From NCBI GenBank assembly GCA_947649495.1, contig CANSRU010000007.1, positions 1 to 64,000 on the forward strand: a stretch of DNA of 64,000 nucleotides, given 5' to 3'. Under the pieces are notes generated by a model, which saw only the letters and a program-made list of their open reading frames with translations, was not told the origin of the DNA and made no database searches. This stretch comes from an uncultured Porphyromonadaceae bacterium (GTDB lineage: Bacteria > Bacteroidota > Bacteroidia > Bacteroidales > Muribaculaceae). Both the position numbers and the translations under genes were made by a program. Below, one piece after another: positions 1 to 64,000 of this stretch (position 1 is the stretch's first letter; each line of letters begins with the position of its first letter).

Positions 1-52
1 TGTAACCTTCTGATCCGTAGTCAGATGCTCTATTCAGTTGAGCTAAGGAGCC
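1..52 (-). tRNA. tRNA-Arg (anticodon ACG), 3' part outside the window
   Basis: Read on the minus strand from 52 towards 1, the sequence gives a 7-nt acceptor strand (GGCTCCT), TA at positions 8-9, a D arm (GCTC...GAGC) and an anticodon stem TCTGA/TCAGA that closes the loop CTACGGA, so the anticodon is ACG. The variable region starts before the window edge; the T arm and the 3' acceptor strand are missing. A Bacteroidetes promoter lies just upstream (81-111). Confidence 0.9.
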
Positions 53-80
53 GTGCAATCTCTATTGCTGTTTGCGAGTG

Positions 81-111
81 CAAAGTTAACACCTTAATTT
101 GATTCCACCAA
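81..111 (-). promoter_or_regulatory. Promoter of the tRNA-Arg gene
   Basis: On the plus strand CAAAGTTA (81-88) is the reverse complement of TAACTTTG, a match to the Bacteroidetes -7 element TAnnTTTG. CAA at 109-111 gives TTG on the minus strand at 20-nt spacing. It points at the tRNA start about 30 nt away. Confidence 0.6.
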
Positions 112-247
112 GTGTTAGGCGCTAAAAATTTAAAGTATTTTTTGCCGTATTCATAAATCGTTTGATATTCCGATTGTTATTGTGTCTATAAATTTATTGT
201 TTCTGCGGATTTTATTAATTTTGCCTGCTGAAAAAAGTGCTGATTCA

Positions 248-892
248 ATGGAAGAGACATTCTTATTTCTTATAGAGGTGGTGGGAACTGTGGCGTTTGC
301 CATAAGTGGTATCCGTCTTGCGGCCACCAAGAATTTCGATTGGTTCGGAGCCTATATCGTTGGTTTTGTAACAGCGATAGGAGGCGGTACGTTGCGCGAC
401 ATGCTTCTTGACATTCCGGTGTTCTGGATGCAGACATGGTGGTATCTTGCCGTAACGGCGTTTTCGCTTGCAGCGGTTATTGTGTTCCGCAATCTTCTGG
501 TGCGAAGGGAAAAGCTGCTTTTTATGTTCGATAGCATTGGTCTCGCACTGTTCTGTGTGATAGGCATCCAGAAAACCCTTGCCGTGGGCTATCCAATGTG
601 GGTGGGTGCTATAATGGGCATCACCACCGGTGCATTTGGCGGTGTGGTGCGTGATATTCTTATCAACGAGGAGCCGTTGGTGTTCCGTAAGGATATTTAT
701 GCTACGGCATGTCTGGCCGGTGCGGTGGTCTATTGGATTGTGATGGAACTTGGTGCCGAGCCTGTGGTTCAGCAGGTGAGTTGTGCCGTGGTGGTTATCG
801 CACTCCGTGTTCTTGCGTTGAAATATTCACTGTCGTTGCCGGTACTCGCTCCGCTTCCCAATGAGGATACGCCGAAGCGCTCCAAGCAGTGA
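248..892 (+). CDS. TRIC-type (YadS/YicG, UPF0126) membrane channel protein
   Basis: This is a small integral membrane protein with about seven hydrophobic helices and two tandem halves. Each half carries the glycine-rich TRIC signature followed by an Arg-Asp pair (GGGTLRD in the first half, GGVVRD in the second). The family includes prokaryotic trimeric intracellular cation channel homologues, and close bacterial relatives are implicated in glycine or cation transport; the substrate cannot be read from the sequence. I chose ATG at 248 (214 aa), because a GTG at 182 would add 22 residues that the family lacks, and 214 aa fits the usual length of about 205. It stands alone, with 92 nt to the next gene. 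Confidence 0.85.
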   Translation: MEETFLFLIEVVGTVAFAISGIRLAATKNFDWFGAYIVGFVTAIGGGTLRDMLLDIPVFWMQTWWYLAVTAFSLAAVIVFRNLLVRREKLLFMFDSIGLALFCVIGIQKTLAVGYPMWVGAIMGITTGAFGGVVRDILINEEPLVFRKDIYATACLAGAVVYWIVMELGAEPVVQQVSCAVVVIALRVLALKYSLSLPVLAPLPNEDTPKRSKQ

Positions 893-984
893 AAAAATGT
901 CAAATCTCATCTGCTGTTCTTGATTTCCGTGTGTCGATGTAGTATCTTCGTTGTTATAAATCACAACATTCAAGATATAGGCAC

Positions 985-2505
985 ATGAATCTTAGAAATA
1001 TCCTTATAGCGGCATCGTTGTCCGGCGCCGCGTTATGCGGTTCGCTCTATTGCGATGCGCAGCGTGTGGTGCTTCTCCACACCAACGATACCCATTCGCA
1101 GATTGATCCCAACGACAAGAATCTCGGTGGCGTGTTGCGCCGTAAGGCATTGGTTGACAGCGTGCGTGCTGCCGAGCCGAATGTTCTGTTGATTGATGCC
1201 GGGGATGCTGTGCAGGGAACGCTGTATTTCACCCTGTTTGGCGGCGAAGTCGAGAATATGGTGATGAACGATATGGGTTACGATATCCAGATTCTCGGCA
1301 ATCACGAGTTTGACAACGGTGTTGACGCACTCGCACGTCAATGGAGGGATGTGAAAGCCACTCGTCTGGCCACGAACTACGATTTTACATCTACGCCGCT
1401 CGACAGTCTGTTTGTGCCCTATGTCATCAAAAATTTTGGCGGAAAGAAAATTGGCTTTCTGGCTGTGAATATAGACCCTAAGGGTATGATAGCCGATAAA
1501 AACAGTCGGGGAGTGGTGTATCTCGACGGCTTGAAGGCTGCAAATTCCACAGCCTGGCATCTGAAACATAACGAGAAGTGCGATATGGTTGTTGCCATAA
1601 CTCATGTGGGATATGACAATGAACCGGGCTACTCTGATACGGATCTGGCGTCAAAGAGTGAGGATATAGATATAATAATAGGTGGTCATTCTCATACAAC
1701 CATAAATCCCGTCGATGACAATTCGCCGGCATGGCGTGTGGTCAATGCCGCAGGCGATACAGTAATTGTGGCTCAGACCGGTAAGGGTGGCGGGTATCTC
1801 GGAGAGATAACATTGGATTTGGATAAAGACAAGTCCGGTTATCGTCTTATCAAGGTCGACAGCCGTCTCGACAACCGTCTGGATGATTCTTTAGCCGCCC
1901 GCTTAGCTCCATATAAGCAAGCCGTGGATTCTGTAAAGGCAATAAAGATTGGTGTCGCGACAAAAGATTACGCAGCCGGCAAGCCGGGGATATTGAACTG
2001 GATGGCCGACTTTGTTAAACGCGATGCCGCACGGCTCACTGATAAGAAAATTGACATGTCGATTGTTAATAAAGGCGGCATCCGTGGTGGCATATCCAAG
2101 GGCGCTATTACCAAGGGGCAGATAATGCAGATATTTCCATTCGACAACCGTACGGTGGTCATTGAGATTTCAGGACGTGATTTGTTGGATAATTTCGATG
2201 TGATGGCAGCTCAGGGTGGCAATGGGGTTAGTGCCGGTGTAGAAGCTGTGTTCGATAAGGCCACCGGTAAGTGCCGTTCGGTTACAATCGATGGGAAATC
2301 TGTAGACCCTGAAAAAATCTATCGGGTGGCTACCATTGATTATTTGTCAAACGGTGGCGATTATATGCAGCCCCTGACCCGAGGTGAAAAAATAGCCGAG
2401 AGTTCCGGTGTGCTTTACGATGATATGATAGATGCATTTGTAAAGGGCTTTTTGAAAAATAAGAAACAGACGCCCGACAACACAGTGCGTATGCGTGCTG
2501 ATTAA
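985..2505 (+). CDS. Exported 5'-nucleotidase / 2',3'-cyclic nucleotide phosphodiesterase family protein
   Basis: This is a periplasmic metallophosphoesterase of the UshA family (506 aa) that releases phosphate from nucleotides. An N-terminal signal sequence (residues 1-25) precedes the two-metal catalytic domain: Asp35 and His37 in HTNDTH, Asp71 and Asp74 in DAGD, Asn106-His107 in GNHE, His207, and His235/His237 in GGHSH. The C-terminal nucleotide-binding domain (about 320-500) has the NKGGIRGG motif at 362-369. All metal ligands are present, so it should be active. Substrate preference cannot be judged from sequence. The stop codon lies two bases before the start of the next gene, so the two are very likely co-transcribed. 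A degenerate -7 element (TATCTTCG, 943-950) lies upstream. Confidence 0.88.
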   Translation: MNLRNILIAASLSGAALCGSLYCDAQRVVLLHTNDTHSQIDPNDKNLGGVLRRKALVDSVRAAEPNVLLIDAGDAVQGTLYFTLFGGEVENMVMNDMGYDIQILGNHEFDNGVDALARQWRDVKATRLATNYDFTSTPLDSLFVPYVIKNFGGKKIGFLAVNIDPKGMIADKNSRGVVYLDGLKAANSTAWHLKHNEKCDMVVAITHVGYDNEPGYSDTDLASKSEDIDIIIGGHSHTTINPVDDNSPAWRVVNAAGDTVIVAQTGKGGGYLGEITLDLDKDKSGYRLIKVDSRLDNRLDDSLAARLAPYKQAVDSVKAIKIGVATKDYAAGKPGILNWMADFVKRDAARLTDKKIDMSIVNKGGIRGGISKGAITKGQIMQIFPFDNRTVVIEISGRDLLDNFDVMAAQGGNGVSAGVEAVFDKATGKCRSVTIDGKSVDPEKIYRVATIDYLSNGGDYMQPLTRGEKIAESSGVLYDDMIDAFVKGFLKNKKQTPDNTVRMRAD

Positions 2506-2507
2506 TT

Positions 2508-5500
2508 ATGTCGCGCGGTATGAAGAGTATAAGAATAAGGCGCGTCTTGTGGACGCTGATATTCATTGTTGTGGCGGTTGCAATGGCTGTTGCGGTACCT
2601 TCGTTAAAAGTGGTTGTAGCCCCCGATGTCGAGATTGCGGATATGCCTCCGGGCGATACTGTCAATGCTGTTGATGTCGAAAAAAAGGCAGCGATATGGG
2701 CTGATTCTGTTATGTCGGGGCTGTCATTGCGTCAGCGTATTGCCCAATTGTTCGTGCCTCGGTTGGATATTACCGACAATGCCGCAGGTTTGTCTCAGTT
2801 GCGGAAAATGGTGGCCAATGAAGGAATCGGTGGAATCCTGTTAGGCAAGGGTTCGTTGAAAAGCTATGCCGCGGTGTTCAATGCCGCGCAATCCTATGCG
2901 GAAGTACCGGTATTGGTCACACTTGATGGAGAGTGGGGTTTGGCTATGAGGGTGAGTGATGCTCCGCGATTCCCTTACAATATGACTCTTGGTGCCATTC
3001 AGGATGAAAAATTGCTTTATGAATATGGCCGTGAATTGGGTCGCGAATGCAAGGCAATCGGCATACAGGTGGATTTCGCCCCTGTTCTTGATGTAAATTC
3101 CAATCCCGAGAATCCGGTGATTGGTTACCGCTCATTTGGCGAAGATCCCGAACGTGTGTCTATACTCGGCGCTTCTTTTTGTGCCGGCATGGAATCGCAG
3201 GGTGTTATGTCGGTAGGCAAGCACTTTCCGGGCCATGGTGACACATCGGTGGATTCACACAAGGCGTTACCTACGGTCTCTCACTCAAAAGTTGATTTGA
3301 CGGATGTGGATATGCGTCCTTTCCGCGATGCTGCTAAAGCCGGAATGTCAGGAATAATGGTGGGACATCTTAGGGTTCCCGCGTTAGACAAATCCGGAAC
3401 GCCGGCATCTTTATCACATGCTATAACCACAGAACTGCTGCGGGATGAATTGAATTTTGACGGACTTGTGTTTACCGACGCCCTCGCAATGAAAGGAGCG
3501 GTGGTAAAGTGTGATAATAATTGTGTGTCTGCCCTTCTGGCTGGTGCCGATGTACTTCTCGGTTCCGGTTCCCCGGTAAATGATATTGATGCTGTGGAGC
3601 GGGCGGTAAATAGTGGCCGTATCAAGCGCTCCGTAATCGATGGGCGATGCCGTAAAGTGCTTGAATGGAAATATCGCCTTGGCCTTGGCCAACGGCCGGA
3701 AGTGGATGTAGCTTCAATCTCCTCTAAGATACATACGGCAGATGTGGATGCATTGATAGACCGTTTGTCTAAAGCTGCGGTTACTGTGTTGAATGATAGA
3801 ACAGGTTTGTTGCCATTGTCTGATTTGGCTCACCGCCGTATATCTGTGGTGAATATAGGTGGACGTGATAACGATGAGTTTTCCACCATGTGTTCACGTT
3901 ATGCCGATGTGGATGTCTATTCTGTTGGTTCGTCCGGAATATCGGAGTCGGAAATTGATGAGATACTGTCGGCCGATATAGTGGTGGCCGGAGTGTTCAG
4001 CGATGCCGTGTGGGCGGTTTCCGCTTTCAATAGACTCTCATCGGCCGATAATTTTGTGCCGGTTTTTTTCCTGAATCCGTATAAGATGGCTAAATTCCCA
4101 CGGTTGGATGCTCAATCTGTTCTGATTGCGGCCTACGAAGGCCTTCCCGCTATGCAACGTGCCGCCGCACAGGCTATTTTCGGTGGCATTCATGTTTCAG
4201 GCCGATTTCCGGTCAATGTAGAGGGGGTGGCGCCGCTTGGTGCCGGATTGGATTTGCGTCAATCACGGTTAGGATTTTCAATGCCTTCAGAGCAAGGTGC
4301 TGACAATCGGCTGAGATTTGTACTGGATTCCATAGCGGGGGAGTGCATTACAGCCGGAGCCTTTCCGGGATGTCAGGTAGTGGTGGTTAAGAATGGCGAT
4401 GTGATAGTGGATGGAGCCTATGGTGCTTTGGACTATGATAAGGCAGCGCCAAGCGTCACATCAAACACGCTTTACGACATTGCCTCAATGTCGAAAGCTG
4501 TGGCTACAGTATCGGGAGTTATGAAGGCCTTTGACGAGGGCCTTTTTCTATTGGACGATACTGTGGGTTATCTATGTCCGCATCTCGAAGGCACATCTGC
4601 GGCTTCGTTGACCATGCGCGAGTTGCTGTTTCACGAAACAGGAATGCGTGCCACACTCGACACATACAGGCTGTTCACCGATACGGCATCTTATTCCGGT
4701 CGTTTGCTCAGTGCCCGACGGGTGGAACCATTCACGCGTAAAATCACCGATGGGTTGTATGTCAATAAGACTGCCCGTATACGCGAGGATGTGCTTGCTT
4801 CTGATGCCACGGAATGGTTTGATATCCCCATTGCCGAGAATCTTTTCGGCTGTGATACTGTCAGGGATTTGGTGATGGATGCGGTGTACTCACTTCCTCT
4901 CGGGTCAAAAAGATATCTGTATAGTTGTCTTAACTTTTGTGTGTTGATGGATGTGGAGGAGTCGCTTACCGGCGTGTCGCACGACCAGTGGGTGGATACT
5001 GAGGTGTTTTCGCCTATAGGTGCATGGCACACTCTCTATAGGCCATTGGAGCGTTTCGGTCTTGATGAAATAGCTCCCACAGAAGTCGACAATTATTTGC
5101 GTCGGCAGCACATTCATGGTTATGTACACGACGAACTCGCGGCTTTTTCTGGAGGAGTGCAGGGGAATGCCGGATTGTTTTCCACGGCGGGCGATGTAGC
5201 GAAACTTTGCCAGACATGGCTTAATGGTGGAATCTACGGTAAAGATTCTGTTTTTACTCCTGAATGCGTGGATAAATTTACGCGCACCATAAGTGCGAAC
5301 AATCGGGGATTGGGTTTCGATATGCTCTCGCGAAATACCTCTCTTTCAGCATCAGGCGCATCTGATGCCACTTATGGGCATACCGGATTTACCGGTACAT
5401 GCTTTTGGGTAGACCCCGAGAATAATCTTATATTTGTGTTTTTGAGCAATCGTGTTAATCCTTCGCGAAACAATCCTGCCTTTACGCGGCTTAATCCCCG

Positions 5501-5540
5501 TCAACGCATGCTGCAGGCAGTTTATGATTCGTTTCGCTGA
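2508..5540 (+). CDS. Glycoside hydrolase family 3 fused to a class C-type serine beta-lactamase domain
   Basis: This 1010-residue two-enzyme fusion has an N-terminal membrane anchor or signal (about 11-30). The GH3 barrel (about 65-400) has the NagZ-type motif KHFPGHGDTxxDSH at 238-251 and the nucleophile Asp324 in FTDALAM, which points to beta-N-acetylhexosaminidase activity. A GH3 C-terminal domain follows (about 410-590). The beta-lactamase/penicillin-binding fold (about 605-1010) has the SxxK motif Ser660-Met-Ser-Lys663, a YSC motif and HTG at 958-960. Such fusions are known in Bacteroidetes and are thought to act on peptidoglycan fragments; acyl-esterase activity of the second domain is an alternative to amidase. 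It follows the nucleotidase by 2 nt. Confidence 0.88.
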   Translation: MSRGMKSIRIRRVLWTLIFIVVAVAMAVAVPSLKVVVAPDVEIADMPPGDTVNAVDVEKKAAIWADSVMSGLSLRQRIAQLFVPRLDITDNAAGLSQLRKMVANEGIGGILLGKGSLKSYAAVFNAAQSYAEVPVLVTLDGEWGLAMRVSDAPRFPYNMTLGAIQDEKLLYEYGRELGRECKAIGIQVDFAPVLDVNSNPENPVIGYRSFGEDPERVSILGASFCAGMESQGVMSVGKHFPGHGDTSVDSHKALPTVSHSKVDLTDVDMRPFRDAAKAGMSGIMVGHLRVPALDKSGTPASLSHAITTELLRDELNFDGLVFTDALAMKGAVVKCDNNCVSALLAGADVLLGSGSPVNDIDAVERAVNSGRIKRSVIDGRCRKVLEWKYRLGLGQRPEVDVASISSKIHTADVDALIDRLSKAAVTVLNDRTGLLPLSDLAHRRISVVNIGGRDNDEFSTMCSRYADVDVYSVGSSGISESEIDEILSADIVVAGVFSDAVWAVSAFNRLSSADNFVPVFFLNPYKMAKFPRLDAQSVLIAAYEGLPAMQRAAAQAIFGGIHVSGRFPVNVEGVAPLGAGLDLRQSRLGFSMPSEQGADNRLRFVLDSIAGECITAGAFPGCQVVVVKNGDVIVDGAYGALDYDKAAPSVTSNTLYDIASMSKAVATVSGVMKAFDEGLFLLDDTVGYLCPHLEGTSAASLTMRELLFHETGMRATLDTYRLFTDTASYSGRLLSARRVEPFTRKITDGLYVNKTARIREDVLASDATEWFDIPIAENLFGCDTVRDLVMDAVYSLPLGSKRYLYSCLNFCVLMDVEESLTGVSHDQWVDTEVFSPIGAWHTLYRPLERFGLDEIAPTEVDNYLRRQHIHGYVHDELAAFSGGVQGNAGLFSTAGDVAKLCQTWLNGGIYGKDSVFTPECVDKFTRTISANNRGLGFDMLSRNTSLSASGASDATYGHTGFTGTCFWVDPENNLIFVFLSNRVNPSRNNPAFTRLNPRQRMLQAVYDSFR

Positions 5541-5544
5541 ATGT

Positions 5545-5916
5545 TTATTCCATGAAAACGAGATATACGGCGGCTATCAGAAAACAGAAAGCCAGGATGT
5601 GATTCCATTGAAGTTTGAACCCATCGAATGCCCATAGGCTGAAGATTACGAAAACCACAAGTGTTATCACCTCCTGCATCACTTTCAGCTGCATTATGGA
5701 AAATGGACCGCCATTTCCTTCAAAGCCTATGCGGTTGGCGGGAACCTGAAAGCAATATTCGAGCAAGGCTATGCCCCACGACATAAGTATTACTCCATAC
5801 AGCGGCCAGTTTGTCGATATACCCGATGACGATAGTTTCAGATGTCCGTACCAGGCAAATGTCATAAAAACGTTCGACGCTATAAGGAGCAAAAATGTGA
5901 GCAATGCTGAGTTCAT
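5545..5916 (-). CDS. DUF486 / DMT-superfamily small membrane protein
   Basis: A 123-residue protein with four predicted transmembrane helices and the conserved centre of the DUF486 family (Trp-Gly-Ile-Ala-Leu-x-Glu-Tyr, then PANRIG). The family belongs to the drug/metabolite transporter superfamily and has half-size members that probably dimerise; no substrate is established. It converges on the GH3 fusion with only 4 nt between the stops. A possible minus-strand -7 element (plus-strand CAAAATTA, 5964-5971) lies upstream without a clear -33 partner. Confidence 0.85.
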   Translation of the reverse strand: MNSALLTFLLLIASNVFMTFAWYGHLKLSSSGISTNWPLYGVILMSWGIALLEYCFQVPANRIGFEGNGGPFSIMQLKVMQEVITLVVFVIFSLWAFDGFKLQWNHILAFCFLIAAVYLVFME

Positions 5917-6017
5917 AACCTGATTCCTGTTTTATTTTTGTGATGGGTTATTTTTTACGGCCACAAAATTACTCAAACATATCCATTCGATAAAATATAA
6001 ACTTTGATTGAATTTTA

Positions 6018-6049
6018 TTTGTATATATAAATGCATGGTTGTATATTTG
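6018..6049 (+). promoter_or_regulatory. Promoter of the trp leader/trpB unit
   Basis: TTTG at 6018-6021 and TATATTTG at 6042-6049 match the Bacteroidetes -33 and -7 elements at 20-nt spacing. Transcription should begin a few bases later, just ahead of the leader-peptide ATG at 6071. Confidence 0.75.
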
Positions 6050-6070
6050 CTGCATAGATTATAGCAAGAT

Positions 6071-6151
6071 ATGAATTTTGGCATAAATATTCAATATTGG
6101 TGGCGCTCCTGCTGTTTATCACGGTGGGATTCCGCTATATGTATGCTATAG
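6071..6151 (+). CDS. Putative Trp leader peptide (trpL-type, 26 aa)
   Basis: A 26-codon reading frame (ATG 6071, TAG 6149-6151) sits between the promoter and an attenuator hairpin in front of trpB. It has three Trp codons: two in tandem at 6098-6103 (residues 10-11, context Tyr-Trp-Trp-Arg) and one at 6125-6127. Trp is rare, so a tandem pair in so short a frame at this place is the classic mark of a ribosome-mediated attenuator. The third Trp codon falls inside the downstream pairing segment. It is too short to have a product function; its translation is the sensor. That the leader is translated is inferred. Confidence 0.8.
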   Translation: MNFGINIQYWWRSCCLSRWDSAICML

Positions 6152-6220
6152 TGAGGATGTAAATAATTATCAGCTCAAATATCGGCCATCGTGATTTTTG
6201 TTCACGGTGGTTTTTTATTT
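6119..6220 (+). promoter_or_regulatory. Tryptophan attenuator (mutually exclusive antiterminator and terminator)
   Basis: The 9-mer TCACGGTGG occurs twice, at 6119-6127 and 6202-6210, and each copy can pair with the single segment CCATCGTGA at 6186-6194 (one G-U pair). Pairing with the downstream copy makes a 9-bp hairpin with a 7-nt loop, followed by six Ts and ATTTT, which is an intrinsic terminator. Pairing with the upstream copy makes the antiterminator. A ribosome stalled at the tandem Trp codons (6098-6103) would leave the upstream copy free and allow readthrough; one that reaches the stop codon would cover it and permit termination. A weaker pairing of 6108-6115 with 6123-6130 could be the 1:2 stem. 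Confidence 0.8.
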
Positions 6221-6239
6221 TATATAAAAACGTTTTAGT

Positions 6240-7460
6240 ATGTTGCATTACGATTTGACAAACCGGCTGCCGGTTGATGTAGATGGATTCTATGGTAATT
6301 TTGGCGGTGCGTTTATTCCCGAGGAATTGAAAGCCGTTGTACGCAGGCTTGATGCGGAGTATAGGAAATGTATATCCGATAAGGAATTTTTATCAGAGTT
6401 CGATCGTCTTATGCACGAGTATGTAGGACGCCCAACGCCACTCTATCGTGCGGATAATCTAAGCCGGAAATATGGAGCTGAGATATATCTTAAGCGCGAG
6501 GATTTATGTCACACAGGTGCACATAAGATAAATAATGCCATAGGCCTCGGGCTTATGGCAAAGCGTATGGGGAAAAAGAAAGTGATAGCTGAAACCGGAG
6601 CCGGACAGCATGGGGTGGCCACCGCTACTGTGGCGGCATTGCTTGGTCTGGAATGTGATGTGTATATGGGAGCTGAGGATATAAGGAGACAGCAGCCCAA
6701 TGTCGCGCGCATGCGCATGCTCGGAGCCAGGGTCGTTTCAGTTGAAAATGGAAATGCTACATTGAACAATGCCGTTGATGCAGCATTGGCAGCGTGGTGT
6801 TCCGATGCCGATAACGCATTCTATCTGATAGGGAGTGCCGTCGGGCCCCATCCTTATCCCGAAATGGTTGCGAGATTCCAGTCGGTGATAAGTTTTGAGA
6901 TAGCCCGTCAGCTTGAGGAATCTACCGGCCGGCGATATCCCGATTATGTGATTGCTGCCATTGGTGGTGGAAGTAATGCTGCAGGCGCATTCTATCATTT
7001 TATTGACACACCGGGTGTAAAACTCGTTGGAGTGGAGGCGGCCGGAAAGGGGATAGATACCGATATGTCGGCCGCATCTCTTTCTCTCGGGTATGAGAAG
7101 GTGCTGCATGGAGCGAGAACTATGGTTTTAGCTGATGATAACGGCAATGTTCAGGAAGCTTATTCCATATCGGCGGGTCTGGATTATCCCGGTATCGGTC
7201 CGTTGCATGCCTATCTGTCGTCGGCCGGTAAGATGGATGTTCTTGCGGTGACCGATTCTATGGCGCTAAACGCAGCCTTCGAGTTGACACGTAGCGAGGG
7301 GATAATTCCGGCGTTGGAGAGTTCGCATGCTATTGCCGCTCTCGAAATGATGAGGTTTAAGCCGGATGATATTGTCGTTGTCAACCTCTCAGGGCGCGGA
7401 GATAAAGACATGTCGACCTATATGGGAGCTTTGGAAAGTCAGATTCTTGACAAAATGTAG
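6240..7460 (+). CDS. trpB: Tryptophan synthase beta chain
   Basis: PLP-dependent subunit that condenses indole with L-serine to form L-tryptophan. The 406-residue length and N-terminus match TrpB1 (GYYGNFGG-type motif at 17-23). Lys96 in HTGAHKINN is the Schiff-base lysine; the phosphate-binding glycine-rich loop GGGSNAAG and the C-terminal SGRGDKDM motif are intact. The gene is preceded by a promoter and a Trp attenuator, so it should be repressed when charged tRNA-Trp is plentiful. It is alone: no trpA or other trp gene follows, and the next gene converges on it with a 22-nt overlap of the coding ends. Confidence 0.97.
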   Translation: MLHYDLTNRLPVDVDGFYGNFGGAFIPEELKAVVRRLDAEYRKCISDKEFLSEFDRLMHEYVGRPTPLYRADNLSRKYGAEIYLKREDLCHTGAHKINNAIGLGLMAKRMGKKKVIAETGAGQHGVATATVAALLGLECDVYMGAEDIRRQQPNVARMRMLGARVVSVENGNATLNNAVDAALAAWCSDADNAFYLIGSAVGPHPYPEMVARFQSVISFEIARQLEESTGRRYPDYVIAAIGGGSNAAGAFYHFIDTPGVKLVGVEAAGKGIDTDMSAASLSLGYEKVLHGARTMVLADDNGNVQEAYSISAGLDYPGIGPLHAYLSSAGKMDVLAVTDSMALNAAFELTRSEGIIPALESSHAIAALEMMRFKPDDIVVVNLSGRGDKDMSTYMGALESQILDKM

Positions 7461-8464
7461 TCAACGGCAAAATCCAGAATCGTGTCGTGATGGTTCAGAT
7501 AGTCGGTATCTTTCATATCTATGGCGCATCCCTCGGTAGGTTCGACGCCGAATTCGGTACATGTACCGTTGGCATCGAGAATCGGGCATGCTGAGAAACG
7601 TATGCCCCATCCATTGGGCAGTTCTGAACTGAACGGCATACCGCTTCCTCCGCCGGTTGTGGCTCCGATAACCGCTACACCCGGAATCAGTTTCATTATA
7701 GATACAAAATTATTCGCTGCACTGAATGTGCTCCGGTTGGCGAGCACCACTACCGGTCTATTGCCCCATGTCAGATGTCCGGCACCTATGGGGTCTATAT
7801 AATAGGCATACGGTTCATCAAAGTCATTGTGCCCCGGACCGGTTTTGTGGATGATGTATCCGGCAAGTATACGCTTGTCGATAAATCTGTTTACCAATTC
7901 ATCAACGTTGGTTAGATTTCCCCCGCCATTATCGCGCACATCGATAATAAGGCCTGAGGCCGACTTGAAATACGACATGATGTAATCTACATTTCCGCTT
8001 CCGAGTCCACCCTCGAAAGTAGAGTAGTGCATGTATCCGATGTTTTGTGTCAGGAATCCATAGTCCACCGCACCGAGCGAGAGATAGTTGAAGTTAAAGT
8101 AATATTGCTGTATCAGACGGGCATCGTAATTCTGCGGATAGTCGCTCCACCATTTCCGGTAATACGATGAAGCGAATGGTGTTGACAGATTGGTGTGGCC
8201 GTCGCGCAGTTCATCAAGCATTTCAGAACAAAGATTGAAGAAGTCGTTCTGATTCATTGACGGTGAGACCTTAGCCGAATATTTCAGATAAACTTCATGC
8301 CAATCCACATCTTTTTCCTTAAAAAAGCAGTAATGTTCGTCAAGTATTGTCCATAACGCATCAAAATTACCTTTACGGTTATTGTCGAATTCATCGATTT
8401 TGTGGCACGCCTCAAGCGATAAGAGCGCGATTATGGAGATGATGATTAAGTATGCAGTCCGCAT
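7439..8464 (-). CDS. S41-family peptidase lipoprotein
   Basis: A 341-residue exported protein whose lipobox cysteine is residue 20 (LSLEAC). The tricorn/C-terminal-processing-protease core has DVRDNGGGN at 176-183 and the nucleophile Ser248 in STFSAAN. There is no evident PDZ domain. The family cleaves peptides or misfolded proteins in the cell envelope; the natural substrate is unknown. It is the last of three minus-strand genes (parC, DUF3316 protein, this gene) spaced by 20 and 11 nt, and it overlaps the 3' end of trpB by 22 nt on the other strand. Confidence 0.85.
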   Translation of the reverse strand: MRTAYLIIISIIALLSLEACHKIDEFDNNRKGNFDALWTILDEHYCFFKEKDVDWHEVYLKYSAKVSPSMNQNDFFNLCSEMLDELRDGHTNLSTPFASSYYRKWWSDYPQNYDARLIQQYYFNFNYLSLGAVDYGFLTQNIGYMHYSTFEGGLGSGNVDYIMSYFKSASGLIIDVRDNGGGNLTNVDELVNRFIDKRILAGYIIHKTGPGHNDFDEPYAYYIDPIGAGHLTWGNRPVVVLANRSTFSAANNFVSIMKLIPGVAVIGATTGGGSGMPFSSELPNGWGIRFSACPILDANGTCTEFGVEPTEGCAIDMKDTDYLNHHDTILDFAVDYILSRI

Positions 8465-8475
8465 GTCGGTCTATT

Positions 8476-9345
8476 CTAATAAGTGGCTGATATTATACGG
8501 GAACGTTCTATGATTTTGTTTCGTGGGTTGAGCGATATCCACTCACCTGAAATTCCTATTATTGCCGCGTGGGTATAATTGTGTGTCACTATGTGGTTTA
8601 CTTTCGATGAGAAGATGTTGCATTGATACCCGAGGCGAAGTGAGGTTGACCCGAAATGCAGGTCGGCGGTAATGGTGTTGTCAAGTTTGAAATAGTTACC
8701 CCACCATGCACAGTGTGCAAGTCCGGAATGATTGCCAAGGTATATCTCGTAGTAAAGCTCGCCGTAGTCGGGGGAAAAGAATGCGCCAATCACAGGTAGG
8801 GTGGGTTGGTAGCGCAATGTGACCGGTATTTTCCATATATTGCCGTTCCATGCGGCATATCCAGTGGCGTTGACTGTGATTGCAGCTTTTGCCGATGCTG
8901 GATTGTTACCGTTGCGGTTGAGATACAGACAGCCTACATCGACACCGGCCGAACCACCGGCTCCAATGCTGAATCCATGGTTTAACCGCCAGCGGTGCAT
9001 CATGCCCCACGAGAAATCAATGCCGGCATACCACATGGTGGCATTTTTCACCTTGTTGAGTGTGCGGTCAATATTCAGGTTGAATTTAAGTTGCATCACC
9101 CATCTTTCAGGATTGAACTTCATGGCCTGAAGCCGTTCATAGCCTATCCCGATATTCAATCCCGAATACTTTATGGGAGTGAGGTATGTGTCGGCAAGAT
9201 AGGCACTTCCGGCACGTAGGGTATAAGCGGACATTACCGGGCGAACAATGTTCAGCGTGTCGGTCGTAGCGGCAACGGATGTGGTGATAGCAGCTTGAAT
9301 ATAAAAAAGTATGCTAAAGATTGTCGCTCGTTTGATAAAACGCAT
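8476..9345 (-). CDS. DUF3316-like outer-membrane beta-barrel protein
   Basis: A 289-residue protein with a signal peptide (cleavage near residue 26, after SVAA), followed by alternating aromatic beta-strand patterns ending in a hydrophobic strand, as expected for a small outer-membrane barrel. It resembles the Bacteroidales DUF3316 family, a recognition from memory of the family pattern and not from a search. No function is established. It lies 20 nt after parC and 11 nt before the S41 lipoprotein, so it shares their transcript. Confidence 0.65.
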   Translation of the reverse strand: MRFIKRATIFSILFYIQAAITTSVAATTDTLNIVRPVMSAYTLRAGSAYLADTYLTPIKYSGLNIGIGYERLQAMKFNPERWVMQLKFNLNIDRTLNKVKNATMWYAGIDFSWGMMHRWRLNHGFSIGAGGSAGVDVGCLYLNRNGNNPASAKAAITVNATGYAAWNGNIWKIPVTLRYQPTLPVIGAFFSPDYGELYYEIYLGNHSGLAHCAWWGNYFKLDNTITADLHFGSTSLRLGYQCNIFSSKVNHIVTHNYTHAAIIGISGEWISLNPRNKIIERSRIISATY

Positions 9346-9365
9346 AACCGTAGTTTGTTAGTGGG

Positions 9366-12038
9366 TTAAAAAATGCGTTGCTGTCCGGTTATCTCGTCGC
9401 GGACCTCATCTTCCGATCGTCCGTCGTCGAGAATCTCTATATCGCTTGACTCTTCATCCTGAACCTCAGCGTCGGCAATAGTCTCCTCCTCGATAGGAAT
9501 AGGTTCTATTTCCGTTATGCTTTCCACCTCGTAGTTGGTGATGCGTTTTCCTTTGGCTCTGAACGATTTTACCGCGATAAAATCGGGTGATACTATCTCC
9601 ATGCTTCCTCTGAATTCATCGCCGCCACCGAATTTCACCTCAAATCTTGCTCCAGGAGCATCAGAGAGCGCTATAAGAATAGATTTCTCGTTGTCGCCTA
9701 TGTAGCGTTGTTTCTTGGCCGACGGTTCGAAAGTGAATCGTTTCAGGTATGGATAGCCTTGTTGGTCAGCATCGTACAGAACGGCTGTCCATACATGTTT
9801 CGGACGGAATCGCTCTATCCGCAATATATTCTCCTCGTAGTGGTTGGAAGAGTCGAATGAAGAGGTATAATATTCCCCATTGTCAAGCACCACAAGCACC
9901 TGATCTTCCGGGCCGAATTCACCGAGGTATTCTCCACGGCCGTCGTAGTTCAGTCGCAGTACATCCCGGTCAAACCATACCTGGCGGCCGCCCAATGTAG
10001 AGTGTCCTTTCTCTTTGAGAGAGAAACGGTGTACTTCATTTTTGGTAACGATGTTGCCCATGGCGGCTTTGCCTTTTATGGCCAGTTCGCCGAAATTCAC
10101 ATCGATAAACAAGCTTTTTAGACGCGGTTTGGGCTTTAGTGTCACTTTCACAACTTCGGCTTCGCCATTGGGATTGGCTGAGAACCATACTATCTTGGAA
10201 CCGGGTAATCCTTGTGTGAGGTTATACTCACGGTCGCGCGTTATACCTGTTACGTTGAAACGCTTCATATAGTATATTCCGCCCTTGCCGTTCTGGTAGA
10301 TTACATTGTAGATGGTGCGTACATCGTTGCGCTTGAACACGTTTATGTACAGCACGTTTTTGCCCACAAACATCTTTTCCTGGACTTTTGTCACTTTGTA
10401 ACGGCCGTCCTTATAGAAAATTATTATGTCGTCAAGAGCCGAACAGGTACACAGGTACTCATCTTTTTTCAATGATGTGCCGACGAAACCTTCCTCGCGG
10501 TTTATGTACAGTTTTTCATTGGCTTCAGCCACATTTGCAGCCTCGATAGTGTCGAAACTGCGTATCACGGTATGGCGAGGATATGCGTCGCCATATTTCT
10601 TCTTGAGCATTTCATACCATCTGATGGTGTAATCGGTAAGGTGCTCGAGTTCTTCTGACAGATGGGCTATCTTTTCATTGTAGGCAGCGATGTTTTCTTC
10701 TGCCTGACGGGAGTTGAATTTCAGTATGCGTCCCATCTTGATTTCAAACAGACGTTCGATATCCTCCCGGGTCACATCGCGTATAAATTTCGGCTTCCAT
10801 GGTTCGAGTCGTCTGTCGATGTGATCTATCGCCTCCTCTTTGCTTGCGCTTTCCTCGAAGCCTTTGTCCTTGTAAATACGCTCTTCGATGAATATGCGTT
10901 CAAGTGAGGCAAAGTGCAGTTGCTCCCTTACTTCGCCAAGCTGTATCTCAAGCTCGGCTTTAAGTATTGCCTTGGTGGAGTCGACACTCCGGCGCAACAC
11001 ATCGCTTACCCCTATAAAGTGAGGTTTGTTATCGTATATCACGCAACAGTTGGGCGACACTGGCAATTCGCAATCAGTAAATGCATACAGTGCATCTATT
11101 GTCTTGTCGCTTGATGTGCCCGGAAGCAGATGGACAAGTATCAGCGCGGTTTCGGCAGTATTGTCGTCAACTTTACGTATTTTGATTTTACCTTTTTCAA
11201 ACGCTTTAAGTATGGACTCGATTACCGAACCGGTGGTAGTGCCATAAGGAATCTCGGTTATGGCAAGAGTTTTGTTGTCTATTTTTTCAATCTTGGCGCG
11301 TATCCTTACCTTGCCTCCGCGGGCTCCATCGTTGTAGCGGTTCACATCAATGAATCCTCCGGTCACAAAGTCGGGATATATCACGAAATCCTCACCTTTA
11401 AGATATGCCACAGCGGCATCGAGAATCTCATTGAAGTTGTGGGGGAGAATAAGAGAGGAAAGACCGGCTGCGATACCTCCTACACCTTGCGACAGCAGAA
11501 GCGGGAATTTGGCGGGTAACGTCACCGGTTCTTTCTTTCGGCCGTCGTAACTCAAAGTCCATTCGGTTACTTTGGGATTGTAGAGCACATCGAGGGCAAA
11601 TTGCGAAAGACGGGCTTCGATATATCGGCCGGCAGCCGCTGATGCTCCGGTTAGTATATTTCCCCAGTTACCCTGAGTCTCCACAAGAAGGTCTTTTTGT
11701 CCAAGTTGCACAAGGGCGCCGTAAATTGAGGAATCGCCATGCGGGTGATACTGCATGGTGTTTCCGACAATATTGGCCACTTTGTTGAACCGACCGTCGT
11801 CGAGAGTCTTCATGGAGTGAAGTATTCTTCGTTGAACCGGTTTCAGTCCATCGTCAATGTGCGGTATGGCTCGGTCAAGAATCGTATATGAGGCATAATC
11901 GAGATACCAACTTTGGAACATTCCGCGCAATTGTTGGCGGACCACATCGTTTGAGATGTCAACGAACATTGACGAGAATCCACCCTCGGTGGCTTCGCCG
12001 CTATCTTCTAAATCTTCGCTGTAGGTATCGTCGCTCAT
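9366..12038 (-). CDS. parC: DNA topoisomerase IV subunit A (GyrA/ParC family)
   Basis: Breakage-and-reunion subunit of a type IIA topoisomerase (890 aa) that decatenates or relaxes DNA together with ParE. The winged-helix catalytic core holds the active-site Tyr139 in AAGRYIEARLS, and the quinolone-pocket helix is near residues 98-106 (HPHGDSSIY). The C-terminal half forms the beta-pinwheel DNA-wrapping domain, lacking an obvious GyrA box (QRRGGKG). It ends with an acidic tail of about 50 residues. ParC is favoured over GyrA because of the divergent core and the missing GyrA box; parE is not in the window. A strong promoter precedes it (12087-12118). Confidence 0.88.
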   Translation of the reverse strand: MSDDTYSEDLEDSGEATEGGFSSMFVDISNDVVRQQLRGMFQSWYLDYASYTILDRAIPHIDDGLKPVQRRILHSMKTLDDGRFNKVANIVGNTMQYHPHGDSSIYGALVQLGQKDLLVETQGNWGNILTGASAAAGRYIEARLSQFALDVLYNPKVTEWTLSYDGRKKEPVTLPAKFPLLLSQGVGGIAAGLSSLILPHNFNEILDAAVAYLKGEDFVIYPDFVTGGFIDVNRYNDGARGGKVRIRAKIEKIDNKTLAITEIPYGTTTGSVIESILKAFEKGKIKIRKVDDNTAETALILVHLLPGTSSDKTIDALYAFTDCELPVSPNCCVIYDNKPHFIGVSDVLRRSVDSTKAILKAELEIQLGEVREQLHFASLERIFIEERIYKDKGFEESASKEEAIDHIDRRLEPWKPKFIRDVTREDIERLFEIKMGRILKFNSRQAEENIAAYNEKIAHLSEELEHLTDYTIRWYEMLKKKYGDAYPRHTVIRSFDTIEAANVAEANEKLYINREEGFVGTSLKKDEYLCTCSALDDIIIFYKDGRYKVTKVQEKMFVGKNVLYINVFKRNDVRTIYNVIYQNGKGGIYYMKRFNVTGITRDREYNLTQGLPGSKIVWFSANPNGEAEVVKVTLKPKPRLKSLFIDVNFGELAIKGKAAMGNIVTKNEVHRFSLKEKGHSTLGGRQVWFDRDVLRLNYDGRGEYLGEFGPEDQVLVVLDNGEYYTSSFDSSNHYEENILRIERFRPKHVWTAVLYDADQQGYPYLKRFTFEPSAKKQRYIGDNEKSILIALSDAPGARFEVKFGGGDEFRGSMEIVSPDFIAVKSFRAKGKRITNYEVESITEIEPIPIEEETIADAEVQDEESSDIEILDDGRSEDEVRDEITGQQRIF

Positions 12039-12086
12039 GTTATAGTGATTGGTTGTAGAGAGTTAAGGTCAGATGTCTGTCACATA

Positions 12087-12118
12087 CAAAGGTACTGTTT
12101 TTTCGGAACATAGGCAAA
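12087..12118 (-). promoter_or_regulatory. Promoter of parC
   Basis: Plus-strand CAAAGGTA (12087-12094) is TACCTTTG on the minus strand, and CAAA at 12115-12118 is TTTG, with 20 nt between them. Both match the Bacteroidetes -7 and -33 elements, giving a leader of roughly 45 nt before the parC ATG. Confidence 0.75.
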
Positions 12119-12127
12119 TAAAACGAA

Positions 12128-12165
12128 GTTGGGCACCGGAACAGAACTCTGTGCCGGCGCCCAAC
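12128..12165 (-). terminator. Terminator after the PepSY-like lipoprotein gene
   Basis: An 18-nt inverted repeat (12128-12145 and 12148-12165, two mismatches) forms a very GC-rich hairpin. On the minus strand it is followed by TTCGTTTTATTT. It separates the lipoprotein gene from the parC promoter. Confidence 0.75.
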
Positions 12166-12181
12166 ATATAAAGTAGTTATG

Positions 12182-12691
12182 TCAGATTACAGTTTCAGGA
12201 GTTATTGCAATTCCCGAATCGGGAGCGGTTTTTATCAAAGTACCATCGGTTTTGAAGTACAGTCCCATGTCTGAGGTACCGGTGCGTTCCACTTCGATGA
12301 GATAGAAGTCCTTTGTTGTGTCGGGATATTCGTAGAAATTGATATCGTCAATGGTGGAACCGGCGTATTCTGTCTTATTGAAAGCATCGTTGACAGATGT
12401 TGGGAGAAGGAACAGATTTTTGCCATAGTCGGTCTCGGTCATTGACCATACTCCTTCGGGAGTAAACCATGCTTCGGCCTCTTCGGTTTTGTTTAGCTTT
12501 TTGAAGTCTGCGACATAATAGATTCCAGATTTTTCCCATTTTACGTCGCTGGCGTCGGGATATTTTGCCTTGAGTGCCTGCACGCATTTTTCGGGAGCCG
12601 ACGGTGTCGGAGTAGAATCATCATCAGAACAACCGGTTACTGTAGCAAGGCCTAATATGCCAAGAAATAGATAAAATAATTTAGTGCGCAT
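12182..12691 (-). CDS. PepSY-like (DUF2874) lipoprotein
   Basis: A 169-residue protein with a lipoprotein signal (Cys21 after TVTG) and an Asp/Thr/Pro linker. A PepSY-like, beta-lactamase-inhibitor-like fold follows, recognisable from the ALKAKYPDASDVKWEK pattern and repeated Trp/Phe strand pairs. Such proteins are common periplasmic or surface lipoproteins in Bacteroidales and have no assigned function. It lies 66 nt after the DUF4332 gene and is followed by a strong terminator. Confidence 0.75.
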   Translation of the reverse strand: MRTKLFYLFLGILGLATVTGCSDDDSTPTPSAPEKCVQALKAKYPDASDVKWEKSGIYYVADFKKLNKTEEAEAWFTPEGVWSMTETDYGKNLFLLPTSVNDAFNKTEYAGSTIDDINFYEYPDTTKDFYLIEVERTGTSDMGLYFKTDGTLIKTAPDSGIAITPETVI

Positions 12692-12757
12692 AATATTAGT
12701 TTTTTATATGTTTTTCAATTTTCCTATGCTATTGTAACGCGGTCGGGCGGTATTTGT

Positions 12758-13165
12758 TCAATATGTGATTACCGGTTCAAGTGTCGCGGCTTCATCAATC
12801 ATCCGCTGGAGTTCTGATTCGCTTGGCACACGGCCGGTGAGATTTTTCGCTTCGTTTACCTCGCACATCTTTGTGTAAAGATTGGCGGCTTTACGGTGGC
12901 GGAACTCCTTTACAGTGTCAACGCCCGATGCTTCGAGCAATTCAGCAAACTGCGGGCCTACACCTTTTATGCGGTAAAGGTCGGCATGGTTGGTCCATTT
13001 TAGGATAAGCTTTCCTGAAATGTTTGTCTCTTCGGCCAGTTTATTACGGCCACTCGGCTTAGCGCAGCGCTCCAATAGTTGCTGGGCGGTGTTGATTCCG
13101 AGATTTCTCAGTTTTGCGGCGTATAGTTCACCTACACCTTCAATGTCAATAATGTTGTAGTCCAT
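12758..13165 (-). CDS. DUF4332 helix-hairpin-helix protein
   Basis: A 135-residue cytoplasmic protein with two helix-hairpin-helix-like units: IEGVGELYAAKLRNLGI near residues 8-24 and IKGVGPQFAELLEASGV near 66-82. This is the DUF4332 pattern, related to the non-specific DNA-binding HhH motifs of DNA repair and ribosomal proteins. DNA or nucleotide binding is plausible but not shown. A terminator from the upstream FKBP gene (13270-13308) suggests it has its own transcript, though I see no clear -7 element. Confidence 0.75.
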   Translation of the reverse strand: MDYNIIDIEGVGELYAAKLRNLGINTAQQLLERCAKPSGRNKLAEETNISGKLILKWTNHADLYRIKGVGPQFAELLEASGVDTVKEFRHRKAANLYTKMCEVNEAKNLTGRVPSESELQRMIDEAATLEPVITY

Positions 13166-13269
13166 AATGAGAATTTTTAATGGCGTGACACCAGCGTGGT
13201 CGCCAAGTGGTTAATAATTTACATGTATAACAATTGCGGTGTGGCGAATGTTGCGGTTGAGACATTAAA

Positions 13270-13308
13270 AACGGTCGTGGCTCATTTTATACTGATGCCA
13301 CGACCGTT
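13270..13308 (-). terminator. Terminator after the FKBP gene
   Basis: A perfect 11-bp stem (arms 13270-13280 and 13298-13308) with a 17-nt loop is followed on the minus strand by a short T run (TTTTTAATG). It lies 25 nt beyond the FKBP stop codon. Confidence 0.75.
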
Positions 13309-13333
13309 AGTTTTGCAATATTTCTGATTAAAT

Positions 13334-13879
13334 TCAGGGAATTTCGTATGCGGGAATATCTGTGAGACGAATATTGAACTGCAATGCGGAATAGGGTGAT
13401 ATGTTTGTGCTGCCTTGCGAGCCATAGCCCTGTCCGTAGGGAACGATAATCTCGCAGGTGTCACCTACGTGCATATCCTGCAGTGCGATTTTCCAACCAC
13501 CTATTGTGCCTGACAATGGGAATGTGCGGACGCTATCGCTGTCAACGGTTGTTGAATCAAATCCGACACCATTGTATAGATGTCCGCGGTATTTCACGGT
13601 AACCTTGCTTGTGAGCATGGGCGAGAGGTTGGCCGCGGTGAGTGAACGGTCGTTGAAATAATGTATCAGTACGCCGCTTTTAGGTGACCATGCCGGACTC
13701 AGCAGTGTGTAGTAGGGGGTGCCGTCAGGATTGGTCCGTTGCAATTGTTCCTGATACCAGTTGTTGTTGGCCTCGCGCCACTCCTTATAATCGGTCCAGG
13801 AATTGCCATCGTCGCCACAAGAGCTGAGCGCTGTTGCCATAATTATAATGGCGGCGGATATGGAAAAGAGTTTCTTCAT
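13334..13879 (-). CDS. FKBP-type peptidyl-prolyl cis-trans isomerase lipoprotein
   Basis: A 181-residue lipoprotein (Cys21 after ALSS) with a C-terminal FKBP domain (about 90-178): KVTVKYRGHLYNGVGFDST, GWKIALQDMHVGD and IVPYGQGYG are the family's strand and active-site segments. It is expected to assist prolyl isomerisation during folding in the periplasm or at the inner face of the outer membrane. The N-terminal third is a family-typical Trp/Gln-rich extension. It is the last gene of glyS-lemA-FKBP, 8 nt after lemA. Confidence 0.9.
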   Translation of the reverse strand: MKKLFSISAAIIIMATALSSCGDDGNSWTDYKEWREANNNWYQEQLQRTNPDGTPYYTLLSPAWSPKSGVLIHYFNDRSLTAANLSPMLTSKVTVKYRGHLYNGVGFDSTTVDSDSVRTFPLSGTIGGWKIALQDMHVGDTCEIIVPYGQGYGSQGSTNISPYSALQFNIRLTDIPAYEIP

Positions 13880-13887
13880 CTATAAAA

Positions 13888-14472
13888 TCAGTTGTTAAAG
13901 TCCACTTTGGGAGCCTGTGATGCTCCGGCTTCGGCCTGGAATTGGGGCTTGGCGTCAAATCCAAACCATCCGGCGTATATTACAGTGGGGAATTTCTTTA
14001 TGCTTGTGTTGTACTCGGCCACGGCCTGGGTGTAGCGGCCGCGGGCTGTGGTGACACGGTTTTCAGTACCTTCAAGCTGTACCTGCAGATCGCGGAAGTT
14101 TTCATTGGCTTTCAGGTCGGGGTAGTTCTCGCTTACGGCGAGCAATGATTTCAAAGCGCCTGTCAGCTCGTTTTGCGCCTGCTGGAACTTGGCCATGGTC
14201 TCTTCGTTGAGATTATTGGCATCTATGGTTATGGATGTGGCTTTGGCACGGGCCTCGGTCACTTTCTCAAATGTCGACGATTCGTGCTTGGCATATCCTT
14301 TGACAGTTTCCACAAGGTTAGGTATGAGGTCGGCGCGGCGTTGGTACTGGTTCTCGACCTCAGCCCACGATTGCTCGACGGCCTGTTGTTGCTCGACAAG
14401 CGAGTTGTAGTTGCACGATTGCAATGTGCCGAGAATAATCAAGGCTGTTATTGCGCGGAAAATAATTTTCAT
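13888..14472 (-). CDS. LemA family lipoprotein
   Basis: A 194-residue protein with a hydrophobic N-terminus and probable lipobox (Cys20 in LQSC). It has the all-helical LemA fold: YNSLVEQQQAVEQSWAEVENQYQRRADLIPNLVETV near the start, then two long helices and the SENYPDLKANENF signature. LemA proteins are envelope-associated with no settled biochemical role. It is 12 nt after glyS and 8 nt before the FKBP gene, a linkage also seen elsewhere in Bacteroidetes as far as I recall. Confidence 0.9.
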   Translation of the reverse strand: MKIIFRAITALIILGTLQSCNYNSLVEQQQAVEQSWAEVENQYQRRADLIPNLVETVKGYAKHESSTFEKVTEARAKATSITIDANNLNEETMAKFQQAQNELTGALKSLLAVSENYPDLKANENFRDLQVQLEGTENRVTTARGRYTQAVAEYNTSIKKFPTVIYAGWFGFDAKPQFQAEAGASQAPKVDFNN

Positions 14473-14484
14473 GGATGGTGCGTG

Positions 14485-16029
14485 TTATGCAAGTTTGCGT
14501 AAAAGTGAATTCAGGCTCACGTTGTCGTGTATCAGTTTGTGCAGGTCGGCTACGTTGACACGGGTCTGCTCCATAGAGTCGCGGTGACGGAGAGTCACGG
14601 TGTTGTCCTCGAGTGTCTGGTGGTCGACGGTTATGCAGTAGGGAGTGCCGATGGCATCCTGACGGCGGTAACGTTTGCCTATTGAGTCTTTTTCATCATA
14701 GTGGGTTGAGAAGTCAAATTTCAGATCGTTGACAATCTCGCGGGCTTTCTCGGGGAGTCCGTCTTTGCGCACAAGGGGCATTACGGCGCACTTCACAGGT
14801 GCCAAGGCAGCAGGGAGGTGCAGTACGACACGTGTCTCACCGTTGTCGAGTTTCTGTTCTTCGTAAGAGGAGCAAAGCACAGAAAGGAACATGCGGTCCA
14901 CACCGATTGAGGTCTCGATTACGTATGGTACGTAGCTTTCACCAAGTTCGGGATCGAAATATTTGATGTTTTTACCCGAGAATTTCTCGTGCTGTGAGAG
15001 GTCGAAGTTTGTGCGGGAGTGTATGCCTTCCACCTCTTTGAATCCAAAGGGCATCTGGAACTCTATATCGGTAGCGGCATTGGCGTAGTGAGCCAGTTTC
15101 TCGTGGTCGTGGTAACGGTATTTCTCATCGCCAAGACCGAGTGCCTTGTGCCATTTCAGTCGCCATTCTTTCCAAGTGGCAAACCATTTGAGCTCTTCGC
15201 CGGGGCGTACAAAGAATTGCATTTCCATCTGTTCGAACTCGCGCATGCGGAATATGAACTGGCGCGCTACGATTTCGTTGCGGAATGCTTTGCCAATCTG
15301 TGCTATACCGAAAGGTATGCGCATTCGGCCGGTTTTCTGTACATTGAGGTAGTTGACAAATATTCCCTGGGCGGTTTCAGGACGCAGATAGACGGTCATG
15401 GCTCCATCGGCTGTGCTACCCATTTCAGTGCGGAACATGAGGTTGAACTGACGTACCTCAGTCCAGTTGCGTGTGCCGGATATCGGGCAGACAATCTCCT
15501 GGTCTATGATAATCTGTCGCAGTTCTTCAAGGTTGTTGTCGTTCATGGCCTGAGCAAACCTTTCGTGGAGTGCGTCGCGTTTGGCCGCATATTCGGCAAC
15601 GCGCGGATTGGTCTGGCGGTACAGTGCCTCATCGAACGATTCGCCAAAGCGCTTGCGGGCTTTAGCTACTTCTTTCTCAATCTTATCTTCGATTTTGGCT
15701 ATCTCCTCTTCAATAAGGACATCGGCGCGATAACGTTTTTTGGAATCGCGGTTGTCAATCAATGGGTCATTGAACGCATCGACGTGTCCTGAAGCTTTCC
15801 AGATTGTAGGGTGCATGAATATGGCAGAGTCTATCCCGACGATGTTTTCATGTAAAAGGGTCATCGAGTCCCACCAGTAGCGTTTGATGTTGTTCTTGAG
15901 TTCAACACCGTTCTGTCCGTAATCGTAAACGGCAGATAAACCATCGTATATCTCGCTTGACTGGAATACGAAGCCGTATTCTTTGGCGTGGGATACTATT
16001 TTCTTAAACACTTCGTCTTGTTGTGCCAT
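14485..16029 (-). CDS. glyS: Glycyl-tRNA synthetase (alpha2 class II type)
   Basis: It charges tRNA-Gly with glycine in the cytoplasm. The 514-residue sequence is the single-chain dimeric form (archaeal/eukaryotic-like), not the alpha2beta2 form of proteobacteria. Motif 2 (FRNEI...FRMREFEQMEMQFF) and motif 3 (GVDRMFL) are present, and the C-terminal anticodon-binding domain (about 400-510) carries the ALAPVKCAVMPL strand. It begins the glyS-lemA-FKBP operon and is driven by the promoter at 16077-16107, which lies back to back with that of the TonB receptor. Confidence 0.96.
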   Translation of the reverse strand: MAQQDEVFKKIVSHAKEYGFVFQSSEIYDGLSAVYDYGQNGVELKNNIKRYWWDSMTLLHENIVGIDSAIFMHPTIWKASGHVDAFNDPLIDNRDSKKRYRADVLIEEEIAKIEDKIEKEVAKARKRFGESFDEALYRQTNPRVAEYAAKRDALHERFAQAMNDNNLEELRQIIIDQEIVCPISGTRNWTEVRQFNLMFRTEMGSTADGAMTVYLRPETAQGIFVNYLNVQKTGRMRIPFGIAQIGKAFRNEIVARQFIFRMREFEQMEMQFFVRPGEELKWFATWKEWRLKWHKALGLGDEKYRYHDHEKLAHYANAATDIEFQMPFGFKEVEGIHSRTNFDLSQHEKFSGKNIKYFDPELGESYVPYVIETSIGVDRMFLSVLCSSYEEQKLDNGETRVVLHLPAALAPVKCAVMPLVRKDGLPEKAREIVNDLKFDFSTHYDEKDSIGKRYRRQDAIGTPYCITVDHQTLEDNTVTLRHRDSMEQTRVNVADLHKLIHDNVSLNSLLRKLA

Positions 16030-16076
16030 AATGATGTTATGTCGGTTATTTTGTTTACAGTTTTGTTATCAAGCAG

Positions 16077-16107
16077 CAAAGTTACGCAACATACTTTTAT
16101 TATGCAA
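16077..16107 (-). promoter_or_regulatory. Promoter of glyS
   Basis: Plus-strand CAAAGTTA (16077-16084) equals TAACTTTG on the minus strand, and CAA at 16105-16107 equals TTG, 20 nt away. Confidence 0.65.
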
Positions 16108-16117
16108 CTCTATTGTT

Positions 16118-16149
16118 TTTGCTCACATCACATTTATACTCTATCTTTG
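16118..16149 (+). promoter_or_regulatory. Promoter of the TonB-dependent receptor
   Basis: TTTG (16118-16121) and TATCTTTG (16142-16149) are separated by 20 nt, a full match to the Bacteroidetes consensus. The -33 element is only 10 nt from the divergent glyS -33 element, so polymerase binding at the two may compete. The leader is about 25-30 nt, too short for a riboswitch. Confidence 0.75.
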
Positions 16150-16179
16150 CACCCTGTTTTGGTTAAAAAGATTTAAGAT

Positions 16180-18450
16180 ATGCGATATGCTATTTTGGCG
16201 GTTCTAATGCCGGCAGCATTGATGGTAAAAGCGGTGCAGACCGATTCTGATTCCACTTTGTGGCTTGACGATGTGACTGTGACAGCGATAAAGCAAACCA
16301 CGAACCTCAGTCTGCAACCATTGGCCTCAACGGTTCTGAATGCAGGCGACATAGAGGCGTGGAATGTGAAGGCTGTAAAAAACATTAGTGAGATTGCCCC
16401 GAATTTCTATGCCCCCGACTATGGCAGCCGCATGACATCGAGCATATATGTGCGTGGTATCGGTGCGAGGATGGAGCAGCCTGTGGTGGGGCTTAATGTG
16501 GACAATGTGCCCTTGCTCAATAAAGATAATTATGATTTTGACATGGCCGATATAAAAAAGGTGGAGGTGCTCCGTGGCCCTCAGGGAACTTTGTATGGAC
16601 GCAACACCATGGGTGGTCAGATCAATATTTACACACTTCAGCCAATGGACTATCAGGGGAGTCGCGTGGCAGCAACGTTGTCCAATGGCCCGGAGGCACG
16701 GCTTGCGGTTTCACATTATACGAAGTTGCGTAGCAATCTCGCAATGGGGTTTGCCGGAAATTTTGTTTTCTCCGACGGGTTCTATAAAAACCACTATAAT
16801 GCGCGGAAGGTTGGTACGGAAAAGGGTGGCTCACTGAGGTGGAAAACGCAGTGGCATGCTACGGATAACCTTGCAATAGATAATGTCGCCGCATTTTCGC
16901 TGACAAGGCAAGGGGGATATCCATACGAATATGCGGGTAGTGGGCGAATCAATTATAACGACACCTGTTTCTACAGGCGAAATTCGTTCAGCGATGGTCT
17001 TACCGTGAAATGGAATGCCGGAAATTTTTCGCTGTCGAGCATTACGAGTGTGCAGTATCTGGATGACAATATGACTCTTGACCAGGATTTTTTACCTGTG
17101 GATTATTTCACGCTTACCCAAGCACGCCATGAGTGGGCTGTGACACAGGATCTGGTGGCGCGCGGAGCCACCTCGTCCTATTCATGGCTGGCCGGATTGT
17201 TCGGTTTTTATAAGCATACATCCATGCACGCTCCGGTGACTATAAAAGAGGATGGAATCTCAGGGCTTATAACAGACCGTATAAATAATAATGACAAGAT
17301 TCCGGTGCGTCTGGAGTGGAACGAGCCGTCAATATTGCTCGGAAGTGATTTTAAGATTCCGGTGTGGGGTGTGGCATTGTACCATCAGAGTACATTGGAT
17401 CTGGGCAGGTGGAATTTCGCGCTTGGTTTGCGTCTGGACTACGAGAAAACAGCTCTCAGATACAACAGCCTGTGTAATACATCATATTCGGTATATATGA
17501 AAAAAGGTATGCCTCCGGGAGCTCTCATGTCGCCTGAAATAAATATAGATGAGACCGGCCGACTTTCCGACGATTTTGTAGAGTTTGTTCCCAAACTTAC
17601 GGTTTCCTATGATTTGCCTATGCAAAGCGGGTCGTCTATATATGCTTCGATTGGCGAAGGGTATAAAAGTGGCGGATACAACACGCAGATGTTCAGTGAG
17701 GTGTTGCAACAGCGTATGATGAGCGAGATGATGTCGGCGATGCCTCCCGGAATAATGGGTGGTGCACCGACAGGTCCGGATGCGAATGTCAACGATATTA
17801 TAAGCTATCGTCCCGAAAAGAGTTGGAATTACGAACTTGGAGCGCATATAGGTTGTGCCGATGGTCGTGTTATGACGGATCTGGCGTTGTTCTATATAGA
17901 TTGTCGCGACCAACAGATTACTACATTTCCCGAAGGGAGCACTACGGGTCGCATGACGACAAATGCCGGCCGTACACGCAGTTTCGGCGCAGAGGTGCAA
18001 ATATCTTATCGCCCGACATCGCAATGGGATTTTGCGTTGAGCTATGGGTATACCAATGCCAAGTTCGTGAGATTTGTTGACGGTAACGATGATTTCAAAG
18101 GTAATTATGTGCCGTATGCTCCATCGCACACTTTGTCAGCGCGCGTGGGGTACACACATCGTATAACTGACAATTGGCACATGGACTATAATATGGATGT
18201 GCGCGGTGTGGGTAGAATATATTGGAATGAGGCCAATACTGTGTCACAGCCATTTTATGCTCAGCTCGGCGCTTCGGTGGTCGCTCGCAACAGCTGGGTG
18301 AGCATAGAGGGGTGGATTGAGAATGCCACCGGTACGAAATTCGATGTGTTCTATTTTGAATCTATCGGGAACAGATTTCTTCAAAGAGGAAAGCCTCGGC
18401 GTTTCGGAGTGACATTGCGCATGGAATTCGATGCTTCGGCATCACGTTGA
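16180..18450 (+). CDS. TonB-dependent outer-membrane receptor with Met-rich stretches
   Basis: A 756-residue receptor that uses TonB energy to import a ligand across the outer membrane. It has a signal peptide (about 1-19), a TonB-box-like DDVTVTA (29-35), a plug domain (about 45-150, with SSIYVRGIGARMEQP and VEVLRGPQGTLYGRNTMGG) and a 22-strand-type barrel ending in an aromatic strand. There is no SusC-type N-terminal carboxypeptidase-regulatory domain and no SusD partner, so it resembles siderophore or metal receptors more than glycan transporters. Two stretches are methionine-rich: Met440, 444 and 450, and seven Met between 504 and 526. Both contain MPPG. A lipoprotein gene follows at 61 nt. 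Confidence 0.88.
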   Translation: MRYAILAVLMPAALMVKAVQTDSDSTLWLDDVTVTAIKQTTNLSLQPLASTVLNAGDIEAWNVKAVKNISEIAPNFYAPDYGSRMTSSIYVRGIGARMEQPVVGLNVDNVPLLNKDNYDFDMADIKKVEVLRGPQGTLYGRNTMGGQINIYTLQPMDYQGSRVAATLSNGPEARLAVSHYTKLRSNLAMGFAGNFVFSDGFYKNHYNARKVGTEKGGSLRWKTQWHATDNLAIDNVAAFSLTRQGGYPYEYAGSGRINYNDTCFYRRNSFSDGLTVKWNAGNFSLSSITSVQYLDDNMTLDQDFLPVDYFTLTQARHEWAVTQDLVARGATSSYSWLAGLFGFYKHTSMHAPVTIKEDGISGLITDRINNNDKIPVRLEWNEPSILLGSDFKIPVWGVALYHQSTLDLGRWNFALGLRLDYEKTALRYNSLCNTSYSVYMKKGMPPGALMSPEINIDETGRLSDDFVEFVPKLTVSYDLPMQSGSSIYASIGEGYKSGGYNTQMFSEVLQQRMMSEMMSAMPPGIMGGAPTGPDANVNDIISYRPEKSWNYELGAHIGCADGRVMTDLALFYIDCRDQQITTFPEGSTTGRMTTNAGRTRSFGAEVQISYRPTSQWDFALSYGYTNAKFVRFVDGNDDFKGNYVPYAPSHTLSARVGYTHRITDNWHMDYNMDVRGVGRIYWNEANTVSQPFYAQLGASVVARNSWVSIEGWIENATGTKFDVFYFESIGNRFLQRGKPRRFGVTLRMEFDASASR

Positions 18451-18511
18451 CCTATCCTTTAATTGTGGTAAATATCCTGAACTAAAATGGGTGTGCGATG
18501 GTTGAAAGTGT

Positions 18512-19405
18512 ATGAGACGCTTTCAACTATTATATCTTACGCTTTTTGCCGTATTGGCTGCCAATATGTTTTCCTGTGGGGCTGACGACCCATCGGAAAG
18601 GATGACTTTTGTCGAAGGGCCTGCAACATTTCATTATGTGGAGGAGCGTGGCAGGGGAGTTGACATGGGGCAGGTGTGGGACGGTGCGGAGTATCTGTTT
18701 GTGTTTGACGATGATGCCCGAAGTGTGGATATAACGATATCTGATCTTGTGCTTGAATCCGGAGCCGGGGCGGTGTCAATAGTGGCAAAGGGCGTGCCGT
18801 TTGATTTTGATGTTTCTGCGCCTGGCGAAGTGCGTGTCGTCAGGCAAGATATAGTCGTTGCCGAGTATGCGACCGGCGGGGAGGTTGAGCTGACAGGCTT
18901 GATTATGGTGTGCTCACGCACGAACGATATGGCGGAGCATCAGGGGCAGGGGTTTTATGCCCGCTACACCGTGGATGGGCAGTGTACTGTGACAGCGTAT
19001 CCTGAACGCATATTCGGCGAGGGGACTACGGTTGTGGCCATGAATGGTGAAGATGACCATGAGGTGGATTATGACGCATGGTATGAGGTGGCGTTCGATG
19101 GTCGCGGCGGTACTGCTACGGTAGATGTGCATAATCTGGCTCTCGGTGATGAGGTTGTGGATCTGCATGTGGCCAATCTGGGACTGTCGGTTGGCGATAC
19201 CGGCTATCGTATTGTTGCCGGCAATCGCTGTACGGCCAGCCGGAACGACGGCGTTCAGCTGACGCTTACGGAGTTGACATGCGAAGCTGATATTTGCGAA
19301 AGTCTGGATTTTGACATTGAGTTCACCACCGGCGGTGTCCAGTGGCATATATGTGCTTATCTGACGCCGAATCTGACAGCTATTCCAGATTTAGTGTCAA
19401 AATAG
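18512..19405 (+). CDS. Acidic lipoprotein of unknown function, linked to the TonB receptor
   Basis: A 297-residue protein that I do not recognise. It has a lipoprotein signal (Cys22 after ANMFS) and is otherwise rich in Asp, Glu, Gly and Val with alternating beta-strand patterns, suggesting beta-sandwich domains. Two similar units may be present (about 60-150 and 190-290), each with a segment of the type D-V-x-I-x-D-L-x-L or D-V-H-N-L-A-L. Four cysteines occur near the C-terminus. No enzyme motif is visible. Its position 61 nt behind the receptor, with no terminator between, suggests a surface-exposed partner. Confidence 0.7.
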   Translation: MRRFQLLYLTLFAVLAANMFSCGADDPSERMTFVEGPATFHYVEERGRGVDMGQVWDGAEYLFVFDDDARSVDITISDLVLESGAGAVSIVAKGVPFDFDVSAPGEVRVVRQDIVVAEYATGGEVELTGLIMVCSRTNDMAEHQGQGFYARYTVDGQCTVTAYPERIFGEGTTVVAMNGEDDHEVDYDAWYEVAFDGRGGTATVDVHNLALGDEVVDLHVANLGLSVGDTGYRIVAGNRCTASRNDGVQLTLTELTCEADICESLDFDIEFTTGGVQWHICAYLTPNLTAIPDLVSK

Positions 19406-19440
19406 TGTTGTTAAAGCAGGATTGTTTGTGAAAATTTGTG

Positions 19441-19565
19441 TATATTTGCACACAAAATCGTAAAAGCCATAAAGAACACATCTGTACCGAACAGAGGTTC
19501 GGTGTTGTCAGGCAGACGTTTGGATGTAGTGTTATGGCTTGTTGATTGACCTATGTGCAAATATA
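19441..19565. repeat. Nested inverted repeat upstream of nuoA
   Basis: The 174-nt gap before nuoA is built of inverted repeats. The outer arms are TATATTTGCACA (19441-19452) and TGTGCAAATATA (19554-19565), a perfect 12-bp pair. Inside lie AAGCCATAA (19464-19472) with TTATGGCTT (19532-19540), and a central hairpin ACCGAAC (19486-19492) with GTTCGGT (19497-19503). Each outer arm contains TATATTTG, a -7 element, pointing inward; the rightward copy could serve nuoA, but I find no -33 TTG at the usual 20-nt spacing. It could act as a leader structure, an operator, or be a small mobile-element remnant. Confidence 0.6.
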
Positions 19566-19579
19566 TATGAATTAACAAT

Positions 19580-19948
19580 ATGGTATCATTAACGATTCTG
19601 TCATCAACGCTTGCCGTAACCGCAGCTATTACCGGTGTGGGCTTAGTGGCATTGGCGTTGTGGCTTGCGGGCTTGATTTCCCCGCGTTCTTTCAACCCCC
19701 AGAAAGGTGAGGCTTATGAATGTGGTATACCCACACGAGGCGAAAGCATGGCCCAGTTCAAAGTAGGGTATTATCTATTTGCTATTTTGTTTTTGATGTT
19801 CGACGTTGAATGCGTCTTCCTGTTTCCTTGGGCTGTCCGCGTCAAGGAGCTTGGTGGTGCAGGCCTGTTGAGCATCGCTATCTTTTTCTCTATATTAGTG
19901 CTCGGGCTGGTTTATGCCTGGCGGAAAGGAGCTCTTGAATGGAAGTGA
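19580..19948 (+). CDS. nuoA: NADH-quinone oxidoreductase subunit A
   Basis: A 122-residue membrane subunit of respiratory complex I with three transmembrane helices. The family signature YECGIP (near 48-53) and KVGYYLFAILFLMFDVE, with the acidic residues of the quinone-proximal membrane arm, are present. It opens the nuo block. Its last codons overlap nuoB by 10 nt, which suggests translational coupling. Confidence 0.95.
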   Translation: MVSLTILSSTLAVTAAITGVGLVALALWLAGLISPRSFNPQKGEAYECGIPTRGESMAQFKVGYYLFAILFLMFDVECVFLFPWAVRVKELGGAGLLSIAIFFSILVLGLVYAWRKGALEWK

Positions 19949-20547
19949 CAACAAAAAGCATGCCATACGAGGCATGGAAAGACAATGAGTATATCGAAAG
20001 CCTGGTAAAGGAATTGCAGGAGAGCGGCGCCAATGTTGTGGTGGGTTCTCTTGATAAACTTATTAATTGGGGCCGCTCAAACTCACTGTGGCCTTTGACT
20101 TTCGCTACAAGTTGCTGTGGTATAGAGTTCGTTTCGCTTGGTGCGGCACGCTACGATATGGCGCGTTTCGGATGGGAAGTGGCCCGTTCGTCGCCCCGTC
20201 AGGCCGATTTTATAATGGTGGCCGGTACAATCGTCAACAGAATGGCTCCGGTGGTGCGACGTCTTTACGATCAGCTCGCCGAACCTAAATACGTAATAGC
20301 CTGTGGAGCTTGTGCGGTTTCCGGTGGCCCGTTCAAAAAATCATATCATGTGGTGATGGGTGTTGACCAGATAATACCGGTCGATGTTTATCTGCCCGGT
20401 TGCCCGCCGCGTCCCGAGGCTATGATTTATTCGATAATGCAGTTGTCGCGTAAAATTAAGGTGGAAAGATTCTTCGGCGGCGTTAACCGTCAGCAGAAGC
20501 AGGCCGATTTTTTGAAGGAACATCCAATAGAAGGTGTTGAGGACTAA
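19939..20547 (+). CDS. nuoB: NADH-quinone oxidoreductase subunit B
   Basis: A 202-residue peripheral subunit that carries cluster N2, the last 4Fe-4S centre before quinone. The four ligands are visible: the adjacent cysteines of TSCCGIEF, the cysteine of ACGACAVSGG and that of LPGCPPRP. The C-terminal tail of about 30 residues is rich in Gln and Lys. It overlaps nuoA by 10 nt and precedes nuoCD by 36 nt. Confidence 0.96.
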   Translation: MEVTTKSMPYEAWKDNEYIESLVKELQESGANVVVGSLDKLINWGRSNSLWPLTFATSCCGIEFVSLGAARYDMARFGWEVARSSPRQADFIMVAGTIVNRMAPVVRRLYDQLAEPKYVIACGACAVSGGPFKKSYHVVMGVDQIIPVDVYLPGCPPRPEAMIYSIMQLSRKIKVERFFGGVNRQQKQADFLKEHPIEGVED

Positions 20548-20583
20548 TATTTAAGAGTGTAAAATAGAGTAAAAACTATAAAT

Positions 20584-22212
20584 ATGGCAAACATTCAGGA
20601 AACCATAGCTAAATTGCTCCCCGAAGCGACCTTTGAAGAAGGTGATATCCTGATGGTGAATGTGCCCGATGCAAAATGGCACAATCTGGCAAAGGAACTA
20701 AAGGAAAACAAAGATTTGAGCTTTGATTTCCTCGTTACTATAGTAGGTATGGACTGGACCGAGACACTCGGTTGCATATATTACCTCACATCAACAAAGC
20801 ACAACACGCATCTATCGGTAAAAGTGACCACGGACAACCGTGAGAAGCCTATGCTTCACAGCGTGTCTGACCTATGGAAAATAGCCGGGATATTCGAACG
20901 TGAAGTGTACGATTTCTTCGGAATCGTATTTATCGGCAATCCCGATATGCGCCGTCTGTTCCTCAGCATAGACTGGAAGGGATATCCTCTTAGAAAAGAT
21001 TATGATGAGAGTGCAGACCTCAATCCGGTAACTACAGAAAGTGAACGTCAGAGCGATTTTACCGATACGTATGTCGAGACACCTGATGGAACTGTAGAGA
21101 AGAAGGAGGTCAGGGTATTTGCTCCTGAGGATTTCGTGGTTAATATCGGCCCGCAGCATCCGGCCACCCATGGTGTGTTGCGTTTCCGTACTGCCGTCGA
21201 TGGTGAGATTATAAAGAAAATCGATGTCTATATGGGTTATATACACCGCGGCATCGAAAAGATATGCGAGAAGCTGACATATCCGCAGACTCTCCATTTC
21301 ATGGACCGTCTGGATTATTTCTCCGCACATCCGTATCATCATTGCCTTTGCATGACGATAGAGCAGGCCGCCGGTATTGAGATATCGCGTCGTGCGCAGG
21401 TGATCCGTGTACTCATGGACGAGTTGTCGCGCATAGCGTCGCACTGTCTGTTCATAGGTACATACTGCATGGACCTCGGGGCTACGACAATGCTGTTCTA
21501 CACACTCCGTGTGCGTGAGCAGATACTTGATATAATGGAGAAGACATGCGGCGCCCGCATGACATTCAACTATGAATGCATCGGTGGTGTGATGCAGGAT
21601 CTGCATCCTGATTTTGTAAAGGATGTCAAGGCATTGCTCGAGGTTCTTCCCAAAAACATCAAGGAATATAATAAAATATTCACCGGCAATGTGATAGCTA
21701 AGAATCGCATGGAAGGTGTGGGATATCTTTCGCATGAAGATGCCATAAACTGGTCGGTGACCGGTCCGTCGGGACGAGCTTCCGGATGGGCGTGCGATGT
21801 GCGCAAGACAGATCCTTACAGCATATATTCAGAATTGGATTTCGAGCAGGTTGTGCGCGAAGAGGGCGATTCGATGGCCCGATTCAAAGTGCGCATGAGC
21901 GAGATGGAGCAGAGTGCCAAGATTATCAGTCAGTTAATCGACAATATTCCCGATGGAGAATATTGCGTGAAGGTTCCGAAAGTGCTCAAATTGCCGGTGG
22001 GACGCTGGTTCCGCACTGTTGAAGGCTGCCGTGGCACATTCGGTATATATCTGGAAAGCAATGGCGATACCAAGCCTTACCGCCTGAAAATTGCTCCTCC
22101 ATGTCTGCCTGCGGCTTCAGTGGTGGATCATATCACACGTGGAAGTAAAATTGCCGACCTTATCACTATCGGAGGTTCGTTGGACTATATCGTTCCCGAT
22201 ATGGACCGATAA
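20584..22212 (+). CDS. nuoCD: NADH-quinone oxidoreductase subunits C and D, fused
   Basis: A 542-residue fusion. The N-terminal NuoC part (about 1-160) has YYLTSTKHNTHLSVKV and the WKGYPLRKDYDE signature. The NuoD part (about 175-542) has GPQHPATHGVLRF, the first quinone-site segment, and the HDAINWSVTGPSGRASG region; it ends with the conserved D-x-V-x-P-D-M-D-R tail. NuoD forms the quinone-binding chamber with NuoB. C-D fusion is usual in Bacteroidetes and in E. coli. It is 36 nt after nuoB. Confidence 0.95.
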   Translation: MANIQETIAKLLPEATFEEGDILMVNVPDAKWHNLAKELKENKDLSFDFLVTIVGMDWTETLGCIYYLTSTKHNTHLSVKVTTDNREKPMLHSVSDLWKIAGIFEREVYDFFGIVFIGNPDMRRLFLSIDWKGYPLRKDYDESADLNPVTTESERQSDFTDTYVETPDGTVEKKEVRVFAPEDFVVNIGPQHPATHGVLRFRTAVDGEIIKKIDVYMGYIHRGIEKICEKLTYPQTLHFMDRLDYFSAHPYHHCLCMTIEQAAGIEISRRAQVIRVLMDELSRIASHCLFIGTYCMDLGATTMLFYTLRVREQILDIMEKTCGARMTFNYECIGGVMQDLHPDFVKDVKALLEVLPKNIKEYNKIFTGNVIAKNRMEGVGYLSHEDAINWSVTGPSGRASGWACDVRKTDPYSIYSELDFEQVVREEGDSMARFKVRMSEMEQSAKIISQLIDNIPDGEYCVKVPKVLKLPVGRWFRTVEGCRGTFGIYLESNGDTKPYRLKIAPPCLPAASVVDHITRGSKIADLITIGGSLDYIVPDMDR

Positions 22213-22260
22213 TCGTGAATGCCAATTATTAATGTTGAAAATAAAATCATTATCACAGAT

Positions 22261-23337
22261 ATGTTCGATTTCTCAATACTGACAGAATGGATTCACAGCA
22301 CGCTGCTGGGATTTATGCCCCAATGGCTTGCAGTGACCACTGAATGTGTGCTGATAGGTTTGGTGTTATTGCTTACCTATTCAGTGCTTGCATTGTTCTA
22401 TATATGGTTTGAGCGTAAGGTCTGCGCCGCATTCCAGTGTCGTCTTGGCCCGAATCGTGTTGGCCCGTTCGGATTGCTTCAGAGTGTGGCCGATATGTTC
22501 AAGATTCTTATCAAAGAGCTTATTTCGTTGAAACACACCGATAAGTTCCTGTTTGCCTTGGCTCCCTATCTTGTTATCCTTGCATCCATGCTTGCATTCG
22601 CAGTATTGCCATGGGGCAACGGATTGCAGATCATCAATTTCAATATCGGTATCTTCTTCCTGATTGCGGTTTCTTCGATAGGTGTGCTCGGAATTCTTCT
22701 GGCCGGTTGGTCAAGTAACAATAAGTTCACCCTTATCGGTGCCATGCGTTCCGGAGCACAGATGGTAAGCTACGAGCTTTCCATAGGCCTTTCGGTATTG
22801 ACAATGGTGGCCTTTGCCGGAACTATGAATGTGGTTGAAATAGTGGAGGAACAGAGCAATCTGTGGTTCATATTCTCCGGACATATCCCCGCTATAATTG
22901 CATTTATAATATACCTTATAGCAGGTACGGCCGAAACTAATCGTGGCCCGTTTGACTTGCCCGAGGCCGAAAGCGAGCTGACCGCAGGTTACCACACTGA
23001 ATATTCAGGTATTCATTTCGGTTTCTTCTACCTTGCCGAGTACCTCAACCTGTTTATAGTGTCGGGCGTGGCTACTTTGTTATTCTTCGGTGGATGGATG
23101 CCATTGCACTTCCCCGGCTGGGATGGATTCAACGCCATAATGGACTATATTCCCTCGGTGGTATGGTTCATCGGTAAGGCGATAGCACTTTCGTTTGTAA
23201 TCATTTGGTTCAAGTGGACATTCCCTCGTCTGCGAATTGACCAGATGCTTGCTTTGGAATGGAAATATTTATTGCCCATTAACCTGTTCAATCTCGTGCT
23301 GATGGTGCTTATCATTGTGTACGGACTGCATTTTTAA
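22261..23337 (+). CDS. nuoH: NADH-quinone oxidoreductase subunit H
   Basis: A membrane subunit of about eight helices that lines the quinone entry channel. Conserved loops are visible: [19 protein letters not shown], and [22 protein letters not shown], the quinone-chamber segment with its acidic cluster. I prefer ATG at 22261 (358 aa, starting Met-Phe-Asp-Phe) because homologues begin there; an ATG at 22219, 6 nt after nuoCD, would add 14 residues. After it the nuo order is broken by eight ATP synthase genes; atpD starts 36 nt later with no promoter-like -7 element or terminator in the gap. Confidence 0.95.
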
Positions 23338-24879
<1,542 letters not shown>

Positions 24880-24908
24880 TATTAACCGGCGATAAATTAG
24901 TATAGATT

Positions 24909-25148
24909 ATGACACTGAAAATCATATCTGCCGAAGATATTCTATTTGAGGGTGAAGTTACCAAGGTGACATTACCCGGAACTCAAGGTGAGTTTACTGT
25001 ATTGCACAATCATGCATCGCTTATTTCAACCCTGTCGTCCGGAGATATATCATATACACGGACCGGCAGTGATAAGGATGAGATGCTGACTGTTGATGGT
25101 GGCCTTGTGAATGTCGATAGAAATGTAGTGTCAGTGTGCATTTATTAA
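24909..25148 (+). CDS. atpC: F1Fo ATP synthase subunit epsilon (short form)
   Basis: A 79-residue central-stalk subunit made only of the N-terminal beta-sandwich (LPGTQGEFTVLHNHASLIS is the family signature). The C-terminal two-helix domain that blocks ATP hydrolysis in many bacteria is absent. Short epsilon subunits of about 80 residues are usual in Bacteroidetes, so this is not a truncation. It is 29 nt after atpD and 7 nt before atpB. Confidence 0.93.
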   Translation: MTLKIISAEDILFEGEVTKVTLPGTQGEFTVLHNHASLISTLSSGDISYTRTGSDKDEMLTVDGGLVNVDRNVVSVCIY

Positions 25149-25155
25149 GACTATA

Positions 25156-26256
25156 ATGATTAAGAAACATCTACTCGCTTTAATAGCTCTGGTCGTGACA
25201 TTGGCGTATCCGTCATGTGCTTTTGCATCGGCTTCGGAGTCTGACGGCGGAGAATCGAAGATTAATCCCAAGGAAATAATTTTCGAGCACCTCGGCGATG
25301 CTTATGGATGGGAGGTTCCGTTTAATCATCATAAGCGCATACCTTTGCCGGTGATACTTATCGGCAAGGATGGATTCCATTGTTTCATGTCATCGAAAGT
25401 TGAGCACGGTAAGACATATACCGATGGCGGAGCGATGTTCAAAATTGCAGGTAAAGACAGCGAGTACAAAGGGAAAATAGTAGAGATACTTCCCGACGGT
25501 ACTGAATATAGGCCATGGGATATTTCGATTACGAAAAATGTCTGTGCGCTGTTCATCGCTGTTATTCTTGTGATATGGAGCGTGGTGGCAGTGGCCCGAT
25601 GGCATAAGACTATGAACTACAAGGCGCCCCGTAAAATGGTAGGTGCATTGGAAGCACTCATCGATTTTATATATAATGGTGTGATCAAGCCCACTCTCGG
25701 AGCTAAGGCAATGAAGTTTGCCCCATACCTGCTTACGGTATTTTTCCTGATTCTGTATCTGAATCTGCTTGGGCTGATTGTGGTGTTCCCCGGCGGTGCT
25801 AACGTTACGGGTAATATCGCTGTTACGCTGGTCCTGTCGATATTCACCTTCCTGATAACGAATCTCATGGGCAACAAGCATTATTGGAAAGAGATTCTTT
25901 GGCCTGATGTTCCGCTGTGGCTGAAGTTCCCGCTGCCCATAATGCCGGTGATAGAGTTGTTCGGAATCTTCACCAAGCCGGCGGCATTGACAGTGCGTCT
26001 GTTTGCCAATATGCTCGGCGGACACATGATTGTCATTGTGCTCACACTCCTCATATTTATCTTTGCAGCGATGGGTCCGGTGGTTACAGGTGCCACTACT
26101 GTGGTGTCGATGGCCTTCTCGATATTCATGCTCATTATAGATGTGCTTGTGAGCTTTATTCAGGCTTACGTTTTCACCATGCTGTCCACTTTATTCATAT
26201 CGTTCGGACAGGAAGAACATCATGAGCATGAACATGAAAAGACTGTGACTCAATAA
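25156..26256 (+). CDS. atpB: F1Fo ATP synthase subunit a
   Basis: A membrane subunit (366 aa) with the ion half-channels. It begins with a signal-peptide-like segment and a periplasmic extension of about 130 residues before the first core helix, as is common for Bacteroidetes. The essential arginine lies in the conserved KPAALTVRLFANMLGGH helix. The C-terminus is His/Glu-rich. It works with the c ring encoded by the next gene. Confidence 0.95.
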   Translation: MIKKHLLALIALVVTLAYPSCAFASASESDGGESKINPKEIIFEHLGDAYGWEVPFNHHKRIPLPVILIGKDGFHCFMSSKVEHGKTYTDGGAMFKIAGKDSEYKGKIVEILPDGTEYRPWDISITKNVCALFIAVILVIWSVVAVARWHKTMNYKAPRKMVGALEALIDFIYNGVIKPTLGAKAMKFAPYLLTVFFLILYLNLLGLIVVFPGGANVTGNIAVTLVLSIFTFLITNLMGNKHYWKEILWPDVPLWLKFPLPIMPVIELFGIFTKPAALTVRLFANMLGGHMIVIVLTLLIFIFAAMGPVVTGATTVVSMAFSIFMLIIDVLVSFIQAYVFTMLSTLFISFGQEEHHEHEHEKTVTQ

Positions 26257-26282
26257 TTATTGATTAAAAATTAAACAAATAA

Positions 26283-26552
<270 letters not shown>

Positions 26553-26570
26553 TAAGCATAAATAGCTGAT

Positions 26571-27068
26571 ATGGAACTGTTCACGCCTGATTTCGGCTTG
26601 ATATTCTGGATGTTCGTGGCATTTGCCGTGCTCTTCCTCATTTTGTACAAATGGGGTTGGCCGGTAATACTGAAGAGCATGGAAAGTCGTGCCGATTTGA
26701 TAGATAAAGGTGTGGAATACGCACAAAGTGCCAAGGAGCAGATGGAGAAAGCCCGCGAGCAGTCGGAAAAATATATGGCCGAAGCACGGGCAAAGCAAGC
26801 CGATATGTTGCGTGAAGCTGACAAGATAAAGACTCAGATTATTGAGGAAGCACGCAAATCGGCTCAGGTGGAGGCGCAGAAAGTTATGGATGCTGCAAGA
26901 GTATCCATAGAGCAGGAGCGTAAGGAAGCCCAACTCCAATTCCGCAACGAGGTCAGCTCGTTTGCATTGGATATTGCTGCCAAGGTAGTGCGTAAACAAT
27001 TGAGCGACGAGAAAGCTCAAGCTCATTTGGTCAACACACTTCTTGATGAAATGGAGACTAAGAATTAA
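26571..27068 (+). CDS. atpF: F1Fo ATP synthase subunit b
   Basis: A 165-residue peripheral-stalk subunit: one N-terminal membrane helix (about 8-28, ending in LYKWGWPVI) and then a long charged coiled coil rich in Ala, Glu, Lys and Gln up to residue 160. Only one b gene is present, so the stalk is a b homodimer. It is 18 nt after atpE and 13 nt before atpH. Confidence 0.94.
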   Translation: MELFTPDFGLIFWMFVAFAVLFLILYKWGWPVILKSMESRADLIDKGVEYAQSAKEQMEKAREQSEKYMAEARAKQADMLREADKIKTQIIEEARKSAQVEAQKVMDAARVSIEQERKEAQLQFRNEVSSFALDIAAKVVRKQLSDEKAQAHLVNTLLDEMETKN

Positions 27069-27081
27069 TTAATGCGGCGCA

Positions 27082-27630
27082 ATGAACGAAGGATTGATAC
27101 CACGGCGCTATGCCAAGGCTCTATATGAGTTTGCTCTTGAGAAAAAAGCCGACGGGCGTGTATATGATATAATGAAGACGCTTGCCGGCAGTTTCCGGCA
27201 GCAACCCTCGTTGCAGGAGGCTCTCGGAAATCCGTATGTGAGCGTTGCTGATAAGTGCATGCTTATAACGACTGCATCAGGAGCGAAAGATACGGACGTA
27301 GTATTTGCCGATTTTTTGAAACTGCTTTCCGAGAATCGCAGGTTGGATATGACCCGCGGTATTGCAGAAGCGTTTGTGCAGTATTACCGTTCACAGCATA
27401 ACATACACGAAGTGACGGTGGTGAGTGCAGCGCCTATGTCAGATACCGATGTGGAGCGTCTGCGTGGCCTTGTGGCCCGACATCTTAATGGTGGCTCCAT
27501 GGAGTTTCATCAAAGGGTGGATGCTTCTTTAATAGGCGGTTTTACCGTCAGCGTCGGCAATGAACGTATCGATGCTTCGATAAGTAATGAATTAAAACAA
27601 TTGCGTTTGAAACTTTTAAATAACAACTGA
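27082..27630 (+). CDS. atpH: F1Fo ATP synthase subunit delta
   Basis: A 182-residue subunit that links the b dimer to the top of the alpha3beta3 head (OSCP type). It has the N-terminal helical bundle that starts [13 protein letters not shown] and the C-terminal signature [23 protein letters not shown]. Its TGA stop overlaps the atpA ATG (TGATG), which suggests coupled translation. Confidence 0.94.
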
Positions 27631-29207
27631 TGATAAATCCCAGCGAGATCTCAGAAGTATTAAAGCAGCAGCTTGAGAACGTCAACTCCAAGGTGTCATT
27701 TGAAGAGACAGGCACTGTGTTGGAGGTGGGCGATGGTGTTGCCCATGTCTATGGACTTGACAATGTCTGCGCCAATGAGCTTGTCGAGTTTGAGAATGGC
27801 GTAAAGGGTGTGGCCTTGAACCTTGAGGAAAGCAATGTCGGAGTGATTTTGCTTAACAATGTAGACAAGGTTACTGAAAATATGTCGGTGCGCCGCACCG
27901 GTGAAATCGCGTCAATTCCGGTGGGCGAAGGTCTGCTGGGACGCGTCATCAATGTCCTTGGCGAGCCTATTGACGGTCGCGGACCTATATCCGGCGAACT
28001 TATGCGTCTGCCTCTTGAGCGTAAGGCTCCCGGTGTAATTTTCCGCCAGCCTGTCAAGCAGCCATTGCAGACCGGAATAAAGGCCGTGGATTCCATGGTA
28101 CCTATAGGCAGAGGACAGCGCGAACTTATAATCGGCGACCGTCAGATTGGTAAAACCGCCATTGCAATTGACACAATTATCAATCAACGTAAGAACTTTG
28201 AGGAGGGTAAACCGGTGTACTGCATATACGTGGCAATCGGTCAGAAAGCATCGTCGGTGGCGGCGCTTGTCGATACGCTCCGTAAGCATGGTGCCCTCGA
28301 TTATACCGTGGTGGTGGCTGCTACAGCTTCCGATTCGGCTTCAATGCGTTATTATTCCCCATTTGCCGGCGTGGCAATCGGTGAATATTTCCGCGACACC
28401 GGCCGCGATGCGTTGATTATCTACGATGACCTTTCGAAACAGGCCGTGGCTTATCGCGAGATTTCTCTTATATTGAAGCGCCCTTCCGGACGTGAAGCAT
28501 ATCCCGGCGATATATTCTACCTGCACTCGCGTCTATTGGAACGTGCGGCAAAAATTATCGACAATCAGGAGGTGGCTTCGCAGATGAACGACCTGCCCGC
28601 TCCTCTTAAACCGATTGTCAAGGGTGGCGGTTCGCTTACAGCCCTTCCTATTATCGAAACCCAGGCCGGCGACGTTTCCGCTTACATTCCTACCAATGTG
28701 ATATCGATTACCGATGGTCAGATATTCTTGGAAACAGCATTGTTCAATAGAGGTATCCGTCCGGCAATCAATGTAGGTATATCCGTGTCGCGTGTTGGTG
28801 GTAATGCTCAGATTAAGCCGATGAAAAAAGTGGCCGGTACATTGAAAATAGATCAGGCCCAATTCCGTGAGCTGGAATCGTTCACTAAATTCGGCGGTGA
28901 TATTGATGCTGTGACTGCCCGTGTTATTGACAAAGGCCGTAAGAACGAGCGTCTGCTAATTCAACCTCAGTATCGACCGATGGCCGTTGAAGAGGAAGTG
29001 GCTGTGATATATTGCGGAACAAAGGGACTGCTTGAGAATGTGCCTCTTGATAAAGTTGCTGAATTTGAAGAAATGTTCCTTCAGTTGCTACGGGCTAAGC
29101 ATCAGTCGGATGTGCTCGACGCTATAAAATCAGGCAATTTCACCGACGAGGTAATGCAGAAACTGACAGATGCAGCTATAGATGTAGCTGGTAAATACAA
29201 GGCATAA
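27630..29207 (+). CDS. atpA: F1Fo ATP synthase subunit alpha
   Basis: A non-catalytic nucleotide-binding subunit of F1 (525 aa). The P-loop GDRQIGKTA, the [12 protein letters not shown] Walker B segment and the [10 protein letters not shown] region with the arginine finger are intact, and a C-terminal helical domain is present. It starts inside the atpH stop codon and is followed 6 nt later by atpG. Confidence 0.97.
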
Positions 29208-29213
29208 AACCAA

Positions 29214-30095
29214 ATGGCTACATTACGAGAATTAAAAGGACGTATTGGTTCGGTTGCTTCCTCGGAGAAGATTACCGGCGCCATGAAGATGATTTCCTCG
29301 GCCAAGATGCACAAGGCCGAGCAGGGATTGAAGCGTCTTTTGCCATTCCGCACGCAGATAGAGGATATAATAGGAAGTCTGCTAAGTGCCGATGTCCAGT
29401 TTACATCCCCTCTTATCGAACCGCGTGAAGTTAAAAAGATTGGTATTGTGGTGTTCGGCTCAGACGATGGTTTGTGTGGAGCCTACAATGTCAATATCTT
29501 TAAGCAGTTGCTGAATAGATTGTCATTTTATCGGACAACGTATGGTGCGGATGTAGATGTTACAGTTATCCCCGTCGGCTCAAAAATAGCAAAGGCGGTA
29601 GCCAAAATCACAAATGGCAGTCTGCACATGTCGGTGATTGACGGTGTGGATTCGAAGACAACCGGCAACGGTGTGAAGGTTTTCGTGGAACAGCTTCAGC
29701 AAATGTTCCTTGATAATGAGGTTGATTTGGTCGATACGCTTTATATGAACTTCAAGAGCGTAAGCCGCCAGCGTCCTAAACTGGAGCAGTTGCTTCCGGT
29801 GGTGCAGGAAACATTTGCCGGTAATGGGGTGAAACTTACGGCTCGTCCGTATCTTTTTGAACCGGACGCAAATACAATCTTCCGTTCGGTGCTTCCAATG
29901 TTCCTTGTGTCTGTTATGCAGGAGATATTCACAGAAAACAGAGCCTCGGAGCAGGCCGCACGTGTGATGGCTATGCAGAGCGCCAACGACAATGCCAAGA
30001 AACTACTCGAGCAGTTGCGTCTTGAGTACAATAAATTACGTCAGCAAAGCATCACCACAGAACTTCTTGATATTCTCGGTGGTCAAGTCAGATAG
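29214..30095 (+). CDS. atpG: F1Fo ATP synthase subunit gamma
   Basis: The central rotor shaft (293 aa). The N-terminal helix LRELKGRIGSVASSEKITGAM and the C-terminal helix (ASEQAARVMAMQSANDNAKK) form the coiled coil that turns inside the alpha3beta3 ring; a Rossmann-like middle domain contains DDGLCGAYN. It closes the atp set. nuoI follows after 38 nt, with no terminator in between. Confidence 0.95.
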   Translation: MATLRELKGRIGSVASSEKITGAMKMISSAKMHKAEQGLKRLLPFRTQIEDIIGSLLSADVQFTSPLIEPREVKKIGIVVFGSDDGLCGAYNVNIFKQLLNRLSFYRTTYGADVDVTVIPVGSKIAKAVAKITNGSLHMSVIDGVDSKTTGNGVKVFVEQLQQMFLDNEVDLVDTLYMNFKSVSRQRPKLEQLLPVVQETFAGNGVKLTARPYLFEPDANTIFRSVLPMFLVSVMQEIFTENRASEQAARVMAMQSANDNAKKLLEQLRLEYNKLRQQSITTELLDILGGQVR

Positions 30096-30133
30096 AAATT
30101 AAATAATAACCTAATTATATAGAATTAAAATCT

Positions 30134-30730
30134 ATGGGTAGTGTAAAAGACTATTTTTCTAATTTAGGGTCCGGCATAGCAAGCCTTCTTAAGGGCATGC
30201 AGGTTACCGGAAAGGAATTCATAACCCCTAAAATAACTGAAAAATATCCCGAGGATCGCGAGACGGTTCATGTTCCCGATCGGTTCCGCGCCATACTCCA
30301 GCTCAAATACGACGCTGATGGCAATCACAAATGTATCGCGTGCGGAATCTGTGAGCGTAATTGTCCTAACGGAACTATATCGCTTACTACAAAGATGGTC
30401 GATACATTCGACGGAAAAAAGAAACGTAAACTTGACAAATATCAGTATGACCTTGGCAGTTGTACATTTTGCCAACTGTGCGTTACTTCATGTCCGCAGG
30501 ATGCGTTGGAATTCTCCAACGATTTTGAACAGGCTGTGTTCACACGCGATAAACTTGTGAAAAAGCTCAATTATCTTCCTGAAAAGGAGGAGCCGGCTCC
30601 CACTCCGGAACAGATTGCAAAAATGCAGGCTGAGAAAGAGGCCAAGATAGCTGCTGCCAAAGCAGCCATGGCTGCCAAGAAAGCGGCCGAGGCTGCAGCC
30701 GGAAATGCCGCCGAAGGGGCTGAAAAATAA
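30134..30730 (+). CDS. nuoI: NADH-quinone oxidoreductase subunit I
   Basis: A 198-residue ferredoxin-like subunit with two 4Fe-4S clusters (N6a/N6b): CIACGICERNCP and CTFCQLCVTSCP. The C-terminal 45 residues are a low-complexity Ala/Lys/Glu tail beyond the conserved domain. Because nuoE, F and G are absent, electrons must enter near this subunit; reduced ferredoxin or flavodoxin is a likely donor (inference from other 11-subunit complexes). It resumes the nuo series after the atp genes. Confidence 0.95.
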   Translation: MGSVKDYFSNLGSGIASLLKGMQVTGKEFITPKITEKYPEDRETVHVPDRFRAILQLKYDADGNHKCIACGICERNCPNGTISLTTKMVDTFDGKKKRKLDKYQYDLGSCTFCQLCVTSCPQDALEFSNDFEQAVFTRDKLVKKLNYLPEKEEPAPTPEQIAKMQAEKEAKIAAAKAAMAAKKAAEAAAGNAAEGAEK

Positions 30731-30749
30731 AGAAAATTAATAACTAATC

Positions 30750-31271
30750 ATGTATATGGAATCAGTAGGAAGTATCATTATGTATCTGATAATCGCTTTG
30801 TCGATTGTCGTATTTTCGGTACTGACTGTCACCACGCGTAAGATTTTGCGTGCGGCCACATTCCTCCTTTTCACGCTGTTTGCCACTGCGGCTCTGTATT
30901 TCAAGCTCGATTACGAGTTTCTCGGGGCAGTGCAGATAGCTGTGTATGCCGGAGGTATAGTTGTGCTGTTCGTGTTCTCTATTCTGCTCACTTCGCATCC
31001 CGGCGATAAAAGCGAACGTCTGGTGTCTAAGCAGCGTGTGCTCGGGCTTGTGGCCGCAATCGCAACATTCGCGGTCGGCGCATGGGCTCTTTTAAGCCGT
31101 TGCGGTCAGGCTTTAGTTGCTCTTCCGGCCATGGAGAATCCCAAAATGCACGCTATCGGCGAGGCATTGATGGGTACTGGCGAATATCAGTATCTTCTGC
31201 CGTTTGAAGCTATCAGTGTGTTGTTGCTCGCATGTATCATCGGTGGCGTAGTTGTCGCCCGCAAAAGATAA
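30750..31271 (+). CDS. nuoJ: NADH-quinone oxidoreductase subunit J
   Basis: A 173-residue membrane subunit with five helices. The AAxFLLFTLFATAALYFKLDYEFLGAVQIAVYAGGI region is the family core, with the conserved Tyr-Ala-Gly-Gly. A second possible ATG lies two codons downstream. It is 19 nt after nuoI and 6 nt before nuoK. Confidence 0.94.
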   Translation: MYMESVGSIIMYLIIALSIVVFSVLTVTTRKILRAATFLLFTLFATAALYFKLDYEFLGAVQIAVYAGGIVVLFVFSILLTSHPGDKSERLVSKQRVLGLVAAIATFAVGAWALLSRCGQALVALPAMENPKMHAIGEALMGTGEYQYLLPFEAISVLLLACIIGGVVVARKR

Positions 31272-31277
31272 TCGGAT

Positions 31278-31589
31278 ATGGAAATTACAATGATTTATTA
31301 TCTCGTTCCGGCTCTGGTGATGTTTTGTTGTGGTGTTTATGGCTTTATCACCCGCAAGAATATGATTGCCATGCTCATTTCTCTGGAATTGATGCTCAAC
31401 GCTGTCGATATCAATTTCGTGGTCTTTAACCGCTATCTTTTTCCCGAGCATCAGGAGGGCATGTTCTTCACGTTGTTTGCAATTGCTATTGCAGCCGCTG
31501 AAACCGCACTTGCCATAGCCATTATAATCAACTTGTTCCGTTCGGCCAAGAATATAGATGTAGCCGACTTAACCAAAATGAAACATTAA
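31278..31589 (+). CDS. nuoK: NADH-quinone oxidoreductase subunit K
   Basis: A 103-residue subunit with three membrane helices, related to MrpC of cation antiporters. The two buried glutamates needed for proton transfer are visible in ISLELMLNAVDINF and AAAETALAIAI. An alternative ATG four codons later would fit the common N-terminus equally well. It is 6 nt before nuoL. Confidence 0.94.
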   Translation: MEITMIYYLVPALVMFCCGVYGFITRKNMIAMLISLELMLNAVDINFVVFNRYLFPEHQEGMFFTLFAIAIAAAETALAIAIIINLFRSAKNIDVADLTKMKH

Positions 31590-31595
31590 GGCATT

Positions 31596-33602
31596 ATGGA
31601 AGCAACTATTCCCGTTTTAATCCTTGCCATTCCGCTGTTTATGTTCCTGTTGCTCGGCTTGCTGGGCAATAAGATGAGCCATAAACTTGCCGGAATTCTT
31701 GGCACCGCCGGTATGGGCGTCACACTTCTCCTTGCCTATTTTACCGCGTATACATATTTCTTTTCAGGCGCTCCCGAGTTCATTTCCGAGTCCGGACAGC
31801 GTCTGCAGTGTGTAGTGTTCAATGTGGATTGGCTTCAGTTCTATAAAGAACTTGTGATCCGCATCGGATTCCTTCTCGATCCTATTTCAGCAATGATGCT
31901 TGTGGTGATCACCACCATCTCGTTTATGGTGCATCTCTACAGCAATGGTTACATGCGCGACCATCACGGAGTGTGGGAGAAAGGATTCCAGCGTTTCTAC
32001 GCATTCCTGTCGCTCTTCAGCTTCTCCATGCTCGGTCTGGTTGTCGCTACCAATATATTCCAGATGTATATTTTCTGGGAGCTTGTGGGTGCGTCATCTT
32101 ATCTGCTCATCGGATTCTATTACACTAAGCCTTCTGCCGTATCGGCATCCAAGAAAGCATTTATCGTGACCCGTTTCGCCGACCTTGGATTCCTTATCGG
32201 TATATTGGTATTGTCCTATTATACTGGGGTGTTCAATTTTACAGACCTCACGTCTGTATCAGCCGGTGCAGCCAACTTGTTCAGTGTTGACCTTTCAACC
32301 GCTGAACACATCAAGAATGTGTTTGCCGGCAGTGCGGCTCCTATGTTCATGGGCGCATCAGTATTGACTTGGGCTCTCGTATTGATATTTATGGGTGGTA
32401 TGGGTAAATCGGCCATGATGCCGTTGCACATTTGGCTTCCCGACGCCATGGAGGGTCCAACTCCTGTTTCAGCGCTTATTCACGCCGCTACAATGGTTGT
32501 GGCCGGTGTATATCTGGTGGCACGTCTGTTCCCGCTCTATCTTATGGAAGAGGCTTCTTTGACCATAATTACAGTGGTTGGTGCCGTGACCGCTTTCTAT
32601 GCTGCGATTGTGGCATGTACGCAGGTTGACATTAAGCGAGTGCTTGCTTTCTCCACTATTTCGCAGATAGCATTTATGATGGTATCGCTTGGTGTGGCCC
32701 GCCCCGAATTCCACGAGGGTCTCGGCTACATGGCTTCTATGTTCCATCTGTTCACTCATGCAATGTTTAAAGCGTTGCTCTTCCTCGGAGCCGGCGCATT
32801 GATTCACGCTATCGGTTCCAACGATTATACCGATATGCATGGTCTGCGCAAGTATATGCCTGTTACCCATATCACATTCCTTATTGGCTGTCTTGCCATA
32901 GCCGGTATCATACCGTTCTCAGGATTTTTCTCTAAAGATGAAATTCTGAGCTCATGTCTCGGTAACGGATGGGTGGCATATCTCTGGATGTCTATGGTGG
33001 CCGGTCTTACCGCATTCTATATGTTCCGTCTCTATTATCTGATATTCTGGTGGAAGGAACATAAGGTGCGCGAAGGTCACCATGCGCCTCACGATCAGCC
33101 CTGGACCATGACTCTCCCGTTGGTGATACTTGCTGCCGTTTCCTGTGTAGCCGGATTTATTCCGTTTGGAAATCTGGTGAGCTGGAATGGTGAACCCTAC
33201 GATTTCATGGCTCATTTCGATTGGAGTGTTGCCGGTGTGAGCCTTGCTGTAGCGGTCATCGCAATTGCGATTGCCACTAAGATGTACATCAAGGAAAATC
33301 CGCTCCCTGCAAAGATGAAAAATGCTTTGCCGGCGCTGTGGAACTGGTGTTATCACCGCTTCTATTGGGACGAACTCTATATGTTCATCACACACCGCAT
33401 CATATTTGGTTGTGTATCCAAACCTATAGCTTGGTTCGACCGCCATATAATCGATGGCACAATGGACGGCTTCGCTTATGTTACCAACAAAGCCTCATAT
33501 GCTATACGCGGGTTGCAAAGCGGCAACGTGCAGATGTATGTATGGATTTACCTGATTGGTGCTCTTCTGGTTGGTGCGATAACTGCAATATGTCTCATCT
33601 GA
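31596..33602 (+). CDS. nuoL: NADH-quinone oxidoreductase subunit L
   Basis: The distal antiporter-like proton-pumping subunit (668 aa), with about 16 helices including the long lateral helix near the C-terminus. The conserved FWELVGASSYLLIGFYY (glutamate of the channel), the broken-helix segment GKSAMMPLHIWLPDAMEGPTPVSALIHAATMV with its Lys and His, and HLFTHAMFKALLFL are present. It is followed by nuoM at 52 nt. Confidence 0.95.
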   Translation: MEATIPVLILAIPLFMFLLLGLLGNKMSHKLAGILGTAGMGVTLLLAYFTAYTYFFSGAPEFISESGQRLQCVVFNVDWLQFYKELVIRIGFLLDPISAMMLVVITTISFMVHLYSNGYMRDHHGVWEKGFQRFYAFLSLFSFSMLGLVVATNIFQMYIFWELVGASSYLLIGFYYTKPSAVSASKKAFIVTRFADLGFLIGILVLSYYTGVFNFTDLTSVSAGAANLFSVDLSTAEHIKNVFAGSAAPMFMGASVLTWALVLIFMGGMGKSAMMPLHIWLPDAMEGPTPVSALIHAATMVVAGVYLVARLFPLYLMEEASLTIITVVGAVTAFYAAIVACTQVDIKRVLAFSTISQIAFMMVSLGVARPEFHEGLGYMASMFHLFTHAMFKALLFLGAGALIHAIGSNDYTDMHGLRKYMPVTHITFLIGCLAIAGIIPFSGFFSKDEILSSCLGNGWVAYLWMSMVAGLTAFYMFRLYYLIFWWKEHKVREGHHAPHDQPWTMTLPLVILAAVSCVAGFIPFGNLVSWNGEPYDFMAHFDWSVAGVSLAVAVIAIAIATKMYIKENPLPAKMKNALPALWNWCYHRFYWDELYMFITHRIIFGCVSKPIAWFDRHIIDGTMDGFAYVTNKASYAIRGLQSGNVQMYVWIYLIGALLVGAITAICLI

Positions 33603-33654
33603 AGCAGCCGATATTGAAATAACCAATCTTGCAAATCGAAAAAATATAGTAATT

Positions 33655-35184
33655 ATGTTTTCCAATATATTGATTTATTTCGTGGTAATTCCCGTGCTTA
33701 TGCTTGCGGGGCTTGCCCTATGCCGGAACATAAAGCAGATTCGTGCGGTGGCCGTTGTCGGTTCGCTTGCGTTGACTGCACTTTCGGTATATCTGCTTGT
33801 CGATTATCTCGCCTTGCGTTCGGCAGGGGAGACGGCTCAGATGCTTTATACCGGATGCTGGTCATGGTTTGCTCCTCTCAACATCAATCTCGCTGTTGGT
33901 GTCGATGGCATCTCGGTGGCTATGCTATTGTTGTCGTCCATAATCTTGCTTACCGGAAGTTTCGCTTCGTGGAAAATTGATCAGCCTAAAGAATTTTTCC
34001 TTTGGCTTGTGTTGCTTTCCACCGGAGTGTTTGGCTTCTTCATCTCGATAGACCTTTTCACAATGTTCATGTTCTATGAGGTGGCACTTATCCCGATGTA
34101 CCTGCTTATTGGTGTGTGGGGTAGTGGTAACAAGAACTATTCGGCCATGAAGTTGACCCTGATGCTCATGGGTGGTTCTGCGTTTCTGATGCTCGGTCTG
34201 ATTGGTATATATTATCATTCGGCACCTGAGGGCGGACAGCTCACCTGGAATCTCCTTGAAATCGCTCAGAACAATTCAATTGACAAAGGCTGGCAGTATT
34301 TCCTCTTCCCGATGACATTCGTCGGCTTCGGTGTGCTTGGTGCAATGTTCCCGTTCCATACATGGAGTCCCGACGGTCACGCATCGGCTCCTACCGCCGT
34401 GTCAATGCTTCATGCCGGTGTGCTTATGAAACTTGGTGGTTACGGCTGTTTCCGTGTTGCGATTTACCTCATGCCCCAGGCTGCTACCGACCTTTCGTGG
34501 ATATTCTTGATTCTTACAGGTATATCTGTGGTTTACGGCGCGTTCAGTGCATGTGTGCAGACCGACCTCAAGTACATCAATGCTTATTCTTCGGTTAGCC
34601 ACTGCGGTCTTGTGCTGTTTGCGATATTGATGCTCAACACCACAGCAATGACCGGTGCTATCATGCAGATGCTCTCCCACGGTCTTATGACAGCACTCTT
34701 CTTTGCACTTATCGGTATGATTTATGGTAGAACACACACACGCGACATACGTCAGATGGGTGGACTTATGAAAATAATGCCATTCCTTGCCGTATGCTAT
34801 GTGATAGCCGGTATGGCATCTCTCGGTCTCCCCGGCCTGAGTGGCTTTGTCGCAGAGATGACAATATTCGTAGGCTCGTTTGAGCAGGGCATGGCCGATT
34901 ATCTTGCCGGAGCAGGTTCGCTTCGTCTTGTATTCACCATTATCGCGTGCTGCTCGATTGTAATCACTGCCGTATATATTCTGCGTGTTGTCGGGAAATT
35001 GCTCCTTGGTCCGGTTCAGGACGAGCATCACCTGCAGCTTACTGATGCTTCATGGTGGGAACGCACTTCTACCGTTGTGCTCATTCTCTGTGTTGCTGGC
35101 ATAGGTTGCTTCCCCAATTTCTTCGCCGACCTGATTCGCTTCACATTCAGCTCGCAGATATTCACCGTTATTGGAATGAACTAA
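33655..35184 (+). CDS. nuoM: NADH-quinone oxidoreductase subunit M
   Basis: An antiporter-like proton-pumping subunit (509 aa, 14 helices). Key elements are FMFYEVALIPMYLLIGVWG, FPFHTWSPDGHASAPTAVSMLHAGVLMKLGGYG and the HGLMTALFFALIG segment. It is related in sequence to NuoL and NuoN; the order L-M-N is kept. Confidence 0.95.
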   Translation: MFSNILIYFVVIPVLMLAGLALCRNIKQIRAVAVVGSLALTALSVYLLVDYLALRSAGETAQMLYTGCWSWFAPLNINLAVGVDGISVAMLLLSSIILLTGSFASWKIDQPKEFFLWLVLLSTGVFGFFISIDLFTMFMFYEVALIPMYLLIGVWGSGNKNYSAMKLTLMLMGGSAFLMLGLIGIYYHSAPEGGQLTWNLLEIAQNNSIDKGWQYFLFPMTFVGFGVLGAMFPFHTWSPDGHASAPTAVSMLHAGVLMKLGGYGCFRVAIYLMPQAATDLSWIFLILTGISVVYGAFSACVQTDLKYINAYSSVSHCGLVLFAILMLNTTAMTGAIMQMLSHGLMTALFFALIGMIYGRTHTRDIRQMGGLMKIMPFLAVCYVIAGMASLGLPGLSGFVAEMTIFVGSFEQGMADYLAGAGSLRLVFTIIACCSIVITAVYILRVVGKLLLGPVQDEHHLQLTDASWWERTSTVVLILCVAGIGCFPNFFADLIRFTFSSQIFTVIGMN

Positions 35185-35199
35185 AAAGATTAATAAGAA

Positions 35200-36651
35200 A
35201 TGGATTACTCACAGTTTTTAGCAATGAAGCAAGAAATATGCCTGTTAGTGGTATTTCTTTTAGTCTTCCTCAATGATACATTCATGCCCCGCAAAGCGCA
35301 GAATGGTCTCGGTGTGATCACTTGCATTTTGTTTGCGTTGTTCACTGCATGGGGTTTTTATGGCGTGATTGCCGGAGCCGACGCCTCGGCCTTTGCCGGC
35401 ATGTATGTGACCACACCGGTTATATCCGCCATTAAGAATATATTGAATGTAGGTGTGCTCATAGTGCTTATCCAGTCGCTGAAATGGGCCAACAGTGATG
35501 TTCAGGTTATACGCCGCGGAGAGTTCTACGAACTTATGCTCGTAACCCTTTTCGGTATGTATCTTATGATATCCGCACGTCACTTCCTCCTGTTCATAAT
35601 CGGTCTTGAGACAGCGTCGCTTCCTTTGGCTGCATTGGTAGCGTTCGACAAGAACCGTTATGAGAGTCACGAAGCTGCTGTCAAATATGTGTTGACTGCC
35701 GTATTTTCCTCAGCAATCTTCATGATGGGCATATCGTTTGTCTATGGTCTTAGCGGCTCTCTTTATTTCAGTGGCATAGCAGAAGCGGTAAAGACCGGTG
35801 TGGCTACTGTACCTTTGGTCGTTGCCATCGCCTTTGTCATTGCCGGTATGGGATTCAAACTCTCATTGGTGCCGTTCCATCTATGGACTGCCGATGTTTA
35901 TCAAGGAGCTCCGACTTCGGTCACTTCATATCTTTCGGTTATCTCCAAAGGTTCGGCCGCGTTTGCGTTCCTTGTAATAATGTGGCAGGTGTTCGGCTCG
36001 GTTTATGAGCAGGCATGGGAATGGATGCTTTATGCATTGATTATACTTACCATCACCATCGGTAACCTCTTTGCCATCCGTCAGCGTAACATGAAGCGCT
36101 TCCTTGCATTCTCATCCATCTCTCAGGCCGGATATATCATGCTTGGTATAATAGCCATGAATGCAATGGGGCAGGCTGCATTGATGTATTATATTCTTGT
36201 GTACATCTTCTCTAACCTTGCCGCGTTTGGCGTAATCGGAGCTATTGAGAATAATACGGGTAAAGTCTATATGGAAGACTACAACGGCTTGTACAAGACA
36301 AACCCGCGTCTGTCTGTAACCATGATGCTTGCCATGTTCTCGCTTGCCGGTATTCCTCCGTTTGCCGGATTCTTCAGCAAATTCTTCATATTCACCTCAG
36401 CCATCAACCAAGGTTCGATAGCAATCTACGTACTCGTACTTATCGCGTTGATAAATACAATCATATCATTGTACTATTATCTTCTGGTGGTTAAGGCTAT
36501 GTTTATCAACACTGAAAACGAATGTGTAATAGCGCCGTTCCGTTCGGCTTGTTCCGAACGTCTCGGTATGTGGATTTGTGTTGCAGGAATCCTTGCTTTG
36601 GGTATAGTAAGCTTCTTCTACGATAGCTTGCTCACCCTCGCCGGTTGCTGA
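35200..36651 (+). CDS. nuoN: NADH-quinone oxidoreductase subunit N
   Basis: The third antiporter-like subunit (483 aa, about 14 helices). It has LLFIIGLETASLPLAALVAF, the LVPFHLWTADVYQGAPTSVTSYLSVISKGSA segment with its channel lysine and histidine, and SLAGIPPFAGFFSKFFIF. It ends the nuo/atp block and is followed by a strong terminator. Confidence 0.95.
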   Translation: MDYSQFLAMKQEICLLVVFLLVFLNDTFMPRKAQNGLGVITCILFALFTAWGFYGVIAGADASAFAGMYVTTPVISAIKNILNVGVLIVLIQSLKWANSDVQVIRRGEFYELMLVTLFGMYLMISARHFLLFIIGLETASLPLAALVAFDKNRYESHEAAVKYVLTAVFSSAIFMMGISFVYGLSGSLYFSGIAEAVKTGVATVPLVVAIAFVIAGMGFKLSLVPFHLWTADVYQGAPTSVTSYLSVISKGSAAFAFLVIMWQVFGSVYEQAWEWMLYALIILTITIGNLFAIRQRNMKRFLAFSSISQAGYIMLGIIAMNAMGQAALMYYILVYIFSNLAAFGVIGAIENNTGKVYMEDYNGLYKTNPRLSVTMMLAMFSLAGIPPFAGFFSKFFIFTSAINQGSIAIYVLVLIALINTIISLYYYLLVVKAMFINTENECVIAPFRSACSERLGMWICVAGILALGIVSFFYDSLLTLAGC

Positions 36652-36672
36652 TATCATAAATTATAGATATTG

Positions 36673-36706
36673 AAGCCGCGTCCGGGAAATTCCGGGCGCG
36701 GCTTTT
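36673..36706 (+). terminator. Terminator of the nuo/atp block
   Basis: A GC-rich hairpin (AAGCCGCGTCCGGG against its near-perfect complement, one G-U pair) is followed by TTTTC. It lies about 20 nt after the nuoN stop and is the first clear terminator downstream of nuoA. Confidence 0.8.
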
Positions 36707-36791
36707 CATTGTATGATTATTCTTCTGCATTTATGCCGATATGTCAGATAGATTTACTTCCTTTGTCTTGAAACCATTCAATATAATCAAG

Positions 36792-38135
36792 ATGGGAAAA
36801 TATATAGTGCTCCTTTGTTTTACAATTGCATCGGCTTTGCATTTACCGGCGCAATCAATGGATGAGAAGATAGCCCACGCTATGAATTCTTCCGATTGGT
36901 TTGCCCTTGACACATTATATCGAACAATGCCCAAGGACTCTATACATCCCTTTCTCGAAATTTTTTCACGTTGTCTGCTTGGCAATAGACTGAATCGGCC
37001 TGACATATCAATTCCTGCATTTCAAGAATTACTTAATACCCAATCTGAGAATCTTGATTTGGCGAATCTGGTCTCAACAGCCTATATGTTCGGTTCGGAT
37101 TTGAGCCGGGTCGGCTGTAATGCCGAAGCCGCGTCAATGATTAATGCAATATTGTCGTCGGCAAAGCAATATCTGGATTCTGTAAGTATATCGGGCCTAT
37201 CCGCTACGGCCGACCGTTATGCGGCTTTGGCTGCATACAAACCTTATCAAGTTGAATTTGCCCCAGATTCATTAGCATTCATTCCTTTCTCGATGGTTCC
37301 TGTAGGTCCTGCCGACAACGGTGCGTTATTGATGCATCTGCAAAATTGTTCAATCAATGGATCTGAGGCTGACATAACCTTCGATACGGGAGCCGGGACA
37401 AATATGATTTCTATTGAAATGGCCGAGAAGTATAATCTCATACCATTGGACAATACTGTAATCACCGTCAAAGGGGTAGCTGACCGTGATGGCTATATAG
37501 CGATAGCAAAGGAACTAAGACTTGGCGATATCACAGTTAGAGATGTGCCTTTCACGGTTATCTCGCTTTCATCTGACAGTGAAGAGGCCGACAAGTATAT
37601 AGACTGTTTCAATATAGTGGTAGGTAGCGAGTTGATGCTACAGCTAAAAGATGTTACGGTTGATTTCATAAATCGTAATATTGCAGTCCCGGCCATAGCT
37701 CCATCAAGAACCGATTGTGCTCCAAACATGTGTTTTTCATCGACGATGAACCTGCTTACCTTGGGCTCAGTGCTCGGAACTCCTATGATGATGTGTCTGG
37801 ATAGCGGCGATGCTTCATTCGGTTCGCTTGACAATGCGTTTTTTGAGGCTAACAAAGAATACATAACCACCCATGCGTCTCGAGATTCCATCAGACAGGC
37901 AGGTATCGGTGGAATAATAATTACAGAATGTTATACGGTTCCCGATATGCCTGTAAGTATGGGTAATCATATTGTGACTCCAGCCGGACTGGTTGTTAAG
38001 TTGGCGGATAATAGTATAATTGGAGGTTACGGATGTACTATCGGAGTAAAGACTATGATGTTATACGGGAAGATGCATTTCAACCTTGTCGATTTCGTTT
38101 TGACCACCGAGCCGGCGGTCGTTTCGACACGGTAG
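36792..38135 (+). CDS. Exported two-lobed aspartic protease (retropepsin-like)
   Basis: A 447-residue protein with a signal peptide (1-21), a helical N-terminal part of about 140 residues and two aspartyl-protease lobes in one chain. The first has Asp198-Thr-Gly in ITFDTGAGTNMIS and the second Asp337-Ser-Gly in CLDSGDASFGS. Two lobes in one chain recall pepsin, whereas most bacterial retropepsin-like proteins dimerise. I chose ATG at 36792 because it starts the signal peptide; an ATG 51 nt upstream would put 17 extra residues before it. No neighbour suggests a substrate. A bidirectional terminator follows. Confidence 0.75.
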   Translation: MGKYIVLLCFTIASALHLPAQSMDEKIAHAMNSSDWFALDTLYRTMPKDSIHPFLEIFSRCLLGNRLNRPDISIPAFQELLNTQSENLDLANLVSTAYMFGSDLSRVGCNAEAASMINAILSSAKQYLDSVSISGLSATADRYAALAAYKPYQVEFAPDSLAFIPFSMVPVGPADNGALLMHLQNCSINGSEADITFDTGAGTNMISIEMAEKYNLIPLDNTVITVKGVADRDGYIAIAKELRLGDITVRDVPFTVISLSSDSEEADKYIDCFNIVVGSELMLQLKDVTVDFINRNIAVPAIAPSRTDCAPNMCFSSTMNLLTLGSVLGTPMMMCLDSGDASFGSLDNAFFEANKEYITTHASRDSIRQAGIGGIIITECYTVPDMPVSMGNHIVTPAGLVVKLADNSIIGGYGCTIGVKTMMLYGKMHFNLVDFVLTTEPAVVSTR

Positions 38136-38152
38136 CTCATGCTACACATATA

Positions 38153-38199
38153 TATAAATGACAAAAGGAGCGTATACAACGCTCCTTTTGTCATTTATA
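38153..38199. terminator. Bidirectional terminator
   Basis: A perfect 20-bp inverted repeat (38153-38172 and 38180-38199, 7-nt loop) lies between the converging aspartic protease and NagB/PIG-L genes. The arms contain AAAAGGAGCG/CGCTCCTTTT, so a T run follows the GC core in both directions. Confidence 0.85.
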
Positions 38200-38215
38200 T
38201 ACCTTGTAATTGGAT

Positions 38216-40198
38216 TTAGTCTTTGATGGGATGATATTCTACAAAGGCTTCCATGGCTTCGTACGATGCCAGACCGAGGTTCTCGTAAAGCTGTGCTGTG
38301 GCGCGGTTGCGTTCCTCAGCGCGCTGCCAGAACAGACGGTCGTCATCGCCAAGGAATGGGGCGTTTTCCATCTGGCTCTGATGCTTCAGGATTGAGTTGC
38401 GCTTGAAGCGGAGCTCTTCAGGCGAAATGGGCACAGCCATTTCAATATGGTCAATTTCCCATTCGGCCCAGGCGCCGCGGTACATCCATATACGGCAATC
38501 TTTCATCCATTCCTCGCCGCGCAGTTCGTAGAGAGCTGCAAGCACGGCATCGGTACATACACGGTGAGTGCCGTGGGGGTCGGCGAGGTCACCTGCTACA
38601 AATATCTGATGGGGCTTAACCTCTTCGAGTAATGCTTTTACTTTTTCAATGTCGGCTATCGAGAGGTCGCCTTTCTTGATGGTTCCGGTTTCGTAGAACG
38701 GAAGGCGGAGGAAATGTATGTTCTGAGGTTTAACACCGATATAGTTGCATGCTATGGTAGCTTCTGCCTGACGTATCATAGTCTTGATTTCGCGGATATC
38801 GGCAGTGTCCATTTCTCCGGCTTTCTTCTGGCCGACGAATTTGCGAACACCTTCGCTCAGTTTATCGTAACCTTCGGTCTGGAAGCCGAACATGGGAGCT
38901 ATTTTATCCATCATCAGGAAGTAGCGCATCATATCTTCATCGCCCACCGCAATGTTGCCTGATGTTTCGTAAGCCACATGCACGTCATGTTTCTGGTCAA
39001 CGAGACGTTTAAGTGTGCCACCCATAGAGATAACATCGTCGTCGGGGTGGGGGCTGAACACTATTACGCGCTTTGGATAAGGATTGGCGCGTTCCGGACG
39101 ATAAGTGTCGTCAGCGTTAGGTTTGCCGCCGGGCCATCCGGTAATGGTGTGCTGGAGGTCGTTGAATATCTTGATATTAACATTGTAAGCCGAACCGTAA
39201 AGTGCGAGAAGTTCTCCAAGACCCCAATCGTTGTAGTCCTTGTCGGTCAGTTTCAGTATAGGTTTCTTGGTCATGTCGCACAACCACACTATGGCACGGC
39301 GAATCAACTTGTCGTTCCATTCGCATGAGGTCACTTTCCATGGCTGGCTTATGCGGGTGAGATCTTCGGCGGCAGGAAGGTCCACCACTACTTTGGCATG
39401 CGGGTGATTCTGAAGGAACGATGCCGGAACTGCTGTTGTAGCGGGCTGTTCCACGGTTTTCTTGATAATGGCGGCATTGTTTTCGCCCCAAGCCATTGTC
39501 ACTACGCGGCGTGCGCTGAGCAGATTGGATATGCCGAGAGTGATGGCTGTTGTGGGCACTTGTTCGCATTTGTAATCGGAAGAGATTATATGGCGTGCCT
39601 CATGGCCGAGCAATACGAGACGGCATAGACTTGTGGCCGAGCTGCCCGGTTCGTTGAATGCGAGCGAGCCGATGGCTCCAATCTCACATACGGTGATGTC
39701 GATTCCACCTTCGTCGGCTATGGATTGTTCATAAGCCTTGCAATATTCGTACATATTCTCCTTTGTCACTGCAGTGTCGATGGAGTGTACATTTTCGGGC
39801 TTTATGTCTATCTGGTCAAGGAACACTTCCTTCAGTCGTTTGAGAGTGCAGGGGCCATTCTCAATCAGAGGGAAAAATTCGCTGATATTGAACACTACAA
39901 CGTTCTCAAAGCTGATTTTTCCTTCATGGTTAAGTTTGATGAGTTCGTTATAGACACTGTGGGTGCTGACACCTGCACCGAGAGCCATCACGCATTTGCC
40001 TTTTTCGTCAACATAGCGTTTGATGTAACGCGCTATGCTTTCTGCGAGAAAATGGCTTCCATCGTTGACGGTCTCGAAAATTTGTGTGAACACTTTCTCC
40101 TCACGTGTGAGGGCGGCAAGTTCGATTTCTCCCTGCGGGTCGTAATACCGGCGCGGGATGCGATCCAACTTGATTTGTGAACTGAGATTTGTTTTCAT
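38216..40198 (-). CDS. NagB-like domain fused to a PIG-L (LmbE) deacetylase; NagB part lacks catalytic residues
   Basis: A 660-residue fusion. Residues 30-300 are a glucosamine-6-phosphate deaminase fold and 375-600 a PIG-L/LmbE N-acetyl-sugar deacetylase. The deacetylase keeps its zinc motifs HPDDD (384-388) and DPHGTH (540-545). In the NagB part, three catalytic positions are replaced relative to the intact nagB next door: Asp72 by Ser106, Asp141 by Ile176 and His143 by Ser178, while Glu148 is kept as Glu183. The deaminase reaction is therefore unlikely; sugar-phosphate sensing or binding for the deacetylase is my inference. Annotation as an active deaminase by overall similarity would probably be wrong. 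It is divergent from nagB. Confidence 0.88.
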   Translation of the reverse strand: MKTNLSSQIKLDRIPRRYYDPQGEIELAALTREEKVFTQIFETVNDGSHFLAESIARYIKRYVDEKGKCVMALGAGVSTHSVYNELIKLNHEGKISFENVVVFNISEFFPLIENGPCTLKRLKEVFLDQIDIKPENVHSIDTAVTKENMYEYCKAYEQSIADEGGIDITVCEIGAIGSLAFNEPGSSATSLCRLVLLGHEARHIISSDYKCEQVPTTAITLGISNLLSARRVVTMAWGENNAAIIKKTVEQPATTAVPASFLQNHPHAKVVVDLPAAEDLTRISQPWKVTSCEWNDKLIRRAIVWLCDMTKKPILKLTDKDYNDWGLGELLALYGSAYNVNIKIFNDLQHTITGWPGGKPNADDTYRPERANPYPKRVIVFSPHPDDDVISMGGTLKRLVDQKHDVHVAYETSGNIAVGDEDMMRYFLMMDKIAPMFGFQTEGYDKLSEGVRKFVGQKKAGEMDTADIREIKTMIRQAEATIACNYIGVKPQNIHFLRLPFYETGTIKKGDLSIADIEKVKALLEEVKPHQIFVAGDLADPHGTHRVCTDAVLAALYELRGEEWMKDCRIWMYRGAWAEWEIDHIEMAVPISPEELRFKRNSILKHQSQMENAPFLGDDDRLFWQRAEERNRATAQLYENLGLASYEAMEAFVEYHPIKD

Positions 40199-40321
40199 GT
40201 TAGAGTTAATGAAATTTTATCACAAAGTTAATCGTTAATTTATTTTTTTTGAAATACAATAAATGAAATTTCATTAAATTTGCACATAATCTGTATAACC
40301 AATAAAAACACAGCATCTACT
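40199..40321. promoter_or_regulatory. Divergent regulatory region of nagB and the NagB/PIG-L fusion
   Basis: The plus-strand -7 element TAAATTTG (40275-40282) serves nagB, and plus-strand CAAAGTTA (40223-40230), which is TAACTTTG on the minus strand, serves the fusion gene. A perfect 14-bp palindrome AATGAAATTTCATT (40262-40275) abuts the nagB -7 element, and its half AATGAAATTT recurs at 40208-40217 near the fusion start. This looks like an operator for a shared regulator of both genes. The -33 candidates are at non-ideal spacing (TTTG 40248-40251, 23 nt). Confidence 0.6.
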
Positions 40322-41131
40322 ATGCGACTTATCATCGAACCCGATTACGAAAAAGTATCACAGTGGGCGGCATCATATGTGGCCGCACGTATCAATGAAG
40401 CCAATCCCACTCCCGAACATCCCTTTGTGCTCGGTTGCCCGACCGGCAGCTCGCCCCTCGGCATGTACCGCGAGTTGATAAAACTCAACAAAGCCGGAAA
40501 GGTATCGTTTAAAAATGTGGTTACTTTCAACATGGATGAATATTGCGGAATACCCCGTGATCACGAGCAGAGTTACTACACATTCATGTGGACCAACTTT
40601 TTCAATCAGATAGACATTCTTCCTGAAAATGTAAATATCCTTAACGGTAACGCCGAAAATCCCGAGGAGGAATGTGCACGCTATGAGGCTAAGATAGCTT
40701 CTTACGGTGGCATAGACCTGTTTTTGGGTGGTGTCGGTCCCGACGGACATATTGCTTTCAATGAGCCCGGTTCGGCATTGACATCCAAGACACGAATGAA
40801 AACATTGACCCGCGACACCATCATAGCCAATTCCCGTTTCTTTGACAACGATGTGAACCTTGTGCCTAAAACAGCCCTTACCGTAGGTGTCGGCACTATA
40901 ATGGCTGCAAAGAGCGTGCTCCTGATAGTCAATGGCCATAACAAAGCCCGTGCTCTCCGTCATGGCGTGGAGGGCGGTATAAGCCAGATGTGGACAATAT
41001 CGGCTCTCCAGATGCACCCTAAGGCTCTTATTGTGGCCGATGATGCAGCCTGCGAAGAACTTAAAGTGGGTACCTACCGCTACTTCAAGGATATCGAGAG
41101 CGCCAATCTCGATCCCGCAACCCAATTGTAA
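40322..41131 (+). CDS. nagB: Glucosamine-6-phosphate deaminase
   Basis: It converts glucosamine 6-phosphate to fructose 6-phosphate and ammonia, feeding amino sugars into glycolysis. The 269-residue chain aligns with E. coli NagB without gaps in the active site: [10 protein letters not shown] substrate loop, Asp72 in FNMDEY, Asp141 and His143 in [11 protein letters not shown], and Glu148. ATG at 40322 is the start, because the chain then begins MRLI as in the family and because an ATG at 40280 lies inside the -7 promoter element. A strong terminator follows. Confidence 0.96.
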
Positions 41132-41148
41132 TTATAATTGACAAGTAT

Positions 41149-41197
41149 AAAACGAGACATCCGCCCGCATTTCTCATGCGGGCGGATGTCTCGTTTT
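41149..41197. terminator. Bidirectional terminator after nagB
   Basis: A perfect 21-bp stem (41149-41169 and 41177-41197) with a 7-nt loop, GC-rich in the centre and ending in AAAA/TTTT, lies between the converging nagB and metallo-hydrolase genes. It can serve both. Confidence 0.88.
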
Positions 41198-41216
41198 ACT
41201 TTGATATTGTCAGGGA

Positions 41217-41936
41217 TTAATCCAGTTCGATGGATTCACCGGGGGTGTGCATGCAGTGGCATGTGGTGCCCGGGACTTCGTAGGAGGTGAAATCGCAAGC
41301 CTTGTGGTAGTCGCCACTGAAGTGCATGGGGAAGAAATCGCGCACCTTTATTGTGTTGAGAAATTCGCGTGCTCCGCGTGCGAAATCTGAGCCGAGCCGC
41401 ACATCTACCGGAAAGAACACAATGTCCATCTCGTTAACTTCCGATGCAATGCGGTTGACAATTACCCGGAAGCGTTCGTCGGCCTCCTCTACTTCTCGCA
41501 TTGACGATTCGTCCTGCCAGTGCCAGTCGTTCAGGTCGCCTGCATGGAATATTTTCTCTCCACTTTTAGTTGTTACGAGAAAACTTACGCCGTCGTCAGT
41601 CGAACCGTAGGCTTTGACCGTCAGACCGCCGGGCAGATTTTCTATAACGTCGCCTTTGCTCATACCGGCCACAGCGAGGGTGTCGGGTACATTCTGAGGG
41701 TATACATCGTTGGAAAGAACGTAGGTGCGCTTATGGTTTTGGGCCAATTCGTATATGCTCTTGTTGAAGTGGTCAGGATGATGATGTGTTACGAAAAACA
41801 CCACCGGTTTGTCCGGATTCTGTTCAAGCACGCGGTGCAATGCATGAGCCGGATCACGGTAGTAATCGAACACCATAATTACATCGTCGGTAGCGACAAT
41901 GAAGCCGCTGTGGTCTAAGAATGTTACTCTATTCAT
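41217..41936 (-). CDS. Metallo-beta-lactamase-fold hydrolase (UlaG-like)
   Basis: A 239-residue cytoplasmic hydrolase with the fold's motifs: LDHSGFIV start, THHHPDHF (HxHxDH variant), HAGDLNDWHW and a C-terminal PMHFSGDYH. No signal peptide. The closest pattern is the UlaG-like branch, which includes lactonases and nucleases; the substrate is not predictable. It is the last gene of a minus-strand run and lies 22 nt after a second metallo-hydrolase that is only distantly similar. Confidence 0.82.
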   Translation of the reverse strand: MNRVTFLDHSGFIVATDDVIMVFDYYRDPAHALHRVLEQNPDKPVVFFVTHHHPDHFNKSIYELAQNHKRTYVLSNDVYPQNVPDTLAVAGMSKGDVIENLPGGLTVKAYGSTDDGVSFLVTTKSGEKIFHAGDLNDWHWQDESSMREVEEADERFRVIVNRIASEVNEMDIVFFPVDVRLGSDFARGAREFLNTIKVRDFFPMHFSGDYHKACDFTSYEVPGTTCHCMHTPGESIELD

Positions 41937-41958
41937 GACTATTGATTTGTTTTGTTGG

Positions 41959-42720
41959 TCAGATTTCTACTGTGAGACCATCGTGTGCCGGCTCTATTCC
42001 CAGTGGAAGCATCCGTCTAAATTCGGAATGTAATCCCATTTGATGGGAAATGTGTGTGAGCAGTGCCCGTCGTGGTTTCACTGCATTTATAACGTCAATA
42101 GCCTGCTGTAGGTTCATGTGCGAGGGGTGTTCTTCGTGCCTGAGTGCGTTTATAACCAATGTGTCGGTGCCACGTAGTAGCTCAAGTGTGTGCCCGGGCA
42201 TTTCTTTGCAGTCTGTGATATAGCTCAACGCACCTATGCGGTACCCGAATATTCTCAGATTGGGGGTGTGCATTACAGGCAGCGGTATTACCTCCGTGCG
42301 GTTTGTTTTGAATGGATTGTCGTCAATAATGTGTATGTCGAATGTCGGAGAGTTCGGATAGTGGAGCTCTCCGAAGCAATAAGGCATGCGGGTGTGGATG
42401 TCTGTGCTTACATCTGCCGAGCAATAGATTGGGAATCCTCCATTGCGGTGGCAAAATGGGCGTAAATCGTCAAGGCCGCCCAGATGGTCGTAGTGGCTGT
42501 GGGTGACAAGCAGGGCATCTATGTCAGACTTGCCATAGCTTAACATCTGCTGGCGGAAATCAGGTCCGCAGTCTATTAGGATTCTTTCGGTTCCGGTGTC
42601 AATGAGTGCTGACGTGCGCAAACGTTTGTCAAAGGAGTCTGCGCTATGGCATACCGGGCACTTGCATCCCACTCGTGGAACACCGCTTGATGTGCCCGTT
42701 CCTAAAAATGTAATAACCAT
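41959..42720 (-). CDS. Metallo-beta-lactamase-fold hydrolase (PhnP-like)
   Basis: A 253-residue hydrolase with the PhnP-type N-terminus FLGTGTSSGVPRVGCKCPVC, whose cysteines bind a structural zinc, then THSHYDHLGGLDDLRPF as the two-metal site, ITDCKE and LLTHISHQMG. PhnP relatives are cyclic phosphodiesterases, so phosphodiester hydrolysis is the likeliest activity. I chose ATG at 42720, which lies 10 nt after the preceding stop and starts the conserved strand; an ATG at 42759 would overlap the upstream gene. Confidence 0.85.
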   Translation of the reverse strand: MVITFLGTGTSSGVPRVGCKCPVCHSADSFDKRLRTSALIDTGTERILIDCGPDFRQQMLSYGKSDIDALLVTHSHYDHLGGLDDLRPFCHRNGGFPIYCSADVSTDIHTRMPYCFGELHYPNSPTFDIHIIDDNPFKTNRTEVIPLPVMHTPNLRIFGYRIGALSYITDCKEMPGHTLELLRGTDTLVINALRHEEHPSHMNLQQAIDVINAVKPRRALLTHISHQMGLHSEFRRMLPLGIEPAHDGLTVEI

Positions 42721-42730
42721 ATAATGGAAT

Positions 42731-43675
42731 CTACTGTCTGAACGAGCGGAGAAGCCCATCCTCGAATATCAGATACCGGCCATTCTCGTATGTCCATATT
42801 TCCCGCATTATGCTGTAGCCCGGCCTGCGGTCAACAGTGGCCGGAGCCCCGAGAGCCAAGCGACATTCTTCGCGGGTCATGTCTTCAGAAACGCGGCCGT
42901 TGACTATGTTGTTCCAATTTGCGTCTGTAATCTCGGGATAACGGTCGCGCGGATTTGACAACGACAGCAGTGAGCCGAATTTGCGTGTGGCCCGCAGGTC
43001 GGAGCCAACCGACATGAATAGGTGCAATGGTTTACCTTTGTCGTCGTTCAATATCAATTTAATGGGGTAAAAAGTGGAGCCCGGCACAACATCAACCACT
43101 GTCACAGGTATGAATCGGCGTCCGGTAAGAGCATTGTCGTCGGTATCATACCACGAAGATGTCACTATATAATATCTTTTGCCTTTCATTCGCTCCGCAA
43201 CTTTAGATACCATGTCAACTTCTATAGTGAACGGAACCTCCATATTTTTGCTCCGGTCAAGCGATGATGCCTGCACGTCGGAACGGTAGGAGACTTCTTT
43301 ACCATATTCGGTGGTAAAAGTGGCTTCAACCATGCGTTTCCCATCGATTGATGTCACTTCCGATAGATTTTCTAACCGCAGAATAGTTCCTGCAAGATTC
43401 CCCGCCTCGGCTCCGGAGGCTCCGAGCAGAAGGGATATTTTGTTGTCGGTGACGTAGAATTCCTTTCCGGGCTGCCAGTCAGCCGGTGGCTGAGGCATAA
43501 TATCGGCAAGATATCTGTCTTCCGGCCGTTCTTCGATTTTCTCACGTTTCACATCTCCCGCGGTTATTTTGGGAGTGCTCTCAATTCCGGTAAAGCACCC
43601 TTGTGCAGTGGCGGCCAGAACGGCCGCCACTGCGAGGGTGAATATACGTGATGTTAAGTGGTGTGATGTGATCAC
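42731..43675 (-). CDS. Lipoprotein with a BamE/SmpA-like C-terminal segment
   Basis: A 314-residue envelope protein with a lipoprotein signal (Cys27 in TAQGC). The middle region is unrecognised. The last 45 residues, from MTREECRLALGAPATVDRRPG through the Trp-Thr-Tyr-Glu-Asn-Gly core to the FEDGLLRSF ending, have the pattern of SmpA/OmlA (BamE-like) domains: a short helix with ALGxP, then strands ending in an aromatic-rich hairpin. It is 4 nt after the prolyl oligopeptidase gene and 10 nt before the PhnP-like gene. A role in envelope assembly is only a guess from this similarity. Confidence 0.65.
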   Translation of the reverse strand: MITSHHLTSRIFTLAVAAVLAATAQGCFTGIESTPKITAGDVKREKIEERPEDRYLADIMPQPPADWQPGKEFYVTDNKISLLLGASGAEAGNLAGTILRLENLSEVTSIDGKRMVEATFTTEYGKEVSYRSDVQASSLDRSKNMEVPFTIEVDMVSKVAERMKGKRYYIVTSSWYDTDDNALTGRRFIPVTVVDVVPGSTFYPIKLILNDDKGKPLHLFMSVGSDLRATRKFGSLLSLSNPRDRYPEITDANWNNIVNGRVSEDMTREECRLALGAPATVDRRPGYSIMREIWTYENGRYLIFEDGLLRSFRQ

Positions 43676-43679
43676 TTAA

Positions 43680-45800
43680 TCATTTCTTTGTCGGGTCAAT
43701 ACCCATGTTGTACAATATGAATGAATAAATGTCGGCATATTCATCGATCACTTTGCTCATCGGCTTTCCTCCACCATGTCCGGCTTTGCTGTCTATGCGT
43801 ATCAGTTTTGGAGCATCGCCTGTGTTTGCGGCTTGCAGTGCGGCGGCATATTTAAATGAATGTGCAGGTACCACACGGTCGTCGTGGTCGGCTGTCGTAA
43901 CGAGAATGGCAGGGTAGGGAGTTCCGTCATTCTTTATAGTGTGCAGCGGTGAATAGCCCAGAAGATATTCGGCCATCTCCTTTGAGTCGGCGCTTGTGCC
44001 ATAGTCTGAAGCCCAGTTCCACCCGATTGTGAAGAGGTGGTAGCGCATCATGTCCATCACACCGACTTGCGGTATGGCCACTTTGAACAGGTCCGGACGC
44101 AGATTGACTGTTGCGCCTACAAGCAGGCCACCATTGCTTCCACCCTGTATGGCAAGATAGTTGGGAGAGGTCCATTTCTGGTCTATAAGATACTCTGCGG
44201 CCGCTATAAAATCGTTGAAGACATTTAGCTTATCCATCTTTGTGCCGGCCTTGTGCCACGATTCGCCATATTCGCCACCGCCACGCAGGTTTGCCTGCGC
44301 ATATATACCGCCATTTTCAAGCCAGGCAAGTCTGTTTGCCGAGAATCCGGGAGTGAGGGATATGTTGAAACCTCCGTATCCATAAAGCAATGTGGGGTTC
44401 TTGCCATTCCGGTCCAAGCCTTTTTTATAGGTAATGAACATCGGTACCTTTGTCCCATCTTCGGATGTGTAGAATACCTGTTCAGTGATGTAATCCTCAA
44501 AGTTCACATCTTTGATTTCCGGTTCACCTATAAGTGTGCTTTTGCCTGACGCCATGTCGTAGCTGTAGCGTGCCGCAGGGTATGTGAAGGATGTGAATGC
44601 ATAGAACACATCCGGATATTTCCGGCTTGACCATACCGATGCAGTGCCGAAAGTTGGCAACTCTATCTCTGAAAGTTTTTTGCCATCCATGGTATATGTG
44701 TACACATGGCTTGCGGCGTCTTTTTCGTACGTCAACAGCATTTTATCGCCGGCGAATTGTGCTGACGCCAGTACGGCATCCTGTTCGGGTACGATTTCCT
44801 GCCATTGGGGTGTGGATGCGTTAAGGTCGGCCATCACCACCCGGTAGCGTTCTGCGCCTTTGGATGTTTTTGCATATAGTTTATCGTCAATGACTCCCAG
44901 CGGGCTTATCTCGTAATTTTGCGAAGGTTCGAGAATAGTCCAGCCGCTGTTGGTTTTGAGGTTTTTATACATGAGCGATTCGCCAAATCCCTGTCCGCCG
45001 GCAAATGCAAACAGATAATCCTCGCTTTCCGGAACCCATGCGGTGTGGAAATGAAGTGGGTTTGCCTTGTCCTCGTATGCAAGTATGTCCTGACTTTGAG
45101 GGGTGCCCATCTTGTGATAGTATATCTGATGATTCTCGTTGGCATTGGAGAATTCTTTACCGGCTTCCGGACGTGGATACGCGCTGTAGTAAAAACCGTC
45201 GCCCTTCCATTGGGCCGACGTGAATTTGGCCCATTCTATATGATCCGGAAGCAATTCTCCTGTTTTTGTATCTATCACATATATTTCTGTCCAATCGGAA
45301 CCGTTGCGGGAAATTGTATATGCCGTGTAACGGCCATCGTTGCTTTGCGACACACCTGTGAGTGCAACGGTGCCGTCGTCCGACAGTTTGTTGGGGTCAA
45401 GAAATAACTCTGCTTTCCCCCCTATGCTGTCGGTGCGGTACAGCACACTTTGATTCTGCAGGCCGTCGTTTTCGTAAAAATAATATTTTCCATCGCTCTC
45501 TTTCCAGGGCAATCCGGTCTTTTTGTAATTGTTCAATTCCGTTAGGCGGTTGCGTAATTTGTCGCGAAAAGGTATGCGGTTCAGATATTCCTGTGTTATT
45601 TTGTTTTCCTCATCCACCCATTTCAATGTGGCATCGGCGGTGTCGTTTTCGAGCGGGCGGTAGCGGTCGTCCACTTTCATGCCGAAATATTCATCGACAG
45701 TGTTGTCTGCCGGAGCGGTAGGGTAGTTGATTTGTGATTTTGTACATGAACCCGCCATGCATGCTGTGACTGTGGCCATGATTGCGATTTTACTGTTCAT
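43680..45800 (-). CDS. Prolyl oligopeptidase family (S9A) lipoprotein
   Basis: A 706-residue serine peptidase that cleaves short peptides after proline. The N-terminal lipoprotein signal is MNSKIAIMATVTACMAGSC (Cys19). A seven-bladed propeller (about 60-430) covers the catalytic alpha/beta hydrolase domain, whose triad is Ser555 in GGSNGG, Asp in DHDDRV and His in KAGHGGGK. I chose ATG at 45800 because it starts the signal; an earlier ATG (45875) would add 25 residues with Cys and no signal. A -7 element on the minus strand (plus-strand CAAATATA, 45853-45860) supports this start. It leads the four-gene minus-strand run. Confidence 0.92.
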   Translation of the reverse strand: MNSKIAIMATVTACMAGSCTKSQINYPTAPADNTVDEYFGMKVDDRYRPLENDTADATLKWVDEENKITQEYLNRIPFRDKLRNRLTELNNYKKTGLPWKESDGKYYFYENDGLQNQSVLYRTDSIGGKAELFLDPNKLSDDGTVALTGVSQSNDGRYTAYTISRNGSDWTEIYVIDTKTGELLPDHIEWAKFTSAQWKGDGFYYSAYPRPEAGKEFSNANENHQIYYHKMGTPQSQDILAYEDKANPLHFHTAWVPESEDYLFAFAGGQGFGESLMYKNLKTNSGWTILEPSQNYEISPLGVIDDKLYAKTSKGAERYRVVMADLNASTPQWQEIVPEQDAVLASAQFAGDKMLLTYEKDAASHVYTYTMDGKKLSEIELPTFGTASVWSSRKYPDVFYAFTSFTYPAARYSYDMASGKSTLIGEPEIKDVNFEDYITEQVFYTSEDGTKVPMFITYKKGLDRNGKNPTLLYGYGGFNISLTPGFSANRLAWLENGGIYAQANLRGGGEYGESWHKAGTKMDKLNVFNDFIAAAEYLIDQKWTSPNYLAIQGGSNGGLLVGATVNLRPDLFKVAIPQVGVMDMMRYHLFTIGWNWASDYGTSADSKEMAEYLLGYSPLHTIKNDGTPYPAILVTTADHDDRVVPAHSFKYAAALQAANTGDAPKLIRIDSKAGHGGGKPMSKVIDEYADIYSFILYNMGIDPTKK

Positions 45801-46038
45801 TTGCAGAAATGTGAATTTTGCACCCTGTCGGACGCTATGAATAATTATGCTGCAAATATAGCAATATTTAGTCACCCGAGCGAGTATGGCTTACTTAATG
45901 TTGGTTAATCCTTATGGTAGGTCGGTTATGCAACTGCATGGGCTCTTATTAGAAATATAGTTGAAGTAGGCAGTGGTTGTATTATGTTTAAAAATAGCGA
46001 TGTAACAATATTTAACAATAAAAAGTCGGGTGTATCTA

Positions 46039-46068
46039 TTGACAATAAACAAAAAGTCGTTACCTTTG
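46039..46068 (+). promoter_or_regulatory. Promoter of tRNA-fMet
   Basis: TTG at 46039-46041 and TACCTTTG at 46061-46068 are separated by 19 nt and match the Bacteroidetes consensus. The tRNA begins 18 nt further on. The rest of the 285-nt gap between the prolyl oligopeptidase start and the tRNA holds only the minus-strand -7 element at 45853-45860; I see nothing else in it. Confidence 0.7.
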
Positions 46069-46085
46069 CACTCACAAAACCACAA

Positions 46086-46157
<72 letters not shown>

Positions 46158-46163
46158 CCGAGG

Positions 46164-46197
46164 AAAGCCGATGATTACTATCATCGGCTTTATTTTA
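46164..46197 (+). terminator. Terminator of tRNA-fMet
   Basis: A perfect 11-bp stem (AAAGCCGATGA at 46164-46174, TCATCGGCTTT at 46181-46191) with a 6-nt loop is followed by ATTTTA, directly after the tRNA. Confidence 0.8.
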
Positions 46198-46280
46198 TGT
46201 ATACATATTAGGATTTTATATATGTGTTGATTATATTTGCGATATATACACAAATTGTTAACCTTAAATCCTGATGAATT

Positions 46281-48103
46281 ATGTTTAGACTATCGGCTGT
46301 GCTTGTGTTGTTAGTGGCAATGTTTGGCCGGGTGAGTGTCTGCGCCGCGGTGAAAGAGAACGTGGTGATAGAAAGTTTGATGGATGTATATCGTTTGGTT
46401 CCTACTAAGGATGGCCGTGCGGTGGATAAGATACAGCATGAATCGCAGGTGGTGTTTAGAGCCAACAGGGCGGCCGATACAGGTCTGGCAATAGCATACT
46501 ATAACGATAATATAAAGATTGATAAGGCTTCCGGCGGGACTGTGACCTATGGTCCGTTTATGGATAAGGATATATTTTTCTCTGATTCTAAAGGATGTCT
46601 GATTGAAGTGCCGTTGAAGGGTGCGGGAGGACGAGGTAAAGCCTCGTATAAGCGGACTTTCACAAAACCGGAGTTTTTTTGCAAGGTGCTTTTGGTGGAG
46701 CCATACCATACGATGTGGAGCATGCCGGGATTACTTTTGAAATTCCGTTGGAATTGGAGGCGCGTTACAGGATAAAAGAGTTGAATATTCCATCCGGAAT
46801 GATGAGTAAAAGTGAACTTCGCAAAGGAAATGTGGTGCGAATTACGTATGAATTCAAGGATTTGAAACGTTTCAGGGGCAGGACTGATGCTCCGTCGGTG
46901 AATGTGACAGCTCCACAATTGCTTATACTTGGACATTTTTCGGATGAGCATGATTTGTATCGGTACATGCGTGGCTATACATTGGAGCCGGATCCGAACC
47001 CTGAGGCAGTAGCGTCGATGGCGCGTGAATTGACCTCATGCTGCGATACTGATTCTTCAAAAATTGAGGCTATCAATGATTTCGTGCATAAGGCGATTAG
47101 ATATGTGGCAGTGGAGCATGGTGAACTCGGTCAGAAACCGGACGCTCCATCTGAGGTGTTGAGAAAGCGTTATGGCGACTGTAAGGGTAGTGCTGCGTTG
47201 ATGTGTGCGATGTTACGTTCCGTTGGTTTGGATGCCCGTCTGGCGTGGGTTGGCACGACAAGTGTGGAAAGTGATTGGACAGATGTGCCAAATGTGTCGT
47301 CGGGCAATCACATGATAGCCGCTGTGCTGATGGGTGACAGCATAGTTTATCTGGACGGTACGGCATCATACCATCATGTCGGGCTTGTTCCGCAGGGCAT
47401 ACACGGAGCTCAGGCACTTATCGAGAATGGTGCTGATAAGTGCATAGTGGCGCGATTGCCTGAAATGGATGCTGTGGAAAATTCACGTACCGAAGAAGTC
47501 ACAATAACTGTGGGGCATAACGGTGATATGCATGTGGAGGGACATATAATTATGCGGGGGTTATGTAATGCAGCTTTTGCAGCAGCCAACGATGCTACGT
47601 CTCCGGGTAAACGGGCGGAACTATATAACAGTATATTCAGCGATGTGCTGTATGGATGCCGAAGTGATAATGCCCGGTGTGAAATGGGAAATCGTAAAAC
47701 GGTGATATCCGGTACCGGAATAGTGTCAGGGGCTATTAAGAGTGCTGACGGTGAACTATATGTAGATATGAATCCGGTTCCGGGTCTTGCATCCGGGAAA
47801 TTTGATATGGACAATCGCATGGAACCCGGGTATTACAGAGGTACAAAAACTCAAGACTATAAAGTGAATCTAAAATTACCCGATGGTTACTCAGTTGGTT
47901 CACTACCTAAAGCTGTAGCGGTTAATAACGAATGGCTTAGCGGGCATGTATCTACAGAACATGTTGATGGAGATGTGGTTCGTAAGGTTACTATCGAACT
48001 GAAAAACCGCTATGTCGCTGTGGAGCATCTGTCGAGGTTCAATGCCGATCTTCAAAAGTTGATACGGGCGTGTACCGCTAAAGTGGTACTGGCTAAGAAT
48101 TGA
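46281..48103 (+). pseudogene. DUF3857/transglutaminase-like exported protein, split by a frameshift at a T7 run
   Basis: Two reading frames together make one protein of about 607 residues. The first (46281 to a stop at 46773-46775) has a signal peptide (about 1-22) and the start of a DUF3857 domain. The second frame covers about 46679-48103 and holds the rest of DUF3857 plus a transglutaminase core with Cys in YGDCKGSAAL, His in SSGNHMIAA and Asp in YLDGTA, so that part looks catalytically intact. The frames meet at seven Ts (46674-46680): one more T would restore a single frame reading Glu-Phe-Phe-Leu-Gln-Gly. This may be a real mutation, a sequencing error in a homopolymer, or -1 slippage during expression. 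A -7 element TATATTTG lies upstream (46232-46239). Confidence 0.82.
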
Positions 48104-48164
48104 GTGTTATCGGTCATTGAATTTACTCGAATAAATCATTTATACATAATAAAATAGAATTGGT

Positions 48165-50339
48165 ATGTCTGAAAAGAATTGCGGATGGAGATGGATGCTT
48201 TTGGCAGTGAGTGCGTTGGTGTGCTGGACAAGTGCATACGCTGATATTGACAAAAAATTGTACAAGCGGGCGGCTGAACGCGTCTGGGGCTTGACGGAAC
48301 CTCAGTTTGACGCCAATGCGGATTTGTCAGACTCATTGTATCAGAACCGGTCAGCGGTATATATCGCTGTATATACCGGATTGACCGCGGAATATAACGG
48401 TGATGCTAATGTAAGTAAAATGTCGGCATTGGGGTTGGCTAATAATAGTGCCGTGGATGCGGTATATATTAACCGTGTGATGGTGAAACTGAATGATGCT
48501 GCAGCGGTAGAGTATTTCAGCAGTTTTACGGTAGATGCTCCTGAGACACGGAAAGTAGGAGGATATACACTTATGTCTGCCAAACCGGCATTTGGTGCAC
48601 GTATCATAAAACCTGATGGAAATGTGGTGGATGTCGATATGACGGAGGCTCTAACAGTGACATCGGGTAAGAAGGGTAAGAAAGATGAGGAATACAAAGT
48701 GGCGCTTGCCGGCATTGAGCCCGGTGATGTACTGGAATATTTCTATTACACAGAATGCTACTATGATGAGATTATGATGCCTGCTATGAGTGTGAAGTTC
48801 CTGCGTAATTATCCTACGCGTCATCTCAAACTTGATTATAGGGTATCTCCAAACCTTGCATTTGAATACGGAAGTTACAATGGTGCTCCGCAACTGGAAC
48901 TGTTGGGAAAGGATGAAAAAGGTCTGAATCATGCCACCATAACATTGGCCGGTGTGGAATCGGTAGAGGATGATACGCCATTCTTCTCCTTGGCCCGGCA
49001 GATGCCCTATATGCTGGTGTATGTGCTGAACAATGCAAGCCGTCTGGATTATGTCCCGGCAAGTGCGCGACGTGGAGGAATGCGTCATACGGCGTATCCT
49101 TTCTTTATACAGGATGTGACACGTTCAATAAATGACAGCAAAGTTAGCGACAAGGTGGTGAATGAGGCTGCGAAGGTGATGAAGGAGTGGAAGAAAACGC
49201 ATGGCGAAGCATCAACCAGAGAGTTGTTGGATGCTTCATGGTTGGCCCTCCGCCACGTTCTTTACAAGTCGGATGAGCGGGTTTCGAGCAGACAGTTTGC
49301 CATAGCATTATCGAAACTTGCCTCTAAGATTGGAGTCGAGACCCCCGTACGTGTTGCGGTGACTTCATCGCGCTATAATGTGCCGGTGGAAAAAATGGTG
49401 TATTTTAACGATGCCCATTACATAGCGGTGGCTGATGATGTATGTTATTTTAACGTTAACGATATGTGTCATGTTCCGGGTGAGATTCCAGGCCGTTATT
49501 CAGGAGAGCAGATGGTGATGTTTGATGCAAACATAGGAAATGAAAATCTGCATGTCGGTTCTAAGTTCTTGAAAGTCCCTGGACTTGTACCCAAAAACAA
49601 TACGGATGAAGCTACAGTGAATTTGAAACTGGATCCGAATAATGAAGAGGAACTCAATGTGGATATGGCTCTTGCCATTACCGGTGCGTGCAAACGCCAC
49701 ATAAATAATTTGATTATAGATGAGGATGCAATGGATGCCGTAGCCGAATATCTCGGGGTGCAACCGGTGAAACGTAAGAAACATTGGGATGGCGAGGCTG
49801 AGATGGCGAGGCAGCGTGATGTGATGAGCGACTATGCAAAGTTGATGTGGGGCTCTGATGATGCCGATATGAAGGATTATTCTATTGAAAGTTTCGGTTG
49901 TACACCTGCTGCTCCGGCAGTTAAGATGACGATTAACGGACGTGTGTCAGGAGGGGTGACGCAGGCTGGTGATAATTTGCTGGTTAATGTGGGGCGGTTC
50001 ATAGGAAAACAGATGGACATGACAGGCAACCATCGTCGCCGGGATATAAGTGTGATGCGGGATGCAGCAGACAGACGTCTGCGTAAAATCCGGTTTGAGA
50101 TACCGGAGGGTTACACTGTCAAACCTGGTAGCCTTGAGGATATGGCGCGAAATGTAGTAGTACCCGAAGGTGCTTTCTATGCTCAGGCCACAGTTGACGG
50201 CAATGTGGTGTCGGTGGATGTCATGGAGCGTTATACCAGAAATATATATCCGGCATCGTCGTGGGATAATCTGCTTAAAATCATGGATGCGGCTGTAGAA
50301 TATCAGCGTGCTGCAATTGTGTTGACCCCAATTGAATAA
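48165..50339 (+). CDS. DUF3857-type exported protein with a degenerate transglutaminase core
   Basis: A 724-residue protein with a signal peptide (about 1-26). It has the layout of DUF3857/transglutaminase proteins: an N-terminal beta-domain with ARIIKPDGNVVDVD and AGIEPGDVLEYFYYTE, a central transglutaminase-like helix-strand core (about 330-440) and C-terminal DUF3858-like strands. The catalytic cysteine segment is replaced by VSSRQFAIALSKLA, where the neighbour has YGDCKGSAALMCAML; the His region NDAHYIAV is kept. Enzyme activity is therefore doubtful. It is 61 nt after the frameshifted gene and is probably co-transcribed. Confidence 0.75.
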   Translation: MSEKNCGWRWMLLAVSALVCWTSAYADIDKKLYKRAAERVWGLTEPQFDANADLSDSLYQNRSAVYIAVYTGLTAEYNGDANVSKMSALGLANNSAVDAVYINRVMVKLNDAAAVEYFSSFTVDAPETRKVGGYTLMSAKPAFGARIIKPDGNVVDVDMTEALTVTSGKKGKKDEEYKVALAGIEPGDVLEYFYYTECYYDEIMMPAMSVKFLRNYPTRHLKLDYRVSPNLAFEYGSYNGAPQLELLGKDEKGLNHATITLAGVESVEDDTPFFSLARQMPYMLVYVLNNASRLDYVPASARRGGMRHTAYPFFIQDVTRSINDSKVSDKVVNEAAKVMKEWKKTHGEASTRELLDASWLALRHVLYKSDERVSSRQFAIALSKLASKIGVETPVRVAVTSSRYNVPVEKMVYFNDAHYIAVADDVCYFNVNDMCHVPGEIPGRYSGEQMVMFDANIGNENLHVGSKFLKVPGLVPKNNTDEATVNLKLDPNNEEELNVDMALAITGACKRHINNLIIDEDAMDAVAEYLGVQPVKRKKHWDGEAEMARQRDVMSDYAKLMWGSDDADMKDYSIESFGCTPAAPAVKMTINGRVSGGVTQAGDNLLVNVGRFIGKQMDMTGNHRRRDISVMRDAADRRLRKIRFEIPEGYTVKPGSLEDMARNVVVPEGAFYAQATVDGNVVSVDVMERYTRNIYPASSWDNLLKIMDAAVEYQRAAIVLTPIE

Positions 50340-50344
50340 ATATC

Positions 50345-50384
50345 TTCAGAGAACATTCAATGATGTCATTGAATGTTCTCTGAA
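50345..50384. terminator. Hairpin between converging genes, probable terminator
   Basis: A perfect 19-bp inverted repeat (50345-50363 and 50366-50384) with a 2-nt loop lies between the DUF3857-type gene and the RND permease gene, and overlaps the permease stop codon at 50366-50368. T tracts on both sides are weak, so it may terminate inefficiently or protect 3' ends. Confidence 0.6.
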
Positions 50385-53300
50385 TTATTGTTGTCGGCAG
50401 ATGAGGGCGGTAATGTTTTCTTGGATTGATCAGGATTGAATATGCCTTCAAGGTGACGCTGCCGGAAGCGTTCGAGAAGTTCCCAGAAGTTCGGTACAAA
50501 CAGTGTGCCGACCACTGCGTTCACAGCCATACCGAATACCACCGCTGTGCCAAGGGCAATACGGCTTTCGGCACCGGCACCTGTGGCAAACAACATGGGC
50601 ATAACACCGAATACGAATGCAAGAGCCGTCATCATAATGGGGCGGAATCTTATTTTTCCGGCGTTGAGTGCCGCTTGTTGTATCGGCATGCCTGATTTGC
50701 GGAAATCAATAGCGTATTCCACTATAAGTATGGCATTTTTCGCCGACAGCCCGAGTAGCAGTATTATGCCTATCTGTGTATATATGCTGATGCTTTGTCC
50801 CATAAACAGACATCCGATCACAGTTCCTAATATGGCTGTAGGCATTGAGATTACAACAGCTATAGGGTCGGTGATACTCTCATATTGAGCGGCGAGAACC
50901 AGTAGCGTTATTATTACCGCAAATATCATCACAATAGTTACTGTAGCACCTCCTTGTGTCTCCTGATAGGCTTCGCCGGTCCATGCATAACCATAGTTTG
51001 TACCGAGATTCTCATGCACTATACTCTCCATTGCCTTGATGGCATCGGACGAGCTGACTCCTTTGGCCGGTGTGGCGGTGAGCGAAGCTGTGGCATACAT
51101 GTTGTAGCGGTCAAGCGATGGCTGTCCGAACGATGGCTCTACAGTCATAAACGAAGAGAACGGTACCATATCTCCTTGCGAGTTTTTCACCGACAGACGC
51201 AGCACGTCGTCGGGATTTGTGCGGGATGAGGCATCGCCTGATATCTGCACCTCATACACGCGGCCGAATTCGTTGAAATCGTTCACGTAACGTTGCCCGG
51301 TATAAGAGCTTAACGCTCCGAACACCTGTGAAATCGATAATCCGAGCATCTCCACACGGTCGCGGTCCACATTAATGCGGTATTGCGGTACATTACCTTC
51401 GTAAAGGGATGTCACAGATGCTATCCGGCTATCGTGTGAGGCCGCTTTGGTGATGTCGTCAAGTGCCATTCTCATGGCATCGGCTCCACGATTGTTTATG
51501 TCGAGCAGCTGCATCTGCAGGCCTGAAGCCATTCCCAGACCGGGTATAGCCGGAGGGTTCAGGGCAAAAATCACAGCATCCTGAATGTCGGCACATGATG
51601 CTTCAAACTTTTCAATCACGGCATTCACCCCTTGGCTTTTTCCTTTACGCTCTTTCCATGGTTTGAGGGTTACGATAAGCGACCCAAGATTGCTTGCATT
51701 GCCTCCACCCATGAAGGAGAATCCGGAAACAGATATGACATCGGCCACTTCGGGCTGCTTCAACAGACGCTCGGTAGCGGTTTTAAGCACGGCATTGGTA
51801 CGTTCTACCGAAGCTCCCGATGGTAGCTGTACTGAGCCCATGAAATAACCCATATCCTCTTCAGGAACGTAGGAAGTAGGCATTTTGATGAATCCCCAGA
51901 ATGCCACTGCGGTCACTATGATATATGCGGCGATTGCAACTTTCGGGCGTTTCAGGAATGTGCCGATGATTTTTATATAGCCCGACAGGGTTGCTGAAAA
52001 AGCCGAATTGAACCAACGGTAGGGGAGGAAGTGTGTTGTGCCGGTGCGCGGCCGTAGAAATAAGGCGCACATGGCAGGGGTGAATGTCAATGCATTGAAT
52101 CCGGAGAAGGCAGTGGATACCGCTATGGTAAGTGCGAATTGCTTGTAAAGTTCTCCGGTTATCCCGCTTATGAAAGCCGTGGGTATGAAGACCGACAGCA
52201 GTACGAGGACTTCGCCTACCACCGGGCCTTGCAACTCATTCATCGCTTTTTCTGCGGCCTGACGTGGTGTCATCTCTCCTTTGTCGACGATTCTTGCACA
52301 ATCCTCCACCACCACTATCGCATCATCGACCACAATAGCGATGGCGAGTACCAGTCCGAAAAGTGTCAATGTGTTGAGCGAAAATCCGAAAAGTTTCATT
52401 ACGGCGAATGTGGCGATAAGTGATACCGGAATGGTGATCATTGGAATTATTACTGCTCTCCAGCTTTGCAGGAAAAAAAGAATCACAATCATAACAATGA
52501 GTGTGGTTTCGACAAAAGTAACCAGCACATCGTCTATTGACGCGGTGACGAAATCGGTGGAGTTCATTATAACCCTGTAGTGGATTCCTTCAGGGAAATA
52601 TTGTTGTAATTCATTGAGTTTGTCTTTCACGCGGTTGGCCACTGCAAGAGCGTTTGCTCCAGGCAATTGATATATGCCGAGGAGGCCGGCCGGCTGACCG
52701 GAAACGAGCGATTCATTCCCATACGAATCGCTGCCGAGGTCTATTTTAGCCACATCGCGGAGACGAAGCATCTCTCCGTTATCGCCGCTACGTATTATAA
52801 TGTTGCCGAACTGTTCAGGTGTGGTGAGTCTTCCACGGGCTGTCAGTGTATATTGGAATGGAGTACCGTCAGCTACGGGTGCGGCGCCCACATCTCCGGC
52901 CGAAACCTGAATGTTCTGGGCCTCGATTGCTGCTGTCACTTCCGACGCGGTAACGCCGCGTGCCCTCATAATGTCGGGGTCAAGCCATATACGCATGCTG
53001 TATTCGCCGGCACCGAAAGCTCCTACCTGTCCCACACCTTCTACTCGCGACAGTGCGTCGACAATATTCAGCTTGGCATAGTTTGTCAGATACAGGGCGT
53101 CGTAACGTTGGGGATTATCGCTCTCAAGTGCCACAAACATTATGATGTTGGTTGAGCGGGACATAACGGTGACACCCTGTTGTCTCACTGCGGAAGGTAA
53201 GGTCGGTTCGGCCATAGACACGCGGTTCTGAACCTTGACGGTAGCCATGTCCAAATCTGTTCCCACTTCAAATGTTATGGTAAGATTGTAAGAACCGTCA

Positions 53301-53554
53301 GAGCCACACGACGAACTCATGTACATCATGTTTTCCACTCCGTTGACTTGTTCCTCGATGGGAACACCGATGGTGGAGGCAACAGTCTCGGCATCGGCTC
53401 CCGGATAGGATGCGACAACCTGGACCGTGGGCGGTGTAATATCCGGAAACTGAGCTACAGGCAGGGTGTTGACAGTGATTAGCCCTGCAAGAATCATAGC
53501 TATAGCCAATACTATGGCAAATATCGGTCGGTCAACGAAAAAGCGTGAAAACAT
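50366..53554 (-). CDS. RND efflux permease (HAE1/AcrB type)
   Basis: A proton-driven inner-membrane drug exporter (1062 aa) with two repeats of six membrane helices plus periplasmic loops. The N-terminus FFVDRPIFAIVLAIAMILAG and the SYPGADAETVASTIGVPIEEQVNGVENMMYM porter segment are typical of HAE1. The proton-relay aspartates are Asp410-Asp411 in VVDDAIVVVED, and the second-half segment LSAKNAILIVEYA is intact. It works with the adaptor and outer-membrane factor encoded just upstream. The last 30 residues are hydrophilic, Asp/Asn/Ser-rich. It ends the long efflux cluster. Confidence 0.95.
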   Translation of the reverse strand: MFSRFFVDRPIFAIVLAIAMILAGLITVNTLPVAQFPDITPPTVQVVASYPGADAETVASTIGVPIEEQVNGVENMMYMSSSCGSDGSYNLTITFEVGTDLDMATVKVQNRVSMAEPTLPSAVRQQGVTVMSRSTNIIMFVALESDNPQRYDALYLTNYAKLNIVDALSRVEGVGQVGAFGAGEYSMRIWLDPDIMRARGVTASEVTAAIEAQNIQVSAGDVGAAPVADGTPFQYTLTARGRLTTPEQFGNIIIRSGDNGEMLRLRDVAKIDLGSDSYGNESLVSGQPAGLLGIYQLPGANALAVANRVKDKLNELQQYFPEGIHYRVIMNSTDFVTASIDDVLVTFVETTLIVMIVILFFLQSWRAVIIPMITIPVSLIATFAVMKLFGFSLNTLTLFGLVLAIAIVVDDAIVVVEDCARIVDKGEMTPRQAAEKAMNELQGPVVGEVLVLLSVFIPTAFISGITGELYKQFALTIAVSTAFSGFNALTFTPAMCALFLRPRTGTTHFLPYRWFNSAFSATLSGYIKIIGTFLKRPKVAIAAYIIVTAVAFWGFIKMPTSYVPEEDMGYFMGSVQLPSGASVERTNAVLKTATERLLKQPEVADVISVSGFSFMGGGNASNLGSLIVTLKPWKERKGKSQGVNAVIEKFEASCADIQDAVIFALNPPAIPGLGMASGLQMQLLDINNRGADAMRMALDDITKAASHDSRIASVTSLYEGNVPQYRINVDRDRVEMLGLSISQVFGALSSYTGQRYVNDFNEFGRVYEVQISGDASSRTNPDDVLRLSVKNSQGDMVPFSSFMTVEPSFGQPSLDRYNMYATASLTATPAKGVSSSDAIKAMESIVHENLGTNYGYAWTGEAYQETQGGATVTIVMIFAVIITLLVLAAQYESITDPIAVVISMPTAILGTVIGCLFMGQSISIYTQIGIILLLGLSAKNAILIVEYAIDFRKSGMPIQQAALNAGKIRFRPIMMTALAFVFGVMPMLFATGAGAESRIALGTAVVFGMAVNAVVGTLFVPNFWELLERFRQRHLEGIFNPDQSKKTLPPSSADNNNSENIQ

Positions 53555-53585
53555 ATAAGCGGATTTTATACTTTGGAATCGTGGA

Positions 53586-54692
53586 TTATCTCACCAGATG
53601 CGGACGAACAGTCATGTCGGGACGTACTTTCAGTAGGGCTTTGGTCACATAGCGTGTGCCAGGAGTAATTCCTGATGAGACTATGCGCATGGAGTCGTTG
53701 GCCATAGCGCCGACTTTTATTGGGGTATATACGATTTTGTTGGAATCGTTGACTGTGTAGAGAAATTTACCAAGCTGGTCTGAGGATATGGCCGCATCTT
53801 TCACAAGTGTCGCGTGAGGCTCTACACGCAGTGGAAGTGATATAGTGGCGTACATGCCGTCGTGAAGAGTACCATCGGTGTTGTCTACTTCCGACCGTAT
53901 GGCTAATGTTCCCGTTGAGGTGTCAACATCAGGCGCTATGTAAGTGAGACGTGATTTAAGCTGCTTATCCGGACTTTCGTTTAACTTGATAGGAATGGAG
54001 TCGAACAATGCTGATGATTCCCTTCGGGATTTCAGAACCTGCTGCATGGCTTCGTCGCCGATATAGAATTTAGCATATAGCTTTGCGTCTTCATATATCG
54101 TAGCAAGAGTTACCGGCGAGACTTCTCCGTTGACAAATGCCCCGACGCTTAGGGTTGATGCACTTGCATGTCCGGTACAAGGTGCTGTCACCCGACAATA
54201 TCCGAGGTTTGTTCTTGCCGAGCTTATCGCTGCCTCGGCCTGTTTTATGGCCGCTTCAGCCTGCTGGACACTACTTTTTGCCTTGTTTACCTCCATAAGT
54301 GATACCGCATCGCTCTCAAGAGCCTTTTTCATGGCAGTATATTGGGCCAATGCGTAATCGTGGTTGCTGCGGGCTGTAGCCAATTGAGCTTCGGCCTGTT
54401 GGAGGGCATCGCGGTATTTTGTATCCTCGATAGTGAACAACAGTTGCCCGCGCGACACCTTGTCGCCGTTTTTGTAATTTTGAGATGTGACTGAGCCACT
54501 CACCCGCGCCACAATATCAACGGTATTGTCGGCAGAAAGTGTGCCGGGATATGTATTGTATATGACCACAGAATCGGTTATGGCTTCGGCAACATCTATT
54601 TCCGGCACATTGGCAATGTCGGCATTCTTTTTATGGGCGCACGATGTCAGTAATAACGCTGACAGGTAGACAAAAAGTAATCTATTGTTCAT
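53586..54692 (-). CDS. RND periplasmic adaptor lipoprotein (AcrA type)
   Basis: A membrane-fusion protein (368 aa) that joins the RND permease to the outer-membrane channel. A lipoprotein signal (Cys18 in LLTSC) precedes the biotinyl-lipoyl domain (VSGSVTSQNYKNGDKVSRGQLLF), the alpha-hairpin (about 95-160, rich in Ala, Gln and Glu) and the beta-barrel and membrane-proximal domains (TGTLAIRSEVDNTDGTLHDGMYATI). It is 7 nt after the outer-membrane factor and 31 nt before the permease. Confidence 0.93.
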   Translation of the reverse strand: MNNRLLFVYLSALLLTSCAHKKNADIANVPEIDVAEAITDSVVIYNTYPGTLSADNTVDIVARVSGSVTSQNYKNGDKVSRGQLLFTIEDTKYRDALQQAEAQLATARSNHDYALAQYTAMKKALESDAVSLMEVNKAKSSVQQAEAAIKQAEAAISSARTNLGYCRVTAPCTGHASASTLSVGAFVNGEVSPVTLATIYEDAKLYAKFYIGDEAMQQVLKSRRESSALFDSIPIKLNESPDKQLKSRLTYIAPDVDTSTGTLAIRSEVDNTDGTLHDGMYATISLPLRVEPHATLVKDAAISSDQLGKFLYTVNDSNKIVYTPIKVGAMANDSMRIVSSGITPGTRYVTKALLKVRPDMTVRPHLVR

Positions 54693-54699
54693 AATGGTT

Positions 54700-56106
54700 C
54701 TATTTAATCCGGTTTATATCCCATCCTCCACCTAAAGCACGGTAAAGGTTTATGAGTTGTGTGGCGGCTTGGCCTTCGGCTTCCGTCAGGGCATCTGAAT
54801 ATTGCAGGAAATTCATCTGGGCGTCGGCCACGTTTGTAAAATCGCTCAGCCCCTGCTTGTATAGATCAATAGATAGCCGGAATGCCTCTTCGGCCTGGGC
54901 CACGACTTTCTGATAATATGCAATGCTTTTCATAGTGCAGGTATATGTCTGCATGGCACTTTCCACCTCCTGCACAGCTGTGAGCAAAGTCTGATTGTAA
55001 TTGTCGATGGATATGAGCATGTTTTCTTTTGCGGAGGCTAATGCTGCATTGCGTGCCATTCCGTCGAATATTGTCCAGGATAATTTCGGAGCGATGTTGT
55101 AGGTCAGAGAATGTGAGTTGAACCATTTGCCGGCATCGTGAGCCTGCCATCCTATAGAGCCTTCAACCGAGAGGGTAGGCAGAAAATCCTTTTTGGCTAT
55201 ACCCACGTTGGCTGCCGCAGCGGCGATGTCGGCTTCCGCCGCTACCATATCGGGTCTGCGCCTTATCAGATCGACCGGGACACCAATGCTTATAAGGCGC
55301 TTGTAGTCGGGTATATTTCCCTTAACTTCCAGTGCCGGGGCAATGTTATGAGGGAAATCTCCGGTAAGTGTGGCAATAGAATTTATGGCCGATGCTATAG
55401 CGATGTGCAATGTGGGTAGGGACGCCTCGGTTGAATAATATATCGTGGCTGCTTGAGCGACATCGAGTTTTGATGCCAGCCCGGCTTCGTGGCGTGCGCG
55501 TGCTATGGCAAGTACTTTACCTTGCGATTCGAGGTGTCTTTCAGCCACAGCGAGACGGCTTTGCAGGGTGCGCAATTGTATATAACCGGATGCGATGTCG
55601 CTACACAGGGAAATCATGGTTGCCACATAGTCGGCACGCGATGCCTGCCACTGGGCTTTCTTTTGAGCTACAGCCGAGTTTATTCTTCCGAACAGGTCTA
55701 TCTCCCACGACATGTCGACGGTTGCCGAATAGTAGCTCACATCGTTTGCGGGAGTAGTGACATCAGTCAGGTTGCGCGATGTGCGGCTTTTATTCCATCC
55801 GGCCGATAGGCCCAGTGTCGGGTAGTAACCGGCTTTGACCTGTCGCTGCGCCTGCCGGGCCACAGCTATGCGTCGCATCGCTATGGCGACATTGTAATTT
55901 CGGTCTATGCCAAGGTTAATGAGTGAGTCAAGTTTACTGTCGTTAAATGTTTTCCACCATTCATCATCGCATGGCAGTGATTGCGTATAGCTTGATGAAT
56001 AAAGCCATTGGTCAGGGATGCTGTCAGTGATTGTCTGTGGACGACCGGAGGCCACGCAATATATCGGTGCGAGTATTGATAACAGTATGAAGAACCTCAT
56101 ATTCAT
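54700..56106 (-). CDS. Outer-membrane efflux channel (OprM/NodT type)
   Basis: A TolC-fold outer-membrane factor (468 aa). It has a signal peptide, the early DEWWKTFNDSKLDSLINLG segment typical of NodT, two long coiled-coil repeats with LGLSAGWNKSRTS-type strands, and the RRPDMVAAEADIAAAAANVGIAKKDFLPTLS signature. The chain forms a trimeric tunnel. There is no lipobox cysteine in the usual place, so it is probably not lipid-anchored. It is 60 nt after the histidine kinase gene and starts the RND half of the cluster. Confidence 0.92.
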   Translation of the reverse strand: MNMRFFILLSILAPIYCVASGRPQTITDSIPDQWLYSSSYTQSLPCDDEWWKTFNDSKLDSLINLGIDRNYNVAIAMRRIAVARQAQRQVKAGYYPTLGLSAGWNKSRTSRNLTDVTTPANDVSYYSATVDMSWEIDLFGRINSAVAQKKAQWQASRADYVATMISLCSDIASGYIQLRTLQSRLAVAERHLESQGKVLAIARARHEAGLASKLDVAQAATIYYSTEASLPTLHIAIASAINSIATLTGDFPHNIAPALEVKGNIPDYKRLISIGVPVDLIRRRPDMVAAEADIAAAAANVGIAKKDFLPTLSVEGSIGWQAHDAGKWFNSHSLTYNIAPKLSWTIFDGMARNAALASAKENMLISIDNYNQTLLTAVQEVESAMQTYTCTMKSIAYYQKVVAQAEEAFRLSIDLYKQGLSDFTNVADAQMNFLQYSDALTEAEGQAATQLINLYRALGGGWDINRIK

Positions 56107-56111
56107 AAATC

Positions 56112-56135
56112 ATAACAATTGAACGTCATTGTTAT
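56112..56135. promoter_or_regulatory. Candidate operator upstream of the RND genes
   Basis: An 8-bp inverted repeat, ATAACAAT (56112-56119) and ATTGTTAT (56128-56135), spaced by 8 nt, lies in the 60-nt gap between the kinase gene and the outer-membrane factor. Half-site spacing of 16 nt centre to centre would suit a dimeric regulator. A TAnnTTTG element is not visible here. Confidence 0.4.
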
Positions 56136-56166
56136 AACTTTAGATACTGAGGTTGGGTTCTGATGG

Positions 56167-57402
56167 TTAGTACTTTTTAATATTGCGGAATGTGATACGG
56201 AATGTGGTCAACCGGGTTTCGGAATCGGTGGTGAGTGAGTATACTGCATTGTGCGCGCGCAATATTTCCGTTACGAGCATCAATCCGAGCCCACGGTCCG
56301 GTTGTTTTGTGGAGAAGAAAGGTGTGAATATATGTTCGGCCGCTTCTGCCGATATACCGGGTCCGTTGTCGGTTATCTCGATAGAGTCGGGCATGCATTT
56401 TATGGTGATACTTCCGTTTGATGCGCCTATGCTGTCAATGGAATTTTTCACAATATTGACTATAGCACGTTCAAAAAGTATCGGGTCAATAGAAGTTACG
56501 ATGCCGGTAGCGGTGGAATGTAAAACGATTGTTATGTTATCGCCTGCCATTAATTTGAGAAATGGCAATATCCGTTCCATCTCCGCCGCCACATCTAATG
56601 TCTCGGGTTGCGGTGGCGGAAGTTTTGCAACTTCGGCATATCCCTTTACGAATTGTACGAGATTGTTGCAGCGTTCGCTGCCGCTGTCTATGGTTTCCGA
56701 TAGCATCCGGTCGGAAGAATGTATCTCGGAAAGGGTGTCAAGAATCGAAATCACGCTGCCAAGAGTGTTGTTGACCTCGTGGCCCATGGTGCGGACTATT
56801 TTATTGAACAGATTTTTTTCAGCCTGGAGTATGTCGTCGGTCATTCTCTCAATAAGTATGAACCGGCGCCGAAATCCTGAATCCATGAACCAAAGGTTGG
56901 AGCATCTCACTATCTGGGTGTCGGCCGATCGTACAGTAATGCTTTCACCATCGGGAATAGATGCTATCTTCTTTTCGATATCGGGCGAAATCAAGGTTTG
57001 ATAGGCCGCATTGTGCGATATTATATTCCCATCGAAATCGCATATCGCTATTCCCATTGGCGACGCGTCTATAAGTAATGTCAGGAGGTGGTTCTGTTCC
57101 TGTGTTTTCAGGCGTTCGGTTTTAAGCGTGTCCATAAGGGAATTGAAAAGCATCACCACCTGGTCGGCATCGGTCTGTCCGGTTTTTCTGAGGCGGCTGC
57201 TGAAATCCTGCTCACGCAGGAGATAAATGCCATTTTGCACGGCATTCAGCGGAATCACCACTGACCGGTAGAACAAAATCAGAACCACCGCAATTAGCAC
57301 AAAAGCGGCAGTCATCCATGCCCATTCGGCATTTAGATACCATGCAATGGCTGTTGCCACCACAAGTATTAGCAGGGTGGTGAAATATATCCGTGCTTTC
57401 AT
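56167..57402 (-). CDS. Sensor histidine kinase (NtrB/NtrY-like)
   Basis: A 411-residue membrane kinase with two N-terminal helices (about 5-22 and 28-47) and almost no periplasmic loop, a HAMP-like segment (about 50-100) and a PAS-like domain (about 105-195). The phosphoacceptor is His208 in GHEVNNTLGS, followed by the ATPase domain with NIVKNSIDSI, DNGPGI and FFSTK...GLGLMLV. The H box with Glu-Val-Asn-Asn is of the NtrB/NtrY kind. The absence of an external sensor loop suggests it senses a signal inside the membrane or cytoplasm. It overlaps the response regulator gene by 4 nt. Confidence 0.92.
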   Translation of the reverse strand: MKARIYFTTLLILVVATAIAWYLNAEWAWMTAAFVLIAVVLILFYRSVVIPLNAVQNGIYLLREQDFSSRLRKTGQTDADQVVMLFNSLMDTLKTERLKTQEQNHLLTLLIDASPMGIAICDFDGNIISHNAAYQTLISPDIEKKIASIPDGESITVRSADTQIVRCSNLWFMDSGFRRRFILIERMTDDILQAEKNLFNKIVRTMGHEVNNTLGSVISILDTLSEIHSSDRMLSETIDSGSERCNNLVQFVKGYAEVAKLPPPQPETLDVAAEMERILPFLKLMAGDNITIVLHSTATGIVTSIDPILFERAIVNIVKNSIDSIGASNGSITIKCMPDSIEITDNGPGISAEAAEHIFTPFFSTKQPDRGLGLMLVTEILRAHNAVYSLTTDSETRLTTFRITFRNIKKY

Positions 57403-57941
57403 CTGTAGTCGGTGGGGATATTGAATTTCTCTATTCGCCGGTAGAGGGCTTGTCGTGTTATACCGAGTAACTGGGCTGCGGAGCTGAGGTTGCCGTTGCA
57501 GCGGTCAAGCGCTTCCACCACGGCACGTCGCTCCACCTCCTCAAGAGTAGGCACTTTACGATCTTTAAGTTGTCTGACGTAAGCCAGTGCCTTGCGTATT
57601 TTTGCCAGTAAATCGGTATTGTTCCACGGTTTTGTCACGAAGTCGACTGCACCATGGTTCATCCCATCGACGGCAAGCGGGATGGTTCCCCATGCGGTGA
57701 TGAGGATTACAGGCACATCCGGAACAAGTATATGGATTTTACGCAGCATTTCCATGCCTTCCCGTCCGGTGGTGGTCAAGGATAGATTCATGTCGAGAAT
57801 AATAAGCTCGATATTCTGTGTACGCACAGCATCAAGAGCATCCTTTTCGGTGCTCACCGCATGGCATTCGAATGATGCGCGCGTTAACATCAATTCCAGT
57901 GACATTCTCACTGCCTTATCGTCATCAACTATCAGAATCAT
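57399..57941 (-). CDS. Response regulator with Fis-type HTH, lacking the AAA+ domain
   Basis: A 180-residue regulator: receiver domain (1-120) with phosphoacceptor Asp50, acidic pocket DDD at 6-8 and conserved Lys in TKPW, then a Fis-type helix-turn-helix (about 135-178; GNLSSAAQLLGITRQALYRRI). NtrC-type regulators normally have a sigma-54 AAA+ domain between these parts; here only a short linker is present, as in the RegA/ActR/PrrA type. It therefore probably acts on ordinary promoters. It is 12 nt after the TolC gene and overlaps the kinase by 4 nt. Confidence 0.92.
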   Translation of the reverse strand: MILIVDDDKAVRMSLELMLTRASFECHAVSTEKDALDAVRTQNIELIILDMNLSLTTTGREGMEMLRKIHILVPDVPVILITAWGTIPLAVDGMNHGAVDFVTKPWNNTDLLAKIRKALAYVRQLKDRKVPTLEEVERRAVVEALDRCNGNLSSAAQLLGITRQALYRRIEKFNIPTDYR

Positions 57942-57953
57942 GTGGCAAAAGTA

Positions 57954-59435
57954 CTACATTTTCACTAACTTTTCAATGTCGGCGTTTATGTCGCCATGAT
58001 GTTCGTAATCGTAAAGTGTCAATGAACGTATCTGGTACCAGTAACTCCAGAATTTATAAAGTTCAGATACATATTGGCGCATGCTGGCGTCCTTTTTCGA
58101 TTGCGAGTCGTTGAGATCAAGAGTGGATATCTTACCAATCAGATATGTCTGTACATTGGTGTCATAACGTTTGGCTGCAATCTGATTTGTGCGTTTGGCA
58201 ATGGACAGTTGCTCCTGTTGGTTGCAGAATCTCTCAACAAGCACGAATAGTTCCTGATTGAAATTCATGGATTCCTGTCGTAGGCGGCTCTCGGTTACTC
58301 TACGGTTGCTTTCGGCTACTTTCACACTGCCTTTGCGTTTTCCCCAGTCAAGAATCGGGATTGAGAAACCAACTTGTGCGAGTTGGTTTCCCTTAAGCCT
58401 GCGATATGCTTCACCCATCTCATTGTCGGTGCCGGTATATCCTATCTGCACAAATAGGTTGATCTGCCGCATGTTGCCTTTGGCCTTGGCAACTTCGTAG
58501 TCAGCTTCAAGCTGTCGACGACGTATGTTTTGGGCAAATTTATTGTTGGCAAGGGCTGATTCGAGGGCATGGCTGTAGCTGACTTCGGCAACCGGAACCG
58601 CCTCGGGAACTGTCGGGTTTATATCGGCATCCTCTTCAAGGGCAAGGAATGAGCGTAGCCTGAACATATCGGATTTAAACGTGCTCTCGCAGTCGGTAAG
58701 TGTGGATTTTGCATCGAGCAGGTTTATTTCCATCTGAAGAAGATCGTTTTCGCTGATTTGTCCCATTTTCCGCTTTTCTACAGCTACGGTATACAGTTTT
58801 TCGGCTATAGTGAGATTTTGCCGTGCGGTGGCCAGATTCTCTTTGCTCAACAGGAGCGTGAAGAAGTAGTCGACAGTGGTTAGCGCAACATCCTCGGTGG
58901 CGCTGATAAATGCGGCTTTTGCCTCGGCATACCGCACCGGCTCGATGCGGCTTTGCCATTTCATGGTGTTGACACCCAGTATCGGTTGAGAAAATGTGAG
59001 TGCGATAGGTATGGACATGAATCTGTTCCCACCGCTGTCACCGTACATACGCATGAAGTCAAGCGAGGAGGTCAGACTGAGTTTACCTCCGGTGAGCCTT
59101 ACATTCTGGGTCACGGAAATTTCACCTTTTGCCTGCAGAAAATTATTTTTCACGAATGTATAATCGCCTTGCGAATTCATGTAGGGGGTGTATTCGTTGG
59201 AATAAGCCGGTGCTGTTGCGGTGAAACTGACCTCCGGCAATTGGTCGGCACGGTAGGTGCGCCATTCCCAATATGCAGTCCGCAATTCGTCAAGCGCCAC
59301 CGCGGCATCGACGCTTTTCACCCTTGCCATGGCTATGGCGTCGTCAAGGGTCAATGTCAGCTCCCGGGCTTCTCCCGAAAAGGGGAGAAGCGCCGTAAGA
59401 GTGCCGACAATAAGATATGTATGGAAGCGGCTCAT
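57954..59435 (-). CDS. TolC-family outer-membrane protein of the ABC efflux system
   Basis: A 493-residue TolC-fold protein with a signal peptide (about 1-23), two coiled-coil repeats and the ELTLTLDDAIAMARVKS start common to outer-membrane efflux proteins. It differs clearly from the NodT-type channel further along the cluster, so two separate exit ducts are encoded. Its start overlaps the second permease by 4 nt, which ties it to the ABC pump. Confidence 0.88.
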   Translation of the reverse strand: MSRFHTYLIVGTLTALLPFSGEARELTLTLDDAIAMARVKSVDAAVALDELRTAYWEWRTYRADQLPEVSFTATAPAYSNEYTPYMNSQGDYTFVKNNFLQAKGEISVTQNVRLTGGKLSLTSSLDFMRMYGDSGGNRFMSIPIALTFSQPILGVNTMKWQSRIEPVRYAEAKAAFISATEDVALTTVDYFFTLLLSKENLATARQNLTIAEKLYTVAVEKRKMGQISENDLLQMEINLLDAKSTLTDCESTFKSDMFRLRSFLALEEDADINPTVPEAVPVAEVSYSHALESALANNKFAQNIRRRQLEADYEVAKAKGNMRQINLFVQIGYTGTDNEMGEAYRRLKGNQLAQVGFSIPILDWGKRKGSVKVAESNRRVTESRLRQESMNFNQELFVLVERFCNQQEQLSIAKRTNQIAAKRYDTNVQTYLIGKISTLDLNDSQSKKDASMRQYVSELYKFWSYWYQIRSLTLYDYEHHGDINADIEKLVKM

Positions 59436-60664
59436 TCTTCTTTAAGTGCAGTTGCAGGATTGATGTTCATTGCTTTTCGTGCAGGCATCCATATTCCGGC
59501 TATAATCATGACTGTCAGAATGCAGAACGTTACAGGTATGGATATGTATGCAAACGTATACCCACCGGTTAATCCCCAGCTCAGCACCTCACCTCGTATA
59601 ATGGCATATTCAATCATAATTGCCGGTACTGTAGCGGTAATCAGCAATATCATGCCCTCGGTGAGCAGACGCCTGAATATGTCGCGACGTGTCGCGCCGT
59701 TGACCATCCGCACCGCTATCTCGGCCACGCGTTGCTGTGTGCGGAACCAGAAAGTTCCGAGAAATCCGAGAAATATCACTATGAGGAGAAATCCGGCACA
59801 CGCACTCATATTGCGTACTATGTTGGTTATATCAACATGTGCCACATCTCTCATGCGGTTTATGGATTGTAGATTAGATAGATATACGTTGCCTTGCTCA
59901 AGCATTTCCGCATTGATGGTCTCCATAAATTCCTTTCCCATTCCCGGTTTAACGCGTATAATGAATTGTGCGGCCCAATCATTATCTCCTACAGGGGTTA
60001 TTACAACGCCTCCGAATATTGATTCGTAATCTGTGCGGTGTATGCCATGTACGGTGGCTCCTACACGTCTGATATATGTAGAGTCGCGGTTTATCATCAC
60101 ATCTTTCCCAACGAAACATTCAGGTCCGGGCGCCGGATTGTAAAACGAGTAATCAAAATCAGACAATAGTATTTCGCCACGTTCGAGAATCGAAGCAAGC
60201 TCCTCGGGCGTTTCGCCGTTAAGACCTTCAAGGCGCATTATCCGTACTACATCGGGTGTCATGGCACGGTTGTTACCATTGTAACGGTAGGTGCTGTCAG
60301 CCTCGGTATATTCCACCGGCATTCCTGAATAATTATAATTGTAAGGCATGCAGTTGAATCCCATTCCGGTGAGCTCGACGCATGGCAATGAGTTTATACG
60401 TCCCCTGAGCAGCGCCCGGTCGGTATAATATGAGTGGGCGCTGTCGTAAGGCTGGAACGTGGACGATGTTTTGGGTACAAATTTTATGTCGGCCACATAT
60501 ACGTCGGTCAGGTCGTAGCCGAAGTGCCGGTTTTTGACGGCTATCAGTTCAATAAAGAGCCAGAATATACCCCATAGAATCACACTTACTATAAGGAGCT
60601 GGATAATCATCCATATATTGCTGCGCCATTCATTGCGCATCTGGTAAAGAAGTCTACGTTTCAT
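59432..60664 (-). CDS. ABC transporter permease (MacB/FtsX type), second copy
   Basis: A 410-residue permease: one N-terminal helix (about 20-42), a periplasmic MacB-type domain (about 45-275) and three C-terminal helices with the FtsX core RTQQRVAEIAVRMVNGATRRDIFRRLLTEG. It acts as a heterodimer partner of the neighbouring permease, from which it has diverged in the periplasmic domain. It is 8 nt after that gene and overlaps the TolC gene by 4 nt. Confidence 0.9.
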   Translation of the reverse strand: MKRRLLYQMRNEWRSNIWMIIQLLIVSVILWGIFWLFIELIAVKNRHFGYDLTDVYVADIKFVPKTSSTFQPYDSAHSYYTDRALLRGRINSLPCVELTGMGFNCMPYNYNYSGMPVEYTEADSTYRYNGNNRAMTPDVVRIMRLEGLNGETPEELASILERGEILLSDFDYSFYNPAPGPECFVGKDVMINRDSTYIRRVGATVHGIHRTDYESIFGGVVITPVGDNDWAAQFIIRVKPGMGKEFMETINAEMLEQGNVYLSNLQSINRMRDVAHVDITNIVRNMSACAGFLLIVIFLGFLGTFWFRTQQRVAEIAVRMVNGATRRDIFRRLLTEGMILLITATVPAIMIEYAIIRGEVLSWGLTGGYTFAYISIPVTFCILTVMIIAGIWMPARKAMNINPATALKEE

Positions 60665-60672
60665 TTTTCTGT

Positions 60673-61950
60673 TTATTTCCGTGCGTTAATGGCATTTATT
60701 GGGTTTAACCTCGAGGCCTGCCATGCCGGTATGGCCGCGCTTATAATGTTGAGTATGAAGCAAAACAGGAGTGACATAAGGATGGTGTTGATATTCAGTA
60801 AGACTGATAATGATGGAGTGTTGCCGGAGCCGAAGTTGTCCATGGTGTCGTACAGTCCACCGTATGTGCTTGCGAATACCACTCCTAACAGCAAACCAAT
60901 CACTCCGCCTATAAGTGTGACTATGAAATTTTCAGTTATAATGTCGGCGATAAGTCGGGTTCTCGTACATCCGAAAGCGCGTCGCACACCAATCTCACTT
61001 ATTCGGTGTCGCATGCGGCTATGCAGCATGGTGCTAAGATTTATAGCAGGAACCAAAAGTAGAATCAGATATATTGCCATACGTATTTTTCTGTCGCTTT
61101 CGGGATCGGGGCTGTTGTTGCTTCCGTGCAGTCCGGAGGCTATTGTGCGTTGGTCGTAGGGCTGTTCGTGGTACACGGTTCTCTCTCCTTTTACTGAAAG
61201 TTCGGTGTCGAAAGCGGCATAGCGTGCTTTGACCTGATCACGTATGGTTTCAAAATCCACCCCATCTTTTACCAACATGGCAGCTGCTACATCTCCGCTC
61301 CATTCATTGTCGTAGTTGAGCGATTCATCGTTTATGCCAGTGGGGATGAATACCTCTCCTGAGCCGGTAAGGGCAAGTGAGGAATTGTCGGCTACCACTC
61401 CTACTACGGTATATGGTGTGTGGTTTATCATAAACGTATTGCCAACGCGGTTCTGACTGCCGAACAGCCGTCGGGCGGTGCTCTCTGATATCACTGCCAC
61501 CTTACTTGTGGCATCGGCCTCTTCGGGAGTATAATATCGTCCTTCAATAAGTTCATGGTCGAATATATTCCAGAATTCAGCATCGGCACGCCGCGTCTGT
61601 ACTGTGAAGGCATCGTTTGTAGGACCTTTGACATCGGCCGGTTCTGACCGGAATTGCATGAACGATGTATGCTCGATTCCCTCGAGACCGGCATATATAC
61701 GCCTGGCTGTTTTCTGGTTCAGTCCGGATGACCCATCGTGTCCGTTTTCACCGGCAACGTGCATATAAACGCCTACCAGCAGACGGTCGCGGCAACTTTC
61801 GGGAGCGAACGGCGTTACCGCCACTTCCTGAATCATAGTGACTACCATAATCAGGAATATAGCCATTGCCGTACCGATAATGGTAACCCAGCCGATTACC
61901 GGCTGATGGCGCATGTCGTAAAGTATCTGTACTAATTTTGTTTTCATCAC
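60673..61950 (-). CDS. ABC transporter permease (MacB/FtsX type), first copy
   Basis: A 425-residue permease with an N-terminal helix (about 20-42), a MacB periplasmic domain (about 45-290; ISESTARRLFGSQNRVGNTF) and three C-terminal helices with HRISEIGVRRAFGCTRTRLIADIITENF, the FtsX-fold coupling region. Such systems export substrates or transmit force to periplasmic partners rather than importing. It is 9 nt after the ATPase gene. Confidence 0.9.
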   Translation of the reverse strand: MMKTKLVQILYDMRHQPVIGWVTIIGTAMAIFLIMVVTMIQEVAVTPFAPESCRDRLLVGVYMHVAGENGHDGSSGLNQKTARRIYAGLEGIEHTSFMQFRSEPADVKGPTNDAFTVQTRRADAEFWNIFDHELIEGRYYTPEEADATSKVAVISESTARRLFGSQNRVGNTFMINHTPYTVVGVVADNSSLALTGSGEVFIPTGINDESLNYDNEWSGDVAAAMLVKDGVDFETIRDQVKARYAAFDTELSVKGERTVYHEQPYDQRTIASGLHGSNNSPDPESDRKIRMAIYLILLLVPAINLSTMLHSRMRHRISEIGVRRAFGCTRTRLIADIITENFIVTLIGGVIGLLLGVVFASTYGGLYDTMDNFGSGNTPSLSVLLNINTILMSLLFCFILNIISAAIPAWQASRLNPINAINARK

Positions 61951-61959
61951 ACTTGGGTG

Positions 61960-62634
61960 TTATGATATTATACGTCCGTCAAAGAATCTCACAATGCGGT
62001 CTGTCTCCCGGGCTTGCGCTTCATTATGTGTCACCATAATTATTGTGACTCCATCCTCGCGGTTGAGGCGGTGCAGTAATTCCATTACCTCAGATCCCAT
62101 CTTTGAGTCAAGATTGCCGGTCGGTTCGTCGGCAAGTATTATTTCCGGTTGACCTACAATGGCACGTGCAATGGCCACACGCTGACACTGGCCACCTGAT
62201 AATTGAGAGGGGAGATGCTTTATGCGGTGTGACATTTCGAGACGTTCGAGCACCTTTTCCACCCGCTCTTTGCGTTCGGATGCTGATACACCGTTGCGGT
62301 ACAGCAATGGCATCTCCACATTTGCGGCTACATTAAGCGATGGGATAAGATGGAAACTTTGGAATACAAAACCGAGATTGGCATTACGGAAATGAGAAAG
62401 CGCGTTGTCGGTAAAACGGCTGCAATCCTCTCCGAGAATGTTCACCGAACCGATGGTCGGTTTATCGAGTAATCCAACAATATTGAGCAATGTGGATTTA
62501 CCACAACCCGATGGGCCCATAATGCTGATGAACTCACCTTTATCCACGCTGAGGTTTACATTCTCCAAGGCTGTGGTCTCAATCTCTTTGGTACGGTACA
62601 CTTTGCTGATACCGTTGAGCGTGATTATACTCAT
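61960..62634 (-). CDS. ABC transporter ATPase (MacB/LolD type)
   Basis: A 224-residue ATPase that powers the two permeases. Walker A GPSGCGKST (near 40-48), Q-loop, signature LSGGQCQRVAIARA, Walker B ILADEPTGNLDS and switch His in VTHNEA are intact. The sequence type, including the SVDKGEFISIMGPSG start, is that of MacB/LolD domains. It is 4 nt after the adaptor gene. Confidence 0.95.
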   Translation of the reverse strand: MSIITLNGISKVYRTKEIETTALENVNLSVDKGEFISIMGPSGCGKSTLLNIVGLLDKPTIGSVNILGEDCSRFTDNALSHFRNANLGFVFQSFHLIPSLNVAANVEMPLLYRNGVSASERKERVEKVLERLEMSHRIKHLPSQLSGGQCQRVAIARAIVGQPEIILADEPTGNLDSKMGSEVMELLHRLNREDGVTIIMVTHNEAQARETDRIVRFFDGRIIS

Positions 62635-62638
62635 AGTT

Positions 62639-63892
62639 TCAATCTTTATTAATTTTTAATTTATCTGACTTGTTATATTCATCCATATCCGAAATCACCA
62701 CACGGTCTCCGGTCTGCAATCCGGAAAGTATCTCTACATATTCGCGATTGCTGTCGCCGAGCTGAACTTTGCGTTTCACAAGACGGTCGTCGCCATCCAT
62801 CACAAACAGTGCATATTCTCCGGGACCTTTGAAATAGCGTCCGGATGGCATACGCAACACTCTATCCTTGTACCCGTAGCTTATGTACAGCTCGGTGCGC
62901 AGGCCTGAGCGCAGCCGCTTGTTGCGGGAATCATCAAGCATGACGGAAAATGTCACCACGCCGCTTTTGGCCTGAGGAGTGATATTGGTAACGGTTCCGG
63001 TAAATTCGGAATTCCCAATCCGGGCTTTTACTGAGGAACCGACTCCGACCCTATCACTGCTACCCTCGGGAACTTCGCCTTCTATCTTGAATTGCGATAG
63101 ATCAGACACCACAGCGACTTTCTCGCCCATCGCTATACGGCTGCCAATCTCAGTGCTCAGATATGTGACCACCCCATCGTGCGGAGCCGGAATCCGCCCA
63201 CGGTCAAGAGTGCGTTTCATCAGTTCGAGGTCTTTTTCAAATATGCTTACCGAAAGAGCCTGTACCTTTTCTGACGCCGAACTTCGCAGCCGTTCGTTGA
63301 CAAGTTGCTCACGCATTTGTTTTAGCTCAAGTGTCGCGGCCAGATAAGCAGTTTCGGCTTGCCTCACACGGTCGCCTGTGCCTGAACCAAGGCTGTCAAG
63401 GCGGCGTTCATTGTCAACTTCCACACGCAAACGGTTTACGGTCATCTCCTTGACTTTAATCTGCATGGCAAGCTCGCTTAACTTAGTATCGTTGCCTAAT
63501 TTGAGTTGTGTCAGCTCCTGCTGTTTTATCCGGTGTTCGTCAAGAAGTTTATTGTAGGCAGTTTCTGAGGCCTCAAGATCAATTTGCAGAAGTGGAGTAC
63601 CTTCCTTAACACTATCGCCCGGATGCACGAAAACTTTCATTATCCGTGTTTCCACTGGCGAATTTATTATTTCTTCAAATGCCGGTACAATTCTGCCACT
63701 TCCAGATACGGTTGTTTCCAACGGCCCCATTTCAACATTGGCAATGCGCAGGTCGCGTTCGTGAACACTTTTGCTCATAGCCATTATAATTGATGATATT
63801 GCGATTATTGCGATTAGAGCAATACCGCATCCGATAATTATGCGCCGTGTCGATTCCCGGCGGATTTGCGATTTGTCAATTATTCTGTCCAT
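62639..63892 (-). CDS. Periplasmic adaptor (HlyD/MacA type) of the ABC efflux system
   Basis: A 417-residue membrane-fusion protein with one membrane helix (about 18-38), a split lipoyl domain (GRIVPAFEEIINSPVETRIMKVFVHPGDSVKEGTPLL and HDGVVTYLSTEIGSRIAMGEKVAVV), a coiled-coil hairpin (about 110-200) and beta-barrel domains. It is the first gene of the cluster. The only suitable start is the ATG at 63890-63892, which lies just downstream of the promoter. Confidence 0.9.
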   Translation of the reverse strand: MDRIIDKSQIRRESTRRIIIGCGIALIAIIAISSIIMAMSKSVHERDLRIANVEMGPLETTVSGSGRIVPAFEEIINSPVETRIMKVFVHPGDSVKEGTPLLQIDLEASETAYNKLLDEHRIKQQELTQLKLGNDTKLSELAMQIKVKEMTVNRLRVEVDNERRLDSLGSGTGDRVRQAETAYLAATLELKQMREQLVNERLRSSASEKVQALSVSIFEKDLELMKRTLDRGRIPAPHDGVVTYLSTEIGSRIAMGEKVAVVSDLSQFKIEGEVPEGSSDRVGVGSSVKARIGNSEFTGTVTNITPQAKSGVVTFSVMLDDSRNKRLRSGLRTELYISYGYKDRVLRMPSGRYFKGPGEYALFVMDGDDRLVKRKVQLGDSNREYVEILSGLQTGDRVVISDMDEYNKSDKLKINKD

Positions 63893-63896
63893 GCCG

Positions 63897-63927
63897 CAAA
63901 TCTATATTTTTTATCTTGGCTTGTCAA
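63897..63927 (-). promoter_or_regulatory. Promoter of the efflux cluster, close to the start codon
   Basis: Plus-strand CAAATCTA (63897-63904) is TAGATTTG on the minus strand, and CAA at 63925-63927 gives TTG at 20-nt spacing, a full consensus match. Only 4 nt separate the -7 element from the adaptor start codon, so the transcript would have almost no leader. I see nothing else in the last 73 nt of the window. Confidence 0.55.
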
Positions 63928-64000
63928 TGGTGTTTGATTATCAGTGTGTTACATCTGGCGAAATGTACGATTTCGGACATCGGTATGTTTATGATGGGGC

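Follow-up and report, generated by a model that had tools for sequence, protein, structure and literature searches.

In Escherichia coli, the leader of the trp operon encodes a short peptide in which two tandem Trp codons are followed by an Arg codon; its RNA pairs alternatively as 1:2, 2:3 and 3:4, and a terminator lies before the first structural gene. Attenuators in the Bacteroidetes/Chlorobi are said to have been predicted by Vitreschak et al. in 2004. A structured element of this kind, Bacteroid-trp (RF01692), appears as a Bacteroidetes cis-regulatory motif in Table 1 of Weinberg et al. 2010 (PMC2864571), and carries the Rfam description 'Bacteroidete tryptophan peptide leader RNA'; it is also taken up in the accessible text of PMC6414381, where it is likened to the element of E. 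coli. A preliminary description of the locus studied here held that such attenuators are little described in this phylum, a view contradicted by these three sources, at least in the parts of the two papers that are accessible. Signs of leader-peptide attenuation 5' of amino-acid operons are given in the accessible part of PMC9723704, and short ORFs resembling leader peptides are reported for Bacteroides thetaiotaomicron in that of PMC7366714, with trp not among them there.

According to the accessible text of PMC11085991, the TrpB of Bifidobacterium can use external indole. Among the papers listed in a search of the literature on orphan or stand-alone trpB, indole salvage and trpB of the Muribaculaceae, which did not extend to most subscription journals, none dealt with a solitary trpB controlled by Trp attenuation in the Muribaculaceae. 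The window analysed here is a stretch of 64,000 nucleotides (contig CANSRU010000007.1, forward strand) from an uncultured Porphyromonadaceae bacterium placed in the Muribaculaceae. It is very probable, in our judgment, that a lone trpB in this window is controlled by a ribosome-mediated trp attenuator of classical design, and that its product most likely makes tryptophan from serine and the indole of neighbours, being switched on at Trp shortage.

The leader upstream of trpB and its alternative pairings

The leader region is flanked by a divergent ORF of 123 residues on the minus strand (5545-5916), for which no NCBIfam match was found, and by trpB (6240-7460); the leader features named below and trpB lie on the plus strand. 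A promoter-like site of the Bacteroidetes type (6018-6049), with TTTG at 6018-6021 and TATATTTG at 6042-6049, was read off the sequence, and it fits the -33/-7 type of Bacteroidetes promoters. In 51 of 62 relatives, TAnnTTTG is found no more than 60 bases 5' of the start codon of the leader, as against 117 of 3100 shuffles, which accords with the promoter claimed earlier; a generic sigma-70 scan did not have the site among its matches. The leader ORF (6071-6151) has 26 codons, encodes MNFGINIQYWWRSCCLSRWDSAICML followed by a stop codon at 6149, and contains TGGTGG, the proposed stall (sensor) site, at 6098-6103.

Everything that a classical trp attenuator comprises is there: four segments and the 1:2, 2:3 and 3:4 pairings between them. 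A 9-mer, TCACGGTGG, occurs twice, at 6119-6127 and 6202-6210, and CCATCGTGA at 6186-6194 is the partner of either copy, with one G.U pair in each duplex. Segment 2 (6119-6129) pairs through 6119-6127 with segment 3 (6185-6194) to form an antiterminator, and through 6121-6129 with segment 1 (6107-6115), the anti-antiterminator, with a fold of -9.6 kcal/mol. Segment 3 is common to the antiterminator and the terminator, and segment 4 (6202-6211) is the 3' arm of an intrinsic terminator, found by a terminator scan as a hairpin at 6184-6212 (-15.3 kcal/mol). TTTTTT stands directly 3' of the 3:4 hairpin, the T run starting at 6211 and the U tract, TTTTTTATTT, extending from 6211 to 6220. Mutually exclusive antiterminator and terminator structures with one common strand are thus present by sequence, folds, covariation and the swap test. 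The leader with its tandem Trp codons, both copies of the 9-mer with their common complement, and the T tract had been named in the preliminary description and were found as given there; its 2:3 and 3:4 pairings stand as well, while the third pairing, 1:2, had been missed.

A single further TGG, at 6125-6127, had been counted among the Trp codons of the leader. The triplet is present, but it lies within segment 2, and no more than 28 of 62 leaders of the family have an extra Trp within 10 codons past the tandem. Were a ribosome to halt at 6125-6127, the antiterminator would be blocked; this TGG appears better explained by base pairing than as a sensor codon.

Folds of successive lengths of the leader were computed along with its anatomy. 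The free leader up to 6215 folds into 1:2 plus 3:4, and the stretch from 6115 to 6200, that is, the RNA freed by a stalled ribosome before segment 4 is made, folds into the 2:3 antiterminator. From 6115 to 6215, 3:4 forms even with segment 1 hidden. Since 3:4 wins once segment 4 is included, the switch must act during transcription, with antitermination winning kinetically. Stalling and termination are what we infer from these pairings. With charged tRNA-Trp in ample supply, the ribosome would pass 6098-6103 and go on to the stop codon; segments 1 and 2 would pair behind it, leaving segment 3 to segment 4, and transcription would end near 6212-6220. With charged tRNA-Trp scarce, the ribosome would stall on the tandem Trp codons and cover segment 1, whereupon segment 2 would pair with segment 3, no terminator would form and trpB would be transcribed. 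The stop codon lies downstream of segment 2, so that a ribosome at the stop, unlike its counterpart in E. coli, would leave this segment uncovered and termination must rely on 1:2 reforming.

Conservation and species-specific pairing in relatives

Relatives were drawn from the genus (34 genomes, 15 of which have trpB at at least 61% identity) and from the family (198 genomes with 64 trpB genes); with an overlap of 10, the two draws give 69 trpB genes. TGGTGG is found in the leader of all 15 genus loci, while the surrounding leader sequence drifts. A short ORF with tandem Trp codons lies within 500 bases 5' of trpB in 62 of the 69, compared with 16 of 1380 shuffled regions. The Trp codons are therefore conserved both in the genus and in the wider set, as the preliminary description had proposed to check. 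Among the 68 trpB genes whose upstream stretch is long enough, six show no tandem-Trp leader in the sequence available (G039, G044, G058, G086, G140 and G197), and all six belong to genomes that have trpA; a seventh, G121, has just 69 upstream bases. Five leaders (L033, L034, L035, L037 and L056) read W-R-W-W, with three Trp codons (e.g., MQNICINIQSWRWWR...), and stand at a greater distance from trpB. About 240 bases 5' of trpB at L041 (Duncaniella sp.), a leader-like ORF, MKQNASYYLRWRRF..., has only one Trp where the tandem would stand, and is perhaps a decayed attenuator.

Covariation was scored on a MAFFT alignment of the sequences from the 15 genus loci, which was left unadjusted, and the structure was taken from two rows of it. 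Of 500 shuffles, 1, 0 and 8 had covariation scores at least as high for 1:2, 2:3 and 3:4, respectively, and 1, 1 and 6 had at least as many doubly changed cells. Pairs changed on both sides numbered 7, 7 and 6, and as many or more were seen in 79, 34 and 46 of 500 shuffles, so that this count carries little weight alone. Pairing cells amounted to only 66, 59 and 68% of the 15-row alignment; sliding the 2:3 partner by one column left 59.4% of cells pairing, as against 59.1% unslid, and sliding 3:4 by -3 gave 9 doubly changed pairs instead of 6, yet a lower score.

A swap test, for which no alignment is needed, is the better one; in it, the segment-2 region of each leader is paired with the terminator arm of every species. 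In a set of 27 loci, own pairings averaged -16.0 kcal/mol and swapped pairings -12.8, and none of 20,000 permutations, uncorrected for kinship here and in the sets that follow, was as good. This set was what remained of 36 loci after nine were dropped, namely L035, L052, a near-copy, two duplicates and four loci in which leader or terminator was unusable; L045 was retained despite a misplaced terminator, and its own pairing came last of the 27. A leader's own arm took first rank in just 4 of the 27 loci, which is explained by a core (GGCGG/CCGCC or GATGG/CCATC) that the species have in common. Among all 62 leaders, where the terminator rule was permissive (62 of 62 pass), own pairings averaged -15.7 and swapped pairings -11.4 kcal/mol (0 of 20,000 permutations as good), and 61 of 62 own pairings reached -9 or below; under a stricter rule, the best upstream hairpin fell between leader and trpB in 52 of 62. 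For the 15 loci without trpA, the values were -17.3 and -11.8, again with 0 of 20,000 permutations as good, and all 15 own pairings were at or below -9. The compensatory changes proposed as a check are hence seen both in the alignment and in the swap tests, and the logic of trp attenuation claimed for the locus is supported by conserved tandem Trp codons together with species-specific pairing.

The folding of the 183-nucleotide leader has a z score of -2.8. It is scarcely credible that leader ORF and hairpin arose by chance, or that the hairpin merely terminates some upstream transcript: short ORFs are common in AT-rich intergenic DNA (of 508 pieces of the window, each 509 bases long, 18 contain one with tandem Trp codons), the terminator-like site at 6184-6212 is not unusual alone (one site per 2.1 kb, as against a shuffle mean of 1.6) and a covariance model built from the family (R1, see below) also matches plain terminators at other loci, but TGGTGG in frame with an ATG, which arose in 54 of 3000 dinucleotide shuffles of 6057-6239, was joined by a terminator in none of them, the adjoining ORF (5545-5916) is on the opposite strand, and the same design with species-specific pairing precedes 62 of 69 trpB genes.

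A terminator that alternates with an antiterminator is likewise found in riboswitches, T-boxes and protein-bound attenuators, and the short ORF might be incidental to one of these. We regard this as very unlikely. No riboswitch or T-box was matched by Rfam at the gathering level in the whole window, where a tRNA was the only match, nor up to E = 10 within 5940-6300. TGGTGG is invariant at 15 of 15 genus loci amid drift, and in 17 of 27 loci the 2:3 duplex starts 20-23 bases after the first base of the tandem, as the footprint of a ribosome would require.

Relation to known trp leader elements

The best Rfam match within 5940-6300 was Trp_leader (RF00513), with 19.3 bits (E 0.17) as against a cut-off of 41 bits; this is too weak, and filing the element under RF00513 was rejected. 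In its design, the element resembles the trp leader of E. coli, with tandem Trp codons followed by Arg, the 1:2/2:3/3:4 logic and a terminator before the first structural gene. It differs in that it would control trpB rather than trpE, and in that its leader stop codon lies past segment 2.

Its nearer counterpart is Bacteroid-trp, which is likewise found in Bacteroidota and likewise has a short leader with tandem Trp codons and a terminator with a U tract before trpB; the window element differs in a sequence that has drifted out of the Rfam model and in a lone trpB as the downstream gene. The covariance model of RF01692 has no match in the window, in the genome it comes from or, at E <= 0.001, in the 198 family genomes; when 20 family loci were scanned with it at a lax threshold, one (L183) reached 40 bits as against the cut-off of 49 bits. 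Among 198 genomes of the order, it matches 16 at E <= 0.001, with 10 above the gathering cut-off. A leader ORF with tandem Trp codons was found at 15 of these 16 loci by script and at L130 by eye. Downstream, trpB follows within about 300 bases of the leader at 12 of 16 and about 1000 bases on at L130; it was not found 3' of the leaders at L124, which is cut by a contig end, L126 and L132. The last two are Bacteroid-trp leaders with tandem Trp codons and no trpB in the 1.5 kb downstream.

The model R1 was built from family leaders (alignment A5), with L002, L003 and L005 excluded because these lone-trpB leaders could not be aligned with the others in A4. In the genus, R1 gives 12 matches below E = 1e-6, all of them trpB leaders, and it misses the three leaders that were kept out of A5 (in G018, G021 and G031); four weaker genus matches that were examined (L197-L200) have no tandem-Trp leader. 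From a set comprising 15 RF01692 loci and L052, with L124 left out here as in one survey of the RF01692 loci, R1 re-finds 15 of 16 with E values of 0.003 or less and the remaining one with 0.075, partly through the common TGGTGG plus terminator. Ten further matches in the order were examined, and only L202 and L206 are real leaders, of an intermediate type and before trpB. R1 has matches in 53 of 198 genomes, a figure that is not a count of attenuators. Because R1 also matches plain terminators, common descent with RF01692 is likely, not proved. As an attenuator, the window element belongs, in diverged form, to a type already known from the Bacteroidota.

The solitary trpB and its enzyme

The product of trpB (6240-7460) scores 562 bits against TIGR00263, where the curated cut-off is 392, and is so recognized as the beta subunit of tryptophan synthase. 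The preliminary description had correctly named the gene 3' of the attenuator but overlooked that it stands alone in its genome. The gene absences were computed for a genome that is 99.98% complete in 34 contigs, with searches for trpA, trpC, trpE and tryptophanase. Neither trpA nor trpC has a match in the window's genome, although they were found in 10 and 9 of 34 genus genomes, respectively. Matches of trpE grade (E below 1e-100) occur in 9 of the 34, and the best match in the window's own genome is 4.5e-8. There is then no trpA partner in the genome with which an alpha-beta tryptophan synthase could be formed, and, judging by these searches, most of the tryptophan pathway seems to be gone from this bacterium.

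In the family draw, trpA is present in 53 of 198 genomes and missing from 13 of 64 genomes with trpB; together with two from the genus draw, this gives 15 trpB genes without trpA, and all 15 keep the tandem-Trp leader. None of the 15 has trpE as the next gene, as opposed to 26 of 26 loci with trpA for which 1500 downstream bases are available, a count that includes the query's own source (28 other trpA-bearing loci had too little sequence). In the window, a convergent gene for an S41-type peptidase (7439-8464, minus strand) overlaps the 3' end of trpB at 7439-7460, and such a gene lies downstream of trpB in all 6 genus genomes with a lone trpB. A second, TrpB2-like gene (31-35% identity) is found in 7 of 9 genus genomes with the operon and in 0 of 6 with a lone trpB.

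Perhaps the missing genes merely lie in gaps of the assembly, which is in 34 contigs, and many assemblies of relatives are fragmentary; moreover, trpD, trpF and trpG were outside the searches. This seems highly improbable in view of the completeness of 99.98% and the joint absence of trpA, trpC and a trpE-grade match. In addition, trpE is not next to trpB although 1500 downstream bases are present, five sister genomes have the same gene absences and the same S41-type peptidase gene downstream, and most of the lone TrpB proteins fall in one clade.

That clade was found in a tree computed from 68 family TrpB proteins and three outgroups (the fragmentary G173 was left out of both the tree and the residue comparison). 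With a support of 100/100, it unites 13 of the 15 TrpB proteins without TrpA, which come from seven genera, whereas G045 and G156 are placed among operon TrpBs. Some of the seven genera also contain genomes of the operon type, so that inheritance with differential loss or transfer between genera could each account for the distribution. The PLP lysine is present in all 71 TrpB rows, and the clade keeps it together with H86, E109 and Q114 in 13 of 13 (numbering is anchored at the PLP lysine as 87 and is approximate elsewhere). Operon and outgroup TrpB have 239 columns conserved at 85% or more; at 18 of these columns, no more than 4 of the 13 clade members keep the residue, and seven of the 18 lie at 167-179 and seven at 278-295. 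K167 and R175, two columns chosen after the comparison, are found in 56 of 56 operon and outgroup proteins and in 0 of 13 of the clade; G045 and G156 keep K167 and both have Asn instead of R175. We take K167 and R175 to be contacts with TrpA. If so, the clade shows the combination to be expected of an enzyme that works without TrpA, with such contacts lost and the catalytic residues retained. The accessible text of PMC11917138 places two residues of an ancestral TrpB, 279 and 280, at the alpha-beta interface; they fall near, though not necessarily within, the second cluster of lost columns (278-295).

One lone trpB of the family, that of G152 (locus L182), has its leader at 382, a trpB match at 601-1725 and, on the same strand, trpS at 1845-2957, which begins 120 bases past the end of the trpB match and forms another link to Trp. 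This trpB has a frame shift near its 3' end and a long branch in the tree, and may be decaying or misassembled.

The most serious alternative is that the attenuator is real and that the lone TrpB performs some other chemistry (e.g., serine deamination), the switch being a relic. TrpA is missing, the residues that we take to be its contacts are altered, the trpB of G152 is frame-shifted near its end, and the TrpB activity considered here is a prediction from sequence. We nonetheless consider a relic switch unlikely, since all 15 trpB genes without trpA keep both the tandem Trp codons and the pairing despite base turnover, the catalytic residues are retained in the lone TrpB clade, and trpS is the next gene after trpB in G152. 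A Trp-sensing switch kept on a solitary trpB argues that the product still affects the supply of Trp. As to the substrate, the search for indole-making enzymes covered tryptophanase only and gave no match in the window's genome, so that indole would come from neighbours.

Such a salvage would resemble the use of external indole in Bifidobacterium, where TrpB is fused with TrpC (PMC11085991, accessible text), unlike the window's genome, in which no trpC is detected. Similarly, the TrpB of Pelodictyon luteolum can act without TrpA, as we propose for the window TrpB, but that organism also has TrpA (PMC11917138, accessible text), whereas the window's genome has neither trpA nor trpC at a detectable level. 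Both cases, as described in the accessible parts of these papers, further differ from the window trpB in that the latter has a Trp attenuator.

With somewhat less assurance than we have for the attenuator itself, we think it probable that the Muribaculaceae hold a distinct and old TrpA-independent lineage of TrpB, which would have shed its contacts with TrpA while keeping its own charged-tRNA-Trp attenuator through base turnover, and that auxotrophs of the family switch on the salvage of neighbours' indole when Trp is short. With this attenuator, the range of an element already known from the Bacteroidota comes to include a family unseen by Rfam's model; the attenuator is in itself of moderate interest, and its solitary-trpB context is the more useful part. 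If the proposal is true, the retained switch amounts to sequence-only evidence that a lone TrpB still makes tryptophan, and a regulatory RNA would reveal the function of an orphan enzyme. An abundant gut family would then have members that depend on the indole of others and carry a built-in gauge of Trp hunger.
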